The translations under genes were made by a program, and so were the position numbers. Positions 1 through 64,000 of a DNA stretch of 64,000 bases are shown in pieces; position 1 is the first letter of the stretch, and each line of letters opens with the position of its first letter. Origin of the DNA: Imbricaverruca yamaguchii (lineage: Eukaryota > Arthropoda > Thecostraca > Neoverrucidae). The notes beneath the pieces were generated by a model. The model searched no databases. It was not told where the DNA came from and saw only the letters and a list, made by a program, of their open reading frames with translations. The stretch lies in assembly GCA_034440575.1 (NCBI GenBank), contig JAOTOL010001339.1, forward strand, positions 176,501 to 240,500, given 5' to 3'.

Positions 1-105
1 GCCGCGTCCGTCTCGCCTCCGAGGCAGGCGGCTTCTGGGGCAAGCGCTCTGGATCGGCTGCTGGAAGCGGACGTTATGGGGTCGGCAAGCCTTGTTCCGG
101 CGAGA

Positions 106-281
106 GCCGGGTGCGTGGTCAAGGTGATGGGCTCTGGGTAGCAAAGATCCCGGGTTCGATACTCGCGCCGCTCGGGACATTTCCCAATGCCGCGGCCCAC
201 TGGTGAAACAGTGTAGGCAGCGCCATTTGCCGTGAATGTGCATAAAGTGTGTCGTGAACCACCCAATAAACAAACCAAATG
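106..281 (+). mobile_element. tRNA-derived SINE, family 2
   Basis: A tRNA-like head carries a B-box-like GGTTCGATACT at 152-162. It is followed by a body with GCGCCGCTCGGGACATTTCC and a tail ending in CACCCAATAAACAAA. The same body and tail occur at 60786-60907 without the tRNA head, which shows this is a dispersed family. The body end and A-rich (AAAC-like) tail are typical of tRNA-derived SINEs. I see no convincing target-site duplication here. The head is too diverged to be a working tRNA gene. Confidence 0.75.
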
Positions 282-504
282 GTGAGAGAAAAAATGTGAT
301 ACAATCAGAATGAAGTAAGGATAGACCTGCATCATTCGCCAGCTGTCTTAGTAATTCATACGCATCCATACCTGGCCTGATCTCGTTCTCATGTACTTGG
401 ACATGGCACTGCTCCACTTGATCTCGATCATGCGTGAAAACGGTTGGCAGTTTTTCGTTGGATAAGACCCGCTGCTGGAATCAAGTCGAACCTTAGGTAT
501 GCCA

Positions 505-675
505 GGTATGCTGGACCAAGGACCATGGTCCAGCATGCCTGTCAGCACGTCTGAGGTGGTGTAGCGACCTGCGATGTGACCTGGGATAGGTCACAGATAG
601 TTCCTGTGACCTGGGATTACTGGACTCAAGGGGAAGTCCAGTGGACCTGCGATAGGTCCACTGCACGTCCCCTTG
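505..675. repeat. Cluster of stem-loop-forming inverted repeats
   Basis: Three or four inverted repeats follow one another. The first has 13-base arms at 505-517 and 527-539 with one mismatch. The second has TGTGACCT and AGGTCACA around GGGAT at 575-595. The third has CAGTGGACCT (639-648) and AGGTCCACTG (654-663) around GCGAT, enclosed by a further pair CAAGGGGA (627-634) and TCCCCTTG (668-675). The function is unknown. It could be the terminus of a fold-back element. Confidence 0.8.
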
Positions 676-984
676 AATCCGCGTCCTTCCAAATCATTTC
701 GATCCAACTCTGGACTATCCCTGGATCGGGTGTACCCCGGGGGTGGCGGAACGGCTGCATTAGCCCGCCGAAGGGCATCCAAGTTAGCTGCTGGAATGCC
801 ACGATTTAACGCGCGAATTCCAAACACTTGGGATGCACAGCTCTGAGAGAGATTAGGCCCATCAGACTCCGATACTGAGCCTTCTTGAGGACACGTTCTG
901 AGCGGTTTGAAGGCGACCGCAAAGGCCAGCTGTTCAGACGAGGTGTGCTTGATGACGAAGTGATATTTCGAGCTGCGATCATGC
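676..984. other. Non-coding stretch, nothing recognised
   Basis: Unique-looking sequence of mixed composition. I see no exon, tRNA or repeat unit. Confidence 0.5.
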
Positions 985-1180
985 GATGCACGTCATCTCA
1001 GATGATGGCAGCTTCTGGTGCGGCTCCCAACACAAGCATGTAGCAATCATCCTACACATCATCTCAAATCGTCACAGCGTGTGGTGTGGCTTCCAGCACA
1101 AGCATGCTGCACATACGATCATACTTCACATCATCTGAAATCGTCGCAACGTATGGTGCGGCTTCCAGGATAAGCATGCT
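985..1180. repeat. Tandem repeat, about 67-base unit, 3 copies
   Basis: Three diverged copies share a core of CATCATCTSAAATCGTC-type sequence followed by GGTGYGGCTTCCAGCACAAG and GCATGCTGCA. The copies differ at many positions, so the array is old. Confidence 0.7.
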
Positions 1181-2319
1181 GCATGTGGCATGCCTTTGCT
1201 TGCATCACATCCAGACAAAGGAATTGATTGGTATTGGTCTCGGAACGACATGCACACCCACAGCTTCATCAGTTCACTTCATTGGGTGTTTGGTTGTTGA
1301 TATATTTCAATTCTGCATCAGCCGACATTTGGGCTGACAGTAGCCGACGCTGGATGAAATAGACATGAGCAAGGTTTACAAAGACATGGACTTTGTGAGG
1401 CTTCCAGGGTCAATGGAGAAATTGATTGCAACGTTGTGACATTGGAACGATTGATGACAGGGACATACATTAATGTAAAATGTGAACCTTTTTGCGATAT
1501 TTGCCAATGTTGCGGTTAGTGCCTTTATCAGGGTGCAAAAGTCACATTATTGCACCTTGATGATGAAAGCATATAACTGAAACGTTAATGAATGCAGCGA
1601 AACGTTTCCGTTTGAACATTACTTTACGTCTAATTGTCATCTACCACTCAATGGAGATGGTCACATGCCGTCGTTCACTTTGCTAGGCATCCACTACCTC
1701 TGCTTCTGTAACGTGTCTTATCGGACTTATGATGCGCCCTATGTATCTATCTAGCTATCCAGCTATCTATCTATCCCGCTATCTAGCTAACATATTTCTC
1801 TTCGAAGATTAGGAACTTTCCGGGAGAGCAGAGATGAGGTGCAGGGGAAGTGATCACGCAACAGTGCAGTGCATTATGTCATTTACTTCTTGACATGTTT
1901 GTCACTTGTATGCTTTGAGGACAACAATTTAGTCTGTTCCAACAGCGGAAGGAGGACAGTCCCACAACTGCAAACGTCTACTTTGCTGCCACATTCGTGC
2001 CACGTGCCGCATCTTCCTTCCACCGGCCGACAGGAGCCGTCCGGGCCTCGACGCGGCGACCCCGAACTCGCTGCCATGACCCACGGTCTCCGCCCCATAC
2101 TGCGGCAGGCCGGACTGCCAGGGGTGTGTCGAGATTCGCGAGGCGATGCCGACGCAGACGACAGTAATTGGTGCTGGCGCTGCCGACAGCGGTCCGCTGG
2201 TCGCACAGCGCTGACACAGCGCCACCGGGCTGTGCGACCGCTGTTCAGCGACCATCGATCGAGCTGGACGTTTGCTGAGCACCGACACACGCCGCCGTCG
2301 CCGCTGTCTCGACATCTCC
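1181..2319. other. Non-coding stretch with a hairpin and a TATC-type microsatellite
   Basis: It holds an imperfect hairpin at about 1519-1572 (inner arms GGGTGCAA and TTGCACCT) and a degraded CTAT microsatellite at 1741-1795. From about 1930 it becomes GC-rich and open in several frames (up to 161 codons). The different frames are open at once and none resembles a known protein, so I do not call a gene. Confidence 0.5.
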
Positions 2320-2560
2320 CGACCGCCGACTGTTGTCATGATCCGGTGACCTGACCTTTGACTGTTGTCACGACCTGGTGACCTGGTCGCCGACTGTTGT
2401 CACCACCCAGTGACCTAGCTGACGATTGTCACGACCCGGTAGTCTGGTCACCGACTGTTGTCTCCACCCGGTGGTCTGTTCACCGACTGTTGTCACGACA
2501 CCGTGACCTTGGCCGCCGACCGTTCTCACGACCCGGTGACCTGGCCGCCGACGGCCGGCC
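2320..2560. repeat. Minisatellite, about 35-base unit
   Basis: Six to seven diverged units share CCGACTGTTGTCACGAC followed by CCGGTGACCTGG. A short CGG trinucleotide run lies just downstream, near 2657-2686. Confidence 0.8.
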
Positions 2561-2764
2561 GCGACCCGCCACTCCTGGCAGCGGTCCGGCCGGCCGTCAG
2601 AAGGCGCGCTCATCACCAAGGCAGCGGCCGGCTGCTTAGAGCAACAGTGTCAATCCATAGCGGCGGCGGCGGCGGCTGCGGCGGTCACGTCCAGATGGAT
2701 GAGCGCCGCCGGCGGCGGACAGCGCTTGGCCGTCACTGCGGCTAATTATCGGTCCCGCCAGGGC

Positions 2765-3560
2765 CGCTCATCGCCAGACAGCGACGCCCCCTGGTGCCGA
2801 CCGCGAGCAACGCGCCCTGGCGGAGATAGCAACGCGTCCTGGCGTAGACCGACGGCGACGGGGCCCGCGCAGACCGACGGCAACGTGCCCTGGTGCAGAT
2901 AGATAGCAACGTGGCCTGGGGCAGATAATGACTGGCGTAGATAGATAGCAACGTGGCCTGGCGTAGATAGATGGCAACGTGACATGGTGCAGATAGATAG
3001 CAACGTGGCCTGGCGTAGATAGATGGCAACGTGACATGGTGCAGATAGATAGCAACGTGGCCTGGCGTAGATAGATGGCAACGTGACATGGTGCAGGCCG
3101 ATAGCAACGGCCTGGCGTAATGTGCAACGTGGCCTGGTGTAGATAGATAGCAACGTGCCCTGGTGCAGATAGATAGCAACGTGTCCTGGCGTAGATAAAT
3201 GGCAACGTGCCCTGGTGCAGGCCGATAGCAACGTGGCCTGGCGTAGATAGACGGCAACGTGACATGGTGCAGATAGATAGCAACGTGGCCCTGGTGCAGC
3301 GATAGCAACGTGGCCTGGCGTAGATAGATAGCAACGTGGCCTGGCGTAGATAGATGGCAACGTGACATGGTGCAGATAGATAGCAACGTGGCCTGGCGTA
3401 GATAGATGGCAACGTGACATGGTGCAGGCAGATAGCAACGTGGCCTGGCGTAGATAGATGGCAACGTGACATGGTGCAGATAGATAGCAACGTGGCCTGG
3501 TAACGTGGATCGACGGCAACGGAGCCCGCCCAGACCGGCGGCAACGTGACCTGGCAATCT
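2765..3560. repeat. Minisatellite, 26-base unit, over 20 copies
   Basis: Units alternate between two types: TAGCAACGTGGCCTGGCGTA and TGGCAACGTGACATGGTGCA, each followed by GATAGA. The core 2880-3505 is homogeneous and both edges are degenerate. All three minus-strand frames stay open for 258-286 codons because the unit lacks stops. These frames are not genes. Confidence 0.92.
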
Positions 3561-4689
3561 GCTGACGACTAAGTGGGCAACAAGAGGCTAACGACTCCCC
3601 TCCCAAACAGGGGAGGCTAACGCTTTGGGTTGCAGAAACAAGGATTGTTTTTTATTCGGAAAATGTGTCATTTTGTTATTGCCTCTCAGCTCTCCATTGC
3701 GGAAGCTGCATTTGACGAGCATCATGCAGCACGTTTATACATATGTGTTGCGTGCGGCAAGGTCCGTGATGGCAAAGTATATCGCAAGTCTGGCACCAGT
3801 ACCTCACATTCGCGGAGCATAGGCGGTTGCCTCAGTCCCAACAAACTCCCGGACAGGATAGTCGCGTGGTTCTCCCGAGTTCATTTTCTAAAAACAAATT
3901 TGAAGTGTGCATTCCTTTCTGCCGATCAGTTCTTCCAATTTGTACGAGCATGTCTAGGCAACGAGCCGTCCCCCATCACATCTTTAATCGTGTGGGATAT
4001 GCATTGCACTAACGCCTCTTTACAAGTTAACATTTTCTGCACGGTATCCATACTGGTAATGTTCCAGTATGCAATGCATGATGGCATACCGTGCAATCTT
4101 GGGTGACGGCGTGATGCAACTGTTCGCACACTGTGAACTTACTGAGTCATCGACTGATCGAAACCCGTTTAAGAGCGGCATTCCCGGACGGAGACGGGGC
4201 CCACGTGAGGATCCCAATAAGTCAGAATTTATTCTCACATGTGTCCAGCTACCATTTTGCTGCATGATTCATCACCAGGAAGCATTCCAAGGATAACTTT
4301 GCTGCAATATACCGGTACCAAAAATACCGGTACCAAAGCATGTGTGGTAGTCAAATAGCTGATACGAGAACGAAAACTTGTGATATACGCTTGAAGTACT
4401 GATGGTAAATTGAAAATATGATGATGAAATGCGAACTTGCATACTACATGAATGCAACGGTAATAGACCAATGCATAATATACACCAATGCTTGATGATA
4501 TCGGGACTTTCAGATGGTGATGTCAGACATTTGCCAATGCGCGAGATCAGTTCAGCAACCACAGCAAGTGTTTCCCTAAGTTTCTAATAGCATATTCTAC
4601 ATATATCTTCCTTAGCCACCGGATATCTCTGTTTCCAGGGAGATCACATCTTGTAGACGCCTAGCTTTATCTCTTTGTGAGTGCACGTG
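3561..4689. other. Non-coding stretch, nothing recognised
   Basis: Mixed composition with short open frames only (up to 158 codons) and no recognisable domain. A 15-base direct repeat containing ACCGGTACC is present at 4307-4336. Confidence 0.5.
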
Positions 4690-4965
4690 ACCAATGTACA
4701 GCCGGTCGTATACTTCAACTGGTACGATGTTTGGCAAATGTACAGCCAGTCGTGCATCTACCACTGGTACAAAGTCTGGCCAGTGTACAGCCATTCGCAT
4801 GTCTACTACTGGTACGATGTCTGGCCAGCGTACAGCCAGCCGTTTCCTACCACTGGTACGATGTCTGGCCAGTGTACAGCCATTCGCATGTCTACCACTG
4901 GTACGATGTCTGGCCAGCGTACAGCCAGCCGTGTACCTACCACTGGCACGATGACTAGCACACCC
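4690..4965. repeat. Minisatellite, 45-base unit, about 6 copies
   Basis: The unit contains GTACAGCCATTCGCATGTCT and CCACTGGTACGATGTCTGGC. Because 45 is a multiple of three and the unit lacks stops, all three + frames read open as periodic peptides. The repeat explains them without a gene. Confidence 0.9.
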
Positions 4966-5089
4966 TCGGCCTACCTAGGATCTGATACACACTGGCCTTC
5001 CCGTCTGGGACATAAGTAAAGGTGTTGTCTCACTGTTAACGTTGCATGTGTCTCTAGCGCCGGAGGAAAAGGAAGAACCTTGGGTTTCT

Positions 5090-5250
5090 TTTACGACGTA
5101 CTCAACCACTAAGCTATATGACGTCACCAATCTCCCACGCCGATCGGTCGCGGGTGGACTCGGTAAATGCCGTCGGTTGCGAGATCCGAACCCACAATCT
5201 TTCGATCAAGAGCCCGACGCTCTACCAACTGAGCTACCACGGCGCCCTCT
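5090..5250 (-). mobile_element. tRNA-Lys-headed SINE (minus strand)
   Basis: On the minus strand a tRNA-like head starts at 5250. It has an A-box-like TAGCTCAGTTGG, an anticodon loop CTCTTGA (CTT, Lys-type) and a B-box-like GGTTCGGATCT. The acceptor stem does not pair at its 3' end, so this is not a working tRNA. The downstream body (GATCGGCGTGGGAGATTGG and a tail with ACGTCGTAAAA) matches the body of the SINEs at 5641, 19443 and 60738, which carry a different tRNA head. Confidence 0.78.
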
Positions 5251-5621
5251 AGCGCCAGAGTCCAAAAGCGCACGCTAATCGGAACTCCACTAGCGTTCTG
5301 CGGCCAAGTGGTGCATGGTCGTCTATTCATTGCCACCATGGACACTCCATCTATTGTCAATTAGCAGTTAGCTTTCCATTACTTACCGTTAGTTTGGATT
5401 CTCAGTAATTCGTTTCCCCCGTTCGAAGCCGCCCAATTAATTCAACCTCTTCCAGCACGATTGCAAGCGTTAGATTGGCTTTCAGTGTCGTTGGTGATTA
5501 TCTCTGACAACGCTCGCGACAATCCGCAGCTGGCCTGCCTCCTCCGCTTCCGGTCTCCGGGATAGTACAGCATCGCTACCGTCATCTTCCGCGTGCAATG
5601 TCCTACTGTTGACATCGGCGA
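5251..5621. other. Non-coding stretch between two SINEs
   Basis: I see no exon, repeat unit or motif. Confidence 0.45.
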
Positions 5622-5813
5622 CCACTCTGCCTGTCTGCAGGGGACGAGTAGCCTAGGGGTAAGATGCTCGTCTCACAATCGAAAGGTTGTGGGTTCGAGT
5701 CTCACCTCTCGCTACTCTCCGCCCGCGACCAATCGGCGTGAAAGATTGGCGACGCTGCATGACTCAACGGTCGATGTGTCGTAAAAACCAATAGCCACTC
5801 TGCCTGTCTGCAG
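5622..5813 (+). mobile_element. tRNA-derived SINE, family 1, with 19-bp target-site duplication
   Basis: The SINE body at 5641-5794 is flanked by perfect 19-base direct repeats, CCACTCTGCCTGTCTGCAG, at 5622-5640 and 5795-5813. These are the hallmark of a LINE-mobilised insertion. The tRNA-like head has an A-box-like TAGCCTAGGGG and a B-box GGTTCGAGTCT at 5692-5702. The body holds AATCGGCGTGAAAGATTGG and CGACGCTGCATGACTCAACG. The intact duplication suggests a relatively recent insertion. Confidence 0.92.
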
Positions 5814-5929
5814 CATGTCTGCTGGCGGCCCGGCGCGCCTGTCGCCTGCAGGTCCGCAAACGGTGCCGTTCTCCATCCGTGCGCTGGTCCGTCCGTTCTC
5901 CAGGCGCCCGTTCTGCGCCTCCGTCCGTC

Positions 5930-6580
5930 CGTGCGCAGCGGCCGTTCCCCGGCCGGTCCGTCCGTCCGCTGCAGTGTAGCCGGCCGTTCCCCGGCCGGTC
6001 CGTCCGTCCGCTGCAGTGTAGCCGGCCGTTCCCCGGCCGGTCCGTCCGTCCGCTGCAGTGTAGCCGGCCGTTCCCCGGCCGGTCCGTCCGTCCGCTGCAG
6101 TGTAGCCGGCCGTTCCCCGGCCGGTCCGTCCGTCCGCTGCAGTGTAGCCGGCCGTTCCCCGGCCGGTCCGTCTCCGCTGCAGTGTAGCCGGCGTTCCCGG
6201 CCGGTGTCCGTCGCTGCAGTGTAGCCGGCGTTCCCGGCCGGTCCGTCCGTCCGCTGCAGTGTAGCCGGCCGTTCCCCGGCCGGTCCGTCCGTCCGCTGCG
6301 GTGTAGCCGGCCGTTCTCCGGCCGGTCCGTCCGTCCGCTGCAGTGTAGCCGGCGTTCCCCGGCCGGTCCGTCCTTCCGCTGCAGTGTAGCCGGCCGTTCC
6401 CCGGCCGGTCCGCCCGTCCGCTGCAGTGTAGCCGGCCGTTCCCCGGCCGGTCCGTCCGTCCGCTGCAGTGTAGCCGGCCGTTCCCCGGCTGGTCCGTCCG
6501 TCCGCTGCAGTGTAGCCGGCCGTTCCCCGGCCGGTCCGTCCGTCCGCTGCAGTGCAGCCGGCCGTTCCCCGGCCGCCCGT
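5930..6580. repeat. Minisatellite, 42-base unit, about 15 copies
   Basis: Each unit holds the self-complementary stretch CCGGCCGTTCCCCGGCCGG, then GTCCGTCCGCTGCAGTGTAG. Nearly every unit has a PstI-like CTGCAG. The unit is a multiple of three and lacks stops in several frames. That yields artefact reading frames of up to 391 codons on the minus strand and about 100 on the plus strand. Confidence 0.93.
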
Positions 6581-7509
6581 TCTGCGTCTCCGTTGGTCCG
6601 TGCACAGCGGCCGTCCTCTAGCTGTGGTGCGTCCGCTACGGTGCAGCCGGCCGCTCTCCGTGCGCCGGCTCGTCAGGTCCGACGGCATCACAGGCGCCGG
6701 GACGTGGCGACCTTCCCCGCCGACGACTGTCAATCGATGGTACGGTCGGTGCGCGCCGCTGCTCTCCCACTCGACGTCTCTCTCCTCCCATCCTCCACTC
6801 TGTCCGTCTCGCGCTCTCTGTCGTTCTCTCCCTCTTCCTCTCTCCTTCGCTCCATTTATGTCTCTCCTATTTCGCAAATGATCGATTCTGGTCGAAGCGA
6901 CCTAACTCCCCCCCCCCTCCCAATAGCTCTCTCATTCTATATCTGGTCTCTCGCTCTCATCCGCTTCCTCGCCTCTCATGTCCTCTCTTTCGTCGTCTCT
7001 TTCAGTCATGCCTCTCATGACTATCTTTGTCATCTGTCTCATCCTCCCCCTATCTCTCTCAATCCTTTCTGTCACTCTTCAGTTCCCTATTTATCTCCCT
7101 TCCCCGTGTGTTCGGAAAACAACGGCACACACATCCTCTGCTTGCCTGTCGTTCCCGTGCTACTTCGCTGCTGTCTCGCGTTGTGTTGTCGTCCTCGGTC
7201 GAGACGCTCCGGCAAGGGCGCAGCCTACTGCCGGAAGCTGCTCGACGGCGGAACGCTCAAGTATGGCGATTGTGTCAGATCTATGAGCAAGTTCGCCGCT
7301 TTTGCCGCTTGCCGGGATCAATGCAACAAGTCTTGATTTCGGTTAAAAATTCCGCTCTCGTGCAACTTGTCGCGCCGATGTATCGATTGTGGATCTCGGC
7401 GCGCGCTGAGCGGGCTGCCCGGCTGTCCGAGTCGGATCTGCGCCGGCCGCCGCCACCTGACGAGATACTCGGCGCCGCGTTCGGCCGGGGTCGAGCGCGG
7501 AGGCTTGCG
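6581..7509. other. Non-coding stretch with a pyrimidine-rich segment
   Basis: From about 6755 to 7110 the + strand is strongly C+T rich, with runs such as CTCCCCCCCCCTCCC. It then turns GC-rich. Open frames of up to 247 codons reflect the biased composition. I recognise no protein. Confidence 0.55.
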
Positions 7510-7551
7510 CCACCCGTCTGGATCTGTGTCCGGGCAGATCCAGACGGGTGG
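7510..7551. repeat. Perfect 17-bp stem-loop
   Basis: The arms CCACCCGTCTGGATCTG (7510-7526) and CAGATCCAGACGGGTGG (7535-7551) pair perfectly around an 8-base loop. It lies at the edge between a GC-rich block and a long AT-rich stretch. The role is unknown. Confidence 0.9.
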
Positions 7552-7616
7552 ACTGAAGCGCTCTGAGTGCAGTACAATATGGCTTTGAATTGAAGCACGT
7601 GACGTTTGCTCACCGT

Positions 7617-9469
7617 TTAGAAAAAAAAACTATAAAAATAACTTTTTAAATCCACAAATGTTGATGCATATTCGGATTGCTCTTCTTCTGGTTAAATGTA
7701 AAGCACATGCACAGGACTAGTCAGGGCGATGCAAATATACATTTGCGAAGGTGGGGTGATCAAACAGCTTATCAAAGCTATACGCGACAGGTTTTTGGGA
7801 ATAATATTATGAAGCAATAGTAATACAACACTTTCTAATTATAGGACATCTGTACTTAAGGGAATAAAAGCGATGTGTAAAATTACAAATAAAACCATGT
7901 CTATTGCATTATATATGCATGTCTACTCACACATTCATCAAGGTAAACAATGCATCTTTAGTTTTGGACCTCGGAGTCATTAACATAATTTCAATAAGAC
8001 AATCTTATAATGATGGAATATTCATGAATGACAATTTCCATGTATCACGCAATTGGAACGAAATTGATCATTCAATAAAGAAGCAAATGACTATGATTAT
8101 ATAATGTTACCGAAAGCTGAACTGAAAATTGTTGAATTAAAGACGATAACAAAAAGAAACCAAATGTTCACATTAAGTTAATTGTGATCAAAAAGTAATG
8201 TAACATATTTCAGGTATTGCCCTTCTTCAGACACAGATCAGCGATGAATCTTGGATGTACATGGTTTCTTCGGCACATAATGAGAATTTCAACTCTTGCG
8301 TTCGTCTCTGCTTGTTTTCAGCATTTGCTGATATTTCATAAGTTCTCCTCTTCGGTTAGGGATTGGCTCGAAGTTGATTATGTTGCGGAGAGCTGTGCTG
8401 AGTATTGCTGAATTAAGGGCGATCATAAAATGTAACGAAATGCTCATAAATAAAATAGAATCACTATTTGGTCTAATATATTCGGGCATGGATCTTCTTC
8501 AGAAACAGCATTTGGTTACTTGATCATACTTAGTCATAATCATATTACAAATACATAGTTGAATTAAAGACGATGAAATCAATGATTATATTTTACTTAA
8601 TATGAGCATTTTGTTACTTTCATAATCGTCTTTGATTATGACTATACACCAATATTTTCACATGATTAGAAGTATGCTCAATAATCGGAAAAGGTTGCAT
8701 AGCCCACTTCATTTATACAATAATGTTTGTCTCCGCCATGAATTGAATTATCGATATAGCTATGCTGTACTCCAGCATTTTGATGTCTCCGATATTTGGA
8801 TCATTAATTTTCCTTATATTGACACAATTACAGTGCAGATTTCAGCATATTTTCACGCCGATTCAGATGAAGCACCGTCTGTCCTCCGCCATATGTCTTC
8901 CGACCGGCTATGCTTCTCAAAACTGGAAGGAGTCACTTACACGGAATTATTTTATAATTCCATGTGTTGAATGACCGCAGTGATTTCTCGATGTTATAAC
9001 AACGCTATAATGAATCAAAATGAAGTTCATACGCCACTCAAACTTGTCTCCTGAATCCGAATCTCTTGTTTGGTTTGACATTGCCAAAATTAAGTGCATA
9101 AGAGCTCATTGAACCGTCGTGACTGATGCCGGACCAAATTGAAGCTGATGTCTGTCTAAAACATCCACCTAAACTCACCATTCCTAGCAATGCTTACTCC
9201 AAAATCCAATATGGCGCGTAAGCGTATACGTCGCTCAATTTCACCGCGATTCAGCTTTGCAATATCCGCAGATTTTTCCTCCCTGGGTCACTGCGATGGA
9301 ACAAGACATAAAGGCCGGCTCAAGCCCATCGGATCGAAGACCGAAGTTAAAAATGGCACTTACACGTTGCAACATAGTAAGATGGTGGTATGAAGATAAA
9401 TTGGTATCCGTTAGCTGTCAGTGACCATGGTTTATACACGCACTATGTAGAACTCCAAGGTTTACTCAG
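7617..9469. other. AT-rich non-coding stretch
   Basis: Base composition drops sharply to AT-rich directly after the GC-rich block. Only short open frames (up to 112 codons) occur, without recognisable domains. I see no repeat unit or RNA gene. Confidence 0.6.
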
Positions 9470-9501
9470 GGCATCATTGCACCTTAAGGTGCAATAATGC
9501 C
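9470..9501. repeat. 32-bp near-perfect palindrome
   Basis: The arms GGCATCATTGCACCTT and AAGGTGCAATAATGCC meet without a loop and have one mismatch. The core TTGCACCT is also the arm of the hairpin near 1519-1572, so both may be relics of one small fold-back element family. Confidence 0.85.
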
Positions 9502-9724
9502 TTCAGGCTAACGCTTGACGTGCATGACTGAATATTTTACTCCGAAGAGAAAATACACATATTGCATGCATATAATTCGCCTGACATCTTAGCGTTGATT
9601 CCGTGGCGTCAAGAGTGGATGTAGGAGACCACATTTGGAAGCTTTCAGAAGGAATATGTTGGAAACTCACGTGCAACACGGCTGCCGCAGAAACGCACGG
9701 CCTTCGCAGATTACTTGCGTCCCA

Positions 9725-9890
9725 TGATAGCTGGAGTTAGCCGCTCCCACACCTGCGCACTGCCCTTTGTTCAGCACTGACACGATGTGGTACATTCGCT
9801 GACGGATGATATCCGCTGCCACACCTGAACACTGCCCCTGATTCGGCGCTGACACGATGTGGCGCATTTCCTAACGGAGGATATTTGCCA
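9725..9890. repeat. Tandem duplication, 72-base unit
   Basis: Two to two-and-a-half copies share CTGACACGATGTGG, GCCACACCTG and CACTGCCC. Confidence 0.75.
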
Positions 9891-10879
9891 ACCATGTATT
9901 ATCAATGTATCTGGGTAAATATTGATATTTGATATTTCCACCTTAGTTTTGGAATAATGGGCAAACGTAAGCTTGTTCGAAAATTGGAGTGTCGATGTCG
10001 ATGAATCTTATATTGGTTTGATTCTTTGATATGTCATGTTAAGCAAACTTACAGCAAATTTAACCGGGTGCCTCGCATATTGTGTCCATATGAAAGCTCC
10101 CATGAACAAGTTTCCAGCATCGGATTACGAATGTAACTCTTAGAGGAGACGAACAAAAGCAGAACATCTCCAAATTGTAGAAATAAATGTCATATGCACC
10201 AATGTTACACAAAAATGTTGCCGGCTGAGAAAGGTTTTGATATTTGGGAATCAATTAATTCACTTTTCTACGGAAATATTTGCTCATTGGCTGTGCAATG
10301 GCACAAGCTGTCAGAAAATCTGCTGACAACAGCATCAGACAAAAACTATCACCATATTCACATTTTGTCTACTGTGTTGCGTCCCATTGGGATTTTGCAG
10401 GTCGTCTTCTCTTCAAAGGTCGATTGGGTCACAAAGAACGGATCATTAACAAGACATTCACGCTGCTGATTTGCTGTAGATTTCAGGGCACGGAGAGAAA
10501 CTCCTGCCTCCTCTCGGAAATGCAAGGTTCCACGCATGATGGTTAAATCCGCATGCACTCCACGGTTGCTCTTAAGAACATTACAAACCTGCACCGGCCA
10601 GAATAATGTATGTAAGACAACAACAACATTGCGCCTTCCGTAACGCAAATGCGAGTAAAAAACCGCGTTTACGGTTTTGGGCACTTGTGGTATATTCTTG
10701 TTGGAGGTGCATGTGCAAATATTTTATTTAAAGAAAGGTGCCGGACGGCGCCGCCGTGCCGGTCACATGACGCACGTGGAGTCCAAGACGTCACAAGGCG
10801 CTTGATCGATGCCACCCTCTCTTCCGCGATTAGCGCGTGTTGGCGAAACCCTCGTCGGGCTGCCGTCGCCTCTAATAAT
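9891..10879. other. Mostly AT-rich non-coding stretch, nothing recognised
   Basis: Open frames are short and overlap in several frames. Composition becomes GC-rich near 10740. Confidence 0.5.
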
Positions 10880-10884
10880 TCAAC

Positions 10885-11025
10885 AAGGCCGACAGCCGCC
10901 CACCTCGCCCTCCGCCGGCCGACAGCCGCCCACCTCACCCTCCGCTGGCCGACACCCCCTCCCCCACCCCCACCTCGCCCTCCGCCGGCCGACAGCCTCC
11001 CACCTCGCCCTCCGCCGGCCGACCA
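10885..11025. repeat. Minisatellite, about 30-base unit, 4-5 copies
   Basis: The units share GCCGACAGCCGCCCACCTCG followed by CCCTCCGCCG. They give a proline-rich frame on the + strand. Confidence 0.85.
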
Positions 11026-11480
11026 AAGCCCAATTTCCACTGGTCAGCGGCTTTCCCATCCCTCCAGGGCCGGTAACGAGACCAGGAACCAGGGCCCTGG
11101 TGACCAGCGCAGCGGCCAGACGGCTCGGAACGGGCTTTTCTTCTTCTTCTGGGAACCGTCCCGTCCAGACGCACCCAGCACTTTCCGCCGCGTCGAAGTT
11201 GTCCAACGGCCCCGTCGAAATCGGCGTCGTTCGCTCGGGCGAGGCGGCTCTCTGTTCGGACGGGGTGGTGTTCGTCACCGATCGTCGTTCAGTGATCTCC
11301 AAACCGGCGATCTCCATCCACTGGCTCTGTCGTGGACGAGACGATTCCTCGCGCCCAAGTATTGCCGACTGCGATATCCGCACTGCACCGCGTGCCCGTG
11401 CCTCCACGACGGGCATGCGTCTGCGGCGGCTGGGCATGCTCCTCCTAGGGCTGCTCGCGAACGAAGACTAAACACGCCTA
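11026..11480. other. GC-rich segment open on both strands; coding status unresolved
   Basis: One + frame is open from 10649 to 11533 (294 codons) and another from 10809 to 11471. A minus frame is open from 11437 to 10880 (185 codons). No domain, signal peptide or splice-supported structure is recognisable in any of them, and simultaneous opening on both strands points to base composition. It could hide an exon of an unknown gene, but I cannot support one. Confidence 0.4.
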
Positions 11481-12296
11481 TCCGTGACCCAACGTATGCT
11501 TACTTCCCACCTCTGGATCCAGCGAAGTTGTAATGTCGATAGTTTCGATCGGCAGTCGTCTCTGGCTTGGACGATTCCGTGCCATGTATTACAGTTGGCA
11601 TGCATTGTTCGGATCCTTACATCAGGACTGTTGAAGTTCAACTATGTCCAGTGTGCAGCGCGGCCCATTTTGATCCTCTCCACTTTGACTGTGTGGAAAC
11701 GAAGCCGCCTACTCGACTTTGACGCGAAATTGTGAAGTCAGGGCGAGCTGTTCCTCGCTGGGTGATATCTGAATTCGGTTTCAGCGCCGCCAATTCGTGT
11801 AGCATGACATTGGATGAGAATTGAATGTCCTGAGATGAGGTGGCCTCATGCAAGCCGACCTAATTTGATCTCATTTGTGCGATCTTAGTAATTACTTCCC
11901 ATGCAGTGCACACTCAGGCTAAGGTTGAAGAGATCGGTTCTTCACTGTACAATGCCCCGGCGTGATTTGAGGTCAGGCCACAAGGTCAGAAGCTGGACAG
12001 TTTACAAAGTTGTTTCATTGTCACATCGGTTCTTCTTGAAACACAATTTTACACTTTAAAAGTGATATTCCGGACGTATCCAAGTTTGAACTTACTTAAC
12101 CTGACCAAATGGTTTGATCTGACCTGACCTTATAATTTTCAGATGTCTATCAGATATCAATGTTTTGCTTGAATGGTTCTGTTGAGATGGCTCGATATAT
12201 GTTTATATTTTCAAGGTCATTCTACAAAATAAATTTCATGTCACTGGGTTGACCTCCTATAACCATGAAAAATATCAGCAAGTTGGAAATGGAGAA
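11481..12296. other. Non-coding stretch with AGGTCA-type half-sites
   Basis: There is no exon. Around 11970-12135 several GGTCAGG, AGGTCA and TGACCT words occur, as in the neighbouring mobile element. Confidence 0.5.
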
Positions 12297-13327
12297 TTAT
12301 CACTCGCACGTCCGGCGTTCCGCGCCAACTTCACATGTCGGGGGGCGGGGCAGATGTTTGCCCCCCCCCCCCCTAAGATCTCTAGAACTATGCTGGCTAG
12401 TGACAAACGGAAAACGGCGTTGGATAGCTGGTGACAGGCTCTATCGAAAGTGTTTTGGTCATTTTTTCGTTCAAGTCAATATTCAGGTAACTTATGTATC
12501 ATATCATATCATAGGGGTCACCATAGGTCATTCGACCAGATCGAGTGGGACTCAGATATTGACACATATCTCAGGACCTGTAACAAATAGAAACAAACGG
12601 TGAACGCTATTCGACAGTCCTTGAAATGTGCTATCGACAATAGGCGGTGTGATTTAAGGTCAGGTCAGCCGAAAATATTACCTCAGGTCAAGTTCATGAA
12701 GTAGCCGAGGGCATGAAGTAGCCTAGGTTATCTATCAATCGACACGTCTTGGCGATACAAGCACAATAACGGTAATTTCAGCCTTCTAGCTCAATGCAGT
12801 GCGATACAATACGCAGAATTGTGCTAGTGATCTCAGGTCACCTCAGATGACCTTGGTGAGGTCGCTGAGCAAAAATGTCAGTGGTAACATTGAGCATAGC
12901 TTCAAACTACACGCCACAACCGTTGTGAGGTCATTCCGAGGGCAAATATGTAACCACGAAACATTTGTGTATTTTGCAATAATTATATAATTGGGGAAGC
13001 CATGGCCGCGACCTGACCTCAGGTCAATGCTACGAAAAACGAGACATACATTATGGTCCCTGATGAGACCATGACGTCATAAGTTTGAAATAAATCGCCT
13101 AATTATTGTGGAAGTTATGTCACCTGGGACTCCGAGGGATGTTGGGTCACTTCGCCTGACCTGGTGACCTGACCTGAGATGACTCAAGGTTAAAAATGTA
13201 TGAGGATATGCGGAAAAGACCAATGAGCAGCCTTGCAATGTTTTGCCTTGCTAACCCGATTAGTATGGCGGCAAATTAGGAAGCACCGCGGTGGGCGGAT
13301 ATCTGCCCCCGGACGTGCGCGTGTTAT
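12297..13327. mobile_element. Non-autonomous DNA transposon, TTAW target site, copy 1
   Basis: The element body is 12301-13323, flanked by TTAT on both sides (12297-12300 and 13324-13327). The left end CACTCGCACGTCCGG and the reverse complement of the right end, CACGCGCACGTCCGG, form terminal inverted repeats. A subterminal GGCAGATATCYGCC-type palindrome follows. No transposase frame is present. A copy at 58418-59396 aligns along the whole length and is flanked by TTAA. TTAA-type targets are known for piggyBac and Kolobok elements, and which superfamily this belongs to is open. The interior is rich in AGGTCA/TGACCT words. Confidence 0.87.
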
Positions 13328-14030
13328 GTCATATGAGCTCTACACCATGTTGACTTTCAAATCACTTTTTCTGTTTCTAAAGTGCATCTTTCAGAAGACA
13401 GTTTTCAAGCCTGATTCTGACGTCAACTGACCTATCCTGATTTGAATATTTATTACCATATTCAATATAGCCGACTTTATCTATGTTCTTTCTTGAAAAC
13501 TTAGGTCGAAAATACACCAGTACTCTCTTTTTTCTTAATAATTTTCCAGGACTCAAGTCAGGTTCTTATAACCTAGTGCAACCTTTGGTACCTGATTATC
13601 AGTCAAAATGTAAATCTGATGTATGCTTCGGGTTCTTCATGACCAGAGTATTCAAAAGACATTGCGCATTTCACCAAAGCGTACGTAGATCATAAGTTTC
13701 AGGGGGCTTTTAAGAGTCGCCCCCCCGCCCCCTCACCCTCTCCTCCGGGCCAATGAAGGAGGATTTGCTGGCCGGTCCGGCGAGGGTTAAGGTGAGGGTT
13801 AAGGTGAAGGTTTTCTGACACAGCCGAAAAGTATTGAAAAAGCCACAGACGACCGGGCGAGCTTCAGTGCAGTATTGCCGAGTTAGAATCAAAGTAGCAC
13901 TTCACATGCTCTAGGTTCCATTTCTGTCATGCTATCCGAATTAGAAAATGCAAATGCCGCGACCGAGTCGCGGTCAATTTTGACTGCCGTGAAGACCTGC
14001 AACTACCTCATAAAATACTCGCAATAAACG
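13328..14030. other. Non-coding stretch; short GGGTTAAGGTGA-like repeat
   Basis: I recognise no exon. Near 13785-13812 three short AGGGTTAAGGTG-type words occur in a row. Confidence 0.5.
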
Positions 14031-14203
14031 TCACCGTGGCTCACAGATCCACCCGCAGGCTCAGGATCTGCGTTGTCGCCGGTAATGGAAAAACTTCCCG
14101 GCTGAATGACAGCGACGAACAGCTCCACACTGCTCGGAAGCGTCGTGTGGGCGGCCGGCCAGGCCTCCCTGTTGCACTGCCCGGCCGGCATCATCATCGC
14201 CAG

Positions 14204-14232
14204 CACCAATCAGCAGACGGCCAATGACGTCA
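14204..14232. promoter_or_regulatory. Composite CCAAT box / CRE motif
   Basis: CCAATCAG at 14206-14213 is followed by CCAATGACGTCA, which joins a second CCAAT to a perfect TGACGTCA at 14224-14231. A third CCAAT lies about 10 bases further on. These match the NF-Y and CREB/ATF consensus sequences. Whether they act as a promoter is inference, since no transcript start is visible. Confidence 0.4.
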
Positions 14233-14450
14233 CGACACCAATGACACGACCAACATCAGACGTCGTTTGACTGGTGGTGTCGTGACCTTTGAGCATCGCC
14301 CTGACCCAGCAGGGAAGAATCGGCGCGACCGTCGACCGATGCCCTCGGCGAATTCTGGTGGAAAATTCGGCATTGGCGACGGGGGAGGCACTGAGGCGGA
14401 GATGTTCGGCTTCATGGTCCGTGATGATTGGACACTATCTTTAGCTATCT

Positions 14451-15779
14451 TGTGCACATTGTGGGGTCATTATCCGCGGAGGCTTCTTGCGATCAGGACC
14501 TGCCAGATTAGCTATTTCCCAATAATTCCTGGAAGGTGCGCGTCTTATTCTGCTCAGCTTGACTGACATGAAGACAATTTGTTGAAACATTTTCCTGCGA
14601 CATTTTATTTTACCCGTTCGCACCCAATTGTGGGTGTAAATGTACGCGCATGGTGTGCACAATGCATTTAAAACACATGAACTCGCTCTATTGCGTGATA
14701 TTCCAAGTGCTGTGGAAGGAAAGCTTTCCATCTCATTAGGCTGGTTTCAGGTGTGTCGTGGGATACAATTTCTGCAAATGTTCCATTATGTGGTGAAGAA
14801 ATCTCACACCATAGCCAAAGTTTTCGGCTGTCTTTCACAAAAGTATGGTGGATAATCTGCTCCAATTCATAAGTCTATGGCGCACCGGAAAACGTTTCAG
14901 CCAAGAGCTATTGTGTCACCTCTGATATGCACAAGGTAAAAAAGAACAAACAAAGTCGACCCAACATTCGGAAAATATGTTCTGTCGTTAAGTGCAGCGC
15001 AAATACGGTCTAGCCCTTCGCGTGATAATGACTTAATTCCGCGTGACAGGAGGTGAATGATGCAGGATCCCATTGCAATGTTCAACTATGCTAATCACAC
15101 TGAAAATTGTTTCCTATGCTGATGAAGGGGCTGTCAGCTATACGATCGGGTTCTTCAACTATTGAGGTGCTCGTTTGTTAACGAGCCCCGATGTGTGCTC
15201 GTTTTTGTTATGAGGCTCCTCTGATTGAAAGTGATTTTCATTATTGTGAATGAGTGCTATCTGCTGGCAATAGTTCACCCCCTGATAATGACTAGCTTCC
15301 ATCGCAAAGGGCCGCCCTCCTTGTAGAAGTATGCCCCTGATTCTAAAAATGCGACTTGCTGAGAACGAATTACATTTCATTTAGAAGATAGCCCCGTACA
15401 TCTCAAATGCCTTTCACTTAGACGATTCTGAGTAGCGTCTGCGATTTCAACGATCGTATGATCATAGGAACCCTGAAGCATGTCATTGTGTTTCACAGTT
15501 CTTCTGATCCCTATATACCCTACTGGTTCTTCAGAATTTTGTCACGTTAAGCCTATTGGTTGTGCACACAACGAACATTGCCCTACATCTTCACCCCCCG
15601 CGTGCACGCACACATATGCACAGGAAAGAGCGTAATGGTTCCCACGACTGTCACCATGCAGAGTAGCTCCTTCAGTCTGCACTACATGTGGACGCTGTGT
15701 GACCAACGTAGTCGATGCGCCCGTAAGCCCTAATGACCAACCGGTCTACACAACGTGGCCGCATAGAGAAATATAAGAC
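14451..15779. other. Non-coding stretch, nothing recognised
   Basis: AT-leaning unique sequence with only short, unrecognised open frames. Confidence 0.5.
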
Positions 15780-15799
15780 CGAGAAACGGCGGATCGCGT

Positions 15800-16710
15800 G
15801 TATTGAGTCTGACTGGCTGTCTGTAGATGTAGCTGTGCGACTGTACAGGATTGCTGGAAGGCTTCCTGGGAGAGTAGCTGTCAGAAGCTGCCTGTGACTT
15901 TCCAGGAGGTCTTGGAAGTAACTTTGGAGACTAGTTGTCTGTAGCTCTCTGTGACTAGCCAGAACCGCCAAAAGCTTTCGTGGGAGAGTGTAGCTGTCTG
16001 TTCTGTCTGTGATTTCCCTGGACGTATAGGAGGTTTCTTGGGAGATTGTAGCTGTCTGTGACTGCCCGGGTCCTCGCGAAGTTTTCTGTCTATGAGTGTT
16101 CAGGACCTTCAGGAGGTGGCTTGGGAGACCGTAGCTCTCTGTAGCCGTCTGTGACCGTCCAGGACCGCTTGAAGGTTTCTTGAGAGACGATAGCAGTCCA
16201 TAGCTATCTGTGACTGCCCAGAACCACTCGAAGTTTTCGTAGGAGATTGAATCTGCTTGTGTCTGTCTGGAACTTCCAGGACCTTACAAGGTTTTCGTGG
16301 GAGTCCGTAGCTGTATGTAGCCTGTCTTTGACTGTCCAGGATCTCTAGGAGGTTTCTTGGCAGACTGGGTGCTGCCTGTAGATGTCTGTGACTGTCCAGG
16401 AAATCGCGAAGTTTTCGTGAGAGACTGTAGCTATTTGTGTCTGTCTGTGACTGATCAGGACGTTTGGGTGTAGTTTAAGAAACTGAAGCTGTGTGTAGCC
16501 ATCCAAGACTTCGTTAGGTTTTCCTTGAAGTTTGTATTCATCTGGGACTCCTAGAATGTTGAGAGATTTTCCAGTCTTCCGGTATCTCCCTTGGCAGCCT
16601 TCTTTGGTCTGAAACTGATCTAATTATCCTGGGTTCCCCAAGACGGCCCTCCTGAGAGACTGCCCAGTGTCTATATGTAGCTGGCTAGAATCTCCTGAGA
16701 CCCTGCATGG
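15800..16710. repeat. Degenerate tandem repeat, about 60-70-base unit
   Basis: A dozen or so diverged copies share GTAGCTGTCTGTGACTGTCC, AGGA, and GGTTTCTTGGGAGA. Unit lengths vary and identity is low, so this is an old array. Confidence 0.8.
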
Positions 16711-18031
16711 GAGATTGTGGCCGTCCATACCTGCCCAGAACTCCCCAGAATATATTCTTAAAATACCCGTCCGCAGAGGCTTCGGATCTGCTGAACTGGC
16801 TCTCTGAGGGATCGGAGCGACGCCGGCAGCATTCTGTCTCCCCAGGGCATTACGGACCGGCTCTGACGCACCGCGTCGGTCCTCAGCCGACCCTGCAGAT
16901 GTCCCCGGGCTCTCTCCGGGCCGGCGCGTTGTGTGTTTTGCGTGTCATTAGAGAGGGCTGCGATCAATGGGCAAGGTTAGCGGCTGGCGCGCCGCGCCGC
17001 CCGCCGCGCCGTCTGCCGGTCGGCTGGCAAAACCGGCGCATTGCCCCCACCAAACGCTCATCTGCTCATGCCGATCAATAACCTTGGAGGCTGGTCGCCG
17101 ATCTGGGCCAAAGTCCAGGTGGCCCGACTGCCCGTCTGGGTGAAGGTGCGGACGGCCCGAACGGCCGAAACACACAGACCCGCGGCGAAATGATTCGCTG
17201 ATTATGTCAACTGTTGGAGGGGCTGGGCTAGAAAAATGGGGAGATAGAGAGAGGGAGAGATGTAGCAGGGGACTGAAAGTAAGAGCCATCGTGTGATGTC
17301 TCAATTAGCAGAAGGTTGAATTGCATTTCCAAGTGACTGGCATATTTTGAGGCATGGAAATCGTCCGTCGTAAAGCTACCTTTCACTCATCACAATCCTC
17401 AAGTAGGACATGGAGCTGCTATTCAGTAAGCAATGGAAGCGACTCTGGTTACAATTTGTCCTTCTAAGCATAAAGAATTGATGCATCGGTGGATATTTTA
17501 TTTTTGCAACGCTCAAAGCTGATATGAGCTAATACGATTAGTAGATTACCATCAATTAATGGCACCAGGTACCATAAATAATTCCAATAATCCTAACTAC
17601 GGTAAGCAAAATCGTTTATGGTGCACTTAGTTATCTAATAGATCGCCATCTTGGTGCATGTTCGGCACCAATACCTCTTAAGGTCAAACAGTGACAGGAA
17701 ACCCATCCCGTTAGCGATGTGTTCGCCAATAAAAATTGTCTAGCGAGCATGCCGCGGGTGTGATTAAATCCTCACGTGGCCAACCCGCGCCGCGCTCCTC
17801 CGTCCCGTGCACGTGACGTGCCCACGTGCCACGGCGGGTGGACGCGATGAGATCATCGGGTGCGGCGACGTGTTGTTTTCTTCCGGGCCCGCCCGTTTTG
17901 CCGTCGGTCAGCCAGTTGGTGGGAATTACGGCCCGCGCCGGGACGATCGATGTGTGCCGGTCTGCTTCACCCCGGCGGGATGAAGGCCTGCTTTTCTTCT
18001 TACCGCACGCGGCGCCAGCCGCGTCGCGGCT
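16711..18031. other. Non-coding stretch; GC-rich 16.75-17.2 kb and 17.75-18.0 kb
   Basis: A 124-codon + frame (16707-17081) and an overlapping 118-codon minus frame occur in the first GC-rich part, and neither resembles a known protein. The middle is AT-rich and featureless. Confidence 0.45.
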
Positions 18032-18294
<263 letters not shown>

Positions 18295-19442
18295 GAGAGT
18301 CTACGTCACTACCCACCCAAACGGCCGTGTTGTAGTGGCCAGGTTGTCCTGGAGTACACTGGTCGTGGACGGTGCATGAACACCGTCCTCAGCTGGTTGG
18401 AGCTCTGGCCCTTCTGTTCTGGATAAGACAGGGTTCAAGTCGCCTCACGCGCTCGCATTTAGCTACCGGATGGGAGGGTCTGTTGGCAACTGGCCAGATG
18501 AGATCGGGAGCGAGTTGCCGGAGTTGCCGGCTGTGTCGGTGCATTAGTGGCGCGTTAAACTTTTGGCTTAGATTATGCCGTTGGGCTGGAATTCACGGAC
18601 CGGGTGATGGGGTCAGGGTTCACGCCGCGTTCCCTGCATAGCAATAGGATCCTGTGTTTTAAAGCTACATCAGCTAGAATTGGGACTTTTTAAAATTTTG
18701 GATCATACATTTTCTTAGGTGACAGACATTTCTCTGATAAGTAGGCTTTGATGAAGATATAGATTAAGCTCATTTCGCATCATTATACAAGCAATAAAGG
18801 TACTTCTAGATGCTTATATTGCTCACGCAATGATTCGTCATGCCGTGTGCTGTTATAGGCGAACATTTCTGCTGACAATAGCGTCGCTGGTAACCTACGT
18901 ACTTCTATTAACGCTGGTATTTCCTACGTACTTCCCGGTGCCCCTTGTGACGCGAATTGAAGTCCTGACAACCCTAGTGGCTCTATTGACTCAACCGATC
19001 GACCTAGTGACGTAGTTGTAAGGAATGGCCATCAACGTGAATAAGTGATTCGTCGATATGAAGCCGGGAGGCGTTCGGACATTCAGCACATTCACACTCA
19101 GTTGGACACTCACGCTATGACAGGGGCACGAATGACATCCTATGGGTATTCAGTGTGGCTCCCTTGGAGAGTGTAGATGGCATGCCGCACGCCTGCAGTT
19201 GTACTAGCAGGTCCAATCGTCGGCTGATGGTGAGTGGGGTACAGCTGCGTCGTGGAAGCGAGAGCTTGACATGCAATGTTTGATCGTTGGTGTGGGAAAG
19301 ATTACCTGGCTCCTGACCTGTGTGTCTTAGGGCTGTGACCGAGGCTTGCCTTTCCACCAGTGGTGGCATGGCATTGACGTAATGGAGCCTTGACACCCTG
19401 ACACCCGTAAACTACCCCCAAGACTAGTGTGATTCCCACCAG
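18295..19442. other. Non-coding stretch, nothing recognised
   Basis: Unique-looking sequence without exon, repeat or RNA signals. Confidence 0.5.
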
Positions 19443-19605
19443 GGGACGAGTAGTATAAGGGTAGGTTTCCCGTCTCCCAATCGAAAGGTTGTGAGTTCCA
19501 GTCTCACCTGTCGCTACTCTTCTCCCGCGGCCAATCGGCGTGAGAGATTGGCGACGCTGCATGACTCAACGGTCGACGTGTCGTGAAACCAATAACAAAC
19601 CAGCC
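19443..19605 (+). mobile_element. tRNA-derived SINE, family 1
   Basis: It has the same architecture as the copy at 5641-5794: a GGGACGAGTAGTATAAGGGT head, a degraded B-box GAGTTCCAGTCT, and the shared body AATCGGCGTGAGAGATTGG with tail GTCGACGTGTCGTGAAACC. The B-box has a substitution, so RNA polymerase III activity is probably lost. No clear target-site duplication is visible. Confidence 0.85.
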
Positions 19606-19913
19606 ATGAGTGGGCACTCCTAAGGACTCGAAGCAAGGCTGGAGATCTCTCACCAAGCCAGGATGGTTCAGCTGCACTCAGATGGTCAGATGGTTCTCGA
19701 CATACTTTCAGATTTAATATGGAAAATATTAAGTTAGAATTAGCAGAGTGAATCCAGGGGGTTCGATCCCGACCCACCCGGGATATTTAGCCGTGGCTTG
19801 AAAGTCCCTGCAGGTGCCATTGCAGCAGTACCTCACCAAAACTGTGGTCGTCTGCTGGTGAGTACATACATTGCGTGAGCTCATACATATCTTCCAATGT
19901 GAGCTTCCCCGCT

Positions 19914-20060
19914 GCCCACTATTGGTGGTCGCAATGCTGTGCCGCATCGCATGTATGTGATGCGGTACAGAAGTGTTCTGGAGGGTGGTGCAATCCCCTC
20001 TGCCCACTATTAGTGGTCGTAATGCTGTGCCGCATCGCGTGTATGTGATGCGGTACAGAT
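19914..20060. repeat. 88-base direct duplication, each copy with a compact hairpin
   Basis: Both copies contain GCCCACTATTRGTGGTCG and CAATGCTG or TAATGCTG. Each then has an inverted repeat CCGCATCGCAT / ATGTGATGCGG with a two-base loop (19942-19965 in the first copy). Confidence 0.8.
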
Positions 20061-20865
20061 CGACGTTTCACGGGATTCTTTTGCACTGAGTGAGTCAGTA
20101 AAGACTCTGGACAGCTTGCTACTCAGTCGGTAATTGCAAAATAGCAGATATGAGGTTCATTCAGGGGAACAAAGGAAGCCAAGCGAATTCCAGGTTCAAT
20201 ATATCAGTCGCCCCTTTTCATGTAAACTATCCACCAGTATATTTTACCTTCACCATGTCTTAAAATTCACACCTGTGAAGAAAAGCAAACCGGAGTTTAT
20301 CATAGACTTTGACAATTATTTGTGCACGAAAGCTTGCTGGATAAACTTACGCTCTCCTTGGGCAGGTAAAACGTCTCATTGTTTGGGGTTAAACTGACAT
20401 CGTTGGGCGTAGGGACGCAGCAACTCCTACTAGTTACATAGCGTCCCCATAATTGGGGTTTGATTATTTGGACATAAGGGCGCATTAACTGTTGCTGATC
20501 ATATGGCGCCCCCTTGTTTGGTGCCGAACGTTGTTTCCTCGATAACTACACAAATATCAGGGTAGAAGGGAGATATTTGCTTAAAATCGCTGGGAGCAGC
20601 TCAAGGAGCTTGACAAGAATCATTTGAAACATTTTTATCCCAGATCCATAGCCGAGTTTCTATATCCAGATATGAATATATCGAATACGAAGTTAGGCTT
20701 AGAAGTGTCAATTCGGAATGATTCTAAATATGAAAAGTGCAGCGCAGTCAGGAAGAATGTGTGTGTCTTTTCGAAAATTAAAAACATAAAATGCAACTTT
20801 AGTAAGTTAAATGTTCAGGATTCATTGTTGTAGTTCCGAAATGTGAAGATTATGTTTGGTAACTA

Positions 20866-20896
<31 letters not shown>

Positions 20897-22440
20897 ATAT
20901 ATAATAAATAGGTTAACCACACCCAGACACGCTAACTAAAGGGAACGTCACGAGTGGAAAATTAACGCATGTATGCTGTAGTTTGTCACTATAATCCTAA
21001 TATTCAATTTCATTAACAATGATGCCATTAGACTCAACAAACGATCCGAAAATCTGAGAAGGTAGTTTTGCGGTAAACATTGGCGTGCGCAAACGGTGAG
21101 CATTTCATATTGATGTTTTAAAGGAATTTACAATGACAATTTTACAAATCTACTTGTGACGCTCACCTGACGTGACTTTGATCGGTGATTGTCAACGATC
21201 TAACGCCAAAGATTTCGCATTTGCATGCATAATTCAGATGGGAATAGGCACATGAAAGTTCGGGGTTCCGGCGTACTACCTTTTCCACTGCCGATGATAT
21301 TCGCCTGTGGAATGGAGGGGAGGGGCAGAATTTCCCCCGCCAGCAGAACGCCGGTTAAAATAATTGCCTTACAATGGTACTCGTAATCTTCCGTGCTTAT
21401 GAGTAACAGCTAGATGACCATTCATTTTCTCGGTTGTCGTTGGGTGCACACCTTCGTATCGGTGTTAATTTCCTGTTGTCTAATCTGAGAACCAATCGGT
21501 TCATCAGTTGAATCACAACTAATCAGCCGGAATGTAGAGTCTACAGTGTAGTCATTGTGCAGACATAAGAAATTCTAAAAGGAATTCATAGTGTGAACTG
21601 GACCATTTCAACACAATCCTAAGCGCCTGTCAACCACCTCGAAACTGATTGTAAGTTTTGCCTTGAACTGCCGATGGAGCAAATACCCCCCTTCCACTGC
21701 GGGTTTTCTGAGATAACTCCTGCACCCCTTGAGGCATCACACCGAAGCGTTGCTAACATTCTAACAATTCAATATCGAATCACGTGAGGGAAGCTGTTTT
21801 GCTGGGTGGCCATGTATCTCCGAGTATTCTAGGCCAACCAAACTTAGCACATATGTGTTGGATACACACCAAACTAGACAACGTTTTTGGTGGCGGGGGC
21901 AGAATGCTGCTACAAAACAAATGCAAGCAAGTCTTCACTTGCGAAATTTGCATCATAACTTTCACCTGTTTGGTCGTCGCAAAAAACTATTGAAGTATCG
22001 ATCAACGTCCTCTTTACAAAACCAATCATGCTGCTGAACAACAAATTATTATATGCCTAAGCTAACACACCCTGGAATAAGGTTATGGCTAAGTGATGCT
22101 GGTAAGATAAGTTAGATTTTGAAATATAGTAAATGTAGGCACATATATGACAGGCATTAGCATTTCGCAACAATCATCGTCAGCTACGTTGGCCAGTCAG
22201 TCACTAACGCTATCGCGGGAGAAGAGTTTAAAATGACGGGTCTGTGGAGGACCTGAGATGAAGAATCCAAACCAAGAAACCCAGAGAACTGGCAAAGGTT
22301 GTTTGCGACACAAGTTTACCACTTAAATTAGAATCGGATGAATATCGACCCCAGCTGCTGATGAACATGTTGAATTGTTATTTGCCGCCACCGGTATTAC
22401 CACGGTTCAAGAAGTCCCGTCTCGGAATTGCGGTAATCCT
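20061..22440. other. AT-rich non-coding stretch with an AT microsatellite
   Basis: An (AT)n tract with one interruption lies at 20864-20906. Near 21300-21355 a G/C-run motif (GAGGGGAGGGGCAGAATTTC) resembles the ends of the DNA elements elsewhere in the window. No exon is recognised. Confidence 0.55.
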
Positions 22441-22444
22441 GAGG

Positions 22445-22830
22445 TGGACGTTAGAAGACCCGGTGGACGTTGTTGCTCACGGCGGACGTCGTCTGCCCGA
22501 CGGACGTTGTCGACCTTAACGGACGTGTTCACGCTGGTGAACCCGGTGGACGTTATTGTCTCGGCGGACGTTGTCGGCCCGGCGGATCCTACCCGCCCCG
22601 GTGGACGTTGTCTGCCAGTGGACGTCGTCCGTTAAGTGGACGTTATCGATCATGTGAACGCCGTCGAATGTTGTCGGCCGACAAACGCCCTGTTTGTCCT
22701 ATGGACGTCGTCGGCTCGGTGGACGTTGTCGATCGCGTGAACGCCGTCGGCTTAGTGGACGCCGTCGGCCTGCGAACGCTGCCGGTCCCACGCACGTCGT
22801 CGACCTAGTGGACCCTGTGACCCGGCTGGC
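22445..22830. repeat. Degenerate minisatellite built on GTGGACGTTGTCGG
   Basis: About 15 units of roughly 21-30 bases share GTGGACGTYGTCGGC, interspersed with GTGAACGCCGTCG variants. The spacing is irregular. Confidence 0.8.
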
Positions 22831-23094
22831 GCCGCCTACCCCGACGCGCGACCACGTCGACGCCGGAGGCGCATCACTTGTGTCGGCGCGCGGCAGTGGC
22901 CGTCGGTCGGCCGGCGGCCGCCTCGTGTGTCAACGGTCGCGGGTCGTGCGAGCGACGTCGCGTGCCGGGCCGTCGGTCCACTTCATATCGAGCACGGCGC
23001 GCGTCGGCACGGCGCGCTGCTGAGTCTCGGCGGCGGGCCGGCTCGTCGGCAACGGAGGGGTGGCACGTCGGAACTGGCGGGTCCATCCCCACCC

Positions 23095-23415
23095 ACCCCC
23101 TCACCCTGGGCAGCAGGAATGTCGGAACTGGCGCATCCTCCCCCTTACCCTGGATAGCAGGCATGTCGGAGCTGGGGTGTCCCTCTTGGGCAGCAGGCAT
23201 GTCGGAACTAGGGTGTCCCTCTTGGGCAGCAGGCATGTCGGAACTGGGGTGTCCCTCTTGGGCAGCAGGAATGTTGGAACGGGGGTGTCCCTCTTGGGCA
23301 ACAGGAATGTCGGAACTGGGGTGTCCCTCTTGGGCAGCAGGCATATCGGAACTGGGGTGTCCCTCTTGGGCAGCAGGCATGTCGGAACTGGGGTGTCCGC
23401 CCCTGGGCAGCAGAT
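23095..23415. repeat. Minisatellite, 36-base unit, about 8-9 copies
   Basis: The unit includes GGCAGCAGGCATGTCGGAAC and GGGGTGTCCCTCTT. All frames are open because 36 is a multiple of three and the unit lacks stops. The artefact frames reach 216 codons. Confidence 0.93.
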
Positions 23416-23479
23416 ACGTCAGCAATCAGAGGGGAGGAGTGAATGGAGAGCATTGCTGTCGGTGTTCCCGTGATCCGAG

Positions 23480-23700
23480 CCAGTTAGCTCATGTCGCGAT
23501 GAGAGCTATATCAAATGGCATAGCCTAACTCAACACTGCAGTGATGTTCTTTGTTCACGAATATCTGTTAGACTATGACAGGATGAGAACCATAGCAGGT
23601 GGCATAGTTTAACCCAGCGCTGCAGTGGCTTTCCTTGTTAGCTTAGAGCTCTCGGTAAGCCTATGACCGAATGAGAGCTGTAGCAAATGAATGCGCTTGT
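23480..23700. repeat. Diverged duplication, about 105-base unit
   Basis: Two to two-and-a-half copies share GATGAGAGC or GATGAGAACC, GGCATAGYYTAAC and CGCTGCAGTG-type words. Confidence 0.65.
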
Positions 23701-24540
23701 AGCATACGAGGAATATATACGCACGATGCTCAGATGCGAGCTGACAACATCGTTCAACAGACATTGCTGAGACAGAGACAAATAAGATCATTATTTCTCA
23801 CGCGCATCTGGTTGGTTTAACTTGATTTCGTTCTTCGTTGCTTAGATTGGAACGGTCTTTTTGAAGCACCACGTTGACTTTTTTGAAAGTCAATCGCGTC
23901 CTCTTCTCGAATAGAAAATACATTTGCGTTCGTAAGATGTTGAGGTGACGTAGCTCGAGATTCAATATCTCCCATACAGCTATACCGTAATCCACATTTC
24001 ACATACATAGCAAGTGATGCTTGTGAGCATTTTGCATCACAAAACACGGCAAGGCTCTGTGCATTCCATGCCTCTATGAATTCTGTACTTGCGAACAGTG
24101 CAGGGATATGTATCTGACAAGACTGCGCGTGCATCACAAACATCTACCCATCGTCTTCCGATGGGTGGAGACAACTATCTGCTTGCGTACATTACCTCTA
24201 CATACTTTACCTGGCTGAGTCAATAACCAGAACACCTCAGAGCACTCCGAACTGAGTCCGTTCCACCCGCGTCCCCGATCGAATCTCCCACCCGTGTATG
24301 ACTCGCCGTATCGACCAGCACAGGAATCCCCACTCGGCGGCGGGTTTACTTCCCGGGCAGCGGCGGGCCTCTGAAGAGGCGGCGGCGTCCGTTCAGCCAC
24401 GGCCGAGCTGCCAGTGCCCGGCGCTGGCGTGAGCCTCGCCAGACGGCACGGCCGCCGTCGCAGCAGCCGGCTCGGCTGCTCTCCATTCAGGTTAAAAATC
24501 AATACGACGCTGGGCCGGCAGGCCCGCCGCACTCGAGCCG
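23701..24540. other. Non-coding stretch; GC-rich from 24.25 kb
   Basis: The GC-rich part has open minus-strand frames of up to 132 codons with no recognisable product. Confidence 0.45.
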
Positions 24541-24542
24541 GG

Positions 24543-24890
24543 TGACGTCACCTGGAGACTTACCTGGGCCGGTGACGTCACGCGGCAGCTGTCGCGGCTC
24601 CCGGCGGGGACGGCGGGCGGCGCGGGCCGCGCGCGCGCGACACGGCAACAGCGGGTGGTGACGTCACGCGTCCGTGTGACAAGACAGCAGGAGCGGGTGG
24701 TGACGTCACGCGTCCGTGTGACAAGGCAGCAGGAGCGGGTGGTGACGTCACGCGTCTGTGTGAAAGAAGCAGGAGCGGGTGGTGACGTCACGCGTCTGTG
24801 TGACAAGGCAGCAGGAGCGGGTGGTGACGTCACGCGTCCGTGTGACAAGGCAGCAGGAGCGGGTGGTGACGTCACGCGTCCGTGAGATTA
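24543..24890. promoter_or_regulatory. Array of eight perfect CRE (TGACGTCA) sites, six in a 42-base minisatellite
   Basis: TGACGTCA occurs at 24543, 24573, 24659, 24701, 24743, 24783, 24825 and 24867. The last six sit in 42-base units (one unit is 40) that also contain GGAGCGGGTGG and ACGCGTCCGTGTGAC. TGACGTCA is the full CREB/ATF consensus palindrome and is perfectly kept in every unit although neighbouring bases vary. Regulatory action is inference. Confidence 0.6.
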
Positions 24891-25496
24891 TTGGCGACGG
24901 CCGACGGTGACGTTACTCGGTCGTGCGACACGGCGACGGCGATGTCGCCTAGTGGGAGACGAGCGTGACGCCGTTCTGGAGGGCGTGTACCTGTTCGGAA
25001 TGGCGTCGTCACGGTGGCCAATGGAGCTGCTTCGTATTCTGGCGGTCTGGCTGCGGTGGCATGCTGCCTCGGCTAACTTTGCGTGCGTTCCTCCCCGGCA
25101 CGTGGCAGATGAACTGATCCAAACATTTCTGCATTTGGTCGCTATATTTAACAAAATGCAGTTGAACGAGAACGAGTCTGAGGATTTATTCAATCACGGT
25201 TCAGCATCTGATGTTTTCTGGTTTTTACTGCAACAGCTTACTGTCATGATGAAGCGGGATGACACATTGCCAAGCTCACATAATATAGCTATATTCACTG
25301 AGAGCCTTCAATGGTAAGATGCATTCAAAGTTACCATGAGAATTTGATACCGCATTGGTTGTATATGTAGCGAGTTTATTTAGATTCTAGATACGAATAA
25401 GAACCATGTCTCCAGCCGTACATGTAAGTGTAGAAACGTGCAGGATGGAGAGGGGGAGAGCAGAAGAAATGGATGGTCATCTAATAATATATGGTC
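24891..25496. other. Non-coding stretch with an unrecognised 136-codon frame
   Basis: An open + frame at 24907-25317 does not match any family I know and lacks overlapping competition only in its 3' half. It may be chance. Confidence 0.4.
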
Positions 25497-26105
25497 ATGA
25501 AAGTCGGCCGGCCGCCTGTTACCGTCTGCAGTCGGCCGATCGCCTGTCACCGTCTGCAGTCGGCCGGCCACCTGTCACCGTCTGCAGTCGGCCGATCGCC
25601 TGTCACCGTCTGCAGTCGGCCGACCGCCTGTCACCGTCTGCAGTCGGCCGATCGCCTGTCACCGTCTGCAGTCGGCCGATCGCCTATCACCGTCTGCAGT
25701 CGGCCGGCCGCCTGTCACCGTCTGCAGTCGGCCGATCGCCTGTCACCGTCTGCAGTCGGCCGATCGCCTGTCACCGTCTGCAGTCGGCCGATCGCCTGTC
25801 ACCATCTGCAGTCGCCCGGCCGCCTGTCACCGTCTGCAGTCGGCCGATCGCCTGTCACCGTCTGCAGTCGGCCGATCGCCTGTCACCGTCTGCAGTCGGC
25901 CGATCGCCTGCCACCGTCTGCAGTCGGCCGATCGCCTGTCACCGTCTGCAGTCGGCCGGCCACCTGTCACCGTCTGCAGTCGGCCGATCGCCTGTCACCG
26001 TCTGCAGTCGGCCGATCGCCTGTCACCGTCTGCAGTCGGCCGATCGCCTGTCACCGTCTGCAGTCGGCCGATCGCCTGTCACCGTCTGCAGTACCGTCTG
26101 CAGTT
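25497..26105. repeat. Minisatellite, 28-base unit, about 21 copies
   Basis: The unit is GTCTGCAGTCGGCCGATCGC followed by CTGTCACC, and it is highly homogeneous. CTGCAG recurs every 28 bases. Two + frames stay open for 235-236 codons as an artefact. Confidence 0.95.
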
Positions 26106-27355
26106 GGCCTTCATAAGGCAGTTGTGTATCGAAAGGGCCTTACCGCCGCCCGGCTCAAATCCATCAAATCTCTGACGGCCTGTCTATTTTTGTTTTAATA
26201 CTTCAAACAGGTGCAATTTACGTCGACGGTATTTTGACAATGGACATCTCAAACACACTCGAAACTCGCGTTCATATCGTGCTTTGATGTAGAACAAAAA
26301 TAACGTGCTTGTCACTGACTCGCCATGCCAACAACTCCAGGTCCCGCGCTGTCTCCGGGCCCAGCAGTCTGCAAGCTCCGCTCACTAGCTCGCGGTCGGC
26401 CCGCGTTGGGTTCTCAGGTGACAGTGACCCGACTCGAAGCACTGACCTTGCCGGTGGTTGAGCCACCGGGGAAGGGTGGGCGGGGCTTCGCGCTGGCGTA
26501 AGCGACAGCATCTGTCACCAAGACGATCCGATCGCGCTGTTTACGTATTGTAATCAATGACGTGCACCGTAAATATTCCAGCAACACCGATAGACACTAA
26601 TAATACAAGTGCTGGCTATGTCTGAAATGTCCATCGTCAACGCATAATTTCTTGGAGCTGTTTGTGTTGGAAGGTATTCCAAAAACAAGGCGTCAAGAAG
26701 CTTCGTCAAGAACAAGGCGTCAAGTCAAGAAGTCGATCACGGCAGAGCTATGTCCCCACCCCAGTCTAGCAGCCCTACCCCGGTGCAAGAGAAGAGGGAG
26801 GGAGGAGGCCGGTCGCAGCTCCGCCCCGTCGCAGGGAGAGTCCGGCAGGGGATGGGCAGGTGCGGTCAGGTGAGCACTCCAGCTGAGAGATGCCTTTTGG
26901 ACGGTATGCACTTCGAAGCAAATGAGCCTTTGATGTTATGATATGGCCCCTTCACGACACCACCGTGCGTGTTGCGTTCCCGTGAGCACGCTCCAAGGCG
27001 GCGCTGACGTCACGATGCACAGCTCCGGACGCCACAGGGTCCAAGAGCACTATCTGTCAAGCTCATAATGGTTGTCAACACTGCTCTATGTATTTGATTT
27101 CTACACAGTCAGAGTGTCGCAACACAGAAGACTTGCGTTCACCCGAGGTCCAGCGTAGGGCAGCTCCGTGCGAGCGACACGCAGAGCGTGACATCTCTCA
27201 ACAAGACATGGGGGACGGGGGTCTTGTCAAGTTCATGGCTCACGAGCATAACAGATACAGACAACGAATCTTCCAGGCAGTCTTCATAGCTGGAGGGGTT
27301 ATCGTCACTCAACATCCTACGGGACCTTCAAAGTATCTGAAAGTTTTACGTGATC

Positions 27356-27357
<2 letters not shown>
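26106..27357. other. Non-coding stretch, nothing recognised
   Basis: A perfect TGACGTCA lies at 27005-27012. Open frames are short and unrecognised. Confidence 0.5.
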
Positions 27358-27439
<82 letters not shown>

Positions 27440-27440
27440 T
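27358..27440. repeat. Compound (AT)n(AG)n microsatellite
   Basis: About 40 bases of AT pass directly into about 40 bases of AG. Confidence 0.95.
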
Positions 27441-28309
27441 ATGTATATTGCATGAGGCTACTGCTATAGATTTCGCGAAGTTTAGTTTGTAAGGCATCCA
27501 GAGTCGTAGTTTTCGTGCGACGTAGCAGCACATGCAAATTAGCTGGAACTTTTTGGCAGCAAGTTTATCCTGCTGAGATGTGCGTGTTCTGCCCAATTCT
27601 CTGAAATGTGTCGGGAATTTAAAACACGTTACCGTTTGGCGAAAGAAATACATTGTCCAGATAACATGCATGTTTTATGTATGAGACTTGGAGACTGGCG
27701 ATTCGGAACGGGTTGCCATCATGGTGAATGGTTGTAAGACGTGACGCGATATTGGTATATTCTACATTTCACCTACAGAGTTATCAATGCAACTCAGGTT
27801 AAATTAGCGCTTTATGCTCATACAGGAATGGTTTCGACTTCAGCAGACTGTCTCGCCAGCCATCCCTATGCGCGTGATAACATTTGGAATAAGACACTTT
27901 TGCCGCGAAATTGGTTTTTCGTCCTTGTGCACTTTGTGCACAAGGAGCAGAGCACTGCTCTTTTTCATGATTATTATCAAACAAGACGATGAATTTGAAT
28001 TTTGCACATAATTACTTTCGTGGTTACTGTAAAACGACGTTTTTGACCACATCTTGGCAAAACACATCTTACTCTCGAGCAATGCAGCTGAAATAAGCGC
28101 ACTGGTGGATGCAGTCTGTAGTACGGCCAGCGCCTCGCGTGGCTCCGAGACTTCTAGATATGTGACGCTGAATTGTGACAGTTTTTCTGGTACTCCTGCT
28201 GGCATTTGCATTGTTGTTTTGCTACTCCTGCTGGCATTGGCGCTGCGCTTTGAATGCTGACAGATAATATGTGCAAGTGATCATGGCACGCATACATATC
28301 CTTGCGATA
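27441..28309. other. Non-coding stretch, nothing recognised
   Basis: Mixed composition with short open frames only. Confidence 0.5.
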
Positions 28310-28830
28310 TACAGGGTGTGTCAAAATAGATGGAACCGATTAACCTGATAATAATGTATTACTCTGAAAAGAAACTCCAAAAATATTATATTTCCTGGAA
28401 GCTGATATGATAACACTTAAAAACTGAAGATTTGAGGTCTAACTCAAAGGATATATTTATAAGAGCATATGTTCCAAATGACCGTCGCTGCGCCTCAGAC
28501 ACACTTGAGGGCGGCGAGCGAAGTTGTTAATCGCCTTGACACACTGTCTTCCTGACGGCACGAATCTTCTGAGTGAGAAATGGATTGAGGATGATTCTCA
28601 TACACGTGGTCCTTCAAGAACCCCCAGAGATGAAAATACAATAATATGGGGGGGTTCAAATCAGGTGAATGCGCAGACGACTCGGGTTCGCGGCGCCTGC
28701 TGATCAGCCGACCAGGGAATCGCTGGTCCAGCATCGTGATGTTGGTTGTGTGTGGAGTTGTCCCAGCTTGTTGGAACCATTTCGCATCTCGATTTGGGAC
28801 TTGGGACGCGTCGTGGCGTGAATGGAGGTG
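28310..28830 (-). pseudogene. Mariner/Tc1-like transposase relic (left half of a fold-back)
   Basis: The minus strand encodes a decayed C-terminal part of an IS630/Tc1/mariner-type transposase, with WFQQAGTTPHT, LDQRFPGRLISRR, AHSPDLNPP and LWGFLKDHVYENHPQS in order. This matches the known pattern in which the second catalytic Asp lies in FQQDGAPPH-like sequence and the third catalytic residue follows SPDLNPxDF. Here the FQQ D position reads A, and the SPDLNP region is shifted. The outer end at 28312 reads ACAGGGTGTGTCAAAA, typical of mariner-like termini. It is non-functional. Confidence 0.8.
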
Positions 28831-29310
28831 TGCAATGGTTCCAACAAGTTGGGGAATCTCCACATGCAGCCAACATCACGATGGAGTGGCTGGACCAGCG
28901 ATTCCCCCTAATCGGCTGATCAGCGGACCCCGCTAACCCGAGTGGTCTCCGCTTTCGCCTGATCTGAACCCCCTAATTTTTTATCTCTGGGGGTTCCTGA
29001 ATGGCCATGTGTATGAGAATCGTCCTCAATCCATTGCTAAACTGAAAGAGGCCATCACTCAGAAGATTCGTGTCATCAGGATGGAAGTGTGTCAAGGTGA
29101 TTAACAACTTCGCTCGCCGACTTCAAGTGTGTCTGAGGCAAGACGGGGACCATTTGGAATATATGCTCCAATAAATATATTCTTTGAGCCAGAGATCTGA
29201 AACTTCAGATTTTGTATTGTTATCATATCAGCTTCCAGGAAATGGAATATTATTGGGAGTTTCTTGTCTGAGTAATGGATTAATATTACGTGATAGGGTT
29301 ATATCTACTT
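28815..29310 (+). pseudogene. Mariner/Tc1-like transposase relic (right half of a fold-back)
   Basis: The + strand repeats the same transposase end in inverted orientation, with WFQQVGESPHAANITMEWLDQ then stops and frameshifts. Further on, remnants corresponding to FLxGHVYENRPQS and NNFARRLQVCLRQD can be read across frames. The two halves meet head to head near 28815. The copies differ at many bases, so the inversion is old or joins two independent copies. Confidence 0.78.
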
Positions 29311-29604
29311 TGAGATACTGTATTTGCGTACATTCGTACTGGCATAAACTGTGCTGTGTAGCTTGAGACTTGCACTTCGAGTAGTGCTAATTGTATTTCT
29401 TCAAGAACATCGAAGAATTCTTCGTGCATGTTATGCGAGATCATGAAGGTAAACGGCCCCTTTAAATCAGTGGCCGAGAAAAATGATGGGATAGAAATTA
29501 AATACCTAGAGCAATGTTTAGAACCACTATGAGCTTGCCAAGTAGTGCTCTCGGAAATTAATTGCAATTTAATTCCTAATGAACATGGCCCATATGTGAT
29601 GTTT

Positions 29605-29785
29605 CCAACTGTGGTGTATCCATCCTAACCTGACAAGTCGAACTGTGGTGTATCCAACCTAGCCTGGTACGTCCAGCTGTGGCATATCTAAGCAAACCTG
29701 GTAAGTCCAACTATGGTATATTCAACCTAACCCAGTAAGCCCAACAATGGTGTGTTCAACTGTGGCCTATCCAGCATAACCTTAA
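29605..29785. repeat. Tandem repeat, about 33-base unit, 5-6 copies
   Basis: The units share AACTGTGGTGTATCCAACC followed by TAACCTGGTAAGTCC. Confidence 0.8.
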
Positions 29786-30484
29786 GTGATCCGTTGACTT
29801 TGCAGCTATATGAAAGTTGTGTTGTGTCGCTGGCAATTAGAACATAAAGAGACGCTGGTAAATTCGGACAGCTTATTCGGCGTACAATTTGCATAACTCT
29901 GGAGGAATATAATGTCATATATTGTTTCAAAATCAGACATTTAACTGAAAGCACAAGGGCATGAATATCCCGAATGTAAAGGAACCGTCCTTTGTAACTA
30001 TGACATCTTATCACAAGCAGCGCACTCGTTTCTTTTCTCGTTTCGCTAGCGTGGTCGTGTTGAAGACGCGTGGGTGTCGTAGCGTCCGTTCCCCTCCCCA
30101 CTTCCTGCACTAGCGAAAGTGGTGAAATGCTGGGGCCAGGGTTAACATGCGCAAATCCAATGATTATCTTGTTGTTTTTCCTCGCAAAAGTCTGAGTTGT
30201 TGAGTCAATAATAACTGAATTGCATCGTCATATGGACTTCGTGTCTAATCTACGAATTATATCCTGTAAATTTGTGTGGGTCCATCATAGAGTCTGGATG
30301 CAATAGACGGATGGACAGTTTATTCTGACATTTGCCAGCCGATATTTGACGCAGTAATGAAGTTTCTGAGTGAGACGTTCCCAAGAACGGACGAGTTTAG
30401 CAAGTAACCAGCAGGGTGTGGTCCGTAACCTTTTCAGCTGACGGCAGTTGTTGCTATGCTTGACCTGAAGGCGCTTGCATCTGG
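29786..30484. other. Non-coding stretch, nothing recognised
   Basis: Short open frames only. Composition is mixed. Confidence 0.5.
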
Positions 30485-30668
30485 CCGCCAGTAGTCTCCA
30501 TTAGTCGCCATTAGTCATCATTAGTCGCCAGTAGTCGCCAGAGTCGTCATTAGTCGCCATTAGTCGCCAGTAGTCGCCAGTATTCGTCAGTAGTCTCCAG
30601 TAGTCATCGGTAGTCGTCAGTAGCCGTCAATTGCTGCCAGTAGTCGTTGGTAGTCGCCAGCAGTCGCC
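30485..30668. repeat. Minisatellite, 10-base unit TAGTCGCCAG/T
   Basis: About 18 units such as TAGTCGCCAT, TAGTCGCCAG and TAGTCATCAT, mostly in perfect 10-base register. Confidence 0.92.
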
Positions 30669-30989
30669 GGTCTGGCAGCCGTGGTGCGCGGTCCGTCTTG
30701 TGTACGCGATGGAGGTCGCAGCTGACTGGAGGCCGGCGGGTGCAGCTGTTTTTGTCGACACGCGCCGCCGCCTTCGTCTGTTGTGCCCGCATCGCTGTGT
30801 ACGCCGCCTTCGCCTGCGCCGCAGCCGGTCGCCTCCCCACCCCAGCCCCAGTGTGCCGTGGAGCGGGTGCCGTTGTTGCTGGCTCGCATCAACGCCGGCA
30901 CTCGTCGCCCTCGAGCGGCTGAGCTGAGAGCCGGCAGCAGCAGCGACTGCTGTTCGGCTGTCGCTCGGCCGGAGCGCTACTGGCACTCG

Positions 30990-31560
30990 ACGGGTGTTAA
31001 GTCGGCGATTTGTCGGTACTCGGATGAAGCTCGAGTGTTGCTTAACTGGTACAGCACTAGTGCTCGACTGGTGTTAAGTCGGTGATTTGTCGGTGCTCGG
31101 GTGGCGCGCTTGAGTGCTGCTCAACTGGTACAGCACTGGTACTCGAATGATACTCAACTGGTGCTCGGACCTTGTTCTGTCGGTACTTGGCTGGCGATTG
31201 GGCGGTGCTCTACTGGTGCTCGTCTGGGTCGGTGTTTTGTCGGCCTTCGGTCGGTGCTCGGCCGGTATTTTGTCGGTACTCGGCCGGTGCTCTACTGGCA
31301 CTCGGCTGGTGCTCGGTCAGTGCTCCGGATGGTGCTCGGCCAGTGCTCCGGCTGGTGCTCGGGCGGTGCTCCAGCTGGTGCTCCACTGGCACCCGGCTGG
31401 TGCTCGGCCAGTGCTCGAGCGGTGCTCGGTTGGTGCTCGTGCGGTGTTTGGCTGGTGCTCGGCTTGTGCTCGGCCAGTGCTCCGGCTGGTGCTCGGCTTG
31501 TGCTCGGCCAGTGCTCCGGCTGGTGCTCGGGCGGTGCTCGGGCGGTGCTCCATCGGTGCT
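30990..31560. repeat. Minisatellite, 12-15-base units of TGCTCGG(C)TGG type
   Basis: Long runs of GGTGCTCGGCTGGTGCTCGG and GTGCTCCGGC variants. Frames open on both strands (up to 292 codons on the minus strand) come from the repeat. Confidence 0.9.
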
Positions 31561-32734
31561 CCGTCTGGACGGGACGGCGCTGCTGATGACCCAGCGCGCC
31601 AGACCGTGCCGACAGTCGATGAGCGCCGGTCGATGAGAAGAGAGGTGAGGTCGATGCCGCTCTCGGCCCAGCAGTCGCTGCCGCTGGGTCACGAGACGTC
31701 GCCATCCACTCAGGCCTGGGACATGATCGGCGACGTTCAGAAAAAAACACAAGCTGAATGCAGGCGGTATCGTAGCACATCTTAAGCACCATGGCATACC
31801 CGAGTCAATTGCCCATGGGGTATCGCAAAGTTCAGAAAAGATGGACTGGTGCAACACCCTGGGGTGGGCTGGATGGCCAACACAATCCATGATTACCCGC
31901 GGAGGAAGCTGGTTCGCTCCGCTCGAGGAAACCTGGACACCTCTCAGAAGTTGTGGACATGACAATTGGGAATTCCAAAAACGAATGTTCATGTGGTCAT
32001 TGAAGAGGTTGGGGATACGTAGAGGAAGGGATCGAAAGCACCAAAGGCAGCAGATGAACCAGCTAACCTCCACAAACATCGACTGCACTCTCCGGCGGCC
32101 GACTTGGCGCCGAGATCGGCCGGCTTTCTGTCGCGTATGTCGGGCCGCCGCCCGCCAGCCGTCCCGCGCTGCAAAGCGGCTCTCGAACTGGTCGAGCGGC
32201 GCGCGTGCGGCGCGCGCGCGAGACTTCCGCTCAAGTCTGACCGGGCGGCCGCGTCGGCCGGGCCATATCGATCATCGCGGTTCCGCCTGGATGCGGATAT
32301 CGACCTGCGCCCGGCTTGACGTCAGCTCTGCCACGAGACCGCCATCACGGTCGTCTGGTGGCCGTGATCGAGTCGACGGTGCCGACGCGGCGGCGCTCGC
32401 CGGTCGGCCGGCGCGTGCAGCCGCCGCCCGAACGCCGCACAGACGAGGCGGCCAGCAGTCCGCTGCAGGCGCTCCGACGGCTGACGGCTGGTGACGTCAC
32501 TTCACTGATCAGCCACGCCGTGCCGGCACCGCGCCGTGCCTCTCGACCGGCAAGCCGGAGTGTGACTCTGATGCCTTCTTCGAACCCCGTATCCTCACCG
32601 CGCACTCACAGCTGATCGTGGCCGCCCCCACCTCCACTTCCAGATCTGGCGGTGGCCGCCGGCAGGTGACTCATGCAGCCTCCCGCCAGCTTGCAATTAG
32701 CGGTAACATCAGCAGCGATTGTCCGCGCCGCAGC
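31561..32734. other. CpG-rich stretch of unresolved nature
   Basis: From about 32080 it is strongly GC- and CpG-rich, with multiple overlapping open frames (up to 217 codons) and a perfect TGACGTCA at 32492-32499. No frame resembles a known protein. It could be a promoter-type CpG-rich region. Confidence 0.4.
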
Positions 32735-32845
32735 GGCAGCCAATCAGAATGCGCTGTCGCTGTCCGGCGGCCAATCAGAGGCGGTGCCGCGGCAGCAGCC
32801 AATCAGAATGCGTTGCCGCTGTCCGGCGGCCAATCAGCGGCGGCG
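32735..32845. promoter_or_regulatory. Four CCAATCAG (NF-Y-type) boxes in a 59-base dimer
   Basis: CCAATCAG occurs at 32740, 32771, 32799 and 32830. The spacing 31-28-31 shows a 59-base unit repeated twice, each unit holding two boxes. CCAAT with these flanks matches the NF-Y consensus. The surroundings are GC-rich, as at promoters. No gene start downstream is recognised, so the role is inference. Confidence 0.5.
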
Positions 32846-33910
32846 CCGCTCGGTCATGTGACAGCGCGATCACGGTCGGCCGCGGCCGGACACGAACTGC
32901 GGCGCAGTGTTCTCCGGTCGCTGTGGCGGCGGCCACCACTCCTCCGGTCACATGGCTTCCTACACACACTTATCCGCTTCTGCTTGCCCATGCTACAAGG
33001 GCACTACCGTGCATGCACTACAGCTGTATCTTTTGTGTGTGACGTTTGTTATCATCACGCAGATGCGCGCAGAAGAGTTTTAGCTTGTCGGAGAGAGACG
33101 GGGAAGAAGGATTCAGTTGAGGACCTAGTTTCTGAAGGCATGGACGCTAAGAGCTGTAGGCGTTGCGTGTTTGCTTCCCATTGACTCAGCACGATGAAAT
33201 TCCCCATGGCGTTGGCTTTCCGTGCGGTAAGTGTGCAATCTCATGGCAACTCTAGTACGGCGGTACGTGGTTCCGTTCTTCCTGAAGTAATAGCATAGGG
33301 CGCAGGACGTGTTTTTGAAATTCAATATTGTCATGCCAGCAGCCTCTGGGAGGTGCCCAGTCTTCTTGAGTGGAGGGAACCGGTTGTTTTCAGGTAATGA
33401 AGCATTTGCTTGGCCCTGCTGTGCTCTCCCGAGCGTTGTACCAATGTATTTGTTCTCAACTTGGCGATACCCCCATGGACGGGGGAATCGGGCATGCTAT
33501 GGTGATTAAGATGCGCTCCGATGATGCCTGTATTCGGCTCGATATTTGTTCTGCACAACTTTGCAGATCATATCATACCAGATCATATCCCCGGCCTGCT
33601 GCATTCTCAAGGATAACGTTACCCTGATAGCATAGATACACGCGGTTTAAATTTGATGTGCGCAATTGCAGCAATCAAGTCTTCCTACATCCCAAATGTT
33701 GTTATAATCGTCCACTAATTCCAGACATATTGCACACGAAAGACTTCCCATTTCACACTCACCACCGGTAACTGCGACATTTCGGCTGATGGTTTTCACC
33801 GCGAGCTACGATCGCCTTGTCTAGGTAATGGCCGTTCCGATTTTCTCAGCCAAAACACCAAAGCAGAGGCATATCCCGCAACTATTTGTCATGCTGGATC
33901 AGGTCGAGAG
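32846..33910. other. Non-coding stretch, nothing recognised
   Basis: Only short, unrecognised open frames. Upstream exons of alpha-catulin were looked for here and not found. Confidence 0.5.
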
Positions 33911-35082
33911 ATCTGACACCGCAATGCTCCTGCAGATATTTACACCATGGTGATCTGACACCTTTCCCTGTCGGCAGATATTAAATGTGGTCTGACGCCG
34001 CCCAATCCCGGCAGATATCTAGAGTGGTCTGACACTGCTCCATGTCGACATATGTCTAGTGGTCTGACGCCACCCCATCCCGGCAGATATCTAGAGTGGT
34101 CTGACGATGCTCCATCCCGGCAGATATCTAGAGTGGTCTGGCTCCATCGATATTATGGTCTGACGATGTCCATCGTGGTCTGACGCCATCTCCATCCCGG
34201 CAGATATCTAGAGTGGTCTGACGATGCTCCATCCCGGCAGATATCTAGAGTGGTCTGACGATGCTCCATCCCGGCAGATATCTAGAGTGGTCTGACGATG
34301 CTCCATCCGGCAGATACTAGAGTGGTCTGACGCTCCATCCCGGCAGATATCTAGAGTGGTCTGACGATGCTCCATCCCGGCAGATATCTAGAGTGGTCTG
34401 ACGATGCTCATCCCGGCAGATATTAGAGTGGTCTGACGATGCTCCATCCCGGCAGATATCTAGAGTGGTCTGACGATGCTCCATCCCGGCAGATATCTAG
34501 AGTGGTCTGACGATGCTCCATCCCGGCAGATAGCTAGAGTGGTCTGACGATGCTCCATCCCGGCAGATATCTAGAGTGGTCTGACACCGCTCCATGTCGA
34601 CATATGTCTAGTGGTCTAACGCCACTCCATCCCGGCAGAAAGCTAGAGTGGTCTGACGATGCTCCATCCCGGCAGATATCTAGAGTGGTCTGACGATGCT
34701 CCATCCCGGCAGATATCTAGAGTGGTCTGACGATGCTCCATCCCGCCAGATATCTAGAGTGGTCTGACGATGCTCCATCCCGGCAGATATCTAGAGTGGT
34801 CTGACGATGCTCCATCCCGGCAGATATCTAGAGTGGTCTGACGATGCTCCATCCCGGCAGATATCTAGAGTGGTCTGACGATGCTCCATCCCGGCAGATA
34901 TCTAGAGTGGTCTGACGATGCTCCATCCCGGCAGATATCTAGAGTGGTCTGACGATGCTCCATCCCGGCAGATATCTAGAGTGGTCTGACGCTCCTCCAT
35001 CCCGGCAGATATCTAGAGTGGTCTGACAATGCTCCATCCCGGCAGATATCTAGAGTGGTCTGACGATGCTCCATTCCGGCAG
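33911..35082 (+). repeat. 37-base minisatellite carrying the splice acceptor of exon A
   Basis: About 30 units of TCTGACGATGCTCCATCCCG then GCAGATATCTAGAGTGG run straight into exon A. The last unit reads CCATTCCGGCAG and then ATATCTGCACTGGTC, which is the authentic acceptor and first exon bases. The array is degenerate at its left edge (33.9-34.2 kb) and homogeneous on the right. Every complete unit therefore repeats CGGCAG/ATATCT, a copy of the real intron-exon junction. In the reading phase of exon A an array copy reads I-S-R-V-V and then TGA. Confidence 0.93.
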
Positions 35083-35281
35083 ATATCTGCACTGGTCAAC
35101 AGTCAGGAGAGAGCGGAGCGGTCGCCGCTGCGGAAGGAGCAGCTGGCCGCCGTTCAGAGGGTGGGCCAGGCGGTCAGCTTGGCCGTGGAGCGGTTCGTCA
35201 CCGTCGGAGAGACCATCGGCGACGACAACCCCGAGATCAAGGTCGACATGTACGAGGCGTGCAAGGAGGCGCGCGCTGCAG
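35083..35281 (+). CDS. CTNNAL1: Alpha-catulin, internal exon A
   Basis: This exon encodes 66 residues plus one base (phase 0 start, phase 1 end). It begins ISALVNSQ and includes AVQRVGQAVSLAVERF and VGETIGDDNPEIK, ending in ACKEARAAG. This lines up closely with the N-terminal region of alpha-catulin in animals (in the human protein, the stretch after its first ~40 residues that includes IQRVGQAVNLAVGRF). Alpha-catulin is a cytoplasmic alpha-catenin/vinculin-related scaffold made of helical bundles. It has been linked to Rho GEF signalling and to cytoskeletal and ion-channel anchoring. The acceptor is CCGGCAG at 35082 and the donor is GCAG/GTGGGT at 35282. Both lie in tandem repeats. The preceding exon was not found in the 35 kb upstream. 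Family assignment is firm. Exon edges are inferred from splice consensus and phase. Confidence 0.93.
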
Positions 35282-35400
35282 GTGGGTGGCCTGACTTCAG
35301 AAACACAAGGGTGGGTGACCTGATGTCAAGGACTCGGGGGCTGCAGGTGGGTGGCCTAACTTCGGGAACACAATGGATGCGGATGGGTGACCTCACCTAA
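35273..35400 (+). repeat. 65-base direct duplication of the exon A splice donor
   Basis: GCTGCAG/GTGGGTGGCCT occurs at the exon end (GT at 35282) and again 65 bases downstream (GT at 35347). Each is followed by ACTTC-AACACAA-type sequence and a weaker GTGACCT copy. Since 65 is not a multiple of three, use of the second donor would shift the reading frame. Confidence 0.85.
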
Positions 35401-36860
35401 GGAAGGGACGCTCTCCAATCACACTTCAAACAACCAAGAATAACCACACCTCTATACACATCTATGCGCGTACAGTCGCCCACGACTGAGCAGAAACACC
35501 TTCTGACCGATGACTTCGGGACGGAAACTGGCACCTCTTTTCCCACGTACAGCCGCCATGCGAACACGCCCCATCGCCTCGACGCTCCTCGTGCAAACAG
35601 CCACGCTACATACACACGGCACCACAGAAGCTACAACAGTTCATCCACAACGCTGACGAACAAGGGCGCAGCCAGGACCTTCTTCAGGGGGCCGACCCAA
35701 AACATTGAACAAGCTACCAATATTTCTGGTTTGGGGTGGTGAGAATCCCTGCAGTTATCATTTGATCTTGTGTAGGTTCTCTGTTAGACGGGGCGGTGGC
35801 GGACCTTGGCGCGCCTCCGCCCCTTTGGCCCTAGCACCTTGCGCCTCCGCGTCTGTTGGCGAACACTCTGAAACCATCTGTACTTGTGCCGGTGAACTTC
35901 AGTGGTGCATGGCAAACGAGCACACACAATCAACATCACGGTCTTTCAGACATAATTGACCGAAACGCGAACAAATCACTCCGATGCCGATGAGTTCAGC
36001 AAGAGTAAAACATTCGATGCGTACTGGCACTAACATCACGTACTGTTCGAAACAAAGCAACACAGACACACTAATATAACGCGAATAAACCCATTGCATG
36101 AGGACCCGCCACCGTGGCCTTCACCAGCCGGCTGGTGGAAGACGTAGTTGATTAAAATGTTGCTGAAAAGTGGTCACATGAACCCTCACAGCACAAGGAA
36201 GCTACGAGCCCGAAACTCTCCAGTTCTTCCCGTTTCCTGTACAGGCGACGCCTTTCTGTACAATGCCAGTGCGCTGATTCGCAGTTTTCAGTCGACAATC
36301 CGTTCAGCTCGCGTGGTGTTCAGACCGCTGGAACAGCGAGGCGCTCGGGGCCGCCGCTGCGAACCTGCTCCCATCTATATGCTGATGGAATCCAGCGGTG
36401 AGCGCACGCACGCACAAATGGGAGTCCATTGCCGTTGTGCTGGTCGTCGGAGCGTGACGACGATGCGGGCGAGGTGCGGAGGGGGCGGGGCGGGGGGCAG
36501 TTGTGTGGGCCAGCACGCTGGTCACGTCAGCAAACCCACCTGTCCGTTCGGCACTGGTGACGCGATCACAGAGGAGTGGGGGGGGGGGCGGCCGCTGTCG
36601 GCCGGCGGCACCCCTGTGGGGAGGGGGGGGAAAGAGCAGAGCTTCTCCAAAACCCCCCACCCACCCCAAACACACCCACCACCCTCACCCTTACCCCGGC
36701 CTTCCGACGGACTCGCTAGCCGAGATGTATCATCGTGGAGGTCTCGGATGTGATGACTAGTGGGGTCGATTCCGTGGCCTGTGAATATCCAGCTACATAC
36801 CGGCTATTGCCGACAGGCAGTCGGTGTCCCATGACCAAGGCACTTTGTTAGACGTTAGCC
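35401..36860. other. Intron A-B, first part; G-rich segment at 36.47-36.64 kb
   Basis: I see no exon. Around 36476-36502 and 36576-36632 there are G runs (GGGGGCGGGGCGGGGGG-like) that could form quadruplexes. The 201-codon + frame covering them is unrecognised and overlaps frames on the other strand. Confidence 0.5.
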
Positions 36861-37330
36861 ACATTTTAAAAAAAAAAAAAGTTTCTGGAGAATCTGGCAA
36901 TGCAAGAGGAACAATGGGCCGACAGTCGAGAAGAATGCGCGCAATAATTGGTCGCAATGCATTAGTTGGTTCTAGTGATAAAAAAAACCAAATCTTTTTT
37001 AAAAAAAGGGGCGCGGAAAAAAAAAAAAAAAAAAATTTTTTTTGCTTGGTTCCGTAACACACTGGTGCAATTTACGGCAAAATATACGGCATGCATCGAA
37101 CAAGGATAACTCAGAAAAGTAAAAACAAAGAAGATACAGAGAGACGGAGAGGGAGAAAGTGTGAAATGCTAAACAGCATAGTATACAGCATGCATGGAAC
37201 AAGGTCACCTGAGAAGGAAAAAAAAAAAAAGAAAAAAAAAGTATAAACAAAGAAGAGAGAAAAAAGGAGATAGAGAGAGAGGGGGGAGGGAGAGAGAGAG
37301 GAAGAGGGAGAGAGAGAGGGAGGGACAGTA
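36861..37330. repeat. A-rich and purine-rich simple sequence
   Basis: Poly(A) runs at 36868-36880 and 37017-37035 (the latter followed by a T run) and A/G-rich tracts at 37213-37330. CATGCATCGAACAAGG and CATGCATGGAACAAGG at about 37092 and 37190 mark a roughly 100-base duplication. Confidence 0.75.
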
Positions 37331-38595
37331 AAAGATTGATACAGACGGCATAAATATGGAGGGAGAAGTGAATAGAGTTAGAGAAGTAGGAAGGTTAAGG
37401 GCCTTTTTTTTTGCATAGGCTGTGGCTTCGACTTCTGAGGGGTTCATGTTTTAATTAATAGAAGCCTTGATTTTGCAATATCAATCGAAATCGATTTCGC
37501 TTTCGAAAAAAAACTTTTTGAAACTTTCCCACTGGGAACGTTAAAGGAAAATTTCCAGCCAAGATATCCTTAACTTTTTAAATGACCTGTCTCAGTTAGC
37601 AACCTGCTGTATGGGAGGGCGGTGTTTAAACCCCTCGCCTTCTTCGGCGTGTGCGAGGGTTAAGTACCAATTTGTTTATTTCGCTTTCTGTGCTGGGTGA
37701 GACAGTTTCTGGTCTGAAATTATTTGGTGTCGATGCTATTGATGTATGATACTACTTTTCCAAGTGACTGAAAACCAAGTCGAGGTGTTCATCTGTGACC
37801 TGTCTCAGTAGCAAAAAGGTATCTTCGGCATATGCAACTCTTTTACATGAATTGCTTCTTAATGACCTTTTTGAGGAGCAAATATGATTCACAAGACCGC
37901 TAGTGCCCAGGGAGAAACCCATTGTCGATATGCAATCCTATCGCATTTCGTCGTTCACCATTAGGTTTCGCATAAGTACTACACTACAAGAATGGCAATG
38001 GATTAATGACTCATCCAGATTTTACATTTCTGAGTAATATTATGTTATTATTAAGTTTCTATATTGGTTCTTATTTTGCTGTTGCTTCTGTGTACGACGC
38101 CAGTATTGGCTGTAAATTAATTTGCGTAAGTATATGGTTTCGTAAAACTGAATTTTTCACTTACCCTGACTACAACGTGAACTATGAGACTTCACCCATG
38201 GCCCGATTCGACAGCGTTCTACATTAAGAAGACTTGAGCATTCAAGGCTTTCTATTTCCGCCTCAATCTGGCCAATCCGTTACGTCGGTATTGTGGCAGA
38301 CTAGTGTGAATTTTCCACCTTCAAAAATGCTATTTTCCGCATGGCCTGGCCTGTGAGACCATCGATCACTCCGAGATCATAATGTGCAAAGCCATGGGTA
38401 CGTGTAATGAAGAGCTATGAATCACCGTTTGGATGGGCTCGATTCGTCCCTCGGTTACTTAGTTTGATCGGGGGCTTTAATCCCCCGTCAGTTGATAGCG
38501 TTTGGCGCAGATCCCAGTCAACGCCAGGTTAGGCATAGTTTACCGAGCAAATTTTGTCAGCCTTCTCATCTCAACGGGCGTGAGTGCTCCGTCCC
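37331..38595. other. Intronic AT-leaning stretch, nothing recognised
   Basis: No exon, RNA gene or repeat unit is visible. Confidence 0.5.
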
Positions 38596-39913
38596 TTAAC
38601 ACGCGCCCTGGAGGGGGGGGGGCGAAATCCGCCCACCCCTCCGGTTTTTCGTAGATAACTCCAGATTTTACCGGCAGATATACGCCATTCTTTGTGTGCC
38701 TGCTAATAAATGACCGGCGCGTTGTTTAAAGTAAGACAAAATGAAAATCGACCGGAAATGTTTAGAGTTAGGGGTCGCTAAAGTAAAAAATGTTATCAGC
38801 GCCAGACCACAAATATCGGCACTGATGCGCTTCCCGTATATTAGGAAAAAGGAAGTGGTCTTTGCAAAACTAGCGACTTGTTTGATATATATTGTCATAC
38901 TACATTGTTTTAAAGTCATGTCTAGTCACCGAGGTCAAGTCAGGTCAAGTTCATGACAGGCCTACTCACGCCCTGGAGGGTGGATGGCGAAATCCGCCAA
39001 TCCCTCCAATTTTTCGTACATTACTCCATATTGTACCGGCCGATATACGCCAAGTATTTTGCATACCTGCTTCGAAATGACCGGCGCATTGTTTAAAGCA
39101 AGAAAATGCAAATCGGCCGAAACGTTTTCAAGTTAGGAGCCGTTAAAATAGAAACAATTCGCAGCGCCGGACCACAAAATCGGCGCTCATGCGCTTCCCG
39201 TATATTGACAAAAGGGAAGTGTTCTTGACAACACTAGCGACTTGTGTGATGCATATTGCTCTGCTATATAATTTAAAAGTCATGTTAGGTCGCCGAGATC
39301 AAGTCAGGTCAAGTTCATGACAGGCTAATGGAACCAAACTTGGTCAACTGGAATGTGTCATAAATTCAAATGGCTGTCATGCGATTGATGTCACTTTATG
39401 TTACTCCCTACACATCCCGAAATCCACTGTTTGTCATTGTGTGCCTAAGCGTTTCCATACTTCATTCATGTATTTCATTCCTTTCTTTGCGAAGCCGATT
39501 GTGCCGAGCCGCCCAACGGAGCAGTCGGGTTTGGAGCCCGGTTCCGGTAACTGGAGCAGGTAACAACCTAATAAAGTGCTCCTATAGAGGTGACCTGAGG
39601 TAACATGGCGGATCTGACATCTGTATTGCATCATTAATAATGTCCAAAACATCATTAATGCCGATTTTGGAGCATTTAAACACAATCACAGCGATACATA
39701 ACAATGACAAGCCAAGCCACGCAAAACCAGAAATTTTTTTGCTATTTTGACATCATTTGACCTTGAAGATATTGACCTAAGGTCATGAACTTTGCACACA
39801 ATAGAGTTCACTATCGTGCCCATCCACCCTGCGAATTTCGTTGCTCTAGCCTTCACAGGAGCTGGGATCTTAGGGGGCAGAATCCGGCCCCCCCCCCCTC
39901 CAGTGCGCGTTAT
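38596..39913. mobile_element. Non-autonomous DNA element related to the TTAW family, with internal duplication
   Basis: The body 38600-39909 starts with CACGCGCCCTGGAGGGGGGG and ends, in reverse complement, with CGCGCACTGGAGGGGGGG. The left flank is TTAA and the right flank TTAT. A segment of roughly 360 bases is repeated in tandem: both copies begin ACGCCCTGGAGGG, hold CCGATATACGCC or CAGATATACGCC, and end AGGTCAAGTTCATGACAGGC. No transposase is present. Ends and target resemble the elements at 12301 and 58418 but the interior differs. Confidence 0.7.
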
Positions 39914-41984
39914 TTTCAGAGGCCTTCCAGGGCGCTTGTTAAACTCAACACCATATTTGGGATAGAGTCCAGGGACAAAACAATTAAGGCGTTGCATTGA
40001 CCGGCATGAATCCAATATCCATTGACCAGCCCAATGATGAGTCCAATATCGCCCAACTTTGAAGCATATCTTTCGGCTAGCCATCGATCGTCTCGGGCAG
40101 ATCAGAAGTGCAGATGTCTCTAGAAGTCTGGCATCGCCATCTTTATTGCCATGCAACTTGCACGCTTAATGGCCACTTCAGGTTACGTTGCGCGTCAAGC
40201 GCCGACACTAGCCGCCGGCCGTCGGGTGGCGAAACTAGCGCCGCCAATCGGCCAGCGGGGGAAACTATAGGCAGAGCAGCCCGACATTGTCACAAATTCA
40301 ACAATACCAGGAAACCATGCAATAAACGATAAAAAGTTGCAGCACCGCATTGCAATGTCCTGAATTCGGCAAACATTAAGCTCAGTTGCGGTCAGGCTGT
40401 TGAAAATTTCGGTTAGAAATTTGGACCCCCAATACGATGCAGCCATTGATTTCATTTGCAACATCAGTGGATTGACGACATGCTACTTTCAACCCCAAAA
40501 TGCCGTCACAATTTTTTTTCCGCAAGGACATCCGGAATGCGATACATATAAAGAAAAACATCAGAAGTTGATTACCCCAATAAGGCACTTTCACAAAAAC
40601 GCATCAATTGGATCCTGTGGTCGATAACTATAGTTATCCAGGGTCGCCAAAGACACCACTACAGTTAAGAACAAACGTGATGTAAATTCACTTGCTAGAG
40701 CTTGCAGATTTTCTTCGTGTTTGCATTAGTAAAAAAAATAACGGTCACAAAATTCATTCAATTCATGCCGCATGAAATGTCTTACAATCTCCTGCTTTTT
40801 GCGAGAAATGTCACGTGAGGTTATTCCAGGTCAGTGACCTTATGTGATCTGAAGGTTAGGTCAGGCGGTGTTGTCCGAGAAGATCTGGCAGAATGCATCG
40901 TTACCATCTGATGGCATTGCTGCATTAGAACAGCTGCGTAAGTTACGAATTCTGCAAAAGTCATCAAAGACGCCCCCTAGAAATGAAATCACGAGTCCGT
41001 AAGTTGACATGACCTTGAAGTTCTTAACCAGGAGGTCTGCTAACGATTGATCATCGGTCATACCGAGCCGCAGTGCGCTGCCTCGCGCGGTCTTCGATGA
41101 TCTTACAAAACGTTGTGGTGGCACACCCCCTTTCTTCCTTTTCGCAAGACAAATTGCAAGACGCAGGTGAAAGATTCATCACGACCATGGATGGCAAGTC
41201 TCTTCAAATTCCTTCCAACACGCTTAACGACATGCAACCAAGACACTTTGCATGCAACCCAATGAACCGACTCAAAATATGTGTTAAGATGAGGTACTTT
41301 TACGACATAACTGCCGGAAATGATTATTCTTAATTGATAGCTATAGGGCAGAAGGAATTGCAAAAAGGAGCGCATTGGGAATGGGGAAAGCCAACTGATG
41401 GGAACTGGGCATACAGCTTCTCACGCCTGTCGGATCCCACCCGATAGATTCTTTCACCACCCAGCGAACCGTTTAATTGGCGGCTTCAGAACACGTCCAC
41501 ATTCGAGAAGATAACTGCAAACGCTCTGATGGAGACGAAATGTGCCGTTTAACGATCCCAATTGGATATTTAGAGCACGTCTCAGAACGAAGACGATCAT
41601 TGAATTGATGATTCTGTTGATGTCACGAGGCTCCCCTGTTCGTTGTTCAGACGAAGTACTGAATTATCAGTTCCTTGTCTCCGTTTTTGTATACGTGGAG
41701 CAGATTGTCAACTGGGATATTGCGACATGGAGAATGCTGGTGTGAAATCAAGGTGCTTGATTTCACTAAAATTAAGAATTCATATTCTGAATAAAAGGTT
41801 TATACACACGATAACGGCTGAGAAGCACATTCCTTCAGCCAAATAATGATAAGCATGGGACCCGTTTTGAATTTCATTATATTGTAATGCATAATATGTT
41901 TTTGCTTACTTCAGACGCCATCCTCGAAGGCTAGCATCCTTCTCGAAAGTGTTGCAGCATAATGCGGCCAATAGTGCTAATGCG
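39914..41984. other. Intronic stretch, nothing recognised
   Basis: Mixed composition. AGGTCA-type words cluster near 40818-40865 (AGGTCAGTGACCTTATGTGA). No exon was found. Confidence 0.5.
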
Positions 41985-42290
41985 TTAGCTTGACATCACC
42001 AGCAGCAGTGTTATGGTGCTCTGTGCCGCATTAGCAACAGTGCTGAGATGGCCTGTGTCCAATCAGCAGCAGTGCTGATATGATCTGTGTCGAATCAGCA
42101 GCCGTGCTGAGGTTGTCCGTGTCTCATTAACAAAAGTGCTGAAATGGTCCCTGTCGCATGAGCAGCAATGCTGAGACGATCTGTGTCCCATCAGCAACAA
42201 TGCCAAGATGGTCTGAGTCCCATCAGCAGCAGTGCTGAGACGGTCTGCGTCGGATCAGCGGCAGTGCGGAGTTAGTATGCACGCTGTGAG
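41985..42290. repeat. Minisatellite, about 31-base unit, 8-9 copies
   Basis: The units share CATCAGCAGCAGTGCTGAGA followed by TGGTCTGTGTCC, with moderate divergence. Confidence 0.85.
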
Positions 42291-42435
42291 CGGCAGCGGT
42301 GAGAGGCTCCGCGCAGCTTATTTCTCGCGCGTCAAGTGAGCCGGCGACGCGAGGTGCCTGCTACAAAGCTGCTCCGGCACTGCGTCAGCTGAGGGTCAAG
42401 GTCACCCCAAGGCTTGCGCTCGTTGACTCGCAATC

Positions 42436-42765
42436 ATAGGCGCACCGGAGGGGGGGCAGCCCCCCCCCCCCCCCCCCCCCCCCATGAGACCGAAGTGCCC
42501 TTTTGACCGAAAAGTGCCCTCTTGGCCGGAATGTCCAAAATTTAGCCCAAAAAATAACTTGCCTTACGTGCCCCTCCTGTGCCAAAGGTGTCCTTTGGGG
42601 CCAAAACTGCCCATTTGGCCAAAAAATTTCACGCCCTCCCCCCTCCCCCCGGTCAACAAACCTTTCAGTGTGCCCCGGCCGCAAAGTGCCCTTTTGCCGG
42701 TAAAGTCCTTTCCGGCCCCCCCCCTCCCGCCATGGAAAAATCCTGGGTGCGCGCCTGCTCGCAAT
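42436..42765. mobile_element. G/C-run-bounded element of unknown class
   Basis: The left edge reads AGGCGCACCGGAGGGGGGGC and is followed by a run of over 20 C. The right edge in reverse complement reads AGGCGCGCACCCAGGATTTT and then GGCGGGAGGGGGGG. The inside is built from loose repeats of GTGCCCTTTTGRCCG and TTTGGCCAAAA-like words. The minus strand is open in a Gly-rich frame with HPGFFHGGRGG. A short fold-back element is plausible. Confidence 0.5.
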
Positions 42766-42770
42766 AGCAA

Positions 42771-43869
42771 CCGACTTGCTTAATCCATGCTGATTGATCA
42801 ATGCTCGTGCAGCCCTTTGGAATACCAGGCACTTGCAATACGATGGCTACGTAGAACAGGACGGAGTGAAGAAAAAAAACACCTCGTTAGAATTACAGAT
42901 AGCATGAACTTATTCTCCCAACACGCGTGGTCAGTTCGAGAGAGGTTTTTTCCTCGATTTTGGGGTGCAGTAGTTTTCTATGGCAACGGATGAATGAAAC
43001 ACGGATGCGCCGAAGCTTGGTGCATCTTTTATACATCAATTTCGTGATGTTTTTGAGAAAACGGTTGGGTTAGGTCATTCAAGGTCACTGACTTACGGCC
43101 GCCCAAGTGATATCACCTCCGAAAACGTTTACGAATGTGTCACACCTTCCCGAATTCAAATGTTTGCATGCAACTGTCAGGGATTGCATATCTTGACATA
43201 AACAACAAAACTGCTGTCTCCAATGTTTCGGAAACTGGTTTTGATGACGTTCTTTTATCATTATTGGCCTTCTGTGAAGAAAAAAATAACATAGTCAGCC
43301 AAACGGTCTCTTCATAGCTATGTTGACTTGATTTGCCAATATGTTGGGTGATCTACATATGTCAAAAATAAATATAAAAAACAACATTGGATATAACGTT
43401 AGAAATTTTGCAGCATCGAAGTTTCGAGATATTCTATAGTTCGATAATTTTAAAGAAATACTTGATGGGCTTTCTTGTTCTCGGTGTAAAATGTTTTTAT
43501 GTTTTCGAACATCGGAAAAAGTCAGAAAGAACATAAAAGTAATGTCATGCATGACATCAGTTGGACCAGTTTTGACATAATTGCGTTGTAGAAAAAAAAC
43601 TAAAGAAAACGGTTACTTTCTTCGGAATCGTCATGGGCTATCCGACAATACTTTCATTTCTTGCTGTGGGTCCCATATGCTATGTGATCCTGTGAGTGGG
43701 AGATGGGAGAAAATCTGTCCCCTTCCCTCATGGTCGGGCGAATGACGGTCTGAAGTCCGATCGAGCGAGGGATATCCGGCACAACAATCGACGATAACTC
43801 AAATTCAGCCGAGAAGCTGGCTTTGCGGTGTTATCTTAGCCGGTTATAGGCAAGGAACCACAATAAGGC
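42771..43869. other. Intronic AT-rich stretch, nothing recognised
   Basis: Short open frames only. Confidence 0.5.
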
Positions 43870-44130
43870 TCCAAGTAAGCCATTGGAGATAATTGCTTCA
43901 GAATGCATCACCATTCTGCTGCTGAGCCCGATACTGAACTGCTGCAAAATTCACCGTTACACTGTCGCTGAGCACCACATTACAGTACCGTAAATACCAC
44001 CACATGATCTTGCAGACCTCACCGTTGCACTGCTGCAGAATCTATAACAGGGTTACTAAAAATGTACTGTTTGAGCCGTGAAATGTGCATACTATCATAG
44101 TACCGTAATGCTGGGCCGTAACTGTAATAC
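43870..44130. repeat. Degenerate repeat of CTGCTGCAGAAT / CACCGTTACACTG words
   Basis: Irregular units with CTGCTGCAGAAT, CACCACAT and CAGTACCGTAA. The words resemble the CTGCTGCAG part of the 74-base array further on. Confidence 0.55.
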
Positions 44131-45080
44131 TGTGACCCCGTAAATCAGCCGACCTGCCATGCCCCGCATATGTCACGCCTGTACTTTTCCGTCCGGTGCC
44201 GGCAACGCGGTCACCAGCCCTCGCCGGACCCGAATCAGCGTTTTACAGGCGACGCCCAGCAACCGTGACGTGTGCCCTGTCTTCCGGTCGTGGCCGAAAC
44301 CCGGTGAACCACCCCCGGCATCAGACCTGTCTTGACTGTCGAGCCGCGCGGACCTGCCGTTGTCGGTCGCGTGCGTAAATTAATAGCTGTATTTCGGCCT
44401 CCAAATTTACAATTGTAATCAATCGCTGCTGGCTGTCGTCCTGGAACGTCATTGCGAGTGTCACCATATATTCGCAATACCTTCTTCACAATATATCGTG
44501 CAGAGAACATTTCATGTTTGCTCTTGGAGTTATCGCGGCGCGCGGGTAGAAAACCCTAGACTATTCACGAGCCTACAAGAGCGACCTTCACTACAAATCC
44601 ACCACAATAGCGCTGCGTAGCTCGTCATTATATTCGCTGGCGGATCGGGCCAACTTTCAGGAGAGCCAAAGAGGATCCAATAGCTGGTCTGTTCTTGGCA
44701 ATCTTTGGCAGGCCGCCAACTCCTGACGGGTGTATTGGACAGAAGTTGTTGAAAAGGGAGGGACGTGATCCTCCTTTTGGTTGGGAGAGCAAAGGACATG
44801 TTGGCTGCATTTAGTTAGTTATTTGGGCTTTAGGGCGCATCGACCAGGGTTGATCATTCGCGCCCATTGTTGGCTGCATTTAGTGAGGATATTTGTTCGC
44901 GGCCAAATGGCCAAATTCGAGGCCAATTCCGGAATAATTTTCAAACTTGGCGGCCAAACGACTGTTACCGTTGCCAAGACAGGGGAGGGTCATGGCCGCA
45001 TCCTCCTCCCTATAAATCCGCCGGTGACTAACTGCATTTGCACGGACCTCACGCAAATGTTGCTGTAAAGCCAACCTCCA
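44131..45080. other. Intronic stretch, nothing recognised
   Basis: A 46-48-base segment with TTGGCTGCATTTAGT appears twice (about 44800 and 44870). No exon was found. Confidence 0.5.
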
Positions 45081-45296
45081 CATCGCGACAAACATCACCA
45101 CTACGATGTCTAGGAGCCCACCACTATACCGCTTTAAAACCCACTGCTACAGCGCCATAAAACACTTACTACTATAGTGCTGCCGAACCCAACGCTATGC
45201 TGCTGCAGAACCCACCACCACATCCCCGCAGAATCCATCAATACACTTCGGTAAAGCCCACCACTATGCTGCTGCAAGAAGCAACCACCGTCCCGA
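45081..45296. repeat. Degenerate approach to the 74-base array
   Basis: Loose units contain CCACCACTATGCTGCTGCA and AACCCACC and grade into the ordered array on the right. Confidence 0.7.
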
Positions 45297-46222
45297 GACT
45301 GACGCGGGTTGGCATTCCGGGCTCTGCCATTGAGAAGTTCCGTGCTCTGCAGTCCCGCCACTATACTGCTGCAGCGGGCCACCGCCGCACCCAGACTGAC
45401 GCGGGCTGGTGTTCCAGGCTCTGCAGTCCCACCACTATACTGCTGCAGCGGGCCACCACCGCACCCAGACTGACGCGGGCTGGTGTTCCGGGCTCTGCAG
45501 TCCCGCCACTATACTGCTGCAGCGGGCCACCGCCGCACCCAGACTGACGCGGGCTGGTGTTCCGGGCTCTGCAGTCCCGCCACTATACTGCTGCAGCGGG
45601 CCACCACCGCACCCAGACTGACGCGGGCTGGTGTTCCAGGCTCTGCAGTCCCGCCACTATACTGCTGCAGCGGGCCACCACCGCACCCAGACTGACGCGG
45701 GCTGGTGTTCCAGGCTCTGCAGTCCCGCCACTATACTGCTGCAGCGGGCCACCACCGCACCCAGACTGACGCGGGCTGGTGTTCCGGGCTCTGCAGTCCC
45801 GCCACTATACTGCTGCAGCGGGCCCCGCCGCACCCAGACTGACGCGGGCGGTGTTCCGGGCTCTGCAGTCCCGCCACTATACTGCTGCAGCGGGACCACC
45901 GCACCCAGACTGACGCGGGCTGGTGTTCCGGGCTTGCAGTCCCGCCACTATACTGCTGCAGCGGGCCACTACCGCACCCAGACTGACGCGGGCTGGTGTT
46001 CCGGGCTCTGCAGTCCCACCACTATACTGCTGCAGTGGGCCACCACCGCACCCAGACTGACGCGGGTGGTGTTCCAGGCTCTGCAGTGCCACTATACTGC
46101 TGCAGCGGGCCACCACCGCACCCAGACTGACGCGGGCTGGTGTTCCGGGCTCTGCAGTCCCACCACTATACTGCTGCAGCGGGCCACCGCCGCACCCAGA
46201 CTGACGCGGGCTGGTGTTCCAG
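45297..46222 (+). repeat. 74-base minisatellite carrying the splice acceptor and 5' edge of exon B
   Basis: About 12 units contain ACGCGGGCTGGTGTTCCRGG, CTCTGCAGTCCCGCCACTAT and ACTGCTGCAGCGGGCC. The last unit ends GGTGTTCCAG at 46222 and opens exon B. The first unit (45321-45354) still carries a copy of the exon B start, GCTCTGCCATTGAGAAG, with 29 of 34 bases identical to 46223-46256. Internal units have lost that coding part and keep only GGCTCTGCAGTC. Four internal units have the intact TTCCAG/GCTCTGC junction (AG at 45416, 45638, 45712, 46076) and the others read TTCCGG. In exon phase the array copies run into TGA after about 18 codons. Confidence 0.92.
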
Positions 46223-46383
46223 GCTCTGCCATTGAGAAGCTCTGCGCCCTCCAGTCTGAGGTGAAGCAGACGGACAAGGCGACTCTGGTGCGGGCGGCCC
46301 GCTGCTTGCTCTCCAGCGTCACCAAGGTGCTGCTGCTGGCCGACACCGTGGTGGTCAAGCAGCTGATACTCTCGAAAGATAAG
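46223..46383 (+). CDS. CTNNAL1: Alpha-catulin, internal exon B
   Basis: This exon supplies two bases that complete the Gly codon split after exon A, then 53 residues, and ends in phase 0. It reads SAIEKLCALQSEV, then ATLVRAARCLLSSVTKVLLL, ADTVVVKQLILSKDK. The block RAARxLLSSVTKVLLLAD is a hallmark of alpha-catulin and recognisable in alpha-catenins as ARALLSAVTRLLILAD. Joined to exon A it gives ...EARAAG-SAIEKL..., the same length and pattern as the family, so no exon is missing in the 10.9-kb intron between. The donor is GATAAG/GTTAGT at 46384, which is not in a repeat. The 3' splice site lies in the 74-base array. Confidence 0.94.
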
Positions 46384-47999
46384 GTTAGTCAGCCGGCGGA
46401 GACCAGCTTTGCATTTATTTTCACCCGCTGGCTTTTCGATTGTAATGCTTGTTGTTTCGCTTACTGGAAGCGTGTTTTTGTTTCGTCTCAGGGTACATGT
46501 GGACTGTTCGTGCCGAATATTTTCGTCGCATGTTCACAATTTGGGGGAATGTGATCACGATGGTCGTGATAATCGGCCAGCGAGACAAATACCCGATCTG
46601 GGAGTATGATGCGGACCAGAGAACGTAGCTTCACTGAAGGGGTAGAATACATTCACACCTTGCTGAAAACATTCATGCGAAATATGGCGATACCATATTG
46701 TCATTTCCCTTTTCCCAGAATGGAGCGTTCCAACATTAGGAATTGGAAATAAGCTAGCTCCTTGGTGACTGAGCAGCAGCCTCAACAGCTACATTCCGAC
46801 TACATTTCCTTGATATGTTCCACCGTCACCAGTAGATCGGTGACTTTGCCTACGTGCCTAATTGCCGTCGCATTCATCTAACTGTCTCCACTGGTCCAAA
46901 GCGCTGCCATGAGTTCCCCGTTGATCGGGAACTGGCCTTGAATGGGCGAAATAAGGTGAAAAGTCTACGTTATTGTTATAACATCGTTGCTACCATGCAT
47001 TTCAGACAGCTGTTATCAATGGGGTATTGTGTGAAAGTTCATGAATTTAATCAACTCAAATAGTGGCAAAGGGTAGAAAGTTTTTGAAAGTTTTGCGGGC
47101 AACCAGGGACGTAAGATTATGCAACAGAACTACATGCGTTCTCCATCACGAGGCGACATTGCGTGCGCGCGCAATTTTAATCTGGCTCACTGCATCATAC
47201 ATGAAGCCGGTGTAAGGTACCGATAGGGTGCAGAGGGAGCACAGTGGGCAACAGTGGGCACGGCAACGCAGGTCGTGGGCTAGCATGTATTGCAAGCACG
47301 AGCCAGGTCGAATCTCCGTGAATGTTGACGCATCACTCGAGTTGTTATGCTGTCGCACGCCTTCCTTCAAGCATGTATGCAGAACTAAGCTGATTCTGAA
47401 GGCCATGCATTGACCGAATGGCGCTAATAAAACAAAACAGAAATAATAGCATCATCCTTCCCCGAACTTGAACTCGAGACCAGACTCGGCTGCCACGTGT
47501 CCAGACTCGTCGGGTCGTGACATGAACGCTCCGAGCGGAAGCCGTCACCCGCCGGCTGGCGTCGACCCACGCTGACGTGGCAGCTGACGCCTCGAGCCGC
47601 GGCTGCGACGGATGTTATGCTCGGTTATCTCCGGTGCCGGGCGGCGACACCCGGCTGGCGTATGCTGTGACGTCATTGGATTGTCGCAGCCATGCACCAT
47701 GCAGCCGAGCCACACGTGGGGCGTGTCCGGACTGCGTCGACCGAGCCCCTCCCTTCGCGGTGTGCTCCGATAGGTGGTGTGGGCCAGCGACAGACCAGGC
47801 CGCTCGCCGGGTAGGCACCCTCCCCATGAGCGACTTGTCCCCTCTCGCGCGCGCTGCCCGTCCTGAGCGGAGTGGCTGGTAAGATGTGCACGCCGGAACG
47901 GCTGTCCATTACGGGTGCCAATTTCACTGATCAAACTGCCCTTTGACTGAAAACCTGTTGTTGTTTAACTGTTCTACACCCTCACCTGTCGAATCTGAA
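46384..47999. other. Intron B-C, first part
   Basis: It holds short unrecognised open frames. The GC-rich part at 47.47-47.9 kb has overlapping frames on both strands and a perfect TGACGTCA at 47668-47675. Confidence 0.5.
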
Positions 48000-48360
48000 T
48001 TGATGTCCCCTATGCGATACTATAAATAGAAAGCATCATTCAGGTTGACCTTATATCCATCATTCATCATTCAGGTTGACCCTTTAGCGATTGTATGCAT
48101 TCAAGCAGATCACCCCTTAGTCTCCTATACTGGATCGAATACTGGTAAGCCTTTTTCCATATTGTAGGACCTAGTCCACCGATAGGTATAGTGGATTTGT
48201 GCTTCACTCTTTCTAGGATGTCTATATCCCTTTCTAAGTAAGGGTTCCATGCCTGTGCATAATATTTCAAGTGGGATCGAACAGAGGCTAAGCACAGTTT
48301 TACACATGGACTAATGGTCCCCTTCATCAGTTCAGGGCTCTTCATACCAAGGATCCTCAT
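48000..48360 (-). pseudogene. LINE reverse-transcriptase fragment (C-terminal part)
   Basis: The minus-strand frame from 48360 to 48067 includes CLASVRSHLKYYAQAWNPYL, ERDIDILERVKHKST and YRRLRGDLLEC. This is the conserved pattern just C-terminal of the polymerase core in CR1/Jockey-type non-LTR retrotransposons (VRPHLEYxxQAWNPY, DIxxLExVQ, YRRLRGDL). Only about 100 residues remain, ended by a stop. The catalytic motifs are not included. Confidence 0.85.
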
Positions 48361-49060
48361 ACTAAGGGCCCTTCATACTAAGGGTCTCATACTGAGAGCA
48401 ATTCATGCTAAGGCTCTTGGACCCCACTTTCGACGATTAAGGATCCTCTCCGTCGGCGCAAAAGCCCCTCTTAGCAATCCAGAACCTCCTCTGTCAGACC
48501 GAAAGCTCTCTTTCAACAGTTTGGGGCCTGTCCATCAGGTCAGGGGCTCTTGTATGGCTTGGACATCACGCGTCGGTCAAAGGACCCTTTTTAACGGCCT
48601 AAGGTTCTCTCCGGTGATTAAGGCTCCCGTCCGTCGTTTCAGGGGTCTTCTTCGACGACCCACGTCCTATCGCGGCAAGCTGCATGCCCATTTGCAAATG
48701 TTTGAGTTGTTTGACCTCTCTATCAGGTCAGGGACCCTTTCTTCGGCTTGGTCCCCGCCGTCAGTCCAGGGGCACCTCATATTGGCTTGGGACCCTCTCC
48801 GTCAGCCTGGGGGCCCCTCCAACAACCCAGGGCACACTCCGTCAATCTAGAAGGCACTCACGTTAACACAGGAAATGGCCCTCGACGTTTTCCGGTGGGC
48901 GTTCTCCGTTGACTTGGGTCCTCTTCATCAGCCTCGACCCTTTCCGTCAGCCCGGCCCCCTTTCGTTGGTCCAGAGGCCCTTCACTTCGGACCAGGGGCC
49001 CTTGAGGGACCATCAAGGCGGTCCCCTGGAGGACTCCATCCGGCCCTCCAGGAGCGGCTG
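48361..49060. repeat. Degenerate tandem repeat, about 32-36-base unit
   Basis: About 20 loose units contain GGGGCCCTTCRTC, GTCAGCCTGGGG or CTCTCCGTCAG. It starts right at the 5' side of the LINE fragment. Confidence 0.65.
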
Positions 49061-52020
49061 CTCCATTTGCCGTCACCCCCTTGGCTACGCCACTGAAAAA
49101 AAGGAACAACAAACTAACAAAAACAACAAACTATTAATATAGCTATTTGTCTAATCTATTTTTGGACACGTGGCCGCGTCACTAGTCACACTACGTCCAC
49201 GTGGACGTAGCGCTGTGTCTAAAAAACCTGATTCACTAAGATACATCAGATATACCGAAAATCAACAACCTAACCTCCCAAACTTAGCATGGGACCTGCA
49301 ATGGAACACATTCTCCCATTACCAACCACCACATCATTTGGGAATTAGTTGGCACGATTCGTGTGGTGTACAACGACGTTTTTGAATGATTGTGCTGTAA
49401 TTTCGCAAATTATTGAATGCAGTGGCAATGTCCATTAGACACATTAGCGATATCATTTATTCTCCAGCGTAATATGTGCAATTAGAATATGAGCAGTCCG
49501 TAGTCAACTAGATGAGTAGTCAAAAAATACGCCACCATGACACTATGGCGTCAGTTTGTGAACACATCCGTCAGTAGGTACGAATCGGGATGTTGAGCAT
49601 GGGTACCTTCATGCAGTAGCCTCGTTGTATGTTTCCGTGAGAAGGAATGGAGAAAGCAGATAATTCATTTTTCAGTACGCAGGCCACTGATCGAATGCTC
49701 CAAGGCAGAGGGGAGTTACGCGATGAATCCCAAGGTTTGGTTCAGTAACAGCTTATTTCGCTATTCTTGAAGTAGATTGAGTAAGATGAAGGTTGCAGGG
49801 TCAACATAATACACATTTTATTTTCCATTCACATATCTAGTAATATGAGTTATACTAGCCCGGAACACACCCCTTGCCCGGATCCAGGAATCGTCGTTAG
49901 GAATGTATTAGGTAGCGAACAAATACATTGTTCCAGTGCGTTCCAGTGTTTGGCCGAAAGCTTTCAAGTGGAAGTGCTTCAAGACACTCAGCTGCAGAGT
50001 CCCCGGGTGATTGGATGTGAATCTGGGCCAGGAGCGTTGCTAGACCCTTTCGTCAGGCAGCTCTTGGCCTGCCAGGGGGCCACCCAGCCTCCACTGATTC
50101 CCATGCAAAATTACAATAAGTTCCGTGGGCCACAAGAGACGCTAAGAGAGTGTGCATCGCTGTCGTGTCTTTCTCCTTCTCCTGGTGACGCCCCTGGCCG
50201 GGATTCACTGCTCGAGGAAAATTATTAGGTCTGTTATATACACACGATATGATGAGGCAGATTTGATCGTGGCTGACCGGTGCCGGGAGAGGTATTTCCC
50301 AGTGCTGCACCGACACGGTCGGGTCCAGTCTGCTGGTCGGTGGGACGAATAATTCATCAGCGCGAATTCCAGGCGCAGGCCAAATAGAAAAGCAACGTAA
50401 CTAAAACGTCTGCGTGTTTGAATGCATTTAGGCTCGTGGTTCATAGCGTCGTGTTCAGAATGACGATGCTATTTCAACTCTTCTCACAATCTCTGTGCAA
50501 TCCAATAGAAAATAGACATTTAATGTTATCCCGGACGACGTTCGTGACATGGAATGGGTGATGGGGAGAACATCCGAGCGTTTCTGTCACACGAAGTGTG
50601 ACCAATGAAAGGGAAACATTGCATTGATTTGCGAAGAGGTGGCATCAAATTCATCACCTTGAAATGCAAGCGCTTACAGATTACCGACAGCTGTATTTTC
50701 CACAGCCTCTCCACTTTAGTTCACAGCCTCGCACTTCATCACTTTACCTCACAGCCTAATCACCTAAGTTACGATGGGGACACATATCGACTCCTCAAAA
50801 GTTTGGTCCAGATGATGGCCCATGAACAGCATGATCATGGCCACATATTTTAGTGGGGACGGGAGGATTAACATGTCAATTTTTCATGGAACGCTGCAGG
50901 CGCATTGCTCAAAGTTTGGGACACGTGTCCTCCAGTCCTTCTCCTTGGCATCGCCCATGTCTTAGACGTATTCCTCATCCAGACCGTACTGACACTGTTG
51001 CAGTAGCGGTACCTTATAAGTGTCCTTCATCTGTACCATACTGGCACTGTGTGGTAGTGTCCCTGCCTTATAAGCGCGCCCTCGTCCATACCGTACTGAT
51101 GCCGTGTAGCGATATCCCTGCACGAGCACTGTGGTATGACCTTCCAAACAAAACTTTAGCTATGCTTCTCCTTCCAAAAGAAAACTTGCAAAGCTATCCG
51201 GATTCACAAAGTGTGCCGAAACTCCAACGGGTAGCTTAAGACTAGTAGGAAATATTGAATCATAGCTCCTCTGGATCCACCTCCAGTCTCATTGTTCCAC
51301 GTGCAAGACGTCGGTGTAGGCATGGAGCCATCACTTAACTCACAGAACATCTCTGAAATATCTGATGCAACATTTATGGCTATTTTACATGCACGACAGC
51401 AGCCTCTCCGACTTCAAGCTACCTGGAACGCCTCATCAGGAGCCTCTTCCCATGCAGCGCATGTAATTCTGGGAAACCTAGCACCAGTCCTGCATATATT
51501 ACGATGTTACCATTCGGGTGCAGTCATCAGACAGGACAGCTGACGTTGCACTGGCGCGCTCTCGCACGCACATCGATTATATTTCTCCTTTGCCCGCTGG
51601 CCTCACCTGTCTCCCGTCTTCGTCACAAAGGAGTCGTTGCTACCAGCTTCGAGCGTCGATAAATGTTTGGGCGGAATACTCTCCCAGATACGTAATCTCG
51701 GTGTGGATGACGTCGACCGCCCATCCGATAATCGCACCACGCACCATTGCGTTTGATTGCATTGCATTGCGTTTGACATGCATTGCGTTGCGTTTGAACC
51801 AGCCCACGCTCGGCGCTAGGTCGGTCGCGGCCCATTTCCTGCCGGCCGTCTCATTTGCGGCTCGCGCTGTCTCCCTTGGGGGCGGTCCCGACGGATGGGT
51901 GGGATTTGGCGCGTAAGTAAGGCGCTCAGATGTGTGCTGTGGCGCGAAATTGACGGCCCTGTTGACGGCATACCTCCCGGCGGTAATTACCGGCTGGGAA
52001 GGCGGCCGCCGGCGGGCCGG
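49061..52020. other. Intron B-C, middle part
   Basis: It contains a perfect 20-bp palindrome at 49191-49210 and a roughly 58-base repeat in three copies at 50970-51135 (ACCGTACTGACACTG, ACCTTATAAG). Near 51740-51800 short GCATTGCGTTTGA repeats occur. No exon was found and open frames are unrecognised. Confidence 0.5.
49191..49210. repeat. Perfect 20-bp palindrome with central CACGTG
   Basis: CTACGTCCACGTGGACGTAG is exactly self-complementary and has an E-box-like CACGTG in its centre. A related ACACGTGG lies about 20 bases upstream. Confidence 0.85.
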
Positions 52021-52024
52021 GCGA

Positions 52025-52355
52025 CGGGCGGGACCGGAAGTGGCGCAGACCGGCGGCCGGGGGGACGGGAAGTGGCGCAGACCGGCGGCCGGGGGACGGG
52101 AAGTGGCGCAGACCGGCGGCCGGGGGACGGGAAGTGGCGCAGACCGGCGGCCGGGGGACGGGAAGTGGCGCAGACCGGCGGCCGGGGGACGGAAGTACGG
52201 CGCGGACCGGCGGCCGGGGGACGGGAAGTGGCGCAGACCGGCGGCGCTGGTGACGCGAAGTGGCGCAGACCGGCGGCCGGGGGACGGAAGTGGCGCAGAC
52301 CGGCGGCCGGCGGGACGGCGCGTGGCGCAGACCGGCGGCCGGCGGGACGGAAGGG
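52025..52355. repeat. Minisatellite, 31-base unit, about 10 copies
   Basis: The unit is GGCGCAGACCGGCGGCCGGG plus GGACGGGAAGT, very GC-rich and homogeneous. It abuts the next array within 30 bases. Confidence 0.93.
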
Positions 52356-52379
52356 CATGTTGGTAGGCTTTTCGACACT

Positions 52380-52970
52380 GTTGTGAATGACATGTTGGTG
52401 GGGTGTCCGACACTGCTGTGAAGGGAATGTTGGTGGGCTGTCACAGGGTGACATCGTGTGACGCTGTCCGTCACTGGTGTGAAGGGCGCGTTGGGGGCTG
52501 TCCGACACTGTTGTGAAGGGCGTGTTGGTGGGCTGTCCGACACTAGTGTGAAGGGCGTGTTGGTGGGCTGTCCGTCACTGGTGTGAAGGGCGCGTTGGGG
52601 GCTGTCCGACACTGTTGTGAAGGGCGTGTTGGTGGGCTGTCCGACACTAGTGTGAAGGGCGTGTTGGTGGGCTGTCCGACACTGTTGTGAAGGGCGTGTT
52701 GGTGGGCTGTCCGACACTAGTGTGAAGGGCGTGTTGGTGGGCTGTCCGACACTAGTGTGAAGGGCGTGTTGGTGGGCTGTCCGACACTGTTGTGAAGGGC
52801 GCGTTGGTGGGCTGTCCGACACTGTTGTGAAGGGCATGTTGAGGTCTGTCAAAGGGTGACATCGTGTCACGCTGACGACACTGTTGTGAAGGGCGCGTTG
52901 GTGGGCTGTCCGACACTGTTGTGAAGGGCGCGTTGGTGGGCTGTCCGGCACTGCTGTCAAGGGAATGTTC
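52380..52970. repeat. Minisatellite, 35-base unit, about 16 copies
   Basis: The unit is GGTGGGCTGTCCGACACTGT plus TGTGAAGGGCGTGTT. Variants with CACTAGTGTGAAG alternate in a higher-order pattern, and a GGTGACATCGTGT segment interrupts twice. An artefact frame of 344 codons spans this and the preceding array on the minus strand. Confidence 0.93.
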
Positions 52971-53471
52971 CAGAGCTCAACACTTTACCCACTCGGCCAT
53001 CCCAGCGTCTCAGAGGCGTCGTCGGTGAATGTGTATGGGTAATGGGAGGTGCTGAATCAGTGGTGCCACCGTGAATTGTTTTGATGTGGGGAAGCTGCTG
53101 ATTCAGAAGCGTCTCAGGAAAATTGTGTTGAAGCAGAGTGGAATGGGGGTGGGGTGGATTGGCGGACGCAGAACAATACCTATATTTGCATGCAACGAAA
53201 CTGGGGCAATTGGTTCATCTTATCGTGGATCTGGCATCAAATTTGGAGAAGCTTAACCTGGTGCATTCTTTGTTTTCTGTGAAGAAGACAGCACGGCCTG
53301 CTATGCTCATATAATTGGTTCTTCAAGCGGAGTAGACAACACCAGTCCAGAGTTGCACCATCCTTTCTGGAAAGTTTTTGATTCGCTGAAAAATAAATCC
53401 ATGGAAAACCGTGGTCATAATATTATCGAATACAAGTGAATAAATCAGTCAACCGAGCAGAACAACAATCG

Positions 53472-53530
<59 letters not shown>

Positions 53531-54479
53531 GAGATAACGACAACCCAAACCCAGAGCGGTCCTGTCTCGGCGAACACCTCACCCAAAGACTGTTTACATC
53601 CATGTGTAGGTCACACCTGGGAGGTACACGACCTTGTTGGGTGCAAGAAACATTGTCGGTGCATGGCGGAACTTATTCGGAACCTATATTGGGGGCCTCA
53701 CGATGCCGTTTGTGATACTTGCGCACTGGAAAGGCCCACTTGGTCTCCACGAACGACAGCGATACGCATTACACGTGTCGGTTAGTAGCAACGTTCAGTT
53801 GGCGCAACATAAAGCCGTATCGCTTACCACAAACCGACACCGGCCTGACGGCAGCCAACCTAAACGGCGTGTCTACGGGGGCCGTCGAGCTTGATTCACT
53901 AAACGGTGTGCAGTTATGGGCCGATTGCCGGTTGTGTGACGGCCTGTGTTCGCGGCCGATGCATTAGCCTGTCGCTGCGGCGAAGTAGAGGAGCCGTGCG
54001 CCTGAGTGTCCCTGTCGGTTACAATGTCGCCTCCTTTTGTACAGCTGTGCCTTCCTTAGCTTCTTCCACTGTGGTGTGATCCACGTTAGTAAACGTGCAA
54101 ATGGTCACCTGCGTAAATAAGTCCCCATAGTATTGCTAAGTGATAATGCGCTGCGATTGGCTCCGAGCCATTGATGTGAGTCAGGCCGAACAGTATCTCA
54201 TGTAGGCCTGAAACATAGCGTGCCTCTTAATAACTTTATGTTCTCTACGACGATCAAGAACAAGTTAAGATGCACGTTAAGACGAACGTTAAGATGCAAA
54301 ACGTCGCTTTTGCCGCTTTCCTACAGAACAGTTTGTGCTAGCTTGATCTGCTTCCCAGCACCTTTGCGGTGACCGACTTCAGCTGAGCTCTCGGCCGAAC
54401 ACAACGGTGTCCTTTGAATCATAATGGCCAGCCCTTCGCCCGTATTGGTGTCCTCTGAGCCTGCGATGATTCACCCGCC
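52971..54479. other. Intronic stretch with a (GA)n microsatellite at 53473-53527
   Basis: Apart from the pure GA run I see no repeat. Open frames are short and unrecognised. Confidence 0.6.
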
Positions 54480-54945
54480 TCGATCCAGGCCAACTCAGCT
54501 TCAGCCGATCCGACCCAACCCCAGCCAGCCCGAATCAGCTCCACCAGCCGGAGCCAGCCCAACAAAGCCCGAGCCAGCCCGAGCCACCCCAACCCAGCCC
54601 AGCGCAGCCCAACACAGACCGTGCTAGCCCGAGCCACACAGCCCAACCCAGCTCAACCCACCCCAACCCAGCCTTAGCCAGCCAGAGCCAGCCCGAGCCA
54701 GCCCAACACAGCCCGAGCCAGCCTGAGCCAGCCCGAGCCAGCCCGAGCCGGCCCGAGCCAGCTCGAGCCAGCCCAACCCAGCCTTAGCCAGCCAGAGCCA
54801 GCCCGAGCCAGCCCAACACAGCCCGAGCCAGCCCAACACAGCCCGAGCCAGCCCGACACAGCCCGAGCCGGCCCGAGCCAGCCCGAGCCAGCCCGAGCCC
54901 GCCCACACAGCCCGAGCCAGCCCGGTGCAGCCATCCGGCACCGGT
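54480..54945. repeat. Minisatellite, 10-base unit GCCCGAGCCA / GCCCAACACA
   Basis: About 45 units in changing order. Open minus-strand frames of 145-174 codons encode only short Gly/Ala/Leu/Trp periodic peptides. Confidence 0.92.
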
Positions 54946-55261
54946 CCACGCTGGCTCGCACACGACTGCGTCCGCCTCGGCTCAGACGCGAGCAAACAGA
55001 GCCTCGTCCGAGCCCAAACAGGCCTGTTTCGTTCCACGCATGCCGGCCAAGTTCCATAAAGGCGGCCAATGTCACCCGGAGAGGCGGCCTTGCGAGTCGA
55101 GCCAAGCTCACTCGGACGCGTTTTATTCCACCGGAGCTTTATTGTCACAACTGGAACATCAGAGAATGCTCAGCAGACCTCAGAGCTTGTGTTCTGTAGC
55201 ATCAGACCGTTGGTGCTTAGAATCATTGATGGTGCCTGTCTAGATGGCTGCATAGTATAGC

Positions 55262-55525
55262 TGCGATCTCGGCGGCCATGGTATGTCAGTATCGCTACTG
55301 TCTCGGCGGCCATGGTATGTCAGTATCGCTACTGTCTCGGCGGCCATGGTCCGCCGGTATAGTTGCGGTCTCGGCGGTCATGGTCCGCCAGTATATCTGC
55401 GGTCCCGACGGTCATGGTCCGCCAGTTTAGCTACTGCATCGGCGGCCATGGTCAGCCGGTATAGCTGCAGTCTCGGCGGCCATGGTCCGCCAGTATAACT
55501 GCGGTCTCGGCGAACATGGTTCGGC
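55262..55525. repeat. Minisatellite, 34-base unit, 7-8 copies
   Basis: The unit holds CTGCGGTCTCGGCGGCCATG and GTCCGCCAGTATAG. Confidence 0.92.
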
Positions 55526-55880
55526 AGTTGGACTACAGCTGGACCACAGTAGAGAGCGACAGTAAGAGCGACAGCGGCACAACAATGCGGTGGCATTGGG
55601 GTGCCGCCGGGCGGCCTTGGGTCCGTCTGCCGCCGCCCACGTCCCACATTGACGACAGCCGCTGACCGCTTTATGGCCGCGTGTGGCGCCCGAGTGGCGG
55701 AATTTGGCGGGACAATTTGCTCCCACGACGACGCTGAAGGCTGCGGGAGTTTTCAGCCGGCGTTATGAGTGGAAACATTCCTCGGGCATGGCTAGTTTGA
55801 AATGGCATGATACGGGCAGGGTTGATTAAATCGCACTTTAAACGGCTTCATCGTGATTCTAAGCGCTGGCTTTCTGATTG
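55526..55880. other. Intronic GC-rich stretch, nothing recognised
   Basis: Short overlapping open frames only. Confidence 0.45.
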
Positions 55881-56010
55881 CTTGCAGTCCTCAAAAAGGC
55901 ACAGGGGAGGAGCAATCCTCGTCAAAAAGTCACAGCAGAAGAGCAATCCTCGTCAAAAAGTAACAGCAGAAAAGCAATCCTAGCAAGCAGGCACAAGTGA
56001 GGAGAAATTC
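55881..56010. repeat. Tandem repeat, about 31-base unit, 4 copies
   Basis: The units share CTCGTCAAAAAGTCACAGCA followed by GAAGAGCAATC. Confidence 0.85.
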
Positions 56011-58101
56011 GTGGATGCTCAAGGATACCAATATTTGTCTTTTTGTAGTTCATTGATTGTAGCTCTAGCGCAGTGGCCTGATAATCCAAGTTCTGACGTA
56101 GTCGGTGCTATTTGAGACTGAATGGCACACGGAACGTCATGCAGCAACCTAATTATTGCAAGATGCTTCACTTTATATTGCATATGTCCATCACAAATTT
56201 AGTAGCATTCACTGTTAAACATTCATGCAATGCGTTTGCATATTTAGGCGTTGGGCCAACTGGTTCATGTATGTACATGATCCACATGATCAAATTGTTT
56301 TCTTCTGGCACCCGCTGTTTTTAACGACTGGTAAAATTTATGAATACTAAGATAAAATGTTGCCACAGTTCCGTGCTAAATTTCGGTGTTTGCCTGCCTG
56401 GGATGTATGCAAATGTGTGTGCTCCCTTGGCATCGGTAAGCGTTCATCTATAAATGGAGCCGCCAGGCTGGAAGTGCGTGTTCAATATTGTGCAGGCCTT
56501 CGCAGCTCTCTTCCACCCACTTTTGCCTGAGAAACTCGTGCTAGAGATCGAATTTGCATACTAACGTGGCTAAATACTGAGAAGATGATATACTTGCGTT
56601 CTAGGAGGTAACTTAACTCAGTGTACTGTATAAATAATCAACAGAGTACTCTGACAGAGCCTTCTTATATCCAGTTTTCCGCATTCGTGCTAAGTTACAT
56701 ATGGGCGCAATACAGCCGATGTAGTTGACGTGCCCAACAATCCCAAATACACACACGCACATACACACATACACACATGCACGCATCCATGTTAGGTATG
56801 GCTCCTGAAGAAAAAAAATGTCAGTATCTCTCTTTCAATCTCTCATGTCTTATGTACCATAGGTGTCACATGACACGTTTTTTGCAGCTTAGTATGGTGT
56901 GTTCTAATCAAAATTACCCCCTTGCAAAAGTAATTTGGCATGGAACACCTGGGGGAAGTGTACATCAAGATGAATGATGTGTATGCTTACTAAGCAACAT
57001 GTTATGTAGCTAATCATGTGTGACTGCAGGTGTTGAAATGTGACGGGATACACCCTACAAATGGTGGTTTGGCGGCTTACGATGACTTCAAATGACAATT
57101 ATGCCATTTTGCTTTGTGATATATGAAGTCTCCAATCTCTTCGCCCTTCTTCTCCACAAATGGATCGCGTGATGCGAATACCTCCAACCATTCCACTTTT
57201 GCTGCAAAAGGCTAGCATATTTCCATAAAACAGGGAAGATTTTAGAATAAAATTCAAAGGAGATAGATGTCTGGTGGTAATTTTTCAACCGAACTACCCT
57301 GTCCGGCTGAACTAGCAATGCACCAGCTGACGCCTTGTAGCTAGACTGTACCGCACAGCTTGTAGCGTTCGACTGTTAGACTGTCCCGCATATCTCGCGC
57401 TTTGTTATGTTTGGCCGCGCCGTCGTGGGCGGCATGCGATCAGCCCGACTCCAAGTTGTTTCCGTACCTGGTGTAGCCAATGCTGTGTGCGGAACAAGTG
57501 ATAAATAACCCATACGGCCTCAAAACACATCGCATTCTCCGTGGGATAATTCGCGGATTGCTCACTGCCAACAGTCGTAGTTTAGCCTAATTGGCCGGTT
57601 TTGTGTGTGTTGCAGTGTGTATAGTGCTGGGGTATCTGTTAGGCCAGACCACCCGTGGGGTCGTCACCCAGTCGCTGACCCAGAAATTAACGTCATATAC
57701 ACCATGACACATCACCTGCGTTATGAGCAAGCCCGTTTTTGTTATTAGCTCATTAATTTCCCTCAAGCACGGACGCGCTGACGTGTAAACTGTGAACATT
57801 TGCAATCACGACTTGGGTGGCTGTTTCTGTGATTTCCCCTCGGTCGTCTACCACCTAAACAGCACGTTGCAGTGAAGTTTACTCACAATTTCCACATAGT
57901 TGTGCACATTTATCAGTGTGGTGCGCGTTTGTGCTGAAAACCTTCCCTCCCGGCCATTATACCAACTATGCTGTATGACTGATGCATGCCTAAACTAGAT
58001 TCGGCCTATACTAGACAGTGCTACCACAGTTGTCACAATGCGGTGATGTCCGACTGAACATGTGTTTCCCGCACGTGACTTGTGTCCTGGTCGGTCCGCA
58101 G
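56011..58101. other. Intron B-C, last part
   Basis: AT-leaning, with an ACACAC-type simple sequence near 56748-56785. No exon was found. The sequence directly 5' of exon C (GTGTCCTGGTCGGTCCGCAG) serves as acceptor and is not part of an array. Confidence 0.55.
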
Positions 58102-58207
58102 GCAACGCGAACCCTCAGCCGTCTCGAGAGTGTCACCAACTTCACGGAGTTCGTCAAGGCGTTCAGTCAGTTCGGTCAGGAGATGGTGGAGTTCGCCCAT
58201 CTGACCG
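58102..58207 (+). CDS. CTNNAL1: Alpha-catulin, internal exon C
   Basis: This exon continues from exon B in phase 0: ATRTLSRLESVTNFTEFVK, AFSQFGQEMVEFAHLTG, ending after the first base of the final Gly codon (phase 1). It lines up without gaps with the family pattern xxRLExVxNFxEFVxxFSQFG followed by xEMVEFAHLxG, where the next exon normally starts with GDRQNDLKDE-like sequence. That next exon is not visible in the remaining 5.8 kb. The acceptor is GGTCCGCAG at 58101. The first donor is ACCG/GTAAGG at 58208. Two further copies of exon end plus donor follow, so the true 3' end of the exon may be 58207, 58240 or 58273. Confidence 0.93.
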
Positions 58208-58279
58208 GTAAGGAGATGGTGGAGTTCGCCCATCGAACCAGTAAGGAGGTGGTTGGGTTTGCACACCTGACCGGTAAGC
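58175..58279 (+). repeat. Triplicated 33-base exon end plus splice donor of exon C
   Basis: Three tandem copies of a 33-base unit encode EMVEFAHLTGK, EMVEFAHRTSK and EVVGFAHLTGK. Donors ACCG/GTAAGG, ACCA/GTAAGG and ACCG/GTAAGC lie at 58208, 58241 and 58274, exactly 33 bases apart. All three keep the frame and phase and no stop lies between them. Use of donor 2 or 3 would add 11 or 22 residues. Confidence 0.92.
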
Positions 58280-58413
58280 AGCTCACTCAGCAAGAGCGTT
58301 TGAAGAATGATACGCAGTGTTGCAGTGTTTGTCGGATACAATTCTGCAGGTGCCGTACCTATTATATTTGCTTCGTGTCTGATGTTATTTCTCTCATGTT
58401 GATGCCGTCAGCT

Positions 58414-59400
58414 TTAACACTCGCATGTCCGGCGGTCCGCGCCAACTTCGCATGTCCGGAGGGGCAGATGTCTGCCCCACTAAGATCTCTAGAACTATGC
58501 TAGTTAGCGACAAACGGAAAACGGCGTTGGATAGCTCTATCGAAAGTGTGTCGGTCATTTTTTTCGCTCAGGTCAATATTCAGGTCACTGGGCTATCATA
58601 GGTCAAATTCGACCAGATCGGGTTGGACTCTCAGATATTGACACGTATATCAGGACCTGTAACAGACAGAAACAAACGGCGAAGGCTATTCGACAGTCCT
58701 TGAAATGTGCTATCGACAATAGGCGGTGTGATTTAAGGTCAGGCCAACCGAAACTATGACTTCAGGTCAAGGTCATGCATTGGCCTAGGGAAGGCATGTA
58801 AGGTATCAATCGACACGTCTTGGCGATACAAGCACAATGACGGTAATTTCAGCCTTCTAGCTCAATGCAGTGCGATATAATGCGCAGAAATGCTTAGTGA
58901 TCTCAGGAGACCTCAGGTGACCTTGGTGAAGTCACTGAGCAAAAATGTCAGCGGTAACATTGAGCATAGCTCCCAACTACATGCCACAACCGTTGTGAGA
59001 TCATTCCGAGAGCAAATATGTAACCAGGAAACATTTGTACATTTTACCATAGCCCTATAATGGGGAAGCCATGGCAGCGACCTGACCTAAGGTCAATGCT
59101 ACGAAAAACCCGATATACATATTATGGTCCCTGATGAGATCATGTCGTGTTATAAGTTTGAAATCAATCGCCAAATTATTGTGGAAGTTATGCCACCTAG
59201 AACTCCGGGTGTAGTTGGGTCACTTCGCCAGACCTGGTGACCTGACCTAAGATGACCCAGGGTTAAAAATGTATGAGAATATGCGGAAAAGACAAATGAG
59301 TATCCATGCGAGGTTTAGCCTTGCTAACTCGATTAGTATGGCGGCAAATTAGGAAAAACCGCAGGGGGCAGATATCTGCCCCCGGACGTGCGCGGGTTAA
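58414..59400. mobile_element. Non-autonomous DNA transposon, TTAW target site, copy 2
   Basis: The body 58418-59396 is flanked by TTAA on both sides (58414-58417 and 59397-59400). The left end CACTCGCATGTCCGG and the reverse complement of the right end, CCCGCGCACGTCCGG, are terminal inverted repeats. A perfect palindrome GGGGGCAGATATCTGCCCCC sits just inside the right end. It aligns with 12301-13323 over its whole length at high identity with small indels, and also lacks a transposase. Confidence 0.88.
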
Positions 59401-59682
59401 CCCATGGCCAGGATCTCGTCATAATCACCTGACTACTACTTCAGTTGGGTTTTGACGTGTTTCTGGGGTAGTTAATCAATCACAAATGACGTCCTGATAG
59501 CTTTCGGAGGATTCCGATCGTGCCTGCATGTGCATAACAATCAAATGGTGAACATGCACAGGCATGCTAGATAATCAGCTGTAACTACGCCACACGCTCA
59601 GCTCCGATCATGCCCTCAATAATTAAATTGAATCACCGTTCGACCTGGAATCTTCATTAAGTCTGGTCACGCGGCTTCGTGA
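59401..59682. other. Non-coding stretch, nothing recognised
   Basis: No exon or repeat is visible. Confidence 0.45.
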
Positions 59683-59965
59683 ACTAACGACACTGTGGCC
59701 ACACTGTTTCCTGTACCGGGAAAAACACATCGCAACTAATGACACAGTGGTCATGCTGTTCCAGGTATCTGGAAAAACGCATTACAACTAATGACAAAGC
59801 GTCCATGCTGGTCCCAGTATATGGATAAATACATTACAACTAACAATACAGGGTCCATGCTGTTCCAGGTATCTGGAGAAACGCATTACAACTAATGACA
59901 AAGCGTCCATGCTGGTCCCAATATATGGATAAATACATTACAACTAACAATACAGGGCCCATGCT
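59683..59965. repeat. Tandem repeat, about 53-base unit, 5 copies
   Basis: The units share CATTACAACTAATGACAAAG and GTCCATGCTGKTCC. Two unit types alternate, which suggests a dimeric higher-order unit. Confidence 0.82.
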
Positions 59966-60722
59966 CCCCCTAAAATCTAGAACACATTGGTTTTGTCATC
60001 TGATCTGTTTTCTTGAGAACCATGATGGCTCAAGCATCAATTTTGGGTTATGGAGAATCATATTGGCTCAGGTATAATTTTGTGCTCTGAAGGAATACCC
60101 TGAACTCTGGATATTAGGACAGGAGCTCTGCTCCAATCACATTATTTTTTATTGCATTGTTATTTCGTTTGATATATTCTGTGAAAGTACTTTTGTGAGT
60201 ATTGTGGCTACAATTGTACAATCAGGTGGGGTTGGGTAGTAATAAAGTATGTTGGCTAAGCAGGTAGTTCTGGTAGTACCTATATAAATTCACAAGTTGC
60301 ATAAATCCTTTTGCAGCCTACAACGCTCCTTCTCCCTCGCAAGTTATGTAGTAAGTGACCGATAATCACCACCACAAACAGCGATGGCAGTTCGTGGGAC
60401 GGCCACCCGTGACCTCTGCCCGTCCACTGACCTGTATGCCCGCGAGAGTCATCACCAGCCCGGCGCCGACTGACGGCGGAGTCGGCCGGCGCGCACGTAG
60501 CCGGCGATTATGTGCGCTCATCGTCGAGCCCAGACACGTCCGCACACAATGAGGCCGCGCATCGATTGCGACCGCGCCCGCACGCGACAGTGCGGTCGAG
60601 AGCGGCCGTCGCCGCTGCGACGTCGGCCGGCCGCACGCACGGCCGCGTCCCGGCTGCCCGCGCGGAGGCGCAGAGATTTGAGGCGGACTGGTCCTGCTGA
60701 CGAGATGTTGTGTCGCGTCTGC
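59966..60722. other. Non-coding stretch; GC-rich from 60.38 kb
   Basis: No exon was found. The GC-rich end is open in several frames without recognisable products. TGTGTCGCGTCTGCG near 60709 recurs near 61110, so the SINE below landed between two copies of a short local repeat. Confidence 0.45.
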
Positions 60723-61042
60723 GCCGCTGAGACGGCGGGGACGAGTAGTCTAGGGGTAGGTTGTCCGTCTCACAATCGAAAGATTGCGCCGCTCGGGACA
60801 TTTCCCGATCCCGCGACCCACCGGCGAAACAGTGTGGGCGGCGCCATCGGCCATGAATGGCCATAACGCGCGTCGTGAACCACCCAATAAACAAACAACA
60901 AACAAACAATCGAGAGATTGTGGGTTCGAGTCTCACCTGTCGATGCCTCTCGCCTGCGGCCAAACGGCGCGAGATTGGCGACGCTGCATGACTCGACGGT
61001 CGACGTGTCGTGACACCAGTAACCAACCAGCCGCTGAGACGG
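60723..61042 (+). mobile_element. tRNA-derived SINE, family 1, interrupted by a second SINE
   Basis: The host SINE runs 60738-61029 and is flanked by 13-base direct repeats GCCGCTGAGACGG (60723-60735 and 61030-61042). The head GGGACGAGTAGTCTAGGGGT and the first half of the anticodon region are separated from the B-box GGTTCGAGTCT and from the body by a 122-base insertion. The tail CGGTCGACGTGTCGTGACACC matches the other copies. Confidence 0.9.
60773..60920 (+). mobile_element. 5'-truncated SINE, family 2, nested inside a family 1 SINE
   Basis: The inner element 60786-60907 begins GCGCCGCTCGGGACATTTCC and ends in CAATAAACAAACAACAAACA. It is the family seen at 106-281 but lacks the tRNA head. 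It is flanked by CAATCGAAAGATT (60773-60785) and CAATCGAGAGATT (60908-60920), a 13-base target duplication with one mismatch derived from the host SINE. Confidence 0.92.
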
Positions 61043-61489
61043 AGGGATTCTCTGTCGCCCGGAGGGTTCCGGCGGCGATTTACGCGGGCGACTGCTGGTG
61101 GCGAGATACTGTGTCGCGTCTGCGTCACTGAGACCGGGAGATTCCCTGTCGTCGGAGGTGCCATCACATGTTCGAGCATGCAGTGTACACCCTACACCGA
61201 GGCCTGGGAATTACTAATTGCTGACGAAAAGCATGTCCTCTGGCGCAGTCGCACATAAGAAGGTTTTCCTAGCGATCAGTCAACAGCGCCCCATGTCAAG
61301 ACATCGTCCTCAACACACGTCTCCAAGCCGTTACATTGTAATTAGTCTACTTAGTCTATATACAACACACCTCACTAATACATTACATTGCACTTAGTCC
61401 ATCTGTTGCCGGGAATCCTTTTCCCTTATGTTCAGCTAAGACGAATGATGCTGAGGTTACCTGCCTCTTCTACGTTTATCGCAATGTTT
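61043..61489. other. Non-coding stretch before the LINE
   Basis: It holds the second copy of the short TGTGTCGCGTCTGCG repeat and otherwise unique sequence. Confidence 0.45.
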
Positions 61490-64000
61490 TACCTGGGCAG
61501 TATATGACGATTTTCTGGGCAGTGACCACTTTCCGGTACGTCTCGAGTATGCTGGTCGGGATGTGCTTGTTTTGAGACCTCAGAGGTGGAATCTTATGAA
61601 GGCTGACTGTGAGAAGTTCGAAACGGAAGCGTAAGCGTCTTTTGGCAACGAAGACGATGACACCACTTTGTCAATGGAACAATTGTCTTCCCTGCTTCTA
61701 CAGTCGGCCGATGCCTGCATCTCGCGGACCTCTGGAGCTCTCCGTCACACCCCAGTTCCGTGGGGGCCCGTGACCTGTCGGGACGCCATACGCGAACAGA
61801 AACGAGCTGTAAGGAAATTTAACAAGAGCTGCTCTTCGACCAACTGAAAAGCTCTCCAAAAGACGAGAGTTGTTTTCGCGCGACGAACAATTAGGGAGGC
61901 TACGCGCACGTCCTGGATGGAGGACCTAACCATACTACACCGATCCACTCCAATTACACAAGTGTGGTCTCGTATGAAGCATATCGCGGGTAGGTTTAGT
62001 TCGGTCCCTCTCCCAGTAATCTGAGTAGCTGATGCAGAGGTCAGCCATCCCTTCGATGTTGCAAACACACTCGGCCGAGCAGATGGTCACACGCAACCAA
62101 GCAGGAAGCCTCCACGCTGAGTTCGTCGTCGGAAGGCTCGCTTAGAAAGAAAGCCAAGCGGTCAATTTCCCACCTCCGAGCACTTCTCTCACAACAAGCG
62201 ATTCACCACAGCAGAACTGCAGCCGGCGAATAGCACAGCACAGCATAACTGGAGCCTGAAAATTGTCGCAGAGGGGCCTGACCACATCCACAACGAGCAT
62301 GCTGAAGCCTCTTCCAGCACGAGTACTGCAGACACTCCTCGCAACTTTTAATATGTCACGGGAGGATGGTCAATTTCCGGCCCAATGGCGAGAAGCCACA
62401 ATGATCCCCATATTAAAGCCAAGTAGGAGTGGGTTCGATCCGCTGCACTACCGGCACATTGCCCTGACCTCGTGCTTGTGTGAATTGGTAGAAAAAATGG
62501 ATAATGTGCGGCTTGCGTGGTTTTTAGAAGCACACGGACTTTTACGCGGTGCGGTTTTAGGAAAACATCGTGGAACAACGGACCATCTCCTAACACTCTA
62601 TACTGTTATACGTGTAGCCTTTAAGCGGAAACAGCATACCGTATCCGTATTTTTCAATCTCGAAGGGGCATATAATACAACATGGTGCCACGGTATTTTG
62701 ATGAAAGCTGGAAAGTGTGGAATCCGCGACCATCGGACAATTCGTTCGCAACTTTTTGACTGAACGTTTCTTCCGTGTCCGAGTGGGACACGATCAATCT
62801 GAATGTTTCGAACAAATCAATGAAGCGAGACAGTTTATTGTCCTCAGTGTTACTTTGCTCGCCATGATGATCAATGACATTGTCGATGATGTGCTGCCGA
62901 ACATCAGACGATCGTTATTTGTCGATTATGTCGCAATCTGATCCTCTGCCTCAAATACTTCAACAATGACACGACAGCTGCAGCTTGCAGTGAACAAGCT
63001 CCAGAGCTGGAGCATATAAATAGTTTCCGGTTTTCCGGCAGCGAAACGGCTGCAATCCATTTCCGCCGCCGACGATGTATCCAGGAATTGGAGCTGCACG
63101 GCGAGCCTGTCACAGTTAAGCCAACCGTGAGGTGTCTGGGTGTACAATTTGACAGTCGCCTGACATGCAAACATTACATCAAGACATATGGATAAAAATA
63201 TTTTAAATCTCTCAACCCACTGAAATGTGTTACTAAAAATGTCTCTCGGCACCGTCCCTAAAACCCTGACGATATTTTGAAAGTAATTTATCCGGTCCAA
63301 GCTGGGGTAGGCGTGTTGCGTACACGATGGCGCTTGCGCCGGCAGTATGCGCACTTTGAATACAGTGAACCACTAGGCACTGCGACTCATCACTGATGCC
63401 TTCAGAACCTCACCCACCGGCTACGAGCATGACGACAGAGGCTGATGAACGCCGCTGACACTGGGGCGTTAGATGTTGGGCCTGCGATATGCGTGTAGGC
63501 TGCGGCCTGCGATATGCGATATGCGTCTCATGCACCCCACTTGCGACGCAGTTTTCTCCCGCTGCGTGTTGGCTCTTTTCTCTAATGGGCGGAATCCGAG
63601 AACATTTCTATTATGTATGCGGATGCAGAATCTTTTCAAAATTAGCAGAACGAAAGTGCGCCGAGAGATGCGAGTACATAAACTGCCGATACTACCCTGG
63701 AACCTGGCTGCACCTCCAGTTGACGTATCATTAACAGCCTTGCACAAAGGAAACTTTCCGCTGGAATTTTGTTGGTCGAGAACGATTAAGCAACTGGATT
63801 CCCACCGAGGGCATATAAGGATTTTTTAGCTGATGGCTCCAAGAGTACTATAGCAGCAGTGTGTACCTTTGTGTGCGGTAGTTGTGTATGTTCGTTTCGT
63901 TTATCTCTATTTGTCTCCATTTATAGCCCTGAACTCATTGCAATCGTGAAGGCACTGTCATCCATGAAGGTTTCTCAGGACACTGTATATTTTATTCCCT
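61490..64000 (+). pseudogene. Decayed Jockey-like LINE: endonuclease end, reverse transcriptase, RNase H
   Basis: In order on the + strand: the endonuclease C-terminal motif SDHFP (61521-61535, in YDDFLGSDHFPV); a linker with SADACISRTSGALRH and HTPVPWG; reverse transcriptase from about 62260 with FPAQWREATMIPILKPS, LHYRHIALTSCLCELVEKM, GTTDHLL and VSVFFNLEGAYNTTW (normally FDLEKAYDTTW, so a catalytic Asp reads Asn); then LSVTLLAMMIND and SLFVDYVAI, where the YVDD-type box has become FVDY. After these come RCLGVQFDSRLT and DAFRTSPTG, then LPILPWNLAAP. An RNase H start, ADGSKSTIAAVC and YSPELIAIVKALSSMK, lies at the right edge. Stops and frameshifts throughout make it inactive. The left end is truncated and the right end runs out of the window. 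Confidence 0.88.

Follow-up and report, generated by a model that had tools for sequence, protein, structure and literature searches.

The window analyzed here, a 64,000-nucleotide stretch of the Imbricaverruca yamaguchii genome, lies within a 701-kb contig, and its host gene is alpha-catulin. Among 25 database matches, the peptide encoded by the exon designated B was most similar to an Amphibalanus amphitrite protein (P0001; 92% identical). When P0001 was placed on the contig, 16 exon pieces were located over a span of ~93 kb, and three of these alpha-catulin exons (A, B, and C) fall inside the window:

35083..35281, + strand: exon A (ISALVN...EARAA+G); tblastn with P0001, 92.5% identity, E value of 1.3e-29; AG/GT edges confirmed
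46223..46383, + strand: exon B (GSAIEKLCALQ...LSKDK); tblastn with P0001, 92.6% identity; AG/GT edges confirmed
58102..58207, + strand: exon C (ATRTLSRLES...AHLTG); tblastn with P0001; AG/GT edges confirmed

Exon B encodes part of a vinculin/alpha-catenin family protein. Its Pfam Vinculin score of 23.1 bits fell below the cut-off for the entire family, 38.1 (the piece is short), and alpha-catenin chains in the PDB matched it with a best E value of 0.00019. The intron between exons A and B (35282-46222) is 10.9 kb long, and a tandem array of ~1 kb, hereafter array B, occupies its 3' end. The A. amphitrite protein P0001 joins the window exons at the exon-proximal sites with no inserts; it is the gene model of another species, and the array content of that species lay outside the comparison. 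The window contains 69 tandem repeat rows reported by TRF. On the minus strand at 48067-48372, an open frame was seen by eye to resemble a fragment of a retrotransposon reverse transcriptase.

We examined the structure of array B. The word AGACTGACGCGGG was present 13 times at window positions 45296-46198, and TRF reported 12.2 copies with a 95% match. The array begins at ~45255-45261, upstream of the start at 45297 given in the initial annotation of this DNA; unit starts were counted from CCACTAT, the first at 45261. Unit 1 is 97 bases long, units 2-12 are 70-74 bases (74 in 8 of 11), and unit 13 continues through TTCCAG into exon B, which confirms that the array ends at the real acceptor. 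The shortened form previously ascribed to the dozen units following the first is present, but the count is 11 inner units plus the exon unit. The array and the repeat next to it comprise the following features:

45040..45300, + strand: older decayed repeat of 23-base period, upstream of array B; autocorrelation
45261..45357, + strand: unit 1, 97 bases, with the exon-like GCTCTGCCATTGAGAAG at 45321-45337; sequence; 14/67 differences from unit 13
45358..46162, + strand: units 2-12 of the 74-base array B, with AG at the acceptor position in 4 and GG in 7; TRF, sequence, and alignment
46163..46229, + strand: unit 13, the working acceptor region plus the initial 7 exon B bases; no difference from unit 2 in 67 columns

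The autocorrelation of the older repeat (45040-45300) was 0.471 at lag 23, 0.447 at lag 46, and 0.464 at lag 69, and the maximum of 500 shuffles was 0.41. Array B reaches 7 bases into exon B, and 17 bases in unit 1. The bases after the acceptor position in the 11 inner units were GCTCTGCAGTC in nine, GCTTGCAGTC (one base short) in one, and GCTCTGCAGTG (with a final G) in one. At the acceptor position of the 12 non-functional units, TTCCAG was found in 4 (AG at 45416, 45638, 45712, and 46076) and TTCCGG in 8, in agreement with the earlier statement that four units carry the former and most the latter. Read in the exon A phase, the copies with AG reach TGA after 18, 18, 18, and 17 codons. The claim that all decoys lead to TGA within ~18 codons was thus correct for these copies but not for the GG units: four of the eight stop after 18 codons, unit 1 stops after 75, and three (first base at 45788, 45860, and 45932) remain open for 207-255 codons, through exon B. 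A 310-codon open frame on the plus strand (45622-46554) crosses array B into exon B, and a gene predictor could call it an exon. The array B unit was also searched for across the genome (767 Mb, 1,430 contigs), with only the best candidates scored and very common words skipped. All 12 matches among these best candidates fell within array B itself, and a dispersed satellite or transposon-borne repeat was not supported for array B.

Boundary-spanning copies were detected at four of the six exon edges in the window. In addition to array B, these were as follows:

33972..35088, + strand: array A, 37-base unit, 30.3 copies by TRF, ending at the exon A acceptor; TRF and sequence; boundary match score of 37
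35262..35376, + strand: exon A donor and a copy 65 bases downstream, with GT intact in the copy; boundary match score of 34
58173..58278, + strand: 33-base array with 3.2 copies of the end of exon C and the donor GTAAG; TRF and sequence; score of 39

No boundary-spanning copy was found at the exon B donor or the exon C acceptor (score of 7 each). These neighboring edges with the same pattern had been overlooked in the initial annotation. The array A unit consists of the intron end (CTGAC...GGCAG) followed by 15 bases similar to the start of exon A (12/15 by eye), and of the 25 copies detected with a match of at least 17/24, 24 carry AG. The exon C array is in frame and stop-free by eye. Splicing from its later donors would lengthen the protein by 11 or 22 residues; the exon C donor copy that was scored was weaker than the working donor (2.2 versus 8.1). 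Beyond the window, the donors of three further catulin exons were copied, one of them with 14 copies and GT in 14/14. Overall, 7 of 30 catulin edges were captured, and the best copy lay on the intron side in all seven. In the chaperonin-family genes, acceptor 8987 of C912 was in a 52-base array with AG in 2/2 copies, and donors C912 3339, C217 7085, and C217 9566 were in short arrays with GT in 6/7, 2/2, and 6/6 copies, respectively. Across the eight captured donors, GT was intact in 34 of 35 copies, and the AG and GT counts carry a mild bias toward intact copies, as the 24-base stretch against which similarity was scored contains the dinucleotide itself. A separate intronic feature, a perfect 16-codon duplicate (PDCPRSRDNRDTVFCQ) of a stretch early in the following catulin exon, was observed just upstream of that exon (C1106:259157-259204). 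Arrays with a period of at least 10 bases made up ~13-14% of the 251 kb examined from the contig. For comparison, a report on the barnacle Pollicipes pollicipes gives 3.2% repeats by RepeatMasker (PMC8917513), and the difference suggests that barnacle minisatellites may be under-called.

Next, we considered the exon-like stretch in unit 1. The identity of 29 of 34 bases between 45321-45354 and the exon B start was reproduced. The first 17 bases were identical to exon B at all 17 positions, and the last 17 matched the array word at 16/17 positions versus 12/17 for exon B. Moreover, the five differences between unit 1 and the exon are exactly the five positions at which the array word TTCCGGGCTCTGCAGTC departs from the exon, and four of the five carry the array base. 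Since the differences lie at array-diagnostic positions, the second half of the stretch is array sequence, and only ~17 bases are securely exon-derived; the first 7 of these are found again in the other units, with one base missing in a single unit. Chance does not account for 17 identical bases next to the exon concerned (~900 positions x 4^-17). As judged from these bases, the proposed copying of 34 exon bases with subsequent decay is unlikely. Alternatively, the stretch could be a later gene-conversion patch from exon B. Such a patch would account for the complete identity over 17 bases in a unit with 14 mismatches to unit 13 over 67 columns, including 4 within the nearest 32. However, the tract would need to be very short, and the exon partner is under constraint, which by itself lowers divergence. 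We regard this explanation as unlikely.

The array B units were then compared over 67 aligned columns. Units 2-13 differed from one another by a mean of 1.5; unit 13 was identical to unit 2 (0/67) and differed from units 3-12 at 1-3 columns, and unit 1 differed from each other unit at 11-14. Only two columns, the acceptor A/G among them, were informative, and each of the four possible combinations is present, indicating that the units exchange sequence. With two such columns, FastTree trees built with and without the acceptor column held almost no signal, and a unit tree, which had been suggested as a test of the array's history, was uninformative. The working acceptor of exon B is itself part of the homogenized array, of which it forms the last unit.

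These results bear on a longer history, in which 34 bases of exon B were copied, 23 bases were lost between repeated words, the short form expanded, and decoys were removed by selection through AG-to-GG changes. The difference between unit 1 and a typical unit is exactly 23 bases (97 - 74), and the 23-base stretch is flanked by 13-base repeats with one difference (TTCCGGGCTCTGC and TTCCGTGCTCTGC). The suggested order of duplication, internal deletion, and expansion is therefore possible, with the 23 bases lost from the other units, but a 23-base gain in unit 1 fits equally. The first step conflicts with the array-like second half of the unit 1 stretch. As for the last step, GG in 8 of the 12 non-functional units would agree with decoy removal. 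However, AG and GG are recombined among units, and exchange together with one substitution is enough to give 8 GG and 4 AG, so the GG units do not represent eight independent losses and their excess is not readable as selection. Given the four combinations at two informative columns, the changes are likewise not countable for the comparison with a neutral rate that had been suggested. In addition, the dinucleotide is kept in array A and in the donor copies. This history as a whole is quite unlikely, and its selective step, the reading of GG as decoy loss, is not borne out. The idea that a tandem duplication including the exon edge seeded the array is supported.

Furthermore, we measured how often exon edges are captured relative to other positions. 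An edge was scored as captured when an ungapped local copy with at least 5 bases on both sides of the edge was found within 1,500 bases (fewer near piece ends) at a threshold of 16; in shuffled sequence, this threshold gave 0/286. In catulin, the 7/30 captured edges compare with 791/4,065 non-exon positions of the contig, and the rate in exon interiors was 11.1% of 72. The sample was extended to six genes by adding to catulin five pieces (four of the Cpn60/TCP1 family and one myosin), which were family matches chosen for dense exons. Edges of the five added genes were placed by eye from AG/GT and the reading frame, in part guided by known sequences of the families; the counts exclude exons that could not be located and the catulin exon 8 donor (numbering from 0), which runs into N. 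In the six genes, 11 of 89 edges (12%) were captured versus 808 of 3,987 intron background positions (20.3%). The edge rate is not above background, and exon edges are therefore no hotspot. Outside catulin, 4/59 edges were captured versus 161/878 background positions; these edges look somewhat protected, and capture may not be fully neutral.

We also considered whether the arrays are a working device that provides alternative splice sites for isoforms or for tuning expression via nonsense-mediated decay. The first donor copies of the eight captured donors lie at offsets of 65, 33, 65, 38, 57, 23, 36, and 29 bases. Those at 33 (exon C), 57 (catulin exon 7, counting from 0), and 36 (the C217 gene) are multiples of three, and the sequence is stop-free where it was read (exon C and catulin exon 7). 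Sites were scored with a matrix built from uncaptured sites of the same genome (40 acceptors and 32 donors), and at 9 of the 10 edges scored, of 11 captured, one copy or more equaled or exceeded the working site in score. Both observations would suit such a device. However, 3/8 multiples of three is as expected by chance, the four AG decoys of array B run into stops after 17-18 codons, and the capture rate is not above background. A working device is thus very unlikely. Boundary-targeted duplication, with splice sites or exon edges as hotspots of array birth, would have been suggested by the capture of four of six edges in the window but is highly improbable in view of the six-gene rate.

By type of edge, 3/46 acceptors and 8/43 donors were captured in the six genes. 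Compared with background, acceptors gave a one-sided p of 0.0098 (0.0098-0.073 over five thresholds) and a two-sided p of 0.016 (0.016-0.15). Pairing of acceptors with points 40 bases into the intron gave 8 versus 0 (p of 0.008; 0.008-0.07 over five thresholds), and the direct comparison of acceptors with donors gave a Fisher p of 0.11 (0.11-0.25). In an 82-edge subset, with seven edges fewer, the values were 2/42 for acceptors and 8/40 for donors (Fisher p of 0.046), and the dip started ~20-30 bases from the acceptor (5/42 at 20 and 9/42 at 30); the full set of 89 adds the captured C912 acceptor. This contrast is small and post hoc, comes from few genes, and uses background points that are not independent. 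Donors were captured at the background rate and acceptors less often, possibly a new signal. A tentative and rather doubtful reading is that donors are duplicated at the neutral rate and acceptors are protected, as recognition would favor whichever usable AG comes first, giving an upstream copy the advantage. The two catulin acceptor arrays and the one in a chaperonin-family gene would then be rare tolerated exceptions, in which a working 3' splice site evolves in concert with the decoys and is selected solely by its position.

Closely spaced alternative acceptors of the NAGNAG type are a familiar case of competition between neighboring AGs. Array B also contains competing AGs, but at a spacing of 74 bases and with CTGAC, presumably a branch-like word given the branch consensus, in each copy. 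Introns have reportedly arisen when AG/GT segments were duplicated in tandem (Rogers; Zhuo 2007; Gao and Lynch 2009). Lehmann 2010 also describes intron gain through such duplication (PMC2891723). Array B shares with this process a tandem duplication carrying splice signals, but here the ~10.9-kb intron is not made of the 1-kb array, and an intron born from tandem duplication was rejected. The closest known systems are the "mirages" of amphioxus, minisatellite-like tandem duplications of exon-intron boundaries described in two reports for Adh3, the globins BflGb6 and BflGb9, TnC, and PGBD5 (PMC3087553, PMC3902484). According to these reports, units are 10-160 bases long, many copies keep AG/GT, inner units are homogenized, the border unit diverges, and RT-PCR suggests undisturbed splicing (PMC3087553, PMC3902484). 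The barnacle arrays are similar in three respects. The repeats span the boundary (7/17 bases into exon B, 15 into exon A, and donors likewise); AG/GT is kept in many but not all copies (AG in 4/12 in array B, 24/25 in array A, and 2/2 in C912; GT in 34/35); and in array B the inner units 2-13 are alike and border unit 1 stands apart. As judged by these sequence features, array B is of a known kind, now in another phylum. Unlike the amphioxus cases, the host is an arthropod, 13 and ~30 units lie at two acceptors, an older 23-base repeat lies beside one of them, and the background rate was measured. Among the matches listed from the openly licensed literature, none described boundary-spanning arrays in barnacles.

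Taken together, array B is very probably a boundary-spanning minisatellite of the mirage kind that arose by duplication, exchanges sequence among its units, and is tolerated through exon-proximal splicing. In a genome full of local tandem repeats, 13 head-to-tail units of intron end and first exon B bases lie beside the older 23-base repeat. Exchange keeps the inner units alike, and the working acceptor of exon B is now the last unit. A tandem duplication across the intron/exon B boundary would have started the array. The spliceosome would keep to the exon-proximal site, that is, the last acceptor or the first donor; with copies that match the working site in score at 9 of the 10 edges scored, position rather than strength would have to decide. 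The array would be tolerated because the copies lie on the intron side and the exon-proximal site is still used, so the copies need not alter the mRNA and would have no function of their own. On the donor side, arrays would take in exon edges at about the rate of intron sequence. On the acceptor side, they would perhaps do so less often, since an additional AG upstream has a greater chance of being used. Array B seems to have originated by local DNA duplication of an ordinary kind in a genome rich in repeats, and it is not a singular fossil.

These counts give a first small estimate of frequency, in which about one in 10 barnacle exon edges would carry tandem copies of its own splice site (11/89, six genes). 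Such arrays create long open frames and possible false exons, which is a warning for annotation. If the estimate holds, barnacle genomes would contain many natural competition experiments, in which near-identical splice sites differ mainly in how far they lie from the exon, and splicing error could be related to copy number.
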